Under the pieces are notes generated by a model, which was given only the letters and a program-made list of their open reading frames with translations, searched no databases and had not been told where the DNA came from. A DNA stretch of 46,666 nt. Origin: Pseudomonadota bacterium. GTDB taxonomy: Bacteria; Pseudomonadota; Gammaproteobacteria; Burkholderiales; Sulfuriferulaceae. The DNA is taken from the NCBI GenBank assembly GCA_021795395.1, contig JAJYPN010000021.1, positions 1 through 46,666 of the forward strand, read 5' to 3'. Positions 1 to 46,666 of the stretch are shown piece by piece (position 1 is the first letter of the stretch; every line of letters starts with the position of its first letter). The position numbers and the translations under genes are program-made.

Positions 1-24
1 AACGCGTTCTGGGAAATGAGATGA
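1..24 (+). CDS. C-terminal end of an upstream gene (partial)
   Basis: Frame 1 is open from the window edge and ends NAFWEMR at a TGA whose bases overlap the ATG of the DUF3037 gene (ATGA, 21-24). Such an overlap is typical of a translationally coupled operon. Genes of the HipA-like kinase family often precede DUF3037 genes, but too little is visible to identify this one. A second frame stops at 17-19, so the assignment is weak. Confidence 0.3.
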   Translation, partial: NAFWEMR

Positions 25-860
25 ATAAGACTCCCTGTCTTTATGCTGTTGTCCGTTTCGCCCCTTTCGTTGAAACGGGCGAATTCGCTAACGTCGGTAT
101 TATCATGATGGCGCCTGAGCAACGTTATTTTGATTTTAAGCTGATGGGGCGGCGTCATGCTCGAGTAACTCATTTTTTTGAGCAACTGGAAGTCAAGGTG
201 TTTCGTGCAACGATGAATAACTTGCATGAGGAATTGGAACGGGCAAATGCCATGCTACGGCAGCATGGATTCGACAAACGTTTTAAATTAAACGACGCGG
301 AATTTGCAAAACGTTTGTTTACCGAAATCATTCGTCCGCGCGAATCGGTAATCAAGTTCAGCGAACCGAGAGCAGTGCTGGCTGATGAACCCACTGCAAC
401 GCTAGAGGAACTTTACGGGTATTACGTTGAGCGCGATTTTGTTACCCGCGAGTATAAGGAAGCTGTGTTGGAACGAGGTATTCGGAAATGGCTCTGGCAG
501 GCGCATATCGCCGAACGCTTTACTAAACGGGAAGTGGGCGACGATGAGTATCATGCTGTATTTCCCTTTGTGGAGAAACAATGTGATGTAACGATGAAGG
601 CGATCAAACCGCTGCATCTTGCTCATGACCAGCCTAGCAAGATACTTGACCATGGTGGGCAATGGCTATTCCGGATTCAGACACTGAAACGGCGTAATCT
701 GTTACCAGAAAAAGTGCTGTTTGCCGTTAAGGGCCCTGAAGGCAATGCGGCGACGGATAAAGCTTATGCAGAAATTGTGGGCAATTTAAAGGATGAAGGC
801 GTTAGCGTGCTGGCTATCTCGGAAAAGGTGAAGATACTGGAATTTGCTGCTGCTCATTGA
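21..860 (+). CDS. DUF3037 family protein
   Basis: Encodes 279 residues. The start MNKTPCLYAVVRFAPF followed by ETGEFANVGIIM is the typical opening of DUF3037 proteins, whose biochemical role is unknown. No signal peptide or membrane segment is visible, so it is probably cytoplasmic. In other bacteria DUF3037 genes often sit directly downstream of a HipA-like kinase gene. Here the start codon overlaps the stop of an upstream frame (ATGA), which fits such a pair, but the partner lies outside the window. The gene ends 70 bases before the first sign of island DNA, so it is the last intact gene before the accessory block. Confidence 0.8.
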   Translation: MNKTPCLYAVVRFAPFVETGEFANVGIIMMAPEQRYFDFKLMGRRHARVTHFFEQLEVKVFRATMNNLHEELERANAMLRQHGFDKRFKLNDAEFAKRLFTEIIRPRESVIKFSEPRAVLADEPTATLEELYGYYVERDFVTREYKEAVLERGIRKWLWQAHIAERFTKREVGDDEYHAVFPFVEKQCDVTMKAIKPLHLAHDQPSKILDHGGQWLFRIQTLKRRNLLPEKVLFAVKGPEGNAATDKAYAEIVGNLKDEGVSVLAISEKVKILEFAAAH

Positions 861-929
861 GGAACGTGAGTGATATTTATTGCATCACGATAGTGGGCAA
901 ACAAATCTCGACCTTCAAGAAAAATATAT

Positions 930-1186
930 TGTTGGTGTAAATGTTGGTACATTACGCTAACTTATTTTTTATATCTATAGAATACAATTAGTTAAATTCA
1001 AGTTCGAGTGAGCTTACCCCACCATTATAACGTTTCAGGAAGTATCGCAACATCTTGAAACCCGCCTAAGTGCGGGTTTTTTATTGCTTTTTTAGTCTCA
1101 GGCAGTGTAAGGTCGTCTCATGGCATGTCACTTTTTATTGGGGTAACTCTACGGGGTAACCTCTTAAATGAAAACGAACTTACCCC
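930..1186. repeat. Short repeats of a likely integration site
   Basis: Two adjacent imperfect 12-base direct repeats lie at 930-941 (TGTTGGTGTAAA) and 942-953 (TGTTGGTACATT). GGGGTAA occurs directly at 1140-1146 and 1153-1159 and inverted (TTACCCC) at 1014-1020 and 1180-1186. The stretch TTACCCCACCA at 1014-1024, preceded by GTTCGAGT, resembles the 3' end of a tRNA gene. All of this lies directly upstream of an integrase N-terminal scrap, where arm-type binding sites and an attachment core are expected. The att-site reading is inference; no second copy of the core was found in the window. Confidence 0.45.
1058..1084 (+). terminator. Rho-independent terminator
   Basis: An 8-bp perfect stem, AAACCCGC (1058-1065) with GCGGGTTT (1072-1079), closes a 6-base loop and is followed by a run of T. 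It lies downstream of the DUF3037 gene on the same strand, though 200 bases away and beyond the possible attachment site. It may therefore originally have belonged to a gene displaced by the island. Confidence 0.75.
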
Positions 1187-1187
1187 A

Positions 1188-1289
1188 ATGTCTTTGACTG
1201 ATACCAAGATACGTAACGCCATCAGTTATTCCACGCCGTCAAAGATGTCAACGATCGTGCATATAATCGCACGGTACATCTTCATGTAA
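1188..1289 (+). pseudogene. Integrase N-terminal remnant (P4-type tyrosine recombinase)
   Basis: A 33-codon frame starts at ATG 1188 and begins MSLTDTKIRNA. This matches the usual start of P4-type phage/island integrases with the DUF4102 arm-binding domain (consensus M-x-L-T-D-x-x-I-R-N-A). Similarity fades after about 18 residues and the frame stops at 1287-1289. No catalytic domain is present, so this is a scrap of an integrase of normally about 400 residues. The GGGGTAA repeats just upstream are at the right place for its arm sites. The identification rests on a short motif and on context. Confidence 0.6.
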
Positions 1290-1452
1290 AAAATCCTCAA
1301 ATCGCATTTAAGAAAATTCTACTTCAGAATACCTTTATTTGCTGGGGGATTACCGTTTTATTCCTGCATTTTTTTAAAAGCCCGTTAACCCAGCTATGGA
1401 TTTTTTATTGGGTTCATGTTTTCTGTGTTCGCAAACGATATCGAAATTTATG

Positions 1453-2520
1453 TTACCGAATTGAAACCCACTTCAGCCCGTGGATTTTGGCGGTAATTAA
1501 ATTACGGTTGGTTAAAATCGGTTTTTCTATGAAAAACCAGGACAGGATTGCCGGAATCGTTGTCGCGATGCACGCCAGGAGAGCTAAAATTGCTGGAGAT
1601 AAGGAGGTTGATAAAAAATGGTAGGTCGTTTGCTGGATTGGAAATGCGTAGATATAAAGACCATAGGAAATATCATTTTTCAGGATAAGCGTTCGCGTTT
1701 CAATCGATCCTGTTTTAATGATCAGTAAGGGCAATAATATAAAAAAGACGAGTGGAGCGAAGCTGAATCGGGCTGTAACCAGAATCAGCAGGAACAGGAT
1801 AATGATCTGGCGCATGGAAGCATTGCCCAGATTCAAACGCGCGATCGCCGCTCCTGCAAAAAAGAAAAAAGCATTCGCGGAGACCGCGTTCAGCATGTTT
1901 AACATGTTGTTATTGATGACGATGAGGCCGCTGTGCGCCGAAGCAAAATACAAAATCAGGAAAAAAATGGTTGGCAATAGCGCAGATATCGATTTTTTTG
2001 GTGAGATATTTATCACCAACGGCAGAAGCAGGTAAAGGATAAATTCAATCCGTAATGTCCAGAGCGAACCGTTAACGGCATTTTTATATAAGTTATTATC
2101 GAAAACCCCGGGTAAGGTGCTGTGGCCGGGCAACAGTAGTTCGGTATACGACAAATAAAGCCACGTCTGCATACTGGTAAAATAAGTGCCGAGAGGGACG
2201 GTTGTGCATAGCGGCCCGATTATGAAGACGGTAAACAGCAATGCAACCAGTAATCCCGGGAAAATCCTCAGGCAACGATTAATATAAAAAACTGACGGAG
2301 GATTTTTGGCGACGGATTTTGCGTTAAGAAAACCGCTTATGGTGAAAAATATATAAACCCCGATTGCTCCGGCATCCGTGAACGGCCAGATTTGATGGGC
2401 GAGATCGGTACCATGATTGTTGCCAAGATTTAATAACGGAAAACTGTGACTGTAGATAACAAAAATCGCGGCAAGGAAGCGTAACAAATCGAATAGATTA
2501 AGTCTGGAGTGGTTGGGCAT
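1453..2520 (-). CDS. Acyltransferase 3 family (OafA/YrhL-like) membrane protein
   Basis: Encodes 355 residues. The N-terminus MPNHSRLNLFDLLRFLAAIFVIYSHSF carries the R-F-x-A-x-x-V-x-x-x-H pattern of integral membrane O-acyltransferases, which move acyl groups onto surface sugars. About ten hydrophobic segments follow; the motif RCLRIFPGL in the first third is also typical of the family. The length is normal for the family without a C-terminal SGNH domain, and the frame is intact. The gene is AT-rich compared with the core genes and sits between an integrase scrap and an HsdS scrap, so it is probably acquired cargo, perhaps for O-antigen or capsule acetylation. No clear Shine-Dalgarno sequence precedes the ATG. 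Confidence 0.85.
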   Translation of the reverse strand: MPNHSRLNLFDLLRFLAAIFVIYSHSFPLLNLGNNHGTDLAHQIWPFTDAGAIGVYIFFTISGFLNAKSVAKNPPSVFYINRCLRIFPGLLVALLFTVFIIGPLCTTVPLGTYFTSMQTWLYLSYTELLLPGHSTLPGVFDNNLYKNAVNGSLWTLRIEFILYLLLPLVINISPKKSISALLPTIFFLILYFASAHSGLIVINNNMLNMLNAVSANAFFFFAGAAIARLNLGNASMRQIIILFLLILVTARFSFAPLVFFILLPLLIIKTGSIETRTLILKNDISYGLYIYAFPIQQTTYHFLSTSLSPAILALLACIATTIPAILSWFFIEKPILTNRNLITAKIHGLKWVSIR

Positions 2521-2685
2521 AAATATATTTTAATAACCTGATCCACAATATGAAAGTGAAAGTGGTTTCACCGTGTGGCCAGCCAGTCACTATCCGTTGG
2601 GTGATACGCATGGCACAGCCTGAGTATACCGGTAAAAACCATATTGCTGGACACGCTTAATCGTTATTGATTTTATCATACTAGG

Positions 2686-2813
2686 GTGCTACAAAACCAG
2701 AACGACGAACTGGCCAGTGACTTGCTCCAGCGCTTCCAGGCTCGAAGTTGATTGCTAAGGGCAAGATCAAGAAAGACAAGCTGCTGCCAATATCTAAGGA
2801 GGATAGGCCGCCG
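2686..2813 (+). pseudogene. HsdS remnant (type I restriction specificity subunit)
   Basis: Two adjoining frames together spell the conserved central region of many type I specificity subunits. The first reads LQNQNDELASDLLQRFQAR and stops at 2749-2751. The second begins at 2748 with LIAKGKIKKDKLLPIS. Intact HsdS proteins have DEPASxLLxRI...LIAxGKIKKxKPLPxI in a single frame at the end of a target-recognition half. A +1 shift separates the two pieces, and similarity ends near 2813. No hsdM or hsdR is nearby, so this is debris of a lost restriction system. Confidence 0.65.
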
Positions 2814-3015
2814 ATCTGTCATATGGCAGGGAGTGTTTGTACGGTCACGATCTTTTATACAAGCAATGTCTATATACTTTCTTGCTTGAGCAAACGCAGA
2901 AGATTAAAGCTTCATGGCGTGATGATGATTCACATGACCAAGGAAAAGATGGAAAAGCTTGTTGTTTATTTACCGCCTCTTTTATTTAGAACTGGCCCAG
3001 GAAATTTGCACAAGC

Positions 3016-3057
3016 TGTTAAGTGGGAAGCTGCTGTCCTATAATCGCCTGACAGGCG
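3016..3057 (+). promoter_or_regulatory. Putative IS promoter with overlapping palindrome
   Basis: A perfect -10 box TATAAT (3039-3044) is preceded at 17 bases by a weak -35, TGTTAA (3016-3021). A perfect inverted repeat CGCCTGACAGGCG (3045-3057) lies over the expected transcription start, just before the transposase start. It could be an operator or a start-region hairpin limiting transposase expression. Confidence 0.4.
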
Positions 3058-3061
3058 AAGA

Positions 3062-3379
3062 ATGGAGCAGGCAATGGCAAAGAAAACGAGACGGATGCAC
3101 TCACCGGCCTTTAAGGCCAAGGTAGCGCTGGCGGCCTTGGTCGGGGACAAAACGCTGGTCGAACTGGCTCAGCAATTTGAAGTTCACCCCAACCAGATTG
3201 CCAAATGGAAGCGGCAATTGGGCGAACGGGTTGGCGAAGTGTTCGGTGGCGGTAATGCGGCAACGGAACCGCCGGTAGATTTGAAGGTATTGCATGCCAA
3301 GATCGGGCAATTGACGCTGGAAAACGATTTTTTAGAAAGTGCGCTCACCAAGGCGGGATTGCTGAGCGCAAAACGATGA
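3062..3379 (+). CDS. IS3-family transposase OrfA
   Basis: Encodes 105 residues. It has the transposase_8 (InsE-type) helix-turn-helix, with MHSPAFKAKVALAAL, then TLVELAQQFEVHPNQIAKWK, and a leucine-rich coiled coil near the end (IGQLTLENDFLESAL). OrfA binds the ends of the element and joins OrfB by frameshifting. The second ATG at 3074 (MAKKTRR) may be the true start. Its stop overlaps the start of the OrfB frame (ATGA, 3376-3379). OrfA is intact but its OrfB partner is broken, so the copy cannot transpose by itself. Confidence 0.88.
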   Translation: MEQAMAKKTRRMHSPAFKAKVALAALVGDKTLVELAQQFEVHPNQIAKWKRQLGERVGEVFGGGNAATEPPVDLKVLHAKIGQLTLENDFLESALTKAGLLSAKR

Positions 3380-3742
3380 TCACCGTCGATCATAAGCTCT
3401 CGATCAGTCGCCAGGCCAAACTCCTGGGTATGAGCCGGGGAAGCGTTTCATGTGCCGCGCCCGGTAAGCCCCGCCGACCTCGCATTGATGCGGCGCATGG
3501 ACGAACTGCATCTGAATTATCCGTTTATGGGCGCGCGGCAGTTGCGCAATACGCTGGTTCGTGAGGGTTGCCGAACTGGCCGCGCGCATATCGGCACGTT
3601 AATGAAGCGGATGGGTATCGAGGCGATCTATCGCAAGCCGGGTACCAGCAAGAAGCATCCCGGGCATCAGGTCTATCCTTACCTGTTGCGCAATCTGGCT
3701 ATTCGGCACGCCAATCAGGTCTGGGCGCTGGACACGACGTAT
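3376..3742 (+). pseudogene. IS3-family transposase OrfB, frameshifted and truncated
   Basis: The frame opens MITVDHKLSISRQAKLLG and RGSV as in IS3-group OrfB proteins. At about 3447-3455 a net loss of bases moves the coding to another frame, which continues PRPVSPADLALMRRMDELHL to WALDTTY at 3742. WALDTTY holds the first catalytic Asp of the DDE integrase core. Everything after it is missing, and the next 150 bases in the frame are unrelated. The truncation point lies 10 bases before a dispersed repeat copy (3752-3814), so insertion or recombination at that repeat may have removed the 3' half. Confidence 0.85.
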
Positions 3743-3751
3743 AGGCAGCGT

Positions 3752-3814
3752 AAATGCGGCAGCGAACTACTTAACAATGCGAAAAAGTTGTTCAAACAAA
3801 CTGAGCCAGTTCTA
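3752..3814 (+). repeat. Dispersed repeat, copy A
   Basis: A 63-base sequence matches, on the opposite strand, the sequence at 7113-7173 with roughly 85-90% identity by eye and a 2-base length difference. Shared blocks include ACTTAACAA and AACAAACTGAGCC. It abuts the truncated IS3 OrfB. The nature of the repeat is unknown. Confidence 0.75.
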
Positions 3815-3855
3815 TACCCCGAGGTCTATTTGGGATTGCGCCACATCCATTTAAT

Positions 3856-3869
3856 TGCCCGATCGGTAA
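3856..3869 (+). promoter_or_regulatory. hipO: Putative HipB operator, distal imperfect copy
   Basis: TGCCC-GATC-GGTAA matches the palindrome TTCCC-N4-GGGAA with one mismatch in each arm. Its centre is 49 bases upstream of the perfect operator at 3905-3918. Three evenly spaced sites suggest cooperative repression by HipB dimers, but this outer copy is the weakest. Confidence 0.4.
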
Positions 3870-3904
3870 AGATATGGCTGGATTATGCCTAACAAAGCAC
3901 AAAA

Positions 3905-3918
3905 TTCCCGATCGGGAA
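3905..3918 (+). promoter_or_regulatory. hipO: HipB operator, perfect palindrome
   Basis: TTCCCGATCGGGAA is a perfect 14-base palindrome ending 7 bases before the -35 box of the hipBA promoter. HipB-type antitoxins repress their own operon by binding several such palindromes. The sequence differs from the E. coli TATCC-N8-GGATA site, so recognition would be specific to this family member. Confidence 0.7.
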
Positions 3919-3925
3919 ATATAAC

Positions 3926-3969
3926 TTGCAAATAGGCAGATTCCGGCTGATAATTTCCCTAACGGGAAA
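3926..3969 (+). promoter_or_regulatory. hipBA promoter with overlapping operator
   Basis: The -35 box TTGCAA (3926-3931) and -10 box GATAAT (3949-3954) are separated by the ideal 17 bases. An operator palindrome TTTCCC-TAAC-GGGAAA (3954-3969) covers the end of the -10 box and the start site. Its arms and 4-base spacer match the perfect copy centred 50 bases upstream. Binding here would block RNA polymerase directly, giving autorepression of hipBA. The start codon of hipB is 11 bases downstream. Confidence 0.7.
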
Positions 3970-3980
3970 CTGAGCAAGCT

Positions 3981-4241
3981 ATGATATTCATACGATCACC
4001 TCAACAACTCGGCGTTGCACTTCGTGCCGCTCGCAAGCAGCTCGGGTTGACACAGCCCCAGTTGGCTCTGGCGGCAGGAGTTGGCGTGCGCTTCATCGTC
4101 GATCTTGAAGCAGGTAAGCCCACCTTGCGACTTGAAAACGTGCTGCGGGTCATTGATGCCCTGGGTGGGGAGATACAGTTGAGCGGATTACCATCCGTTG
4201 TAACCGACGAACAACGTGAGGGCAGCGACCATGGCGCATGA
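3981..4241 (+). CDS. hipB: HipB-like antitoxin (XRE family)
   Basis: Encodes 86 residues with one helix-turn-helix of the Cro/CI type at about residues 10-65: LGVALRAARKQLGLTQPQLALAAGV, then FIVDLEAGKPTLRLENVLRVIDALG. HipB neutralises the HipA kinase and represses the operon by binding upstream palindromes, of which three are visible here. The C-terminal tail is short. The stop overlaps the likely hipA start by 11 bases, so the two proteins are translationally coupled. The DNA-binding part looks intact, so HipB could still act as a repressor although its partner is broken. Confidence 0.88.
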   Translation: MIFIRSPQQLGVALRAARKQLGLTQPQLALAAGVGVRFIVDLEAGKPTLRLENVLRVIDALGGEIQLSGLPSVVTDEQREGSDHGA

Positions 4242-5519
4242 GCTGGAAGTCTGGTTATTCGCCGACCGCGTTGGCACCTTGGCGCTGGTCGATGGCCGAC
4301 TGAGTTTTTGCTATGCGTCCGGTTGGCTATCGCGTCCAGACGCCGTTGCCTTGTCCGTCTCGCTGCCTCTGCAAGCGGAGCCGTTCGACGATCACAAAAC
4401 TCGCCCCTTCTTTGCCGGTCTGCTGCCAGAGGGGCAGATGCGCCGTTTGATCGCGCAGCAGTTCCAGGTTTCTGGCCAGAATGATTTTGCACTGCTGGAG
4501 CACATCGGTGGCGAATGCGCCGGGGCCGTGACGTTCCTAGAGCCCGGGCAGCCTTTGCCTGTGCCTACCCGCAACGATGACGTTCAATGGCTGAACGACA
4601 AGGAAGTCGTTGCCATCCTGGATGAATTGCCGCGTCGCCCCATGCTGGCAGGCAAAGACGGCTTGCGGCTTTCCTTGGCTGGTGCCCAGGACAAACTGCC
4701 GGTGGTTTTCGATGGTGCCCGCATTGGGCTGCCCCTCAACGGCACGCCCAGCTCCCACATCCTGAAGCCCGCTATCCACGCCGCCCCGGACAGTGTAATC
4801 AACGAAGGCTTTTGCATGGCACTGGCTGAGGCCATGCACCTCAAGCCGGCGAAATCGAAAGTTCATGCTGTATCGGATCGCCCATTCCTGCTGGTTGAGC
4901 GCTACGACCGGATCGCGGATGCTCCAGAGCAACGGCAACGCCTTCATCAAGAGGATTTCTGCCAAGCGCTTGGCGTGGCGCCTGAAATGAAATACCAAAA
5001 TGAAGGTGCCCCGATCTGGTGCTATGCTTTGATCTGGTGCGCCGTGTGATGCGTCCCAGCGCGCCTCAGATCCTGCGTTTGTTCGATTACGTGATCTTCA
5101 ATGCGCTGATCGGCAATCATGATGCGCACGCCAAGAATTTCTCACTGCTGTACTCAGGCAAGACACCCGTTCTGGCCCCGTTCTACGACACGCTATCGAC
5201 AGCGGTGTATCCAACATTGACGCCGAAGATGGCGATGAAAATCGGCAGCCAGTACAAATTCAGCGAAGTCCAGGCGCGGCACTGGGATCAGTTTGTAGAA
5301 GGCGTAGGCCTTGCCAAGGCACAGGCTAAAAAACGCATTCTGGAGTTAGCAAAGTCACTGCCGCCCATCGCGCTCGAACTCCGATCTGCCCCCGGATTCG
5401 GCTTTGCCGGAAATGCAGTGGTTGAACGAATCGTTGCCCTGATTGAGCAACGCTGCGCCCTGACAATTCGGCGGCTTACCGACCCTGCCGCTGAAAATGA
5501 AGCGGCCGCCGGACCATGA
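4231..5519 (+). pseudogene. hipA: HipA-like kinase toxin, frameshifted
   Basis: HipA is a serine/threonine kinase that inactivates glutamyl-tRNA synthetase and induces dormancy. The reading starts at ATG 4231 (MAHELEVWLF; preceding GAGG) and runs through the N-terminal subdomain and the LSLAGAQDKLPVV motif. Near 5005-5012 one base is missing: restoring a G in GGTGCCCC joins NEG to GPDLVLCFDLVRR in one frame. The remaining 166 codons carry the catalytic HDAHAKNFSLLY and the metal-binding FYDTLS motifs. As written, the first product stops at 5047-5049 without these, so no active kinase is made. The joined length, about 429 residues, is normal. Base use is GC-richer than in neighbouring genes. 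Confidence 0.88.
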
Positions 5520-5617
5520 CTGAAGCACCGGACGAACGCAGATTCGATTCCGAATTTGGAATTGAACTGGTCTGGAAGGCAGACGAGTTTGATGTCCATT
5601 CCCGATGGCCAGCCTAA
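5516..5617 (+). CDS. Small ORF overlapping the end of hipA
   Basis: ATG at 5516 overlaps the hipA stop (ATGA) and the frame runs 33 codons (MTEAPDERRF ... HSRWPA). The overlap suggests a third gene once coupled to hipBA, perhaps truncated by the island end. No family is recognised. It may equally be a chance frame. Confidence 0.3.
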   Translation: MTEAPDERRFDSEFGIELVWKADEFDVHSRWPA

Positions 5618-5694
5618 CTAGAAAAGCTGTTTGAATGTCTAGGGGCAGTAGTTTAAGTCATCAGCTTTCATGTAATACTTTGGTCGACCTCGAA

Positions 5695-5708
5695 AATTCT
5701 GCAGAATT
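5695..5708. repeat. Perfect 14-base palindrome
   Basis: AATTCTGCAGAATT lies in the gene-poor 165 bases between the hipA tail and the K+ channel gene. It has no T run and no gene start nearby, so a terminator or operator role is not supported. It may mark the island edge or be chance. Confidence 0.3.
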
Positions 5709-5782
5709 GCAACCCGGGCTTTGAGGGGCCGTGGGAGTCCTGGTGGATTTAAATTTGTACAGGTGTTTGAAGACTGGAAATG

Positions 5783-6994
5783 TCAACGTTGCGCCGGTAC
5801 GGTAGTGTCCGTATTAAAAATTTTGTCCAGCAGCGAAGATGAGTCAATATTTTCTCCGCTGACGTTCATCGCGAGAATCTCGCTGCTGAACAATTCGGGA
5901 GCGATGATGAGGTCGGGCCGCGCCAAACGCACCCTCTTGACGTTATTCGGTCCGCGCACTGCGATAACCGTCCGGGCAGCAGTGCCGACCTCCCGCGCGG
6001 CAAGAATCACGAATGCATTTTCCGCATCATCCTCCAGCAATGCCATCAGGGAAACCGCATCGGCAACACCGGCACGTTTGAGCAACTCTATGTCGGTTGG
6101 ATCACCGATCAGGAGGTCGTCTCGCCCGTCATCGTCAACCGCCCCGACGCTTCTGTCGGGGGGCAACTGCCGTGCGATGACGGTGACAGGCAGTCCCCGC
6201 GCGCGAATTGCCAGTGCCGTATTTCGGGCCAGTGGCGTATCTCCGACAATAATAGTATGCTGTTCACGCTTCATGAATTGCTCTCCCAATGCGTTTCGGC
6301 GCAGCCTTTTATTGACCAGTGGAATCACCACGGTCGAAAGAGAAGCGGCAAATATACTGACGCCGATCACGATGACCGACATGACAAAAATCCGCGCCTC
6401 CGTCGTCTTTGGCACAATATCACCGTAGCCGACCGTAGACAGTGTGGTCACGGAAAAATAAAGCGCGGTTAACAGGTTCGTAACCGGCGGCGAGAACTCG
6501 GGCCCCAACAAGTAGGTTCCGAATACCGCGTAAGCCCCTAGCGATAACAAACTCAATACCGCTAACGCAGTTTCCGCAGCAAGACTGGAGCGATCGAATT
6601 CCCGCCTGAAATAGAGCATTGCAACCAGCAATACGCTATTGAAGATAGCCAAGGGACTCGCTTCTACGTGGTGAGTAAAAATACGCACCAAGATCGCCAG
6701 AGTCATCAATACGGTAATAATCCAGGCAAAGCGCGATCGCCAGGCGAGACCTGCGCACATCAGCAACAGAACCGCCCCCGCCGACGCTTCCGACCAACCT
6801 CCCATCCTGCCCAGCGCCATGTCTTCAGTGACGGGGGCCAGCGTATGCCCGTAGAAATGCAGACCGGTCAAACGCTCAAAAAGGGGCAATACGTTAAAAA
6901 TACCCAGTATTCCGACCCAGAGCGCCAGCTGAAAATTGGGTTGCACGAGTTTTTTCAGCAGGGGCGACCAGCGCAAGGGCTTGACAATTTTCAC
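5783..6994 (-). CDS. kch: Kch-like voltage-gated potassium channel
   Basis: An inner-membrane K+ channel with a cytoplasmic RCK/TrkA-N domain. After a short N-terminus come several hydrophobic helices, then the pore with selectivity filter STVGYGD, an inner helix (FVMSVIVIGVSIFAASL) and a Rossmann-type domain starting HTIIVGDTPLARNT. It ends FSSEILAMNVSGENID as in E. coli Kch (417 residues). The frame is open up to an ATG at 7084, but those extra 30 residues look unlike the family. The GTG at 6994 (VKIVKPLRW) leaves the normal distance to the first helix, giving 403 residues; the ATG start cannot be excluded. Kch ligands and physiology are poorly known. Confidence 0.88.
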   Translation of the reverse strand: MKIVKPLRWSPLLKKLVQPNFQLALWVGILGIFNVLPLFERLTGLHFYGHTLAPVTEDMALGRMGGWSEASAGAVLLLMCAGLAWRSRFAWIITVLMTLAILVRIFTHHVEASPLAIFNSVLLVAMLYFRREFDRSSLAAETALAVLSLLSLGAYAVFGTYLLGPEFSPPVTNLLTALYFSVTTLSTVGYGDIVPKTTEARIFVMSVIVIGVSIFAASLSTVVIPLVNKRLRRNALGEQFMKREQHTIIVGDTPLARNTALAIRARGLPVTVIARQLPPDRSVGAVDDDGRDDLLIGDPTDIELLKRAGVADAVSLMALLEDDAENAFVILAAREVGTAARTVIAVRGPNNVKRVRLARPDLIIAPELFSSEILAMNVSGENIDSSSLLDKIFNTDTTVPAQR

Positions 6995-7112
6995 TTCTCT
7001 AAACACTCCCTGTGTTCCGCTGATTTCGAACTTTACCGTATTGGATACGAAGACTATTTTACCGTCACATGACCCAGACCACACCTGAAAACGTTGTTCA
7101 GCATTCGCCGAG

Positions 7113-7173
7113 TAGAACGGGCTCAGTTTGTTGGAAGACTTTTCGCGTTGTTAAGTGGTTCGCCGCCGCATTT
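7113..7173 (-). repeat. Dispersed repeat, copy B
   Basis: A 61-base sequence whose reverse complement matches 3752-3814. It lies in the gap between the K+ channel gene and the end of the HAF-repeat gene. A separate inverted repeat, CTTGCTTG (7221-7228) with CAAGCAAG (7273-7280), lies next to it and may belong to a larger repeat unit. Confidence 0.75.
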
Positions 7174-7246
7174 TTCAACGGCAGATTGGACGCTAGCGGT
7201 TTCGAGATAATTCGTGCATTCTTGCTTGTGGCCGCTCTAAAATCTC

Positions 7247-7511
7247 TTATTGTAAGGCGAGGCGCGATGTCGCAAGCAAGCACTTCCGCCGTCTGAAATA
7301 TTGCAAAGATCCCATCATCAATAAACCGGCACCCAACTGGGCCAGGATGGACGCTTCCGGTAGCGGGCTCGCCATGAAGCCGTAGTTTCCATGGTCGGTA
7401 GCATAACTGCCGACGATGATGCCTTGATCATTGATTCCATAAGCGACGGTATCGGTGGCGCCGGGGACATTCAGGGCGGTATAACTGCCACCGTTGTCGA
7501 CGAATCCGACG
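7247..7511 (-). pseudogene. Out-of-frame C-terminus of the HAF-repeat protein, with PEP-CTERM-like anchor
   Basis: Reading the same strand in the neighbouring frame continues the upstream protein without a gap: VGFVDNGGSYTALNVPGA, then another HAF repeat (YGINDQGIIVGSY). It then ends PLPEASILAQLGAGLLMM followed by QYFRRRK and a TAA at 7247-7249. A Pro-Glu signature, a hydrophobic helix and an Arg cluster at the very end make a PEP-CTERM-like sorting signal, which exosortase would recognise at the inner membrane. Adding one A to the G5A5 run (7512-7521 on the plus strand) restores the full protein of about 347 residues. Confidence 0.75.
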
Positions 7512-8289
7512 TTTTTCCCCCGGTGGTAAAGCTGCCAACGATAACGCCCTTGTTATTGATACCATAAGCAAGGGTTCCTGTCGCCCCAGGCGCATCGAGC
7601 GTGCTATAAGCGCCGTTATTGTTTATGAACCCGTGTTGTGGACCGGACCAGCCGCCTGAAGAATATCCGCCGACTATCGTTCCTTTGTCGTTGATACCGT
7701 ACGCGTAAGTTTGGAAACCGTACAAGTAAGGATTGTTATTAGGATACGTCAAAGTGCTATATTGGTTGCCGGAAAGCATATAGCCGTGAATATCGCCCCT
7801 CGAAATGCCGTAAGTTGCGTAGGTTCCGACTATGTCGCCGTGATTATTGATGCCGGAGGCGTTTGTACCGCCGCCATACGACAGCGGCGCGGAGATCGGC
7901 GCAAAAGTGCCGGCGATGTCGGAGAATCCGAAAGTTTCATTCATGACCGGACCTGAATTATTGGTATAACTGCCTACTATTTCTCCGCTATTATTGATGC
8001 CGGTAGCGACAACATTGCTATTTCCTGCCCCCGGTACCGCGATGCTGGAAAAATTTCCTGCATTATCGAGAAAACCGTAAGTTCCGGAAGAGGCCGAATA
8101 ACTCCCCACTATCGCTCCATTATCGTTAATGCCGTAAACATTGGTGTTTATTGCGCCCGGCATCGTGAGGGTAGTGAAATCATAGCTCGCGGATTGAGCC
8201 AGCGGACTGCATAATGTTGCGCTCAATAGCATTCCGGCTCGGAGAAATCGGGTTCGACGATCATGAACAGCTCGCAATAATGTATGCAT
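7471..8289 (-). CDS. Secreted HAF-repeat protein, truncated by frameshift
   Basis: The start is at ATG 8289, preceded by an AGAGGA ribosome-binding site; an in-frame extension to 8409 looks non-coding. A signal peptide (RAGMLLSATLCSPLAQSA) is followed by tandem repeats of about 40-50 residues with the core YGINDNGAIVGSY, that is, HAF repeats, plus aromatic and Gly/Ser/Asn-rich linkers. HAF proteins are extracellular and of unknown function, often carrying a PEP-CTERM tail. After IVGSFTTGGK the frame shifts in a G5A5 run and stops at 7471, losing the last repeat and the anchor. As written the product would be released rather than sorted. It could be a pseudogene or a slippage-switched gene. 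Confidence 0.8.
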   Translation of the reverse strand: MHTLLRAVHDRRTRFLRAGMLLSATLCSPLAQSASYDFTTLTMPGAINTNVYGINDNGAIVGSYSASSGTYGFLDNAGNFSSIAVPGAGNSNVVATGINNSGEIVGSYTNNSGPVMNETFGFSDIAGTFAPISAPLSYGGGTNASGINNHGDIVGTYATYGISRGDIHGYMLSGNQYSTLTYPNNNPYLYGFQTYAYGINDKGTIVGGYSSGGWSGPQHGFINNNGAYSTLDAPGATGTLAYGINNKGVIVGSFTTGGKTSDSSTTVAVIPP

Positions 8290-8414
8290 GTCTTTGATTC
8301 CTCTTGCGTGGGTTGAGTTATCGGACCGTCCATGAAAGATAGGTTTATAGTGAGCTGGTATGAAATGCGTGTCAACAAGTTGTTTCGGGTTTGCAACATA
8401 GCAACACAATCGTA

Positions 8415-8464
8415 CTTACGCGAGATCGGCAGGCACCAATAATGTATGACGCCTGCATCGTAAG
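8415..8464. repeat. Long imperfect hairpin between nemA and the HAF gene
   Basis: Two nested perfect arms, CTTACG (8415-8420) with CGTAAG (8459-8464) and GCAGGC (8429-8434) with GCCTGC (8451-8456), form an interrupted stem just past the end of nemA. There is no T run. It could end nemA transcription factor-dependently or be a dispersed palindromic unit. Confidence 0.4.
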
Positions 8465-8476
8465 GTAATGGCCAGC

Positions 8477-9577
8477 TTATGGTTTTTGGGCGTCCAACGT
8501 CGGATAATCGGTATATCCTTCGGCGCCCCCGCCGTAGAGTTTGTCGGCTTGCAAGTCATTGAGCGGTGCGTTTTCGCGTAAACGGCGCACCAGATCCGGG
8601 TTGCTGATAAAGGGCCGGCCGAAGGCGATCAGGTCTGCCTTGCCACTGGCGACGGCTTCTATGGCGCCGTCTCTCGTGTAACCGTTATTCGCTATCCATG
8701 CGCCGGAAAAACGCTTGCGCAAGGCGGCGTAGTCGAAGGGCACCGTAGCGTCCTCGGGTTCGCGAGCGCCGCCGGTTTCGCCTTCGATCATGTGGAGGTA
8801 AGCAATCCCCAGCGGCGTCAGCTGCTCTATCACTTCAGTATAAAGCGCCTGGGGATTGCTGTCGCGCGGGGTGTCGTTGAAAGTGGTCATCGGGCTGAGG
8901 CGCACGCCGGTGCGGTTGGCGCCGATTTCCGTGCTGACTGACTGCATGATTTCCGCGAGCAGGCGCGCGCGATTGGCGATGCTGCCGCCGTATGGCCCGC
9001 TGCGGTCGTTGACGCTGTCGCGCAGAAATTGCTCGAGCAGATAATTGTTTGCGGCATGGATTTCGACGCCGTCGAAGCCGGCATCGATGGCATGTCGTGC
9101 GGCTTGGCGGTAATCGTCGATCAGTCCGGGTAATTCGTCGTCGCGCAATGCGCGCGGTGCGGAAACGTCGACGAAACCGTCGCGGGTGAAGGTCTTGGCA
9201 TTCGGTCGCCGGCTGGTGGAAGACACCGGAGCGGCCCCGCCGGGCAGCAGCGAGGAATGCGAAATGCGACCGACATGCCAGAGTTGAAGCACCATACGGC
9301 CGCCTTCGGCATGCACGGCATCGGTCACCTTGCGCCATGCCGTCACTTGAGCTTGAGTATGGATGCCGGGGGTGTCGATATAACCTTGACCCATGGCGCT
9401 GATTTGCGTGGCTTCGGCAATGATCAGACCAGCCGAGGCGCGTTGGCGATAATATTCGACCGATAAAGGACCCGGAAGCAACCCTTCGATTGCGCGATTG
9501 CGCGTCAATGGCGCCATGACGATACGGTTGCTGAGCGAAATATTGCCGACTGTGATAGGGTCGAACAGGGATGTCAT
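8477..9577 (-). CDS. nemA: Old yellow enzyme / N-ethylmaleimide reductase
   Basis: Encodes 366 residues of an FMN-dependent ene-reductase that uses NADPH to reduce electrophilic alkenes, maleimides and nitro compounds in the cytoplasm. Visible OYE features are the N-terminal LFDPITVGNISLSNRIVMAP, the substrate-binding pair in VEIHAANNYLLEQF, the Tyr in DRSGPYGGS, and the C-terminal FMN phosphate site in LIAFGRPFISNPDL. The start is set by an AAGGAGC ribosome-binding site 6 bases upstream. It lies 46 bases after yqhD on the same strand, downstream of a NemR-like regulator. This context supports a role in detoxifying reactive electrophiles. Confidence 0.93.
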   Translation of the reverse strand: MTSLFDPITVGNISLSNRIVMAPLTRNRAIEGLLPGPLSVEYYRQRASAGLIIAEATQISAMGQGYIDTPGIHTQAQVTAWRKVTDAVHAEGGRMVLQLWHVGRISHSSLLPGGAAPVSSTSRRPNAKTFTRDGFVDVSAPRALRDDELPGLIDDYRQAARHAIDAGFDGVEIHAANNYLLEQFLRDSVNDRSGPYGGSIANRARLLAEIMQSVSTEIGANRTGVRLSPMTTFNDTPRDSNPQALYTEVIEQLTPLGIAYLHMIEGETGGAREPEDATVPFDYAALRKRFSGAWIANNGYTRDGAIEAVASGKADLIAFGRPFISNPDLVRRLRENAPLNDLQADKLYGGGAEGYTDYPTLDAQKP

Positions 9578-9623
9578 TGTCTTGCTCCTTATAAAAAATT
9601 ACATTAATCCAGTTGTCAGACGA

Positions 9624-10781
9624 TCAGAAGCACGCTTCCAGGATACGACGGCTCATTGCCAGATCGACGTCCTCATGTTCCCCGAGCCGGGTCATGCCAT
9701 GATTTTCGAGCTGAGTGAGCACTTGAGCGACGGCATCTCCAGCGAGTTCATAGTCGCTGAGCCGGGTTTTGACATTCAAAGATTCAAAGAAATGCCGGGT
9801 TCTTTCGATGGCGGCATCGATACGCTGGTCGTCGCTGCCGGTACGTATCCCCCAGACGCGATCGGCATATTGCAGAAGCTTGGCGCGTTTGCTGTCGCGG
9901 CGCTGGTCGAGCATGGCGGGCAGGACGATAGCCAGGGTCTGGGCATGATCGAGCCCGTATAATGCCGTCAGTTCGTGACCGACCATATGCGTCGCCCAAT
10001 CCTGCGGTACGCCGGCGCCGATCAGGCCGTTCAGCGCCATGGTCGCCGTCCACATCAAATTGGCGCGCACATCGTAATCCACTGGCGTTTGCAGCGCCCT
10101 GTACCCTATTTCAATGAGCGTTAGCAACAATCCTTCGGCAAAGCGATCCTGCACCGGCGCATTGCTGGGATAAGTCAGATATTGTTCGATGACATGGACA
10201 AAGGCATCGACGACGCCATTGGCAATTTGCCTGGGCGGCAAGGTATAGGTTTTGGTGGGATCGAGTATGGAAAAATGAGGATAGACCAGATTGTGGCTGA
10301 AAGACAGCTTGGCTTGCAGAGATTTGCGGGTGATGACCGAATGTCTGTTCATTTCCGACCCGGTAGCGGGCAGGGTCAACACGCAGCCGAAAGGGATCGC
10401 TTGCGAAATACGCTGTCCGCCAGTCATTAATATCTCCCAGGGATCGCCGAGAAAAGGCGCTGCTGCGGCAATGAATTTGGTGCCGTCTATCACCGAACCG
10501 CCGCCAACCGCGATCAGAAAATCCAGGTTTTCGCGTCTGACTTGGACGACGGCATCCATCAGCATGTCATAATCAGGATTAGGTTCTATCCCGCCAAATA
10601 ATTGTATTTCGCGGTCTCCGAGTGCGGTTTCGACTTCTGTCAAGGTTCCGTTATGTCTGGCGCTGCCGCCGCCGAATAGTACCAATACACGTGCATTGGG
10701 CGGCACCAGCCGGTGCAATTCGGTAATTTTCCCTTTACCGAAACTGATATGGGTGGGGTTGTGGTATTCAAAATCGAGCAT
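9624..10781 (-). CDS. yqhD: YqhD-type iron-containing alcohol/aldehyde reductase
   Basis: Encodes 385 residues from ATG 10781 (MLDFEYHNPTHISFGKGKI), chosen because GGAGAAACC precedes it; seven further upstream codons are unlikely. YqhD is an NADPH-dependent reductase of short-chain and toxic aldehydes with a divalent metal centre. The GGGS nucleotide motif (FLIAVGGGSVIDGTKF) and metal-ligand regions NGVVDAFVH and HMVGHELTALYGLDHAQ are intact and align end to end with E. coli YqhD. It lies between the NemR-like gene and nemA on one strand. Pairing an aldehyde reductase with an ene-reductase fits defence against alpha,beta-unsaturated carbonyls. In E. coli yqhD is controlled by YqhC, not NemR, so the wiring here differs. 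Confidence 0.94.
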   Translation of the reverse strand: MLDFEYHNPTHISFGKGKITELHRLVPPNARVLVLFGGGSARHNGTLTEVETALGDREIQLFGGIEPNPDYDMLMDAVVQVRRENLDFLIAVGGGSVIDGTKFIAAAAPFLGDPWEILMTGGQRISQAIPFGCVLTLPATGSEMNRHSVITRKSLQAKLSFSHNLVYPHFSILDPTKTYTLPPRQIANGVVDAFVHVIEQYLTYPSNAPVQDRFAEGLLLTLIEIGYRALQTPVDYDVRANLMWTATMALNGLIGAGVPQDWATHMVGHELTALYGLDHAQTLAIVLPAMLDQRRDSKRAKLLQYADRVWGIRTGSDDQRIDAAIERTRHFFESLNVKTRLSDYELAGDAVAQVLTQLENHGMTRLGEHEDVDLAMSRRILEACF

Positions 10782-10819
10782 GGTTTCTCCATAAAATTTC
10801 AATTATGAGGGGGTTTAGT

Positions 10820-10856
10820 AGACCGGTCTGTTTGTTTGTCGGCAAAGTAATGTCAA
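10820..10856 (-). promoter_or_regulatory. yqhD-nemA promoter with likely NemR operator
   Basis: On the minus strand a perfect -35 box TTGACA (10856-10851) is followed, where a -10 box is expected, by poor sequence overlapped by the perfect palindrome AGACCGGTCT (10820-10829). TetR-family repressors of the NemR type bind palindromes of this kind. The position, directly before yqhD and after the nemR-like gene, suggests repression lifted by electrophile modification of the regulator. Confidence 0.6.
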
Positions 10857-10880
10857 TTGTAAAAGATCAACGAGCTTTCG

Positions 10881-11453
10881 TTAGTGCGATAACAGGTTTA
10901 AGCTTACCTTCATCGCTAGCAGCAATGGATCGAGATTTTTATGCAATTTACCTAGCAGGCTGGCGCCCAGCCAAAGCTGATAAAGCATTTGTGCAGTAGT
11001 TCGGGGCTCCAGCAAGGGCAGGGAACCTTCGTTGACGCCTTCTGCAATGCAGGTTGCCAGTCTTTCCATGATTTTCTCGGTACCGTTACGCAAGGTAATG
11101 CGCATGTTTTCGGAAAGATCGGATACTTCAGCACCAAGCTTGACGACCAGACATTTCTGCTCCATGCAATCGCCGCATTGTGTGTCGAGCCAATGCTGCC
11201 AATAATTCAGTAACCGCTCCCTGGCCGACGAACCGTTTGCGAATAGAATCCGATCGAGTTCTTCAATATAGCGCTCGAAGTAGTTTTCAAGCAGCACCTG
11301 TCCATATTGTTCCTTGGATTTGAAATAATGATAAAACGAACCCTTGGGAACATCGGCTGCCGATAGGATCTCATTGAGGCCGACGCCTGAAAATCCTTTG
11401 CCGGCAATAATCCGATTACCCGTATCGAGCAAATGTTGTTTCGTTGTCGACAT
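10881..11453 (-). CDS. nemR: NemR-like TetR-family redox-sensing repressor
   Basis: Encodes 190 residues from ATG 11453 (MSTTKQHLLDTG); 24 further in-frame upstream codons are unlikely. The N-terminal TetR helix-turn-helix ends PKGSFYHYFKSKEQYG. The segment KCLVVKLGAEVSDLSENMR (from residue 100) matches the core of E. coli NemR around its sensor Cys106; the equivalent here is Cys101. E. coli NemR is inactivated by maleimides, methylglyoxal and hypochlorous acid through that residue. The gene lies directly upstream of yqhD and nemA, with a palindromic operator between. Two further cysteines at 93 and 96 (CGDC) are worth noting. Confidence 0.85.
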   Translation of the reverse strand: MSTTKQHLLDTGNRIIAGKGFSGVGLNEILSAADVPKGSFYHYFKSKEQYGQVLLENYFERYIEELDRILFANGSSARERLLNYWQHWLDTQCGDCMEQKCLVVKLGAEVSDLSENMRITLRNGTEKIMERLATCIAEGVNEGSLPLLEPRTTAQMLYQLWLGASLLGKLHKNLDPLLLAMKVSLNLLSH

Positions 11454-11525
11454 GACGAAATTCTTCAAATTAGAACAGAGCCCAGCTGTCGGCGATAAGG
11501 CTCGGTGCAGCGCGTGCATAGGCAA

Positions 11526-11957
11526 TTATACAATATTGATGAGTTGCCACAAGGATTCGGTACTTTTGGTATCGGCGATCGTATAGCGGTTCAATATTTC
11601 CAGAAAAGCGAGGTGTGCCTCATACAGTATGTTTTTCAAATTGCAGTCCGGAGTGAGCACGCAGGTGTTTTTTTCCTTGTTGAAGCATTCTGCGATTTCG
11701 AAATTCGGTTCCGTACTCCGCACCACATCGCCGATGCGTATCTGGTCGGCGTTGCGTGCCAGGGAAATGCCGCCGTTTTTTCCGCGTTGGGTATGAATAA
11801 AATTTTCCTGTGCAAGATGATGGACCACTTTCACCAGGTGATTGCGTGAAATGGCATAATAATTGGCCAGTTCCGAGATGGTGGCTCGACCATCTCGTTT
11901 GACGTTCAGATACACCAGAACGCGTAACGAATAATCGGTATATTGGGTAAGTTGCAT
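11526..11957 (-). CDS. nsrR: NsrR nitric oxide-sensing repressor (Rrf2 family)
   Basis: Encodes 143 residues. The start MQLTQYTDYSLRVLVYL, the wing motif RGKNGGISLA and IRIGDVVR are typical of NsrR. Cys91, Cys99 and Cys105 correspond to the three ligands of its [2Fe-2S]/[4Fe-4S] cluster, with spacing two residues wider between the first pair than in E. coli. NO destroys the cluster and lifts repression of NO-detoxifying genes. It is divergent from a truncated haemoglobin gene, and a strong NsrR-type palindrome (12090-12106) lies in the shared region. The gene is followed on the same strand by nemR after 72 bases, so the two regulators may share a transcript. Confidence 0.9.
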   Translation of the reverse strand: MQLTQYTDYSLRVLVYLNVKRDGRATISELANYYAISRNHLVKVVHHLAQENFIHTQRGKNGGISLARNADQIRIGDVVRSTEPNFEIAECFNKEKNTCVLTPDCNLKNILYEAHLAFLEILNRYTIADTKSTESLWQLINIV

Positions 11958-11963
11958 AAATTC

Positions 11964-11990
11964 TTGACAGTCGTACGATTAGTTTATAAG
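11964..11990 (+). promoter_or_regulatory. Strong promoter-like site reading towards the globin gene
   Basis: A perfect -35 TTGACA (11964-11969) and a near-perfect -10 TATAAG (11985-11990) are spaced 15 bases apart, slightly short. The adjacent AAGATGTAAT (11989-11998) resembles an NsrR half-site. Transcription would start near 11998 and run into the terminator-like hairpin at 12056-12077. Confidence 0.45.
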
Positions 11991-11997
11991 ATGTAAT

Positions 11998-12077
11998 CGC
12001 TATCAAAGTGCCATCGGCAAATAGCAAGTGAAAAAAATCAATTTTACATTGAGTGTTGGTCGAAAGACCAATTTTTT
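11998..12077 (+). ncRNA. Candidate small RNA or attenuated leader upstream of the globin gene
   Basis: About 80 bases lie between a promoter-like site and an intrinsic terminator, with no open frame of note and an A/U-rich middle of the kind Hfq binds. The opposite strand carries only the nsrR leader. It may be a free small RNA, or a leader in which the hairpin acts as an attenuator for the globin operon. This is inferred from signals alone. Confidence 0.35.
12056..12077 (+). terminator. Intrinsic terminator between nsrR and the globin gene
   Basis: The stem TTGGTC (12056-12061) and GACCAA (12066-12071) encloses a GAAA tetraloop and is followed by six T. It is the standard shape of a Rho-independent terminator, yet no plus-strand gene precedes it. 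Confidence 0.6.
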
Positions 12078-12086
12078 ATGGATTAT

Positions 12087-12109
12087 AACATGTATTTAAT
12101 ATACATTTT
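12087..12109 (+). promoter_or_regulatory. NsrR operator
   Basis: ATGTATTT-A-ATATACAT (12090-12106) is an 8-1-8 inverted repeat with 7 of 8 arm positions matching, close to the ATGYATTT-type half-sites known for NsrR in beta- and gammaproteobacteria. It overlaps possible -10 sequences (TATAAC at 12084-12089) and lies 27 bases before the globin start codon, well placed for repression. Confidence 0.75.
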
Positions 12110-12132
12110 AATGGCATGATCGAGGTGCTTAC

Positions 12133-12501
12133 ATGAACGAAATTCTGTTTGAGAAATTGGGCGGAGCGGCGGCGGTCGACGCCGCAGTAGATATTTTTTA
12201 TCGCAAGGTATTGAACGATGAGCGTATCAGCGGATTTTTCGACGATGTGGATATGGAAATCCAGGCGGCGAAACAAAAGGCGTTTTTAACGATGGCTTTT
12301 GGCGGTCCGGTACATTACACCGGAGCCGACATGCGCAAGGGGCATGCCCATCTGGTTGCTCGCGGATTGAACGATAGCCATTTCGATGCCGTGGTCGAAG
12401 ATCTGGTTGCGTCGCTGCAGGAACTGCATGTCGCGCCTGAATTGATCGCTCAGGTAGGCGCCGTATGCGAATCCGCGCGTAACGATGTATTGGGTAAATA
12501 G
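12133..12501 (+). CDS. glbN: Group 1 truncated haemoglobin (trHbN)
   Basis: Encodes 122 residues in the 2-on-2 globin fold. Tyr23 in DIFYRKVL is the B10 residue, FGGP with HYTGADMRKGH leads to the proximal His71 (F8), and LxARGLND follows as in the family. Such globins bind O2 and NO and can oxidise NO to nitrate when paired with a reductase. The gene sits 20 bases before a ferredoxin-reductase gene and under an NsrR-type operator, which together suggest an NO dioxygenase split over two proteins, in place of one-piece Hmp. The plain ATG start at 12133 is supported by the conserved NEILFEKLGG start. Confidence 0.92.
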   Translation: MNEILFEKLGGAAAVDAAVDIFYRKVLNDERISGFFDDVDMEIQAAKQKAFLTMAFGGPVHYTGADMRKGHAHLVARGLNDSHFDAVVEDLVASLQELHVAPELIAQVGAVCESARNDVLGK

Positions 12502-12521
12502 TTAAAAAAGGGTCAGATGTC

Positions 12522-13538
12522 ATGCCTACTATTCAATTTAACGGGATCGATTATCCTTGCAATTCCGGCGAATCGGTTCTGGATGCTCTGACCCGGCAGG
12601 GCGTCATGGTGCCTTTTTCCTGCCGGAACGGAATATGCCAGACCTGTATGATGAAGTCGGCGGAAGGTAACATTCCGGCCGCAGCACAAAAGGGTCTTAA
12701 AAGTACCTTGCAGGCGCAAAATTACTTTTTGGCGTGCGCATGCCATCCCGTCGAAAACATGGCGGTCAGTCTGCCTGCCGAGCCCAACCGGCTGTTACCG
12801 GCTACCGTGACCGCAATTCGGCCTTTGAATGCCGACATAGTCTGCGTTGGTCTGGATTGTCCGGAGCTGACGTATTATCGGCCTGGGCAGTTTATCAATC
12901 TGTATCGCGACAGCCATTTTTCTCGCAGTTATTCTATTGCCAGCGTACCCGCCGACGGCTATTTGCGTTTGCATGTGCGCCGCCTTCCCAATGGCCGCAT
13001 GAGCAATTGGATACACAACGAGCTGGCGCTCGGCGACAATCTGCACATCAGTTCACCGATAGGTTCCTGTTTTTACCTGCCTGACAAATCCGGGCAGCCT
13101 CTGTTGCTGATCGGCACCGGTTCCGGCTTGGCGCCGTTGATGGGGATTCTGCGCGATGCCTTGAGTCAGAATCATGCCGGACAGATTTATCTGTACCACG
13201 GCAGCCGCGATAAAGCCGGATTGTATCTGGTCGACGAATTGCGCGAACTGGAAGCAGCGCATGGCAATTTTCATTACATTCCATGCGTATCGGACGGTAC
13301 CGAAAGTGAGGAATATAAGGCGGGTAGATCCTTGGATGTGGCTATGTCCGCGCATCGGGACCTGAGCGGCTGGCGCGTGTATGTATGCGGCAACCCGGAG
13401 ATGGTCAAAACCGCCAGGAAAAAAGCCTACCTGGCCAGGGCGGCCATGAGCGATATTTATGCCGATGCATTTGTTGCTGCCGCGCCGCCTATCGGTAACG
13501 CGATGAGTGAAAAACAGACGGCAGGAAAAATTCCATAA
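12522..13538 (+). CDS. 2Fe-2S ferredoxin / FAD / NAD(P)H oxidoreductase
   Basis: Encodes 338 residues in three parts. First comes a plant-type ferredoxin (residues 1-80; cluster ligands Cys34, Cys39, Cys42 and Cys72). Next is an FAD-binding barrel with RSYSIAS (about residue 135). Last is an NAD(P)H domain with LLLIGTGSGLAPLMGIL and the C-terminal YVCGNPEMV. Proteins of this layout pass electrons from NAD(P)H to an oxygenase or haem partner. Directly after the globin gene, it is the probable reductase that returns the haem to the ferrous state during NO removal. The last 20 or so residues are low-complexity. Specific electron flow to the globin is inference. Confidence 0.87.
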   Translation: MPTIQFNGIDYPCNSGESVLDALTRQGVMVPFSCRNGICQTCMMKSAEGNIPAAAQKGLKSTLQAQNYFLACACHPVENMAVSLPAEPNRLLPATVTAIRPLNADIVCVGLDCPELTYYRPGQFINLYRDSHFSRSYSIASVPADGYLRLHVRRLPNGRMSNWIHNELALGDNLHISSPIGSCFYLPDKSGQPLLLIGTGSGLAPLMGILRDALSQNHAGQIYLYHGSRDKAGLYLVDELRELEAAHGNFHYIPCVSDGTESEEYKAGRSLDVAMSAHRDLSGWRVYVCGNPEMVKTARKKAYLARAAMSDIYADAFVAAAPPIGNAMSEKQTAGKIP

Positions 13539-13651
13539 TGACAGCGTGATCGAAAAGCAGTAATCTAGTCATCATTCCTCTGCGTGTCGTTAAGGCATGA
13601 TCGTATCCAACCGGTAATAATGCGGGAAGCATATAAAAAATAAAAAATAAA

Positions 13652-14449
13652 ATGGATCGCACCTTATTATTGGTTGATGATGAACCCAATATCCTTACGT
13701 CGCTGACACGGCTACTGCGTCGTGACGGCTATCGCATTCTCACTGCCGATAGTGGCGACGAAGGACTCGCTCAGCTGGCGCAATACCCCGAAACCGGGGT
13801 GATCATTTCCGATCAGCGGATGCCCGGAATGACAGGCGTGGCATTCTTGAGCCGGGTCAAGGAGATCTATCCGGGCACCGTACGTATCGTCTTGTCGGGT
13901 TATACGGAACTGGGTTCTGTGACCGACGCGATCAATCGGGGGGCAATCTATAAATTCCTGACCAAACCCTGGGATGATGAGCTCTTGCGAGCGAATGTTG
14001 CGGAAGCATTCCAGCATTATGAAATACTAAGGGAAAACGAACGGTTAAATGAAGAACTAAAAGCAGTCAATACCGCGCTGATCATCGCCAACCGTAAACT
14101 TGAGCAAAACATAGAAGCGAAAACCGACCAGTTGACGCGTAACCGGGATATCCTGAATATTTCCCAGGAAATTCTCGAGCGTTTGCCGATAGCGATACTG
14201 GGAGTTGGGGAAGACGGCATTATCGCCATCGCCAACGCACGCGCGCGCGAATTGTTCGGTGAAGGCCTTTTGCTGGGCGCGCGGGCCAATGAACGTCTGG
14301 CTACCGATACCTTGTCGTGTCTGGCAACCGATACCGGAGCTGAGCCCGACAGCTATCGTTTGACGAATGGCGAATCGGCTCATTACTGGTGTTATCCTTT
14401 AGGCCGATATTCGCAGGCCAAGGGCAGGTTATTGGTGATTGCAATTTAA
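13652..14449 (+). CDS. Response regulator: receiver, coiled coil, PAS-like domain
   Basis: Encodes 265 residues. The receiver domain (1-120) has acidic pocket Asp9/Asp10, phospho-acceptor Asp54 in VIISDQRMPG and the conserved Lys in KFLTKPWDD. A coiled coil (about 125-165, ELKAVNTALIIANRKLEQNI) leads to a small PAS-like domain starting near ILERLPIAILGVGEDGIIAIAN. No DNA-binding output is present, so signalling is by protein contacts. It is the first gene of a five-gene run. The A-rich sequence just upstream gives no clear ribosome-binding site except GGGAAG about 20 bases away. Confidence 0.87.
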   Translation: MDRTLLLVDDEPNILTSLTRLLRRDGYRILTADSGDEGLAQLAQYPETGVIISDQRMPGMTGVAFLSRVKEIYPGTVRIVLSGYTELGSVTDAINRGAIYKFLTKPWDDELLRANVAEAFQHYEILRENERLNEELKAVNTALIIANRKLEQNIEAKTDQLTRNRDILNISQEILERLPIAILGVGEDGIIAIANARARELFGEGLLLGARANERLATDTLSCLATDTGAEPDSYRLTNGESAHYWCYPLGRYSQAKGRLLVIAI

Positions 14450-14508
14450 TCGAGCCATACTGAAAATAATACGACGTATCTACAGCAGATGACAGAGACA
14501 AACAGGCC

Positions 14509-15345
14509 ATGAGTGAAGAAAAACTGAAAACGGTACTGGAAAACCTGCATCAATTGCCCGCCTTGCCTTCCGTAGTCCTGGAAGTCATTAACAGTTTTGT
14601 CGATACGGAAATTTCAACCGCACTGCTGGCGAACAAGATCAGCCAGGATCAGGCCTTGTCCGCCAAGCTGTTGCAAATTTCAAATTCTTCTTTTTACGGT
14701 TTGTCGCGCCAGGTCGGTTCCATTAACGAAGCGGTGATGATCTTGGGTTTCGATAGCGTCCGTTCACTTGCCGTTGCAGTGGGTTTGATTCATGCTTTAT
14801 CGCCGGTCACCGGCCAGTTGCTCAATAGAAAGCAATTCTGGCAATATAATATCCAGGTAGCGACATGCGCCCAGTTTCTGGCAAAAACCTTGGGGTTCAA
14901 TGCCGATATCGCGTTTACCGCCGGTTTGCTGCATGATATCGGGCAAATGGCATTTGCGCTGACCTATCCGCAATCCTATGGAATTATCCTCGAAGGCGAA
15001 TCGTTTACGGCCAATGAACTGGTTGAGCGGGAACGGCAGGAATTCGGTTTCGATCATGCGATGCTGGGCGCTGAGGTCGCGCGACACTGGAATTTTCCTC
15101 TTCTGATCCAAAACGCTATCAAATATCATCATTGCGCCGATTCTCCAGACCAGGACAGGCTGGCTGAAATTGTATACACCGCTAATTTTTTGCATGAACG
15201 ATATCGAGAAGGTAAAAGCGAGGAAGATATTTTGTCGGAATTGCCGGAAAATATTCTAAACCGCATGAATTCAAATAACGAATTGCTTGCTTCTGCCTGG
15301 TCTGTATTTACGCGATCGGATATCGGCGTACATATTTTTGAATAA
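14509..15345 (+). CDS. HDOD domain protein
   Basis: Encodes 278 residues. The HDOD domain covers most of the protein (about 10-210), with LPALPSVVLEVI, KLLQISNSSFYG and the degenerate HD region AGLLHDIGQMAF. HDOD proteins are non-catalytic relatives of HD phosphohydrolases that work in signalling, often with c-di-GMP and chemosensory systems. Here it sits between a receiver-PAS protein and a histidine kinase, followed by an HD-GYP phosphodiesterase, so a regulatory link to cyclic-di-GMP is plausible but not shown. HD is retained in LLHDIG, so weak activity cannot be excluded. Confidence 0.9.
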   Translation: MSEEKLKTVLENLHQLPALPSVVLEVINSFVDTEISTALLANKISQDQALSAKLLQISNSSFYGLSRQVGSINEAVMILGFDSVRSLAVAVGLIHALSPVTGQLLNRKQFWQYNIQVATCAQFLAKTLGFNADIAFTAGLLHDIGQMAFALTYPQSYGIILEGESFTANELVERERQEFGFDHAMLGAEVARHWNFPLLIQNAIKYHHCADSPDQDRLAEIVYTANFLHERYREGKSEEDILSELPENILNRMNSNNELLASAWSVFTRSDIGVHIFE

Positions 15346-15357
15346 AAAGGGGGAAGG

Positions 15358-16950
15358 ATGGTAGATATATCCGAATATTCGACATTGGTAGCAGCGATAG
15401 AAGCGATAAATACAAGCAACCAATTCCTTTCCTTGCCGCCGTCGGCATCAACCGAGATCCGCTTGCTGGAACAGGCTATTAATTGTTTGCTGGGAAGATG
15501 GTCGACGGAATTAAAGATCAGCGACAGAACGTCTGACAGCCTGGCAGCAGCGAGCGTACGCATGGTATTGCTAGAGGATGTACAGGCGCGATTGAACAAG
15601 GCGGATAAGCTGGTCAAGAATACGCGCGATCTGAAGGAATTTTTAGAATGCGTGTTGGCGGATCTCTGCGAAATGACGAATGCCCGGGTCGCATGTTATG
15701 CCAGCATGGACGGTAACGGTAATGTAAGCAGCTTGCTGGCTCGGGGGCTGGACAAGACGGCGCTGGGCGAGTTGAGGATATCCGAGGATTTTCGCCATTT
15801 CGCGGCGGACATGGCGAAAGAAGGCGGCATAATCAATCGGACTCGACCGGCAGTACCCTGTCCATTGCAAATTCTGAATTGCCCGTTGCTGGCGACACCA
15901 TTGAGCGTTAACGGCAGATCGGTAGGCGTTATCCTGTTACTGGACCGTATCGGTGCGGATGCATTCAATCGCGACGATATGTTCATGCTCGAGCATTTGT
16001 TGCCGGATATCTTGCGCGTACTTGAAAGGATAGAATTGACGCTTGCGCTGGAAAGGAGCAACCGTTCCCTGCATGCAGAGCAGATCAAACAGAAAAAATT
16101 GATCGAACAGCTCGAATCGGCGCAGGGCCAATTGCTGCAGTCGGAAAAAATGGCTTCGGTGGGCCAATTGGCGGCGGGCGTGGCGCATGAAATCAACAAT
16201 CCGATCGGCTATGTTTATTCGAATTTGAATTCGCTGGAAAAATATGTACAGGAAATATTTGGCCTGGTAGATATCTATATCGAAGCGGAAACGGCGATAT
16301 CCGATAATGCCCTGCAAAACCGGATACAGACGATGAAAGCTCAACTCGATCTGGATTTTTTGAAATCGGACTTGCAGGCCTTATTGAGCGAATCCAAGGA
16401 AGGGATCGAACGGGTAAAAAAAATCGTGCAGGATTTAAAGGATTTTTCCCATGTCGACGCTTCCGAAGACTGGAACTATGCGAATCTGCAAGCGGGTATC
16501 GATAGCACGCTGAATATCGTCAATAATGAAATCAAATATAAAGCGCAAGTCGTGAAGGAATATGCCGATATTCCCGAGGTGGAGTGCCTGATATCGCAAT
16601 TGAATCAGGTATTCATGAATCTGTTTGTCAATGCTGCGCATGCGATCAAGGAACGAGGGGTCATTACGGTACGTACGGGCAAACAGGGCGACGACGAAGT
16701 CTGGATCGAAATCTCCGATACCGGTGCCGGCATTGCGCCGGAAAACATCAAACGTATATTTGACCCGTTTTTTACTACCAAGCCGGTCGGTAAAGGCACC
16801 GGCCTGGGATTGTCCTTGTCTTACGGCATCATCCGCAAGCATGGCGGTCGGATAGAAGTACGGAGCGAAGTGGGAGTCGGTACGACATTCAAGTTGTCGT
16901 TACCGATTTCGCGGTCGCATGCCGAGCTTGCCGCTGATAGTTCGAAATGA
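15358..16950 (+). CDS. Soluble GAF-domain sensor histidine kinase
   Basis: Encodes 530 residues without membrane segments. A GAF-like sensor region (about 90-225) is followed by a coiled coil (EQIKQKKLIEQLESAQGQLL) and the dimerisation domain with phospho-acceptor His277 in GVAHEINNP. An unusually long insert follows before the catalytic domain with N box NLFVNAAHAI, DTGAGIAP and GKGTGLGLSLSYGI. The class resembles HPK4 kinases. It lies 12 bases after the HDOD gene and is the only kinase of the operon, while three receivers flank it, so it is the likely phosphodonor for all three. The input signal is unknown. Confidence 0.92.
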   Translation: MVDISEYSTLVAAIEAINTSNQFLSLPPSASTEIRLLEQAINCLLGRWSTELKISDRTSDSLAAASVRMVLLEDVQARLNKADKLVKNTRDLKEFLECVLADLCEMTNARVACYASMDGNGNVSSLLARGLDKTALGELRISEDFRHFAADMAKEGGIINRTRPAVPCPLQILNCPLLATPLSVNGRSVGVILLLDRIGADAFNRDDMFMLEHLLPDILRVLERIELTLALERSNRSLHAEQIKQKKLIEQLESAQGQLLQSEKMASVGQLAAGVAHEINNPIGYVYSNLNSLEKYVQEIFGLVDIYIEAETAISDNALQNRIQTMKAQLDLDFLKSDLQALLSESKEGIERVKKIVQDLKDFSHVDASEDWNYANLQAGIDSTLNIVNNEIKYKAQVVKEYADIPEVECLISQLNQVFMNLFVNAAHAIKERGVITVRTGKQGDDEVWIEISDTGAGIAPENIKRIFDPFFTTKPVGKGTGLGLSLSYGIIRKHGGRIEVRSEVGVGTTFKLSLPISRSHAELAADSSK

Positions 16951-17019
16951 TAGCGGCTGCAAGCGATAGCAGATGGCGTATGATCAGCTTGCGACCGGAA
17001 AGTTGAACAGGATCAAATT

Positions 17020-18357
17020 ATGAACGCGATAACCGGCTCGCCGCAAACACCGACAGAAGCGTCGGAATCCTTGCTGTTCGTCGACGATGAAGCCAATATC
17101 CTGGCAGCATTGAAACGGCTGTTTCGACCCTACGGCTATCGTATTTTTACGGCCGATAGCGGCAAACAGGGTTTGGAAATCCTATCAGGCGAAAAAATCG
17201 ATCTGGTCATTTCGGACATGCGCATGCCCGAGATGAACGGCGCCCAATTTCTGGAAAAAGTGCGCGAACTGTGGCCCGAGACGATTCGCATTCTGTTAAC
17301 CGGATATGCCGAAATCGGCCCGACCATAGACGCGATCAACAAAGGGCAAATCTATCGTTATATATCGAAACCGTGGGAAGACAATGATATTAGTCTGACC
17401 GTCAGACAGGCGTTGAAATTCAAACAGTTGGAACGGGAAAAGTTGCAACTGGAATTATTGACACAAAAACAAAACGCCGAACTCAAGGAATTGAATGCGA
17501 CGCTGGAGGATCGGGTCAGGGCGCGCACCGAAGAAGTCAATCAAACCATGGGATTTCTCGAGATCGCGCATGACAAGCTCAAAAAAAGCTTTATTACTTC
17601 CATCCGGGTTTTCGCCAATCTGATCGAAATGCGCGAAGGGAAAATGGCAGGGCATTCGCGGCGCGTCGCCGATACCGCAAGATCGATAGCACAGCGTATG
17701 GGAATGAATGAAGCGCAGATTCAGGATGTGTTTTTGGCTGCCCTGCTGCACGATATCGGCAAGATCGGCTTGCCGGATCACCTGATCGACAAGCCTTTTT
17801 CCAGCCTGACCAGCGAAGAGCGCACAGCAGTCGTCAAACATCCCTTGAAAGGGGAAACTGCGCTGATGGCGCTCGAACAGCTGCATAACGCGGCAGCATT
17901 GATACGCAGCCATCATGAACGGTTTGACGGACTCGGCTACCCGGACAAGCTGTCGGGCCTCGCCATCCCGGAGGGCGCCCGAATTCTCGCCCTGGCAAAC
18001 GATTACGATGCGGTGCAACTCGGTACGATACTCAATCGGCGTCTGACCCAAACCGAAGCGCTTGCCTTTATTTGCGAAGGCCGCGGCAATCGATACGATC
18101 CGGCGGTAGTCGATGCCTTTCTGGGCGCAATGAAACAACCCATTGATGTGCCGAAACCGGAAACCGACACCCAGGTCGATACCGAGTACTTGAGACCCGG
18201 GATGGTGCTAGCCAGAGACTTGATCGCGCGTAGCGGCAACCTCCTGCTGTCGAAAGATTACGTACTGGATGCCTTGTTGATTAATCAAATCAGAAATTTC
18301 GAGCAGGTGGAACACGAACATTTTTCTATCTGGATTTATGTAAAAAAAGGGAATTAG
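17020..18357 (+). CDS. Response regulator with HD-GYP c-di-GMP phosphodiesterase
   Basis: Encodes 445 residues. A receiver domain (about 15-135) carries phospho-acceptor Asp66 in LVISDMRMP; a coiled coil (135-175) connects to an HD-GYP domain (about 185-370). Catalytic motifs are complete: HSRRVA, His244-Asp245 in LLHDIGKIG, and HHERFDGLGYP (298-308). HD-GYP enzymes hydrolyse c-di-GMP to GMP. A further C-terminal region of about 65 residues begins TEYLRPGMVLARDLIARSGN, a segment found in many proteins of this type. Phosphorylation by the neighbouring kinase probably sets c-di-GMP level. The next gene starts 2 bases after its stop. Confidence 0.93.
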   Translation: MNAITGSPQTPTEASESLLFVDDEANILAALKRLFRPYGYRIFTADSGKQGLEILSGEKIDLVISDMRMPEMNGAQFLEKVRELWPETIRILLTGYAEIGPTIDAINKGQIYRYISKPWEDNDISLTVRQALKFKQLEREKLQLELLTQKQNAELKELNATLEDRVRARTEEVNQTMGFLEIAHDKLKKSFITSIRVFANLIEMREGKMAGHSRRVADTARSIAQRMGMNEAQIQDVFLAALLHDIGKIGLPDHLIDKPFSSLTSEERTAVVKHPLKGETALMALEQLHNAAALIRSHHERFDGLGYPDKLSGLAIPEGARILALANDYDAVQLGTILNRRLTQTEALAFICEGRGNRYDPAVVDAFLGAMKQPIDVPKPETDTQVDTEYLRPGMVLARDLIARSGNLLLSKDYVLDALLINQIRNFEQVEHEHFSIWIYVKKGN

Positions 18358-18359
18358 CC

Positions 18360-18911
18360 ATGCACCGTATCATGCTGGTCGACGATGAGGAAAATATTCT
18401 GAATGCGCTGCGACGTGTACTCATCGGTCGCATGACGGGTGACGGCGAACAGTCGCGCTATACGGTCGAAACCTTCATTTCGCCGCAAGCGGCTTTGGCA
18501 CGCGCGGAAGAATCGGCTTTCGACCTCGTCGTTTCGGATTACCGCATGCCGGAAATGAGCGGTATAGAATTTCTCAAGGCTTTGAAACAAATTCAGCCCG
18601 ATACCGCACGCATGATTTTGAGCGGTTACGCCGATCTGGCAGGACTGGTGGGCGCAATTAACGAAGCGCAGATTTTTCGTTTCCTGAGCAAGCCGTGGGA
18701 CGATTTCGAACTTCGTCTGGCAGTTTCGCAAGCGCTCCAATACCGCGGTATCTTGCTGGAGAACCAGAAACTGGCGGACCAGGTGCGCGTCCAGCAAGGG
18801 CGGTTAAGCAAACAGGAACTGGCTCTCAAACGACTGGCTGCCGAAAATCCCGGGCTGGCGAGGGTGAACTGGGGTCCCGACGGATCGGTCATCCTCGATG
18901 ATACGTCCTGA
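18360..18911 (+). CDS. Single-receiver response regulator
   Basis: Encodes 183 residues. A receiver domain (about 1-130) with phospho-acceptor Asp60 in LVVSDYRMPEMSG and RFLSKPWDDFEL is followed by a short helical tail rich in Gln, Leu and Arg. There is no output domain. It starts 2 bases after the HD-GYP gene and ends the operon. It could act as a phosphate sink or as an adaptor. The receiver resembles those of genes 13652-14449 and 17020-18357 (shared DDE-x-NIL and KPWD patterns), which suggests they arose by duplication. Confidence 0.9.
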   Translation: MHRIMLVDDEENILNALRRVLIGRMTGDGEQSRYTVETFISPQAALARAEESAFDLVVSDYRMPEMSGIEFLKALKQIQPDTARMILSGYADLAGLVGAINEAQIFRFLSKPWDDFELRLAVSQALQYRGILLENQKLADQVRVQQGRLSKQELALKRLAAENPGLARVNWGPDGSVILDDTS

Positions 18912-18957
18912 ATTCAGCAAACGTGCCGCTTGGCTATTTTCAGTATTTCACAGGTTA

Positions 18958-19425
18958 TTATTGTTTTACTGCAGCGCTTTTGCCGTTTATGTATTTTTCA
19001 ACCGCTGATCTCGTGAGCGCGCCCAACTGGTAGGCGACAATCCGGCCTGAGGGATCGAATAAATACGAGGTCGGTAAGCCCTGGATTTCGCCGACCTGCG
19101 CCGCCAGATCGGAATTGCCGAGCACGATGGGGTAATTGATATGCATGCTGCGGGCGAAATCAATGACTTGCTTCGGGTCATGGTAGTCCATGGCTACGCC
19201 TATAACGGCAAGCCGGGTTTTGCCGTAGGTGCCTTGCAATGAAATGAGGTCGGGAATTTCCTTCAGGCAAGGAGGACACCAGGTCGCCCAGAAATTGACC
19301 AGCACCCATTTTCCCTTATACGCAGCCAGATTCTGGGCATGGCCCTGAACATCGGTAAAATTGAATGCCCAGGCCGATACCGTCAACAGCGACAGCCCGA
19401 TAAAAGCTACGATACGATTCCACAT
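18958..19425 (-). CDS. TlpA/ResA-like thiol-disulfide protein
   Basis: Encodes 155 residues. A signal peptide (IVAFIGLSLLTVSAWA) directs the protein to the periplasm, where a thioredoxin fold of the AhpC/TSA-Redoxin type follows. The active site is FWATWCPPCLKE and the cis-Pro loop is GLPTSYLFDPSGRI. WCPPC proteins of this group usually keep cysteine pairs reduced for cytochrome c assembly or similar tasks. An AGGAGC ribosome-binding site precedes the ATG. It is convergent with the signalling operon and has no cytochrome genes next to it, so the substrate is unknown. Confidence 0.9.
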   Translation of the reverse strand: MWNRIVAFIGLSLLTVSAWAFNFTDVQGHAQNLAAYKGKWVLVNFWATWCPPCLKEIPDLISLQGTYGKTRLAVIGVAMDYHDPKQVIDFARSMHINYPIVLGNSDLAAQVGEIQGLPTSYLFDPSGRIVAYQLGALTRSAVEKYINGKSAAVKQ

Positions 19426-19547
19426 TAATTTGCTCCTGTAATTTGATATAGGCCGGTAAGATGCCGGCAGGAAAGTTCCATGACGATGACCGTATTTTAC
19501 CCGAATCGGCTTTTCTACGATAATACGGCTTTTGAGCTGATATCCTG

Positions 19548-20914
19548 ATGACCGACTATCGTATAGAAAAAGACTCTCTGGGCGAATTCAAAGTTCCCGG
19601 CGACGCCTGGTATGGAATACAGACCGCGCGAGCGCTGGCGAATTTTGCCATTTCCGGACGCAAACCCGATATCGATTTTATTCGCGCTCACGTGCAGGTC
19701 AAACTCGCTGCCGCGCGTGCCAACACGCAACCCGGCTGGCTGGAAACCGGCGTCAGTGACGCGATCGCCAATGCCTGTTTGCGCATATTGAACGGCGAAT
19801 TCCTCGATCAGTTCGTGGTCGACCGGTTCCAGGCCGGAGCGGGCACCAGCCATAACATGAACAGTAACGAAGTTATCGCCAATATTGCCAATGTTGCGTT
19901 GGGCGGTTGCAGGGGCGGCTATGCGCCTGTCCATCCCAACGATCACGTCAATATGGGGCAATCGACCAACGACACCATACCGACTGCGATCCGCGTGGCC
20001 CTGCTGGCGAAATTGCCGCGCCTGCTCGATGCGGTGGAACAGATGGCCATGCAGTTCGATAGGCTGGCCGAACAGGAACACGATACCGTGAAAAGCGGAC
20101 GTACACATCTGCAGGATGCCGTGCCTACCACGATCGGGCGCGAATTTGCCGCTTACAGCTGGATTTTGCGCCGCTGCGCCCGGCAATTGTCCGAGATGCG
20201 CCCTCTGTTATGCGCGACGGGGCTGGGCGGTTCGGCTGCCGGTACCGGCCTGAATACATCGCCCGACTATCCGCAACGGGTCGCCCGCGAATTAAGCGAA
20301 CTGACGGCAGAAAACATCACGGTCGGCGATCTGATCGCTCAAATGCAGTCCGTATTCGATCTGCAGGCGCTGTCTTCGGCGATACGCGGACTGGCATTGG
20401 AGCTTACCCGGATTGCCAACGATTTGCGCTTGCTCGCTTCCGGCCCGCGTACCGGTCTCGGCGAAATCACCTTGCCTGCTGTGCAGCCTGGATCATCGAT
20501 CATGCCCGGCAAAATCAATCCGGTCATGTTCGAAATGCTCAACCAGGTCTGTTATCAGGTATTGGGGCAGGATGCTGCGGTCGGTTTCATGACGCAAGCG
20601 GGACAACTGGAGCTGAACGTAATGATGCCGGCGCTGGGATCGGCATTGTTCGATGCCATGGATTGGCTGACCAACGCCATTCGTGCGGCGACGGACAAAA
20701 ATCTCAAGGGGCTGATCGTAAACCGCGACCGTTGCGAAAATTTCATACACGACAGCGTAGGATTGGCTACCTTGTTGAATACCCGTATCGGCTATGTCCG
20801 GGCAGCGGAGATCGCCAAGGAATCGACAGCGACCGGCAAACCGGTACGGGAAATCGTTGCCGCCAGGGGCCTGATGAGCGAAACCGAATTCAACCGGCTG
20901 GTTTTGGCAGCCGC

Positions 20915-20933
<19 letters not shown>
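19548..20933 (+). CDS. aspA: Aspartate ammonia-lyase (fumarase/aspartase superfamily)
   Basis: Encodes 461 residues. The family signature GSSIMPGKINPVMFE is intact; the substrate-binding motifs GTSHNMNSNEV and NMGQSTNDTIPT and the catalytic-loop region are visible. Aspartase converts aspartate to fumarate and ammonia. The N-terminus RIEKDSLGEFKVP with AWYGIQTARA, and NPVMFEMLNQVCYQVLG, resemble aspartases more than class II fumarases, but the two are close and PGK rather than PAK occurs in the signature. The call is therefore aspartase with fumarase as the alternative. Its 3' end overlaps the convergent yihY gene by 19 bases. Confidence 0.72.
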
Positions 20934-24532
<3,599 letters not shown>

Positions 24533-24598
24533 CGTTGATATCGGGATGGGCAGGATCATCTCGCACTTTTCTTTTATCGAGACTATCCGTCCTGAAAC

Positions 24599-25609
24599 TT
24601 AATGGGCGATCACTACCTTGCCGATATGCCCGCGCCGCTCGAAATGGCGCCAGGCGTCTTTTGCCTGCGCAAAGGGATAGACGCAATCGACGATCGGCTG
24701 TAATCGATGCTGCGCAATCGCCCGGTTCATCAAGTCGAAATCGTCGCGGCTACCGACTGCTATACGGCGTAGTGTCGCGCCGCCCATAAACAATTGCATG
24801 AAGTCGATCTGCTCGCTCGCTGAGCTCAGCAAACCTATGATGCTGATTTCGCCGCCGAGCGCGGTGGCGCGTATCGATTTTGCGAGAGTACCCGTACCGC
24901 CGACTTCCACTATGCGGTCAACGCCGCGCCCCTCGGTGAGCTCGCGTATCGCCTGATCCCAGTTGGGTATCGCGGTGTAATTAATCGCGTCATCCGCCCC
25001 CAGTGCTTTCAATTTTGCTACTTTATCATCGCTTGAAGTAATGGCTATGACCCGCGCGCCGCACAATTTTGCAAGTTGCAGCGCGAACAATGAGACGCCG
25101 CCGGTCCCCTGCGTCAGTACCGTATCGCCCGCTGTGACAGGCGTCGGACCGCTGAGTGCGGACCAGGCGGTGACCGCCGCGCAGGGTAGCGTTGCCGCTT
25201 GCTCGAAACTCAGATGCGCCGGGATGGAGACCAGTGTTTCCTGATCGACGGCCTTGTATTCCGTCAACCAGCCGTCGCGGTCGCTACCGTACTGTTCGTG
25301 TGCGTAGGCCATCTCGAAACGGCCGCCGAACCAGCGCGGAAAAAAAGTATTGGCGACCCGGTCTCCGATTTTGAAGCGCGTCACCGCGTTACCGATTTCC
25401 ACGATCTCTCCCGCGCTATCAGATAGCGGTATATGGCCCGGTTCGCTGGACATTGGATAATGGCCGTTGACGATCATCAGATCGCGGAAATTAAGCGAAC
25501 TGGCCCGAACCCGCACCAATACTTCGTTGGCGCGAGGTTGGGGAATATCTTCGGTATGGAGAACGAGATCGTCTATCGTGCTGAATCGTTCGAGGCGGTA
25601 AGTTTGCAT
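24599..25609 (-). CDS. Zinc-independent MDR-family NAD(P)H dehydrogenase/quinone reductase
   Basis: Encodes 336 residues of the medium-chain dehydrogenase/reductase superfamily. A GroES-like N-terminus (ASSLNFRDLMIVNGHYP) is followed by a Rossmann domain with VLTQGTGGVSLFALQLAKL. The Cys and His ligands of zinc alcohol dehydrogenases are absent around SSLNFRD, so it is probably a quinone oxidoreductase-like enzyme using NADPH. The true substrate cannot be read from sequence. It is divergent from an AraC-type gene, its probable regulator. An AGGAGC ribosome-binding site precedes ATG 25609. Confidence 0.88.
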   Translation of the reverse strand: MQTYRLERFSTIDDLVLHTEDIPQPRANEVLVRVRASSLNFRDLMIVNGHYPMSSEPGHIPLSDSAGEIVEIGNAVTRFKIGDRVANTFFPRWFGGRFEMAYAHEQYGSDRDGWLTEYKAVDQETLVSIPAHLSFEQAATLPCAAVTAWSALSGPTPVTAGDTVLTQGTGGVSLFALQLAKLCGARVIAITSSDDKVAKLKALGADDAINYTAIPNWDQAIRELTEGRGVDRIVEVGGTGTLAKSIRATALGGEISIIGLLSSASEQIDFMQLFMGGATLRRIAVGSRDDFDLMNRAIAQHRLQPIVDCVYPFAQAKDAWRHFERRGHIGKVVIAH

Positions 25610-25645
25610 GAATGCTCCTTAAGCAGGTAATTGAATGTTTAGCGC

Positions 25646-25661
25646 ACGTCATCGACGTCAT
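25646..25661 (+). promoter_or_regulatory. Tandem ACGTCAT repeats in the divergent reductase/araC region
   Basis: ACGTCAT occurs at 25646-25652 and again at 25655-25661, a direct repeat with a 9-base period, 37 bases upstream of the reductase start codon. AraC-family activators bind direct repeats of this kind near the -35 region. Binding by the neighbouring regulator is inference. Confidence 0.35.
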
Positions 25662-25778
25662 TTTTCGTAGGCAATACCGTTATTACTGCGTGCGATAGCA
25701 TATTGCGCGTATATTTCGGGATTAAATATATACAAAGAGCTTGATTCGTTATCCGATCGTCCTGACAATATTAAAAAT

Positions 25779-26684
25779 ATGGATTTATTCGACGAGATAT
25801 TTTCTGCCATGCGAGTGGAAAGCGCTCTGTATGCCCGTCTTGAAGCGACGGCTCCGTGGGGCGTGGATTTCGTTGGCGGGCCGGGAGCGAATTTCGGGAT
25901 GGTGGTGCGCGGCAGTGCATGGCTGACGGCGCAAGGGCTTGAACAGCCATTGAGTCTCGCGGCGGGGGACTGTTATATCGTTGCGCCCCAAACGCCTTAC
26001 ACTTTATCCGATAATGTTCGCAGCGCGACGCGTAGCTGTACCGATGTGATACACGGCAAGGAAGGCGGGATTGCCTCGTTCGGCGGCGGGGGTGCTCCTA
26101 CCGACATCGTCGGAGGCTGGTTTAGCTTCGACGCCCAGAGTGCCGAACCGCTGATGTCCATATTGCCGCCGGTGCTGCGTATAGGCATGGATAGCGAGCG
26201 AGCGCTTGCGCTGCAATCGACCTTGCAGCTTATCGCCATGGAAACGGCGGTGCCGAGTCTGGGCTCGAAACTCGTGGTCAGCCGCCTGGCGGATATTCTT
26301 TTCATTCAGGCGTTGCGTACTTACGTCAGTTCTTGCGCCTGCGCAAAAACCGGCTGGCTTGCGGCTTACGCGGATCGCCGTTTGAGCGCGGTAATGCATG
26401 TCATGCATGCCGATATCGGTCGCAACTGGACGGTGGAGACGTTGGCGGCCGCAGCGCACATGTCACGCTCGGCATTTGCATTGAAGTTCAAAGCTGTTCT
26501 GGGAGAGACACCGTTAGGCTATTTGACGAATTGGCGCATGTACAAGGCAAAATGTCTGTTGCGGCAGCACGATGTGCCGATTGCCAAAATTGCCCTCGCG
26601 GTAGGTTACGATAGCGATGTGGCATTCAACAAGGTCTTTAAGCGAAGGGTTGGTGTGACGCCGGGAGAATATCGACGTCGGTAA
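25779..26684 (+). CDS. AraC-family regulator with cupin_6 sensor domain
   Basis: Encodes 301 residues. The N-terminal half is a cupin (GAWLTAQG-like strand pattern, then LAAGDCYIVAPQTPYTL). The C-terminal 100 residues hold two helix-turn-helices, WTVETLAAAAHMSRSAFALKFK and AKIALAVGYDSDVAFNKVFKRRVG, ending GVTPGEYRRR as usual. Members of this cupin_6 subgroup often control an adjacent, divergent dehydrogenase gene, as seen here. The effector is unknown. A Cys pair (CACAK, near residue 185) lies between the two domains. Confidence 0.9.
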   Translation: MDLFDEIFSAMRVESALYARLEATAPWGVDFVGGPGANFGMVVRGSAWLTAQGLEQPLSLAAGDCYIVAPQTPYTLSDNVRSATRSCTDVIHGKEGGIASFGGGGAPTDIVGGWFSFDAQSAEPLMSILPPVLRIGMDSERALALQSTLQLIAMETAVPSLGSKLVVSRLADILFIQALRTYVSSCACAKTGWLAAYADRRLSAVMHVMHADIGRNWTVETLAAAAHMSRSAFALKFKAVLGETPLGYLTNWRMYKAKCLLRQHDVPIAKIALAVGYDSDVAFNKVFKRRVGVTPGEYRRR

Positions 26685-26753
26685 CACGAGCGTTACGCTT
26701 GAATTACGTGTTTGTTTCGGCAGTCGTTGATTGCAGGAAGCGAATGGCAACTG

Positions 26754-26761
26754 GAATGCAG
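26754..26761 (+). repeat. Left target-site duplication
   Basis: GAATGCAG directly abuts the left inverted repeat and is repeated exactly at 28503-28510 next to the right inverted repeat. A perfect 8-base duplication shows that the whole segment between was inserted by transposition, and recently enough for the duplication to be unchanged. Confidence 0.88.
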
Positions 26762-26782
26762 GGTAGTGTCTCAGTTTGAAAT
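26762..26782 (+). repeat. Left terminal inverted repeat
   Basis: 21 bases; all match the right repeat once a 4-base CTCA insertion (or duplication) in the right copy is allowed. Confidence 0.88.
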
Positions 26783-26791
26783 CGTCACGAC

Positions 26792-26821
26792 TTGACGAAA
26801 ATATGCACAAGTGCATATCAT
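26792..26821 (+). promoter_or_regulatory. Cargo promoter with overlapping palindrome
   Basis: The -35 box TTGACG (26792-26797) and -10 box TATCAT (26816-26821) are 18 bases apart. The perfect inverted repeat ATATGCAC-AA-GTGCATAT (26801-26818) fills the spacer and overlaps the -10 box, an ideal repressor site. The expected start of transcription, about 26828, coincides with the ATG at 26829, so the message could be leaderless. The small basic protein encoded next is a candidate autorepressor, which is a guess. Confidence 0.5.
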
Positions 26822-26828
26822 TAGCGTC

Positions 26829-27074
26829 ATGCCTAAACGCTCAAGCATGGGGCGGCTAGACCTCAATCAACTAGCCAAGCGGATTGTCGATGAAGCTACG
26901 AACGATTCGCCGAAGCCTGAACAGCCAGAGAAAAATCCAGCTGCTGTTGCGCTCGGCCGCCTTGGCGGCATCAAAGGAGGTGCCGCTAGAGCAGCGAAAC
27001 TGAGTCCAACGATGCGTTCCGAAATAGCCAGGAATGCCGCTGAAAAACGCTGGGAAAAATCAAGGAGCAAGTAA
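26829..27074 (+). CDS. Small basic Ala/Arg-rich protein (passenger gene 1)
   Basis: Encodes 81 residues from ATG 26829 (MPKRSSMGRLDLNQLAKRIVDEA); a start six codons upstream inside the operator palindrome is less likely. The second half, NPAAVALGRLGGIKGGAARAAKL followed by RSEIARNAAEKRW, is a motif recurring in small hypothetical proteins of proteobacteria and phages. It resembles lysine/arginine-rich nucleic-acid binding tails. The function is unknown; DNA or RNA binding is plausible from charge. It lies 9 bases before the SDH-like gene and probably shares its transcript. Confidence 0.75.
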   Translation: MPKRSSMGRLDLNQLAKRIVDEATNDSPKPEQPEKNPAAVALGRLGGIKGGAARAAKLSPTMRSEIARNAAEKRWEKSRSK

Positions 27075-27083
27075 GGATGATTG

Positions 27084-27916
27084 ATGAGCGAAAATGACAA
27101 AATGATATCGGCAGCAAATGAACTATCTAATGCCTGCGATTGTGATGTAATGATCATTAATGGCGATATTTACCCACTATTACAAAATATGGTTATTCGC
27201 GAATCAAGAAAAGAAAAAACAAAAAGAAAACGTTGGTTTTTCTTTTGGCTACTTCTGGCGGATTGGCTGATTCTGCGTATCGGATTTCAAAGGCCATTCA
27301 GGATAATTACGAATACGCTTCTGCTATCATTTCTGGATGGTGCAAGAGTGCTGGAACGCTATGTGTCATCGGCGCAAATGAAGTGGTTATGGACGATGAG
27401 GCTGAATTGGGTCCGCTGGATGTTCAAATTGCAAGGAAAGATGAGCTAGGCGAGCGCGATTCAGGGCTTGTTCTAAGTGAGGCTTTATCTAATTTGGAGC
27501 ACCACGCTTTTTCTCTGTTTGAGAATTTTTTCCTGCAAATAAAAACGCGTAGTGACGGTGCTATAACGTTTAAAACAGCTACGGAAATATCAGCTCAAGT
27601 TACAAACGGATTGTTTGAGCCAATCTACAAACAAATTGATCCCAATAAAATTGGTGAGGCCGCAAGGTCGTTGGCAATTGCCGAAGCCTATGGAAGCAGA
27701 TTAAATATCTTGGGGAAAAATTTGAAAAATAATGCGCTGTATAATCTAACTGTTGGTTATCCTTCGCATGGATTTGTTATTGATCGTCGCGAGGCTGGTG
27801 AGTTATTCAGGAAGGTCAGGGCACCAAACCAGTATGAGGCGGTACTAATTGACGAGCTAGGATCAATTGCTGGACACCCTGGCGGTGAACCTTTGGTTAG
27901 TTATTTGAATTCTTAG
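27084..27916 (+). pseudogene. SDH/ClpP-like serine peptidase, frameshifted (passenger gene 2)
   Basis: Two overlapping frames together make one protein of the serine dehydrogenase proteinase (SDH_sah, ClpP-fold) family. The first frame gives MIINGDIYPLLQN (start ATG 27084 with AAGGA upstream). The second, one base back, gives TLVFLLATSGGLADSAYRI. In the second frame the family patterns follow: GWCKSAGTLCVIGANEVVM, with the probable nucleophile Ser in CKSAGT, and ELGPLDVQ. The shift must occur in the purine-rich run at 27205-27232. Joined length is about 277 residues. It may be dead, or rely on ribosomal slippage. Related proteins are membrane-associated or cytosolic peptidases of unclear role. 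Confidence 0.75.
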
Positions 27917-27926
27917 GAGAAAGTTA

Positions 27927-28112
27927 ATGAAACAGGAAACAAGGACAACGGCAAGCAAGTTGCCAAGGAAAAAACCGTCCGTAAAACCAGCGGTAATGGA
28001 GTCCGTGGAGAGTCTGCAGGAAATCCTACTGCGTGAACGACTGACTCCTAGAATCTTCATTGGGGCCAAAGGGGTTAATATATCCAGATTCAATTCATGC
28101 AAGTCTAAATAG
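27927..28112 (+). CDS. Small Lys/Arg-rich protein (passenger gene 3)
   Basis: Encodes 61 residues (MKQETRTTASKLPRKKPSVKP ...). The ribosome-binding site AGGAGA lies 7 bases before the ATG, and the gene begins 11 bases after the peptidase gene, so it looks like a real last gene of the passenger operon. The N-terminal 25 residues are basic and probably disordered; the rest includes a helical stretch, VESLQEILLRERL. No family is recognised. Confidence 0.6.
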   Translation: MKQETRTTASKLPRKKPSVKPAVMESVESLQEILLRERLTPRIFIGAKGVNISRFNSCKSK

Positions 28113-28127
28113 ATTCATCGTTAAATG

Positions 28128-28152
28128 AAAAAAGCCCCTGCGGGGTTTTTTT
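28128..28152 (+). terminator. Terminator of the passenger operon
   Basis: A run of A, then GCCCC, a short TGC loop, GGGG and seven T form a classic intrinsic terminator 16 bases after the last passenger gene. Confidence 0.8.
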
Positions 28153-28489
28153 GGTGTTGGCGATACTTAACCGCCATGTCAACAGCGAGCCTGATTTTGA
28201 TAAAATCTCAACAAGCCATGTTAAACGCCAGCACCTGACTATGTGTATGAGCATGCATCGATTCACATGGCTGACGAGCGCCTTTAGCAAAAAAATCAAA
28301 AACTTGCGCATGTTGTTGCGTTTTATTTCGTATATTACGATTTCGGGCGGATTCACAAGACACTGCGTGTTATCCCGGCAATGGAAGCGGGATTGTCAGT
28401 CAGGCTGGACGCCGGAGGAAATCGCTGGACTTGATCCAGAACCAGAGGCAAAGAAACGCGGCTCATACAAAAAGAAAATTTCAAACTGA
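28151..28489 (+). pseudogene. DDE transposase C-terminal remnant
   Basis: Fragments of one protein appear in two frames. ISTSHVKRQHLTMCMSMHRF followed by TSAFSKKIKNL is in the first. HVVAFYFVYYDFGRIHKTLR, then VIPAMEAGLSVRL, is in the second from 28309. WTPEEIAGLDPEPEAKKRG is back in the first from 28406 to the TGA at 28487. This is the C-terminal third of transposases with the NFVRIHKTLRVTPAMAAG pattern found in IS1/IS1595-like elements. At least two indels are present and the N-terminal two thirds, including the first catalytic Asp residues, are absent. Any transposition must have used an enzyme supplied in trans or predates the decay. Confidence 0.75.
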
Positions 28490-28502
28490 GTGAGACACTA
28501 CC
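28478..28502 (-). repeat. Right terminal inverted repeat
   Basis: 25 bases, the inverse of 26762-26782 with CTCA duplicated. It contains the stop codon of the transposase remnant (28487-28489). Confidence 0.88.
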
Positions 28503-28510
28503 GAATGCAG
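28503..28510 (+). repeat. Right target-site duplication
   Basis: GAATGCAG, identical to 26754-26761. Confidence 0.88.
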
Positions 28511-28517
28511 TATGCCC

Positions 28518-28546
28518 TTGCTATTGAGCATATAGCAATTTATAAT
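28518..28546 (+). promoter_or_regulatory. rpsT promoter
   Basis: The -10 box TATAAT (28541-28546) and -35 box TTGCTA (28518-28523) have the ideal 17-base spacer. The start would be near 28553, leaving a 28-base leader with GGAG (28568-28571) before the ATG. The transposable element ends 16 bases before the -35 box, so any upstream activating element was separated by the insertion. Confidence 0.7.
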
Positions 28547-28580
28547 TGACAACTTTCGTACGATACTGGAGCAACACACT

Positions 28581-28844
28581 ATGGCAAACAGCGCACAAGC
28601 AGGCAAGCGCGCCAGACAAAACGACAAACAGCGCGCATGTAATGCAGCTTTGCGTTCAACCTTGCGTACTGCAATCAAAAAAGTTCAAAAAGCCGTTCTG
28701 GAAGGCGATAAAGACGCGGCAAAGGCTACGTATGGAGCTTCCGTCAGCGTGATAGACCGCATCGCCGATAAGGATATCATTCATAAAAATAAAGCTGCGC
28801 GCCACAAGAGCCGTTTATCGGCCGCGATCAAGGCAATGGCCTGA
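28581..28844 (+). CDS. rpsT: 30S ribosomal protein S20
   Basis: Encodes 87 residues, the usual size. It is a three-helix basic protein that binds 16S r[24 protein letters not shown] is the typical start, and [21 protein letters not shown] the typical end. It has its own promoter and terminator, hence a monocistronic unit, as is common. Confidence 0.97.
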
Positions 28845-28872
28845 AGTCCAACGATCGTCCTGCAATAACAAG

Positions 28873-28896
28873 AGCTGGCTGACTGCCGGCTTTTTT
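28873..28896 (+). terminator. rpsT terminator
   Basis: The stem AGCTGGC (28873-28879) with GCCGGCT (28885-28891), including one G-T pair, has a 5-base loop and ends in six T, 29 bases after the rpsT stop. Confidence 0.8.
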
Positions 28897-29005
28897 CTGG
28901 TAATGTCTAATTCTCGATAGCGATATTCGCTGTATCGAACTTCGTATGCTGAACGTTATTGCAAGCATTCAATCGGAGTGGTATCGGGAAACGGAGCGGA
29001 ATTAA

Positions 29006-29308
29006 TTATTGATCGCTGTCGGGTTCGGGCTGGCTGGGATCTATGACTTTCAAATCGTTTTCGCGCGCGAAACCGAGGACAAAAGCGTAACTCGCCGGTT
29101 GCGTGTGTTGCAGTTCCTTATCGACGACGACGCATTTGACGCCATTGAGCGTCATGGGCCGCACGTAAGGCGAATAATTCATGCGATGATCTTCGCCAAA
29201 GGTGGACAGCGAACCCGATAGCCGCTCGGCCCAGTCGCTGGGTCGAAAAGTTCTCCCCGCCGAGGTCAGCCCCTGAATGATGATTTCGTTATGGCCTGGT
29301 TCAAACAT
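29006..29308 (-). CDS. DUF3579 protein
   Basis: Encodes 100 residues. EIIIQGLTSAGRTFRPSDWAERL is the hallmark of DUF3579, a small family nearly confined to betaproteobacteria and typically found beside argD/argF, as here. The central NYSPYVRPMTLNGVKCVVVD is also conserved. There is no signal peptide or membrane helix. The function is unknown; the neighbourhood hints at a link to arginine or translation, but nothing in the sequence proves it. Here it is on the opposite strand to both rpsT and sodB. Confidence 0.9.
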   Translation of the reverse strand: MFEPGHNEIIIQGLTSAGRTFRPSDWAERLSGSLSTFGEDHRMNYSPYVRPMTLNGVKCVVVDKELQHTQPASYAFVLGFARENDLKVIDPSQPEPDSDQ

Positions 29309-29357
29309 GGTATGTACTTCGCTTAAATCTTATCGGTAATGATTTTATCAGACTATC

Positions 29358-29383
29358 GACCGCTTGCGGTCAGATGTTTTTTT
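29358..29383 (+). terminator. Terminator-like hairpin before sodB
   Basis: GACCG-CTTG-CGGTC (29358-29371) is followed 5 bases later by seven T. The nearest plus-strand gene upstream, rpsT, already has a terminator, so its purpose is unclear. The 303 bases between DUF3579 and sodB otherwise show only a possible sodB promoter (TTGTAA 29531, TAGAAT 29556, spacing 19). Confidence 0.35.
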
Positions 29384-29611
29384 GGTAACATGTTTGTGAC
29401 CCGAGTTTTGCAATTGACGCAAGTCATCACGACTTTTCGTATGAATTATTCATTGCGAAGCAGGATACTCGATGCATCGTGTGCCGATATCCTGTTGAGC
29501 AAAAGTCGTTTCAAGCACATTTGCAGGAAATTGTAAATTTTCGGACCAACACTGCTAGAATATCGTCAACCCTTAGGTTAGTAAACCATCAAATTTGAAT
29601 CGGAGAGTGAA

Positions 29612-30193
29612 ATGACCCATGAATTGCCTGCCCTGCCTTACGCCAAGGATGCGCTGCAGCCGCATATCTCTGCAGAAACAATAGAATACCATTACGGTAA
29701 ACATCATCAGACCTATGTCACCAATCTCAATAATCTGATTAAAAACAGCGAGTTTGAAACGATGTCGCTGGATGAAACCATCAAGAAATCGAGCGGCGGC
29801 ATTTTCAATAACGCGGCACAAGTCTGGAATCACACATTTTACTGGAAATGTTTGAGTCCAAACGGCGGCGGCGCACCGTCCGGCTCGCTAGCCGAGGCGA
29901 TCAATGCAAAGTGGTCGAGCTTCGAAGCATTCAAGGAGGCATTCACCAAGGCTGCCATCGGTACCTTTGGTTCTGGCTGGGCGTGGTTGGTGAAAAACAG
30001 CGCAGGCGAACTGGAAATCGTTTCCACCAGCAATGCTGCCACCCCGATGACCAGCGGCCAGAAAGCCCTGTTGACATGCGATGTATGGGAACATGCCTAT
30101 TATGTCGATTATCGAAATGCGCGTCCCAAATATGTAGAGGCATTCTGGAATCTGGTAAACTGGGATTTTGTCGCTGCCAATTTCGCAGCATAG
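29612..30193 (+). CDS. sodB: Iron superoxide dismutase
   Basis: Encodes 193 residues. Metal ligands are His27 in YHYGKHHQ, His74 in [13 protein letters not shown], and the Asp and second His in [11 protein letters not shown]. The Gln in AAQVWNH and GPSG-like surroundings are those of the iron form. There is no signal peptide, so it is a cytoplasmic enzyme that converts superoxide to hydrogen peroxide and oxygen. A GGAGAG ribosome-binding site precedes the ATG. No clear Fur site was seen upstream. Confidence 0.96.
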
Positions 30194-30332
30194 TTATGTA
30201 GATCTGCATCCGTTGCAGAATGTATTCGGCGGGATTTCCCGGAATTTGCCGGGGAACTGCCGGATACGGCTGAACCAGCCTCGTTCCAGGATCAAAACCA
30301 GCCTCGTCGCATTTCCGGATGAAGCAAAGTAG

Positions 30333-30352
30333 AGGGCGGCGTGAGCCGCCTT
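30333..30352 (+). terminator. Hairpin between sodB and argD
   Basis: AGGGCGGC-GTGA-GCCGCCTT forms an 8-bp GC-rich stem 38 bases before the argD start. The T run after it is broken (TCCTGTTTT). It may end sodB transcription or act in the argD leader. Confidence 0.45.
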
Positions 30353-30389
30353 CCTGTTTTCAACCTCATTTATTTGCACCTTTATCGAC

Positions 30390-31571
30390 ATGTCTTATCT
30401 GATGAACACCTATGCGCGCCAACCAGTAACCTTTCTTCGCGGCGAAGGGGTATGGTTGTGGGACGATGCCGGAAACCGGTATCTCGATGCTCTGGCAGGC
30501 ATCGCCGTCAACGGTCTGGGACATGCTCATCCGGTATTGAGCGCCGCGATCTGCGAACAGGTGCAAAACCTGATCCATACTTCCAATATCTATCAAGTCC
30601 AGCCTCAGGAATCGCTGGCGGAGCATTTATGCCGGATATCGGGGATGGATAAGGTGTTTTTCTGCAATTCGGGTTGCGAAGCGAACGAAGCGGCTATCAA
30701 GCTTGCGCGTTTGTACGGTCACGGTAAGGGTATTGCCACGCCGACCATCGTCGTGATGGAAAAATCGTTTCACGGCCGCACCATGGCAACCTTGACCGCT
30801 ACCGGAAACCGCAAGGTGCAGGCCGGATTCGAGCCTTTGCTGACCGGATTCGTGCGCGTGCCTTATAACGATGTCGAAGCGGTGAGACAGGTAGCCGGGC
30901 ATAATCACGATGTGGTGGCGGTGCTGGTCGAACCGGTCGAGGGCGAGGGCGGCATCCGGATTCCCGATGCCTCATATCTGCACGATTTACGACAGATTTG
31001 CGACGCGAACGGCTGGCTGCTGATGCTCGATGAAGTTCAAACCGGCATGGGTCGTACCGGTGCGTGGTTCGCATTTCAGCATACCGATATTGTGCCGGAC
31101 GTGATGACGCTCGCCAAGGGCTTGGGTTCGGGCGTGCCGATCGGCGCCTGTCTGGCACGCGGTGTGGCGGCTGAACTGTTCAAGCCGGGCAATCACGGCT
31201 CGACCTTCGGCGGTAATCCATTGGCGTGTACCGCCGGTCTGACGACATTGCAGATTATCGAAGACGATGAATTGATGGGGAATGCGGCTCGCATCGGCGC
31301 AGCTATCGTTACCGGATTCGAACGCGAACTGGCTGGAGTGGCTGGGGTAAAAGCGATACGCGGCTACGGCATGATGATCGCCATCGAGCTGGACCGGCCG
31401 TGCGCCGAACTGGTGAAAACGGCGCTTGCCGAGCGTTTACTGATCAATGTGACGGCGGAAAATGTAGTTCGCCTGCTACCGCCGCTCATCATGAATGACG
31501 CCGAAGCAGGGCAATTGGTCGATCGCTTGAGCCCGATTATCCGCGATTTCCTCTCCCGGGGAGGCTCATGA
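30390..31571 (+). CDS. argD: Acetylornithine aminotransferase
   Basis: Encodes 393 residues of a class III PLP aminotransferase. The N-terminus MNTYARQPVTFLRGEGVWLWD, the cofactor Asp in MLDEVQTGMGRTG and the PLP lysine in TLAKGLGSGVPIGA are present. It makes N-acetylornithine in arginine synthesis and can also serve lysine synthesis as succinyl-DAP aminotransferase. Its stop overlaps the argF start (ATGA). The start could be ATG 30390 or the Met four codons later. The leader contains a GC-rich hairpin. Confidence 0.95.
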   Translation: MSYLMNTYARQPVTFLRGEGVWLWDDAGNRYLDALAGIAVNGLGHAHPVLSAAICEQVQNLIHTSNIYQVQPQESLAEHLCRISGMDKVFFCNSGCEANEAAIKLARLYGHGKGIATPTIVVMEKSFHGRTMATLTATGNRKVQAGFEPLLTGFVRVPYNDVEAVRQVAGHNHDVVAVLVEPVEGEGGIRIPDASYLHDLRQICDANGWLLMLDEVQTGMGRTGAWFAFQHTDIVPDVMTLAKGLGSGVPIGACLARGVAAELFKPGNHGSTFGGNPLACTAGLTTLQIIEDDELMGNAARIGAAIVTGFERELAGVAGVKAIRGYGMMIAIELDRPCAELVKTALAERLLINVTAENVVRLLPPLIMNDAEAGQLVDRLSPIIRDFLSRGGS

Positions 31572-32488
31572 ATACGATCAAGCATTTTTTGCAGTTCCAG
31601 GATTTGTCGCGGGAAGAATTTGAATATATTTTCACTCGCGCCAAAATCATCAAAAGCCGTTTTAAAAATTATCAGACCTATCATCCGCTGCTCGACCGGA
31701 CGCTGGCGATGATCTTCGAGAAGCAATCGACCCGCACACGCTTATCGTTTGAAGCGGGCATGCATCAGCTGGGCGGCTCGGCCATCTATCTCAATACGCG
31801 CGATACGCAGCTGGGACGCGGCGAGCCGGTGGAAGATGCCGCCGAGGTCATATCGAGGATGGTGGACATCGTCATGATCCGCACCTTCGAGCAGGAAGTG
31901 ATAGAACGCTTTGCGGCGCATTCGCGTGTGCCGGTGATCAACGGCCTGACCAACGAATATCACCCCTGCCAGATCATGGCGGATATTTATACCTATATCG
32001 AGCGTTACGGCAGCATCACCGGCAAAACCGTGGCGTGGGTGGGTGATTCCAACAATATGTGCAATACCTGGCTGCAAGCCGCGGTGGTATTCGATTTCAA
32101 TGTGCATGTTTCGACGCCGCCGGGCTACGAAGTCGAACCGGAGCGTGCCGGTTTATACGATACCACGCATTTCGAAAGCTTTGCCGATCCGATGGAAGCC
32201 TGTCGCGGTGCCCATCTTGTGACGACAGACGTATGGACGAGCATGGGTTTCGAAGCGGAAAACGAAGAGCGCAAGCGCGATTTTCAGGATTGGCAGGTCG
32301 ATACCGAAATGATGCAGATCGCGGCGCCGGATTCGCTGTTCATGCATTGCCTGCCTGCGCATCGCGGCGAAGAAGTCGCTGCCGAGGTCATCGACAGCGC
32401 GCAAAGCGTGGTGTGGGAAGAGGCCGAAAATCGCTTGCATACCCAGAAAGCGTTGATGGAATATCTGTTGCTGGGCGCACTGGCCTGA
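31568..32488 (+). CDS. argF: Ornithine carbamoyltransferase
   Basis: Encodes 306 residues. The carbamoyl-phosphate motif STRTRLSFE, HPCQ and the ornithine-binding HCLPAHRGEE are all present, as is DVWTSMG. It condenses ornithine and carbamoyl phosphate to citrulline in the cytoplasm. ATG 31568 overlaps the argD stop by 4 bases, so the two are translated together. argG follows after 155 bases. Confidence 0.97.
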   Translation: MNTIKHFLQFQDLSREEFEYIFTRAKIIKSRFKNYQTYHPLLDRTLAMIFEKQSTRTRLSFEAGMHQLGGSAIYLNTRDTQLGRGEPVEDAAEVISRMVDIVMIRTFEQEVIERFAAHSRVPVINGLTNEYHPCQIMADIYTYIERYGSITGKTVAWVGDSNNMCNTWLQAAVVFDFNVHVSTPPGYEVEPERAGLYDTTHFESFADPMEACRGAHLVTTDVWTSMGFEAENEERKRDFQDWQVDTEMMQIAAPDSLFMHCLPAHRGEEVAAEVIDSAQSVVWEEAENRLHTQKALMEYLLLGALA

Positions 32489-32643
32489 CCGGTTGCCCTC
32501 GCAAGCCTGCGTCAGCGTTTTTTTCGGTGTAAAATAGGCGGTTGTTAAAATCGGTCTGGATTGTCCGGTGACGATGAATGGCACGAGATATTTGCTTGCG
32601 ACAGCAAAGCTCGTCATGACTAGGAAGATATGGATAACAAGCA

Positions 32644-33870
32644 ATGAGCGATGTGAAAAAAGTAGTGCTGGCGTATTCGGGCGGTCTGGATACTTCGGTA
32701 ATCCTGCAATGGCTGCAGGACCGATATCGATGCGAAGTGGTGACGTTTACCGCCGATATCGGCCAGGGCGAAGAGCTCGAACCGGCACGCGAAAAAGCCA
32801 GGAAGCTCGGAGTCAAGGAAATATACATTGACGATTTGCGCGAGGAATTCGTGCGCGATTTCGTTTTCCCCATGTTTCGCGCCAATACGGTGTACGAAGG
32901 CGAATATCTGCTCGGCACATCGATCGCGCGGCCGCTGGTCGCGAAACGCCTGATCGAGATTGTCAATCTGACCGGCGCCGACGCGATCTCGCACGGCGCA
33001 ACCGGCAAGGGCAACGATCAGGTACGCTTCGAACTCGGTGCTTACGCGTTGAAGCCGGACGTCAAGATTATCGCGCCGTGGCGGGAATGGGATCTGCTGT
33101 CGCGCGAAAAATTGCTGGCGTATGCCGAAAAACACGGCATAGCGGTGGAAATGAAGCACAAGAACGGCGGCAGCCCTTACAGCATGGACGCCAATCTGCT
33201 GCATATTTCGTACGAAGGTCGCAGTCTGGAAAACCCCGCGGTCGAAGCCGAAGCCGACATGTGGCGCTGGACCGTAGCGCCGGAACAGGCGCCCGATCAG
33301 GCCGAATACGTAACGCTGCAATTCTGCCGCGGCGATATCGTCGCCATCAATGACGTTGCGCTCGGTGCGGCGCAGGTACTGGCAGAACTTAACCGGCTGG
33401 GCGGCAAACACGGCATAGGGCGGCAGGATCTGGTCGAAAACCGGTATGTAGGAATGAAATCGCGCGGCTGTTACGAGACGCCGGGCGGTACGATCATGCT
33501 CAAAGCGCATCGGGCCATCGAATCGATTACGCTGGATCGCGAAGTCGCACATCTGAAGGATGAATTGATGCCGCGCTACGCCAGCCTGATTTATAACGGT
33601 TACTGGTGGAGCCCTGAGCGCCGGATGCTGCAAACCATGATCGATGCTTCGCAATCCACGGTAAACGGCTGGGTCAGGCTCAAGCTTTATAAAGGCAATG
33701 TGATCGTGTCAGGCCGCGATTCGGCGACCGACTCCTTGTTCGATCCCGCCATCGCGACGTTCGAAGACGATGCCGGCGCGTACAATCAGGCCGATGCCGG
33801 CGGCTTTATCAAATTGCATGCCTTGCGGTTGCGGATTGCCGCCAGATTAAAAAATAAATTGAGTGCATGA
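32644..33870 (+). CDS. argG: Argininosuccinate synthase
   Basis: Encodes 408 residues of the short (non-E. coli) type. [12 protein letters not shown] at the N-terminus is the ATP pyrophosphatase loop; [12 protein letters not shown] and [12 protein letters not shown] belong to the citrulline and aspartate sites. It joins citrulline and aspartate at the cost of ATP. The stop overlaps the start of ppnP. The 155 bases between argF and argG show a T-rich stretch (32519-32525) but no convincing terminator, so readthrough from argDF is likely. Confidence 0.97.
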
Positions 33871-34193
33871 TGACACGACAGTTCGATCAGGTTAGCGTAA
33901 TCAAACAGGCGAATATCTATTTCGACGGCAAATGTGTCTCGCATACCGTGCTGTTTGCCGACGGCAGCAAAAAAACGATAGGCGTCATTTTTCCGAGCAG
34001 GTTGACGTTTAATACCGATTTGCCGGAAATCATGGAAATCAATGCCGGAGAATGTAAAGTCAGGATTAATGGAGCTGCCGACTGGAAAACCTATCGCACA
34101 GGCGAGCAATTTCAGGTGCCGGGAAAGAGCAGTTTCGACATCGAGACTTTGACTACGCTCGATTATGTCTGCCATTTCGTGACGGAAAGCTGA
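33867..34193 (+). CDS. ppnP: Pyrimidine/purine nucleoside phosphorylase (DUF1255)
   Basis: Encodes 108 residues; the family is usually 93-106. The small cupin pattern [23 protein letters not shown], then GECKVRI and [11 protein letters not shown], is that of PpnP. This enzyme phosphorolyses uridine, adenosine and other nucleosides to sugar 1-phosphate and base. ATG 33867 overlaps the argG stop; a second ATG at 33870 may be the real start. The link to arginine synthesis is not obvious. Confidence 0.9.
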
Positions 34194-34330
34194 CTTTTTA
34201 TTATCGGCCGGTTATCGGTCTGTTTTGATTGGCCGTACCGAATCGGGGGTTTGACGATGGACGACAGCGCGAAAGCGGTTCGCTCCGATCGGATAATGCT
34301 ATCCAGAATTACGTCAGAGGAGAATGAGCC

Positions 34331-34816
34331 ATGCCCAGTTTTGATATCGTTTCCGAAGTAGACAAACAGGAAGTGAAAAACGCTGTCGAACAAGCCAATA
34401 AGGAGGTGTCGACGCGTTTCGATTTCAAGGGTTCGGATGCGCGAGTCGAACAGGCGGATTATGTCCTTACCTTATTTGCCGACGACGAATTCAAGCTCGA
34501 TCAGGTTCAGGAAGTCCTGAACAATAAGTTGATAAAACGCAATATCGATATCAAATGTCTGGAGCCGGGCAAGATGGAAAAAATTACCGGCAACAAGGTG
34601 AAACGCGCCGTGACGGTCAAGACGGGTCTGGAATCCGATCTCGCCAAAAAAATAGTCAAGGACCTGAAAGAGAGCAAAATGAAAGTTCAGGCCAGCATAC
34701 AAGGCGATGTGGTGCGTGTGACCGGAACAAAACGTGATATCTTGCAGGAAGCGATCGCCTTGGTGCGCAAACAGGTCACCGATTTTCCGGTGCAGTTTCA
34801 GAATTTCCGTGATTGA
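34331..34816 (+). CDS. yajQ: YajQ-family nucleotide-binding protein (DUF520)
   Basis: Encodes 161 residues. [21 protein letters not shown] and [14 protein letters not shown] are the family start, and [13 protein letters not shown] leads to the end. It has two ferredoxin-like halves that bind nucleotides or RNA. A Xanthomonas relative binds cyclic-di-GMP; other members are called elongation-factor-associated or tRNA-binding. There is a good AGGAGA ribosome-binding site. Given the c-di-GMP enzyme at 17020-18357 it could be an effector, but this is only a possibility. Confidence 0.94.
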
Positions 34817-34930
34817 GGCTAGAGCGCATACGGTACATTCTTCCATCGTTGATCCGCTTCTGGTATTCTTGAATCGATATTGGAATGGTTTTGTTTTTTA
34901 TTCTGCTCAACCTTTTTTCAGGGGATTAAA

Positions 34931-35365
34931 ATGATTATTCGCGACATTCTGACGATCAAAGGCAGCGAAATATGTGCCGTTTCTCCAAATCAGACGATTG
35001 CGGATGCCATTGCTCTGATGGTGCAATATGATGTAGGCTCCCTGATTGTGCGCCAGGAAGGAGTGATGATGGGTCTCCTGACCGAACGCGACGTTTTGCG
35101 ACGCCTGAACGAAAGCGGCGACAGCGTGGTCAATCAGCCGGTCAGCGCGATGATGGTGACCGAACCGATCATCGGTCACCCTGACGATACGGTCGATTAT
35201 GTGCGCGGCGTCATGACCGAAAATCGCGTCAGCCATTTGCCGGTGATGGAAGGCGAAAATCTGCTGGGCGTGATTTCCTTTCACGATGTCGCCCGTGCCT
35301 GCCTGAATGCGGCCGATTTCGAAAATCAGTTATTGAAACGCTATATCAAGCATTGGCCGGAATAA
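34931..35365 (+). CDS. Two-CBS-domain protein
   Basis: Encodes 144 residues from ATG 34931 (AGGGG upstream). Two CBS motifs, each ending in a G-L/V-x-S/T-x-x-D pattern (GLLTERDVLRRL and GVISFHDVARACL), make one Bateman module that binds adenosine nucleotides. No catalytic domain is attached. Stand-alone CBS pairs act as energy sensors that regulate partner enzymes or channels; the partner is unknown. It lies downstream of yajQ with a 114-base gap. Confidence 0.9.
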   Translation: MIIRDILTIKGSEICAVSPNQTIADAIALMVQYDVGSLIVRQEGVMMGLLTERDVLRRLNESGDSVVNQPVSAMMVTEPIIGHPDDTVDYVRGVMTENRVSHLPVMEGENLLGVISFHDVARACLNAADFENQLLKRYIKHWPE

Positions 35366-35492
35366 TTCAATGCCGGTATTGTAATCTTTCATCGGATGCG
35401 CTAACAGTAGCTTATGCGTATATCGGTGTGTAGCCTTGAATAATTCAATCGAATAGTTGTGGTTGTTAGCCCACAGTTTACGGGCCGTCTAC

Positions 35493-35572
35493 TTGACAGC
35501 GATATGTAAAGACATTAAGATCGTTTTATTAGTTTTTTGTAATTGTAATCAGCGTTGGAATTGTAATCGGCG
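35493..35572 (+). promoter_or_regulatory. ompW promoter and ATTGTAATC repeats
   Basis: TTGACA (35493-35498) and TAAGAT (35516-35521) with a 17-base spacer form a good promoter. Downstream, AATTGTAATCAGCG (35541-35554) and AATTGTAATCGGCG (35559-35572) are direct repeats with an 18-base period; a further ATTGTAATC lies upstream near 35378. They may be activator or repressor sites in the ompW leader. Confidence 0.5.
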
Positions 35573-35661
35573 GTAAACGAACTATCGAGTCAATAGCGAT
35601 CGGTGGTATCCAGGAGCGTTATACGGGTTTGATCATTCGATATACGATAAGGGGAAATACA

Positions 35662-36282
35662 ATGAAAAAAATTGTTGGGATAGGTATGGGGTTTTGGGCC
35701 ATATTATTGGCATCGAATGCGTTGGCGGAGCAGGGAGCGATGCCCGGTTACATGCCTGGCGATATCGTTGCGCGTGCTCGGGCAGTCGATATCAATTTCG
35801 ATAGCAGTTCATCTCCGGTCACCGGAGTGACGGCGAACAACAAAACTATTCCTGAAGTGGATGGGAGCTATTTTTTTACCAGCAATATCGCAGCCGAATT
35901 GATCCTGACCTATCCCCAATCGGTCGGTATTGATGTCAATGGCGGCAGCATCGGTTCGGTCGATGCGCTGCCGCCGACGCTGACGCTGCAATACCACTTC
36001 ATGCCGGACAGTCCGTATTTCAGACCGTATCTCGGCGCGGGCATCAATTACACCAATTTTTCGAGAGACAGGCTGGCTGGCGGAGCGATAAACGTTTCGA
36101 ACAATAGTTGGGGCGCAGCGCTGCAAGCAGGGTTCGATGTGCCGCTCAATCGCAACCTGTTATTCAACCTGGACGTCAAGAAAGTATATATGAAAACCGA
36201 TGCATCCTTGAATGGCGCTTATCTAACCACCGTTACGCTCGACCCGGTATTGTTGGGCGTCGGTCTCGGCTGGAAATTTTAG
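35662..36282 (+). CDS. ompW: OmpW-family outer membrane protein
   Basis: Encodes 206 residues from ATG 35662 (AAGGGG upstream). A signal peptide ends at about ALA-EQG. The mature part is a predicted 8-strand barrel with the OmpW patterns GDIVARARAVDI, EVDGSYFFTSNIAAELILTYP, PPTLTLQYHF, YRPYLGAGINYT-like YFRPYLGAGINYTNF and a C-terminal Phe (GLGWKF) recognised by the BAM machinery. OmpW forms a narrow hydrophobic channel and is often controlled by oxygen or iron. The upstream promoter and tandem repeats suggest regulation. Confidence 0.93.
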   Translation: MKKIVGIGMGFWAILLASNALAEQGAMPGYMPGDIVARARAVDINFDSSSSPVTGVTANNKTIPEVDGSYFFTSNIAAELILTYPQSVGIDVNGGSIGSVDALPPTLTLQYHFMPDSPYFRPYLGAGINYTNFSRDRLAGGAINVSNNSWGAALQAGFDVPLNRNLLFNLDVKKVYMKTDASLNGAYLTTVTLDPVLLGVGLGWKF

Positions 36283-36291
36283 CCGATTTCG

Positions 36292-36328
36292 GAGGTGAAG
36301 GTTTGCCATCGGCCTTCATCTCTTTTTT
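36292..36328 (+). terminator. ompW terminator
   Basis: GAGGTGAAGG (36292-36301) pairs with CCTTCATCTC (36313-36322), with one G-T pair, followed by six T. It lies 10 bases after ompW, between convergent genes, next to the rsgA stop at 36330. Confidence 0.8.
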
Positions 36329-36329
36329 G

Positions 36330-37211
36330 TCAAAGCGGCAGGCTTTTCAGAATCTCATGATAGGCGTTCAGTCTCGTCGCACTGATTTTTCCTGACGATT
36401 GAGCCTGCAGGACCGTACATCCGGGTTCGTGAGTATGTCTGCAATTGCTGAACCGGCACAAACCCAGGTAAGGCCGGAACTCGATAAACAGATCATCGAG
36501 TTGGTCGGCACGAATATGATTCAGGCCGAACGCCTGCATGCCCGGCGAATCGATAACGCGGCTGTCGGCATCGAGCTGGTACATTTTAGCGCTGGTAGTG
36601 GTATGTTTGCCTGAATCGAGCGCAGTGGATAGGTCGGCGGTAACGGTCTCGGTACCCGGAATCAATGCATTGATCAGACTCGATTTGCCCATGCCGGATT
36701 GACCGACAAACGCACTGATTTTGCCGCTGAGATATGGCCTGAGCGCATCGATGTCGTGCATTGCCGATACGTGTATTACCGGATAACCCAAATCCCGGTA
36801 TACACTCATTTGCTGGTAAACGCGTTCCGCAGTCGCGCCCAAATCCCATTTGTTCAAACAGATCATGACTTCAATGCCGGCTGCCACCGCAGCGATGATG
36901 CATCGGTTCACCAGCATGTCATAATGACTCGGTTCCGGCGCTACCACGATTACGGCCAGATCGACATTCGCCGCAATGAGCTTGCTGCGGTGCGCGACCG
37001 AGCGATACAGCAGGCTTTTGCGTGGCAGGATGCGCTCGACTACGCCCTGATGCGGACTGGTAAGCTTGAATTGGACCCGATCGCCGCAAGTGACGGTATC
37101 GCTTTGCTTGCCTCGGGCGACGCAATCGAAGCGCGAATTGGCGGATTCGACCTGATAATGCCGGCCATAAGCGGCGGTGACCAAGCCCTGGAGCAAGTCC
37201 GCCGCGGTCAT
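36330..37211 (-). CDS. rsgA: Ribosome small-subunit GTPase RsgA
   Basis: Encodes 293 residues from ATG 37211. An OB-fold N-terminus (residues about 20-70) precedes a circularly permuted GTPase with motifs in the order [19 protein letters not shown], and DSPGM. A C-terminal zinc knuckle, [14 protein letters not shown], follows. RsgA helps mature the 30S subunit. The start overlaps the mutS stop by 4 bases, so the two are translationally coupled; the rsgA frame is also open inside mutS but that part is not coding. Confidence 0.95.
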
Positions 37212-39781
37212 GATACGAGCGACTTTAAGGTGTAGAGCAGATCCAGCGCCGTTTTGGGCGTCATTTGGTCGGGATCGACGGTTTCCAGCAGATCGACGGC
37301 GGCATGCCCCGGCGCCGGCAACGCCGGTTCGACGCACGGGTTGTCAAACAGATCGGCTTGCGGCCGATGCGGCGCGGCAGCGACTTCAAGTTCGACGAGT
37401 TTGCGTCGGGCAGCCGCAATCACCGTTCCGGGAATGCCTGCCAAAGCAGCAACCTGCAAACCGTAACTCTGGCTGGCCGGACCTTCCTTGATGTTATGCA
37501 GAAAGACGATGCGGTCCTTGTATTCAACGGCGGCAACATGCACGTTCACGATCTGTTGCCAGTGTGCCGGCAATTGCGTCAACTCGAAATAATGCGTCGC
37601 AAATAAAGTATACGCGCCGATTTTTTCCGCCAGTTGCCGGGCGATGGACCAGGCGAGCGCCAGACCGTCGAATGTCGACGTGCCGCGTCCGATTTCGTCA
37701 AGCAATACCAGACTTTGCGCGCTGGCGTTATGCAGAATGTAAGCGGTTTCGGTCATTTCGACCATAAAGGTGGAGCGGCCGCCGGCCAGATCGTCGGAAC
37801 TGCCGATGCGTGTAAATAATTGATCGATGACGCCGATGCGCGCCTCGCGGGCCGGTACCCAGCTGCCGCAGCACGCCAGCAGGACGATCAGCGCCGTCTG
37901 ACGCATATAGGTCGATTTCCCGCCCATATTCGGGCCGGTTACCAGCAGCATCTGCCGGTTGCGCGTCAGCAGGGTGTCGTTGGGAATAAAATCCGACAGC
38001 CGCTGTTCGACCACCGGATGCCGTCCGCCGACGATGTCGATGAGCGCTTCGCCGGTCAGTTCAGGGCGGCAGAAATTGAGCGCGGCGGCACGTTCCGCCA
38101 GCGTACAGAGGGTATCGAGATCGGCCAGCGCCGATGCCAATTGTTGCAATACCGGCACCTGCGCCAGCAAACCGCACACGAGGTCGTCGTACAGGTATTT
38201 TTCCCGCGCCAGCGCGCGGTCGGCGGCAGACAAGGCTTTATCCTCGAATTCCTTCAGTTCGGACGTAATATAGCGTTCGGCATTTTTCAGCGTTTGTCGG
38301 CGCTGATAGTCTGCGGGAACGGAAGCAGTCTGGGTACGGCCGATTTCGATGTAATAGCCGTGCACCCGATTGTATTCGACGCGTAAACCGGCGATCCCGG
38401 TGCGTTCGCGCTCGCGGATTTCGAGCGCTACGAGAAAGGCTCCGCTGTCACTCTGCAGATTGCGCAGTTCGTCGAGTTCGGCGTCGAAGCCGGCGGCAAT
38501 GACGCCGCCTTCGCGCACCTGAGCGGCAGGCTCCGGCTGGATGGCGCGGCCTAGCAGATGGTGCAGATCGGGTAGCGGTCGGCACAGTTTGGCCATCTCG
38601 CACGACCACGGATTATTGAGCGCCTCCAGCGATTCCTGCAATAGCGGCAGTAAAGCGAGTGTGTCGCGCAATCCCGATAAATCTCGCGGCTTAACGTTTT
38701 CCAAGGCGATTCGTCCGCTGATGCGTTCAACGTCGACGCAGCTCGCGAGTAATTTATCGAGCCGTAGGCGTAGCGGGGATTGCTCGACCAAATCGGAAAT
38801 CGCCGCTTGCCGCTGCAGGACGATATGGCGGTCGCGCAAGGGATGATGCAGCCAATGCCGCAGCCGCCGTGATCCCATCGAAGTCGAGCAGGTATCGAGC
38901 AGGGAGAGCAGCGTAGGTGCATCGTCGCCTTGCAGCGTCTGGCTGATTTCCAGATTTCGCCGCGTGTTGGCGTCCATTCGCACATAGGCGTCATCCTGTT
39001 CGGTAACGATGCGCTGAATGTGCGGCAGTGCGCCGCCCTGAGTGTTTTTTGCATAGTGCAGCAAGGCGCCGGCCGCTGCAATTCCCGCTGTCATATGGGC
39101 GCAACCGTAAGCCTTGAGATCAAGTATGGCAAACTGTTCGCATAGCATTTCCTGCGCCCGCTTGACATTAAAATCCAGCGCGGAAAGTTTGCGTATTCCG
39201 GCGCTGTGCTTCAATGCGGTAAAACCTGCGTTTTCCGCCACCAGAATTTCGGCCGGTGCGATGCGCTCCAGCGTCGCGGGCAACTGTTCGGCGGCGATTT
39301 CGCTTACGCAAAATCTGCCGCTGGCCAGATTGAGCCAGGCCAGACCCAGCAGGCCGGCTTTCGCCGGTGCTGCGATCGCCAGCAGCAGGCTGTCGCGACG
39401 ATCGTCGAGCAACGCCGCATCGGTTAGCGTGCCCGGCGTCACGATACGCGCCACCTGGCGTTCGACAGGGCCCTTGGCGGCAGCGGGATCGCCGATCTGT
39501 TCGCAAATCGCGACCGATAAACCCTGCTTGACGAGTTTCGCCAGATACGGCTCGGCAGCGTGATAAGGCACACCCGCCATCTTGATCGCCGCACCCGCCG
39601 ACGAACCGCGCGTGGTAAGCGTAATCCCCAGCAACTGCGCAGCGCGCACCGCATCGTCGAAAAACAGCTCGTAAAAATCGCCCATGCGATAAAACAGCAA
39701 TTTGTCGGGATGCTCGGCCTTGATGCGCAGATATTGCTGCATCATCGGGGTGTGGGTGCTTATTGTTTGATCATCAATCAT
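37208..39781 (-). CDS. mutS: DNA mismatch repair protein MutS
   Basis: Encodes 857 residues from ATG 39781 (MIDDQTIST), compared with 853 in E. coli; an open extension to 39910 looks non-coding. The mismatch-binding F-Y-E motif in [11 protein letters not shown], the connector, the clamp, the Walker A loop GPNMGGKST and the signature [16 protein letters not shown] are complete. MutS recognises base mismatches and small loops, then recruits MutL. It is upstream of rsgA on the same strand. An intact mutS argues that the indels elsewhere in the window are not from a mismatch-repair loss in this gene. Confidence 0.97.
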
Positions 39782-40161
39782 TCGTTTATATGTATCCGGC
39801 GCTCTGAAACGAAAGCCCAGGTCGTATTTTAACCTAAAACACAAAGATAAATTTGAGTGGACACCATCACAAAGGTGCATCTCGCTCACATTGCAGATAC
39901 CATGAACCATTATAAAAATTAATTTATTGATACTAATACACTACTAATTGAAATATAATATAATTTTAGTTTATACTTTATACAAAGTAGTATAATTTTT
40001 ATTATCATTAATAATGATAAAGTGCGCCCGTAGCTTTGAAAACAGGCTTTCGGGGGCGATATGCCACGATGGAATGAAATCTTTGGTAATTTGAAAATCG
40101 TAACGTGTTTTGATTTTTTTTGGGGTAGTGATTATCTTGAATTGCTGGAAAGGGGAAAACC
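39782..40161. other. AT-rich divergent intergenic region
   Basis: A 380-base region separates mutS (minus) from a secreted-protein gene (plus). From 39915 to 40020 it is very AT-rich with several TATA-like words. It contains the imperfect palindrome TTATCAT-TAATA-ATGATAA (40002-40020). No open frame is convincing. It probably holds both promoters. Confidence 0.5.
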
Positions 40162-40779
40162 ATGAAGCGTTGGGCTGGAATCATGATGATGGTAGCCTTA
40201 TTGGCAAACGGGAAAGCGCATGCCGATCTGCTTGACGCGCTTACCAACTTGAACAATGCCCTGGCAGGGGCGGCGAATAATGGATCACCGCCTGCCGCTG
40301 TCCCATCGGTTTCCGCAACCAACGGGTTTGCGGAAAGCACACTGAGCATGAGCGATAAGGACAGAGCCGCGATCAGAAAGCAGATCCAGGTGGCGGAAAC
40401 TCTTCCGGCCAACCATGGGATACTGGGGCAGGATATCAAAGCGGCGGAGGATCAGATTGTTCCGGTAATCGAACTTTCGGCAACGGCGACTGCGAATTTG
40501 TGCAGCCTGGAACAACGGTACGCGCGGCCGGGCAATTTCAATTGCCAGTTATACAGTATATCCGGCAGCGACTCCACGGTTTTCCAGTACATGCAAAATA
40601 CGCCAAGAACGCAACCCCTGCAGGTGGTTTCGATTTCAAACTGGTCGCTGCAAACTGCCAATGCATTTCAGTTTTATGTGAATTATTGCAGCAGTATCAG
40701 CCAGGTATGCCATTCAATAGGGTATGTTTTCAGCAATATGGGTGATGGCTGGATGCTGGGCGTGCTCTCTCCTTATTGA
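40162..40779 (+). CDS. Secreted hypothetical protein
   Basis: Encodes 205 residues with a clear signal peptide (MKRWAGIMMMVALLANGKAHA), giving a mature periplasmic or exported protein of about 184 residues. An Ala/Asn/Pro-rich linker (residues 30-55) is followed by a helical region and a Ser/Asn-rich C-terminal half with four cysteines (C-L, C-Q, C-S, C-H contexts) that could form two disulfides. No family is recognised. The ribosome-binding site AAAGGGGA is strong. It is divergent from mutS across an AT-rich region. Confidence 0.75.
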   Translation: MKRWAGIMMMVALLANGKAHADLLDALTNLNNALAGAANNGSPPAAVPSVSATNGFAESTLSMSDKDRAAIRKQIQVAETLPANHGILGQDIKAAEDQIVPVIELSATATANLCSLEQRYARPGNFNCQLYSISGSDSTVFQYMQNTPRTQPLQVVSISNWSLQTANAFQFYVNYCSSISQVCHSIGYVFSNMGDGWMLGVLSPY

Positions 40780-40810
40780 GCGCGAACAATACCCCATTCC
40801 AAATCCGGCA

Positions 40811-41135
40811 TCAATCCATGGCGAGTTTGACCGGTTTGCCGATGCGGCTGAGCATTTCCACCAGCGTGTCGAGAGTGAATTTGGCCGTTTTCCTGTTTAC
40901 CACGTCGGATACGCGCGGTCGCGAGACCATCAGTATCTCGGCGGCCTGAGATTGCTTCAGGTGGTGCTCGGCAATCCAGGTGGATAACTCGTCCATCAGT
41001 TGCAGCTTTAGCAATTGAGTGTCGTTAATTTGCTTGCACGAGGCTGCCTGCAAACGTTTGGCATTATCGGGCGCAGCCCAGTTCCAGGTTCGCTTCCGGC
41101 TTCGTCACCTGGCGGATTTCGGTGTCGATCTTCAT
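40811..41135 (-). pseudogene. HigA-like XRE antitoxin, frameshifted
   Basis: ATG 41135 starts MKIDTEIRQVTKPEANLELG, then an extra base near 41067-41080 moves the frame; it continues DNAKRLQAASCKQINDTQLL with a helix-turn-helix LKQSQAAEILMVSRPRVSDV and ends KFTLDTLVEMLSRIGKPVKLA. The intact family (XRE regulators of about 107 residues paired with a RelE/HigB-like toxin) reads through this point. The HTH part alone, 80 codons from 41053, is open and could still give a short DNA-binding protein. A tiny upstream frame overlaps the start (see next entry). Confidence 0.7.
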
Positions 41136-41222
41136 TTCCGTACCTTTCTCGTGTTGACCACGGCGCGGTAGCGCGTCTCGGCAATGCCCTTATCTCCAGC
41201 GAATTTCTTTTTTGCCACTCAT
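41132..41222 (-). pseudogene. Possible toxin-gene remnant upstream of the HigA-like gene
   Basis: ATG 41222 opens MSGKKEIRW and stops after 10 codons; in another frame GDKGIAETRYRAVVNTRKVRK runs on to a TGA that overlaps the antitoxin start (ATGA at 41132-41135). The overlap is typical of a toxin-antitoxin operon. Only about 30 residues remain, so the toxin, if it was one, is lost. The identification is weak. Confidence 0.3.
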
Positions 41223-41453
41223 CATTCCGCTGTGTATAAAATTTATACGGGTCAAGCATACAATCAAACCATTTTATTTTAAGCTGAAATAGAAAGCCGA
41301 GCTTCTGGGGATTTGATTCCAAAGCTAGGTTTCAGGCGGGGATATCCCATTATTTATGCATTCAGGCCGGGTTAATTTACAATATTAATTATGATGCGAC
41401 TTCACTTTTTTTGTGAAGAAAATCATTTCTAATTCACATCGGGAATAAATAAT

Positions 41454-41912
41454 ATGACAAAGAATTTAATATTCCATAACAAGTTCTTAAAAGTTGAATG
41501 GAGCAAAACTGCAGAAGAAATGGCGAATAAACTCGACGCTTCTCTCGTATTGGAAATACAAATTTACTTTAGCTGCATGATAGGGAAAAGGCTAGCTTAT
41601 TATAGCGATTTTCCTATGAATGGAGTATATCAACTGCAAACCGAACTGTTCGAGGACATACTCAAAGATTCTCAGCAATTAATCGGTAAGCTATACGTCC
41701 GGTTTAATACCGTCATGACTAAAAGCTGCCGGGTTTCGGAGTATATGGGTCCTCCGCCGGTGACGGATTTTGTCGTTGCGCATAGCGATGCCTTCGTACC
41801 GAACTGGTTAGCCATTGATTACAAAAAAAATATGTTTGTAGGCGAATACGGTTGGTTCGGTTCCGATACGACTACTCCCAATACAAAACAAATACGTAGC
41901 GCTGCTGTTTGA
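41454..41912 (+). CDS. Hypothetical protein, 152 residues
   Basis: The sequence starts MTKNLIFHNKFLKVEW and lacks a signal peptide or membrane helix. Aromatic-rich segments such as FVPNWLAIDYKKNMFVGEYGW near the end suggest a compact soluble fold. No family or motif is recognised. Base use is AT-rich compared with the ampD operon that converges on it. A weak GGGAA lies 12 bases before the ATG. Confidence 0.6.
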   Translation: MTKNLIFHNKFLKVEWSKTAEEMANKLDASLVLEIQIYFSCMIGKRLAYYSDFPMNGVYQLQTELFEDILKDSQQLIGKLYVRFNTVMTKSCRVSEYMGPPPVTDFVVAHSDAFVPNWLAIDYKKNMFVGEYGWFGSDTTTPNTKQIRSAAV

Positions 41913-41918
41913 GCTATT

Positions 41919-42446
41919 TCACGACCCCGACCGCGACCAGTCGAAATACGGCCCGGGGTCGGTTTTACGGCCTGGTGCGATGGTGCTGTGGCCGGCTAAC
42001 GGCAGATCGCCGTAAGCGGTGCGCAGGCAGGTTATCAGTTCTTGCAATCGGTGATATTGCATTTCGGTAAAAGCGGTTTGATCGTCGCCTTCGAGTTCTA
42101 TGCCCAGGGAAAAATCGTTGCAGCGCTCCCAGTTCTGCCATATTGATACGCCGCAATGCCATGCGCGTTTATCGCAGGGCACGAACTGGATGATTTCGCC
42201 GTCGCGGCGGATAAGAAAATGCGCCGACACGCGCAGTGTATGAATCTGCGCGTAATAGGGATGCTGGGCGGGATCGAGCCGGCCGGTAAACAGTTCTATT
42301 ATTCCGCTGCCGCCGTATTCGCCGGGTGGCAGCGAGATATTATGGATCACGATCAAACGGATATCGGCGGGATTGCTGCGCTCATCGCAGTGCGGCGACG
42401 CGATAAAGCGTACGCCGGCGAGAATGCCGCGGTCGTCGATAACCAT
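41919..42446 (-). CDS. ampD: AmpD N-acetyl-anhydromuramyl-L-alanine amidase
   Basis: Encodes 175 residues from ATG 42446. Zinc ligands are His35 (IVIHNISLP), His153 (AGHSTIAPG) and Asp163 (TDPGPYFDW), closely matching His34, His154 and Asp164 of the enterobacterial enzyme. It removes the stem peptide from anhydro-muropeptides in the cytoplasm during cell-wall recycling. The ATG shares its A with the stop codon of the thioredoxin-like gene upstream (TAATG), so the two are coupled. Confidence 0.94.
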   Translation of the reverse strand: MVIDDRGILAGVRFIASPHCDERSNPADIRLIVIHNISLPPGEYGGSGIIELFTGRLDPAQHPYYAQIHTLRVSAHFLIRRDGEIIQFVPCDKRAWHCGVSIWQNWERCNDFSLGIELEGDDQTAFTEMQYHRLQELITCLRTAYGDLPLAGHSTIAPGRKTDPGPYFDWSRSGS

Positions 42447-42784
42447 TACGGTTCTTCCTGCGGTGCGTGGCTTAGGGTATCGGCGATTGCCTGATGCAGC
42501 GAAGCGGGCAGCGCCTCGGCATGGAGAGGGGCGTGAAATTTGCCGTCTACGAATAAAAACAGGCTGGGTAAGTGAAATACGTCGTATTCGTACGCCAGCG
42601 CGGTGGCGATTTGTACGTCGACAATATAACCGTTTTGCACGAGCGGGCTGGAATAGGTTTCCAGAAAACGTAACCACACGCGGCAACTGCCGCAATCGGG
42701 CGCGGTGAACAAAACCAGGCTGACTCCGGGAACCGATGCGAGCCGGGGGTGGAAATCGAATTCCGACAAAGTTTGTAGATGCAT
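42446..42784 (-). CDS. Thioredoxin-fold protein
   Basis: Encodes 112 residues. VSLVLFTAPDCGSCRVW has a CxxC active site (CGSC) and HLPSLFLFVDG carries the cis-Pro strand. It is a short cytoplasmic thioredoxin-like protein without a signal peptide. It lies 19 bases after the glycosyltransferase-like gene and overlaps the ampD start. Its partner is unknown. Confidence 0.87.
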   Translation of the reverse strand: MHLQTLSEFDFHPRLASVPGVSLVLFTAPDCGSCRVWLRFLETYSSPLVQNGYIVDVQIATALAYEYDVFHLPSLFLFVDGKFHAPLHAEALPASLHQAIADTLSHAPQEEP

Positions 42785-42803
42785 CTGCGTCGCGGTGTCT
42801 GCG

Positions 42804-43871
42804 TCAGTCGATCAGCGACAGTACGCGGGCTGTAGCGCCGACCTGTCGGTCCAGCCACTCGCGTGCGCGAGCGGCGAGAGTTGCTCCTTGTTCGGGCTGG
42901 TCGATCAGCGTTTTAATGCAGCCGAACAAAGTTTCGCTGTCGCTGCCGGTCAGCACGACGCCGGCTTCTACCGCAGCGGCGATCAGCGGTTGACGCCGGT
43001 GCGCGCCGCCGACTATGACCGGTTTGCCCGATAAGATAGGGGTAACGATATCGGGGTCGTTTTTGGCTTGCGCATCGAGCGTGCCGCCGGCCACCACGAA
43101 ATCGGCGCAGGCGTAGAGCGATTCCAGCGGTTGCGGATCTTCGATGTAATAAACGCGGGTTTTAATCGGGACGAACGACGTCGACAGGCGACGGTGGCGT
43201 ATGGTTTGCAACCGGTATTTGATCGATTCGCGATACACCGGTTCGCAGCGTGCCGGATCGCGCGGCGCGAGCAGCATGAGCCCCATTTTATGGCGGATGG
43301 CACGGTTGAACAGTGCGTAGGCCTGATCTTCTTCGGCTTCTCCGGTGGCGGCAAAATAACCCAGCCAGCGGTCGCCTTCGCGCTGTTCCTTGAAGCGTTT
43401 GCAAATTTCCGTATCGACGGTGATGGCGGGCAAGCGGCTCAATTCGGCGTAGGGGTCGCCGGTTACGATCGCGTCAGGCAATTCCCGTATGGGTTGCGCA
43501 GTGGTCACAATTCGGTATTTCGGGTCAACAACCGCCGCATCGCGCGCATTGATCCAGAAAACCGGGCAATTCGCCGCGATGGCCACAGGGCGGTATGTAC
43601 CTGACAAGCCGAGCACGATCAATCGTTGCGGCTGGATTTTTTTTATCCGTTCCGCGGCGGCAGACAGATCTTCGGGCAATTGCAGTGATGGATAAGCCGA
43701 TGCCGAATCCGTACGGTCGGTTACGGCAAGCGCGATGTTATGGAATTTGGCTTGCAGAGCGACGATAAATTCTCCGGCTCGGGATAGCGTTGCTGCGTCG
43801 GCTAACAGCAGCGTACTGCCGCGCACACCATCAGGCAGCTTATTGAAACCCAGGAATTCGAACAAAGCCAT
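42804..43871 (-). CDS. Glycosyltransferase related to Kdo transferase (WaaA-like)
   Basis: Encodes 355 residues, shorter than true WaaA (about 420). The middle RLIVLGLSGTYRPVAIAANC with FWINARD matches the WaaA strand that precedes its linker, and the C-terminal ADFVVAGGTLDAQAKNDPDI corresponds to the sugar-nucleotide site F-V-G-G-S-L ... N-P-L-E-P. The N-terminal membrane anchor and the usual catalytic Glu region of WaaA are not visible. It may glycosylate lipopolysaccharide or another surface glycan; the substrate is unknown. It heads an operon with a thioredoxin-like protein and AmpD. Confidence 0.7.
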   Translation of the reverse strand: MALFEFLGFNKLPDGVRGSTLLLADAATLSRAGEFIVALQAKFHNIALAVTDRTDSASAYPSLQLPEDLSAAAERIKKIQPQRLIVLGLSGTYRPVAIAANCPVFWINARDAAVVDPKYRIVTTAQPIRELPDAIVTGDPYAELSRLPAITVDTEICKRFKEQREGDRWLGYFAATGEAEEDQAYALFNRAIRHKMGLMLLAPRDPARCEPVYRESIKYRLQTIRHRRLSTSFVPIKTRVYYIEDPQPLESLYACADFVVAGGTLDAQAKNDPDIVTPILSGKPVIVGGAHRRQPLIAAAVEAGVVLTGSDSETLFGCIKTLIDQPEQGATLAARAREWLDRQVGATARVLSLID

Positions 43872-44009
43872 AGATGTTGTTATGCACTCGAAATCAGCAA
43901 GAATACCTGAAATGAGCCGACGTATCCAAGTGTTTCGCGCGCAAATTACTGTAAATCAGGTAAAGTGTGCGTGAAAGTTGGTGGCTCTCGTATTGCGGTA
44001 GGGTGTGAC

Positions 44010-44047
44010 TACGCTCGCATTTACGCTGGTGCGATAGCGCGAGCGTA
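44010..44047. terminator. Hairpin after the AhpD-like gene
   Basis: TACGCTCGC (44010-44018) pairs perfectly with GCGAGCGTA (44039-44047) around a 20-base loop, 16 bases beyond the stop of the minus-strand AhpD-like gene. It lacks a T run, so it may be a Rho-assisted terminator or a repeat unit. Confidence 0.4.
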
Positions 44048-44062
44048 TTCGGCATGAAACAA

Positions 44063-44596
44063 TCAGAAATCTCTTTCGATTTTCAGTGCATTGAGTATGG
44101 TGTCGCCGGCGAGCATATAAGCGCCGTGATTCAGCCCGTCCAGAATCTCCCCGTCATTCCAGCCCAATGCCTTGAGTTTGGCGATGTCGTTCTGATCGAT
44201 GGAGTTGGAATTTTTCGTGGCTTTCAGTACGAATAACAGCATGGCTTTATCCTTCTCGGATAAGGGCGCGCTGGCGGGATCGATTTTAGCGGCGGCAACC
44301 TGTTCCTGCGTCAGATGACACATATTGATCAGCATCGCTTCGTTAAAGCCGACGCAATAGTCGCAATTCGTATTCTGAGAAATCAGCATGCGCATCATCG
44401 CCAGCAGGGTGGCGCTCAAGGTGGGGTGTTGCATGTAATAGCCGACTTGCTGCCATTGTCTGGCCAATAACTGCGGACTGCTGCTATAAATTTGTATGGC
44501 AGTGGGAACGGAGCCGAAAGCATTCTGTATCTCGTTGTAAATTTCCCTGACTTTTCCTTCGGCTTTTTCAGGAGTTACGGTATTGATTAATGGCAT
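44063..44596 (-). CDS. Carboxymuconolactone decarboxylase / AhpD-like protein
   Basis: Encodes 177 residues. The CxxC motif in SQNTNCDYCVGFNEAML with the nearby His/Glu-like pattern marks the peroxidase (AhpD-like) branch of the family. Such proteins reduce peroxides or recharge a partner peroxiredoxin through the Cys pair. An AAGGAGC ribosome-binding site precedes the ATG. A TetR-family gene lies directly upstream on the same strand, with a palindromic operator between the two, so the gene is probably repressed by that regulator. The substrate is unknown. Confidence 0.88.
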   Translation of the reverse strand: MPLINTVTPEKAEGKVREIYNEIQNAFGSVPTAIQIYSSSPQLLARQWQQVGYYMQHPTLSATLLAMMRMLISQNTNCDYCVGFNEAMLINMCHLTQEQVAAAKIDPASAPLSEKDKAMLLFVLKATKNSNSIDQNDIAKLKALGWNDGEILDGLNHGAYMLAGDTILNALKIERDF

Positions 44597-44617
44597 GTTA
44601 TTGCTCCTTATAAAATG

Positions 44618-44635
44618 ATACCGACCATTCGGTAT
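44618..44635 (-). promoter_or_regulatory. TetR operator before the AhpD-like gene
   Basis: ATACCG-N6-CGGTAT is an inverted repeat 22 bases before the start codon. The half-sites match those at 45367-45380 before the tetR gene, so both are probably bound by the same regulator. Confidence 0.6.
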
Positions 44636-44739
44636 CTAAATAATCAGTATCACGGCGTGATCTGATGCTCACAATGCCGAACGCGGTTAACGCCGACTCA
44701 GTGTTTCTTACCTTTACGGCTATGGTATCTCATCGTTGG

Positions 44740-45354
44740 TTACAAAATCATTAAGCTGCGTATGTAACCCTGCAATTGTTCCAGGCATATCTGGAAAGGG
44801 CGGATCGATTGCCGGTTTTTTGCCATGCCTATGCAGCCTTCCCACGCCGAAAGTATAAACAAAGCTGCTGCCGAACAGTCTATTTCCGGCTTGATTCTGC
44901 CTTGTTGCTGGCTCTTGTGCAGGGCGGAGTCGATGGCCGATTGCCAATCTTCCAGTATGACATTCAGACGATGCCGGAATTGTTCGTCCAGCGGGCTCAT
45001 TTCCTGTATCAGATTGTTGAGCGGACAGCCCAGCAGTATGGCTTCTTCGTCAAGCCGTGCGCCGAGTTGCGCGATCACGTCAAGCAAGGTTTCGACCGGC
45101 GTTGCGCTATCGCGTATACGCTGGATGAACCAATCGTTCAGGTTGACGGCGATGACCTCGTCGATGACGGCCAGTCCCAATGCCTGTTTGTTGGCGAAAT
45201 GATGATACAGCGCACCTTTGGTGAGCCCGGTCGATTCCAGAATGTTATTGATGCTCGCGCCTTGATAACCCTGACGGCGTATCTCGCAATAGGCCGACGC
45301 GAGCAGTTTTTCGCGGGTAGCATCATGCTGTTTGAGGTGTGTATCGGTAGTCAT
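44740..45354 (-). CDS. TetR-family regulator
   Basis: Encodes 204 residues. The N-terminal helix-turn-helix covers TREKLLASAYCEIRRQGYQG through GLTKGALYHHFANKQALG. The C-terminal ligand domain includes LLGCPLNNLIQEMSPLDEQF, a pattern shared by TetR proteins of the AcuR/NemR-like group. The ligand is unknown. It lies 143 bases upstream of the AhpD-like gene on the same strand, and similar palindromes stand before each gene, pointing to repression of both. Confidence 0.9.
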   Translation of the reverse strand: MTTDTHLKQHDATREKLLASAYCEIRRQGYQGASINNILESTGLTKGALYHHFANKQALGLAVIDEVIAVNLNDWFIQRIRDSATPVETLLDVIAQLGARLDEEAILLGCPLNNLIQEMSPLDEQFRHRLNVILEDWQSAIDSALHKSQQQGRIKPEIDCSAAALFILSAWEGCIGMAKNRQSIRPFQICLEQLQGYIRSLMIL

Positions 45355-45366
45355 GAGAACGATTAG

Positions 45367-45380
45367 ATACCAAACGGTAT
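45367..45380 (-). promoter_or_regulatory. TetR operator before its own gene
   Basis: ATACC-AAAC-GGTAT lies 13 bases before the tetR start codon. The outer half-sites agree with the operator at 44618-44635 but the spacing is shorter by 4 bases. Confidence 0.55.
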
Positions 45381-45427
45381 GGATGTGTCAAGAAAAATTT
45401 GAGGCAAGGTAACACTATCGACAGCAT

Positions 45428-45892
45428 TCAGCGTCCGCCGATAAAGCCGTTTTGCCGCCATGCTTCGTAAATCACGATGGCTACGCTATTGGATAAATTG
45501 AGGCTGCGGCTGTCGGCTTTCATCGGCAGTCGCAAGCGCTGGTCGCAATCGAATTCCGCTAATATTCCGGCAGGCAGACCACGCGTTTCCGGGCCGAAGA
45601 GGAATACGTCTTCGGCTTTGAAATCGCAAGCCGCCAGCATGTTCGACCCTTTGGTGGTCATGGCGAAAACGCGGCGGTTTCCCAGCTCGTTCCGGCAAGC
45701 CGCCCAGTCGGCATGAACGCGCAGACTGGCGTACTCGTGATAATCCAGTCCGGCGCGTCGCAGTTGTTTGTCTTCGAGCCTGAACCCCAAAGGTTGCACC
45801 AGATGCAGGGTACAACCGGTATTGGCGGCGAGGCGGATGACGTTGCCGGTATTGGGCGGTATTTCGGGTTGAAACAATACGATATGGAACAT
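45428..45892 (-). CDS. trmL: tRNA (cytidine(34)-2'-O)-methyltransferase TrmL
   Basis: Encodes 154 residues of the SPOUT family with the knotted C-terminus. [21 protein letters not shown]-like start ([16 protein letters not shown]), [11 protein letters not shown] and [21 protein letters not shown] are the three conserved motifs. It uses S-adenosylmethionine to methylate the wobble ribose of tRNA-Leu isoacceptors. The gene is alone on the minus strand between tetR and the P/Q-rich gene. Confidence 0.96.
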
Positions 45893-45966
45893 GAGTCAGT
45901 GCCGGGTCGAATAATCTGGGAAAAAAGGAATGGCATTCTATAATCGGTGTCAATTTCCGCTGCGGG

Positions 45967-46666
45967 TTAATCGTGCTGCGGAGATTGCGCTCTGGGGTAA
46001 ACCGGAGCGCGAGAAGCGGGTGCCGGAGCGGGACGCAGATAGGGAACTGCGGCAGGTTGAGGGGATCGGGCCGGTGCGGGCATGGTTTGGGAGGGAAGGC
46101 GTTGGCTGTTCATGCGCTCATTGCCGTAATACGATGGCTGCCGGTAGTTTCCTTCCTGCATGTAGCGGTGCTGTTGTTCCACAGGAACGCGCACTACATC
46201 CTGGTTGCGCTGAGGATAGCCATACGGATGCTGGGTCGATACGTTGCCATTGGTGATAGCCATTGCGCGCCGGTCGCTTCGAATCGAGGTGGCAGGCGCT
46301 GCTTCCGGCGGTCGGTGCAGCACCTGAAAATCGTGGATTCCGCCGGCGGCTTTCTGCTCCCGGTAGGTTGCGGCATTACGGTTTTGTCGTGGGCCAGGAT
46401 CATTCGATCCCGGAAATGAATGAACGGTCGCAATTCCGCCATTCAAGGGGCTAGCGGTGTGGCGACCGGCCTGCCAGGAACGTGCATCATAGCCCTGGCT
46501 TGCTCTACGATCGATAACGCGAAACGTTTGCGGCATGAACGCATTTGCCGAATGAATCCGTGTCCCCGCGGCTGATTTCGTGCCCGGAATTTCGTGGACG
46601 ACAGGTTTCCCCACACCCGGGATGAGACCGCCGTGCGCGGCAAAACGTTGCGCCAGGGTGTCGCGG
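45967..46666 (-). CDS. P/Q/R-rich protein C-terminal part (cut by window edge)
   Basis: The frame is open from the window end (RDTLAQRFAAHGGLIPGVGK) to the stop at 45967, at least 233 codons. The last 120 residues are low-complexity, rich in Pro, Gln, Arg, Ser and Tyr, as in NYRQPSYYGNERMNSQRLPS and PAPARSPQPAAVPYLRPAPA. An internal GTG at 46614 could be mistaken for a start. Such disordered tails occur on exported FecR- or DUF6600-type proteins, but the N-terminal part that would decide this is outside the window. Confidence 0.65.
   Translation of the reverse strand, partial: RDTLAQRFAAHGGLIPGVGKPVVHEIPGTKSAAGTRIHSANAFMPQTFRVIDRRASQGYDARSWQAGRHTASPLNGGIATVHSFPGSNDPGPRQNRNAATYREQKAAGGIHDFQVLHRPPEAAPATSIRSDRRAMAITNGNVSTQHPYGYPQRNQDVVRVPVEQQHRYMQEGNYRQPSYYGNERMNSQRLPSQTMPAPARSPQPAAVPYLRPAPAPASRAPVYPRAQSPQHD

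Follow-up and report, generated by a model that had tools for sequence, protein, structure and literature searches.

The window analysed here is a stretch of 46,666 nucleotides (contig JAJYPN010000021.1 of assembly GCA_021795395.1) from a bacterium of the Sulfuriferulaceae. Within it, a segment of 1741 bp (positions 26762-28502) is bounded by terminal inverted repeats (TIRs) and an exact 8-bp duplication. The features, with the basis for each, are as follows.

26754-26761, no strand: left copy of the target-site duplication (GAATGCAG); direct reading of the sequence
26762-26782, + strand: left TIR, in the form of the family; complementarity and comparison with relatives
26829-27074, + strand: small basic protein of 81 amino acids (NQLAK...GGxKGGxARA...RW), proposed core gene; translation, homologues in 59/60 elements and alignment
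27084-27220, + strand: beginning of the SDH/ClpP-like peptidase gene in the first frame, with an approximate end; weak tblastn match over the N-terminal 49 amino acids
27203-27916, + strand: remainder of the predicted peptidase gene, second frame; Pfam SDH_protease match (E 1.4e-9) and frame analysis
27927-28112, + strand: ORF of 61 codons following the peptidase gene, a possible small partner; ORF and possible Nitrosomonas communis relative
28151-28489, + strand: IS1-type transposase remnant, C-terminal, with further frame changes; profile match (E 6e-16)
28478-28502, - strand: right TIR with four extra bases; complementarity and comparison with relatives
28503-28510, no strand: right copy of the target-site duplication (GAATGCAG); direct reading of the sequence

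The original prediction described TIRs, a perfect 8-base duplication and a length of 1741 bases. All three are confirmed, with GAATGCAG exactly at both flanks. The TIRs start GGTAGTGTCTCA and their paired arms, of 13 and 12 bases, are each 100% complementary. The left end matches relatives in form; the right end is four bases longer than theirs. The description of a mobile element that has recognisable ends and carries a peptidase is likewise borne out.

The peptidase gene occupies two frames, and the break between them falls in an A-rich stretch around positions 27200-27232. The first 49 amino acids match peptidase N-termini weakly (tblastn, best E 0.006). The remainder matches Pfam PF01972 above the cut-off and NCBIfam NF047768 at E 6.9e-12, both in the region of the nucleophile, and it retains the conserved serine of the CKSAGT block. 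The frame-broken gene specifies a predicted peptidase of the SDH type. The break could be a sequencing error or, given the A-rich stretch, slippage. A programmed frameshift across the peptidase family is unlikely because single-frame relatives exist, for example in N. communis. The 61-codon ORF has a possible relative that follows the peptidase gene of N. communis (38% across 42 amino acids, E 0.003, among the fetched loci only).

The transposase remnant aligns from residue 181-193 or so of relatives of 280-300 amino acids. Some 180-190 N-terminal residues, out of about 280, are gone, and what is left changes frame again. The DDE catalytic triad, whose residues we take to lie in conserved blocks such as ERQNLTM, is incomplete; the C-terminal part alone is present, and another residue stands in place of the conserved E in the ERQNLTM block. 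As it stands, the window copy is a fossil: its peptidase is frameshifted, about two thirds of the transposase is lost and the right end is altered.

An operon with its own promoter and terminator had also been proposed. The basic ORF, the peptidase, the 61-codon ORF and the C-terminal transposase piece are all in place, but the frame break means that the operon is not intact. Promoter-like sites in the element (6, compared to 3.1 with a standard deviation of 1.8 in shuffles) were not clearly above chance. A hairpin followed by a T-run can be seen by eye at about 28134-28152, but the scan did not report it.

The transposase and its relatives

The original prediction favoured an IS1595-like transposase. 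The domain test was run on an intact homologue, not on the broken remnant. Among 100 relatives searched, the closest DNA match to the remnant was an intact ORF of 280 amino acids in a genome from the host's order (70% across about 220 bp; 57% over 42 amino acids at the protein level). This homologue passes the Pfam DDE_Tnp_IS1 model (25.4 bits, cut-off 24.1). With the NCBIfam IS1 model it scores 48.1 bits, under the cut-off of 100, so membership of IS1 is distant. Neither Pfam nor NCBIfam gave an IS1595 model at E ≤ 1, and DDE_Tnp_IS1595 membership was rejected. By these profile comparisons, the window transposase is classed as IS1-type and not IS1595. Four of the five plasmid homologues opened carry the label "IS1 family transposase". 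The IS1-family trait of TIRs with an 8-9 bp duplication is also found here, with 8 bp in the window and in 59/60 delimited elements.

Transposases of this type were found in 4/150 relatives (E ≤ 1e-20), 5/369 genomes of the class and 17/398 genomes of the phylum (E ≤ 1e-40, partial and distant copies included). Searches also identified 9/72,556 plasmid records (E ≤ 1e-30) and 1/50,697 phage records, the latter at 33% identity. Viral contigs contained 177 relatives, of which the best 80 were retained for locus analysis. A blind scan around transposase loci, for TIRs of 18 bp and duplications of 8 or 9 bp, delimited 42 of these 80 loci. When right flanks were swapped between loci, 0, 0, 0, 0 and 1 of up to 80 were delimited. 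The scan also delimited 9 of the 18 host-genome loci fetched, and further elements in plasmids; 38/80 viral loci and 9/18 host-genome loci were left undelimited. The elements from viral contigs, plasmids and genomes, with that of the window, make up a set of 60. The family thus occurs in chromosomes, plasmids and viral contigs.

The 60 elements range in size from 1323 to 4254 bp (median 3075). The duplication is an exact 8 bp in 59 and extends to 9 bp in none. The exception, L122, lacks an exact duplication but was retained. Two pairs represent the same insertion (L172 and L174 are identical; L190 and L191 are equal in size and duplication). Therefore, the set contains 58 distinct insertions. 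The two ends of one element are identical over the first 12 bases in 56/60 cases. Between elements the motif varies after GGTAGTG (GGTAGTGTCTCA, GGTAGTGGGTCA and others). This pattern of agreement within and variation between elements looks as if each transposase fits its own ends. The Acidiphilium element (L115, 6883-7721) interrupts the 3' terminal part of a gene with a RES domain, next to an Xre/MbcA/ParS antitoxin gene.

We searched related replicons for empty sites. Each element, and one copy of its duplication, was removed in silico and the joined flanks were used as the query. The joined Mesorhizobium loti flanks matched in one piece, over 600/600 positions, in Mesorhizobium sp. AR07 (97.8%) and M. 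huakuii (97.5%). The Acidiphilium multivorum flanks likewise gave a one-piece match over 600/600 positions, in A. cryptum JF-5 and a second A. multivorum plasmid (99.0%). The junctions read contained a single 8-bp copy, the AR07 one differing by one base and that of JF-5 by none. Both elements are plasmid-borne and their empty sites are in related plasmids. The empty site of the window insertion was not shown because relatives do not share the left flank. In 18 genomes of the genus, all with rpsT, this flank is not conserved beside rpsT. The AraC gene matched 2/18 of these genomes, one being its own.

The basic protein and the cargo genes

A search profile for the basic protein, built from five rows, found it in 59/60 elements whatever the cargo. 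It is encoded 5' of the transposase in 59/59 and on the same strand in 57/59, and the median distance of its gene from the outermost base of the left repeat is 100 bases. A stricter ORF-based search recovered the protein in 48/51 elements. As a control, 490,234 flanking bases outside the elements were searched and gave one match. In viral loci the protein was found within 4 kb of the transposase in 75/80 cases, including 34/38 undelimited loci. It was found at 14/18 host-genome loci; of the four without it, two have distant transposases, one is truncated and one lies near a contig end. The original prediction treated the basic protein as cargo. Its presence in 59/60 elements regardless of what else is carried does not sustain this. 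Therefore, the protein looks like a core gene of the family.

We compared distance matrices for signs of co-divergence. The basic protein correlated with the transposase (r = 0.41), but so did the XRE-ImmA cargo (r = 0.54), and core and cargo were not separated. Co-divergence was thus set aside as proof of a core role. The case for a core gene rests on universality and position. The protein has no Pfam model above the cut-off. Its predicted fold, of four helices (mean pLDDT 73), had no match in the PDB. We suggest that it assists or regulates transposition. Its recurrence, with no Pfam model above the cut-off, poses a clear question about its role. Two P63C-type proteins (L113 70-1107 and L168 4833-5912, both - strand) have an N-terminus that resembles the C-terminal half of the basic protein, possibly a fused form. 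For L168 the E values are 2e-19 for P63C and 3e-6 for the basic profile; for L113 the likeness is by eye only.

The nearest relative of the window peptidase (66% identical) is from N. communis, where the gene is not in a recognised element. We fetched the loci of the best 80 of 168 confirmed relatives. A blind search for flanking repeats with a duplication picked two of these, from Omnitrophica (2450 bp) and Rhodospirillales (2495 bp). Both have the end motif of the window and, as in the window, the order basic protein, peptidase, transposase; in both, the IS1-type transposase is intact. A motif search added an element in Chiayiivirga (4151 bp) and, in Albidovulum, a remnant with a single end. 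A minority of the peptidase loci show the association; among the best 80 of 168 loci, a transposase piece was found in 6 and the basic protein in 7. Genuine SDH cargo is present in five of the 60 elements (the window, L043, L059, L098 and L188). L115 and L171 were dropped, with tree branches of length 10 that make them remote at best. L122 was not counted, having joined the SDH cluster through BLAST linkage only. A tree of 87 rows mixes element-borne and free-standing SDH genes, with at least four changes of label, one of them maybe due to the remote L115 and L171. The SDH gene therefore entered these elements on more than one occasion.

Some further observations concern SDH genes in general. 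The window's own genome has an intact SDH-type gene on contig C51 (L002 892-1881, - strand). This is 52% identical to that of the window, has a small ORF behind it and is outside any recognised element. At 63/80 loci (L030-L109, an uncontrolled count), a short ORF on the + strand either overlaps the SDH stop codon or comes after it; its sequence is very variable. By eye, free-standing SDH genes lie next to phage-type repressor-like helix-turn-helix genes at L030 (2457-4886), L008 (3141-4891) and L009 (2991-4813). The Methylovorus plasmid pMsip02 (L007, 9.8 kb) has an SDH-type gene beside zonular-occludens-domain and capsid genes and an integrase, and is apparently filamentous-phage-like.

The cargo between the proposed core genes is interchangeable. 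ORFs of at least 90 amino acids, called mechanically in 51 elements, fell into 63 clusters; most are single and many of the ORFs are probably not genes. The commonest cluster (14 of 51 elements, two being the same insertion) consists of proteins that combine a helix-turn-helix with a peptidase domain of M78 (ImmA-like) type. Next is a 160-amino-acid neighbour of the XRE-ImmA-type protein (9 of 51). The largest cargo ORF of each of 57 elements was scanned against PADLOC (E ≤ 1e-20), giving 10 matches to PD-Lambda-2_B and 8 to RmrA (RosmerTA). At that threshold the two models did not overlap in two proteins inspected singly, so the sum is probably 18 and at least 10. For comparison, the largest flanking ORF of each of 56 elements was scanned; 13 models were matched, each by a single ORF (DinG, Cas9, methylases, DruM), an imperfect control in that many flanks are viral. 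As possible RosmerTA partners, cargo proteins of 205 and 160 amino acids were tested and had no PADLOC match.

One element of 4.1 kb contains both genes of a complete PD-Lambda-5 system (1.5e-123 and 3.4e-110). Other cargo matched HEC-04-like (6.6e-53) and SoFic (1.4e-48) models, and there are HigB-like, HipA-like, SocA/Panacea, NYN, DNA methylase, P63C and GNAT genes. In four elements there is a protein with a predicted fold (pLDDT 64, alignment of four rows) similar to proteasome beta subunits and Anbu (best E 3.0e-10). By resemblance, a good part of the cargo thus appears to consist of known defence or toxin-antitoxin modules. The five proteins of the window gave no PADLOC family at E ≤ 1, and the L188 peptidase gave no PADLOC match. 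The window peptidase module is, by association only, a candidate immune or regulatory module.

The cargo might instead be random hitchhiking DNA of the transporter-IS type, with no role in defence. Its diversity, with most of the 63 mechanical clusters single, is what such DNA would give, and the SDH peptidase has no defence annotation. We find this doubtful in light of the 10 PD-Lambda-2_B and 8 RmrA matches among 57 cargo ORFs, compared to at most one per model among 56 flanking ORFs, and of a two-gene PD-Lambda-5 system inside a single element. Another option is a regulatory role for the peptidases, directed at the element itself or at resident phages (for instance through repressor cleavage), rather than action against phage or toxin. 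M78/ImmA-type peptidases fused to helix-turn-helix domains are common cargo, and free-standing SDH genes of Proteus and Nitrosomonas lie near phage-type repressors with peptidase-like tails (by eye). However, the majority of elements carry no peptidase, and we rate this option as somewhat unlikely too.

Origin of the window copy

We put at about 0.93 the probability that the window segment is a decayed member of a compact, IS1-type family of cargo transposons. Intact members have TIRs starting GGTAGTG, an 8-bp duplication, an upstream basic helical protein and an IS1-type DDE transposase of about 280 amino acids. Cargo genes sit between or beside the basic and transposase genes. The transposase would act on the GGTAGTG ends and cut the target with a stagger of 8 bp, as the duplication and the empty sites suggest. 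The basic protein would be an accessory in transposition, and the cargo would benefit the host or replicon, often against phages. The window element would have arrived as a unit of about 2.4 kb, comprising the basic gene, the SDH/ClpP-like peptidase with its small partner ORF, and the transposase. After insertion it decayed, with most of the transposase lost, the peptidase frame broken and four bases gained in the right end. The peptidase may have acted in immunity or toxin-antitoxin control, like neighbouring cargo types. Siblings with their own intact transposase measure 2450 and 2495 bp; hence, the 1741 bp of the window element are best read as an internal deletion derivative.

The original prediction was of a non-autonomous cargo unit, moved as such and mobilised in trans by a transposase encoded elsewhere. 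In its favour, the ends are recognisable and the element's own transposase is useless. Against this, the genome (92.8% complete) contained no transposase of the family at E ≤ 1e-20, and neither the second copies nor the full-length transposase looked for were found. There is one copy of the element and of the ends pattern, the only other match being the SDH paralogue on contig C51. Moreover, the right end is altered, siblings encode their own transposase and the remnant is placed where siblings have the gene. With no family transposase in the genome, and the copy in a fossil state, mobilisation in trans is unsupported and we consider it most improbable. Chance repeats or an assembly artefact, for which one might cite the 57 contigs of the assembly and the frame break in an A-rich stretch, can be dismissed, being refuted for the family by the swap control (0-1 of 80 versus 42) and by two empty sites.

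For the family of IS1-type cargo transposons as a whole, we tentatively propose miniature immunity shuttles, in which a core of transposase and basic helper would swap in single defence or toxin-antitoxin modules of 1-2 kb. The SDH cargo with its small partner, and the proteasome/Anbu-like cargo, would then be unrecognised proteolytic immune systems. We hold this broader proposal at a little under even odds. Accounts of how single defence genes move centre mostly on large carriers, among them prophages, integrative elements and Tn7-like transposons. A 3-kb transposon, or thereabouts, with one module as recurrent cargo would offer such genes a simple route between genomes. The ends are also a tool, as any sequence enclosed by two GGTAGTG ends and an 8-bp duplication can be taken as a candidate module with defined limits. 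Therefore, the function of unannotated cargo (the SDH peptidase, the proteasome-like proteins and small partners) is directly testable.

Comparison with known systems

We found no paper on the IS1-type cargo family in the open-licence literature, which is weak evidence of novelty. As far as that literature shows, the recurrent basic protein, the bounded and defence-rich cargo and the peptidase cargo are new; the elements may overlap with ISfinder groups of IS1. Classic IS1 measures about 0.77 kb and has two ORFs that overlap, and the ISfinder group ISMhu11 of IS1 has long members. The elements described here share 8-bp duplications with the IS1 family, and the transposase homologue passes the Pfam IS1 cut-off. 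They differ in having a single ORF of 280 amino acids, a size of 1.3-4.3 kb, extra genes and GGTAGTG ends, and in scoring below the NCBIfam IS1 cut-off.

The window peptidase is similar to Clp-fold serine proteinases of the SDH family in its PF01972 and NF047768 matches over the nucleophile region. Conversely, it scores 45 bits against an NCBIfam cut-off of 250 and had no PDB relative at E ≤ 1. With the IS1595 family and Merlin the elements share 8-bp duplications, ends starting GG and passengers in some members; the diagnostic DDE_Tnp_IS1595 domain was not found in the homologue studied here. Toxin-antitoxin passengers are found in Tn3-family transposons (PMC7157771). The presence of such modules within a transposon is common to both, but the Tn3 family has a different transposase, and the elements here are a few kb at most with one or few cargo genes. 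Insertion sequences with passenger genes are termed transporter IS (tIS) in PMC7986276, which cites Siguier et al. (2009) on IS1595 and IS1. The elements described here likewise have passenger genes enclosed by IS-type ends. They are set apart by a basic protein that recurs in almost all members and by cargo rich in matches to defence models.
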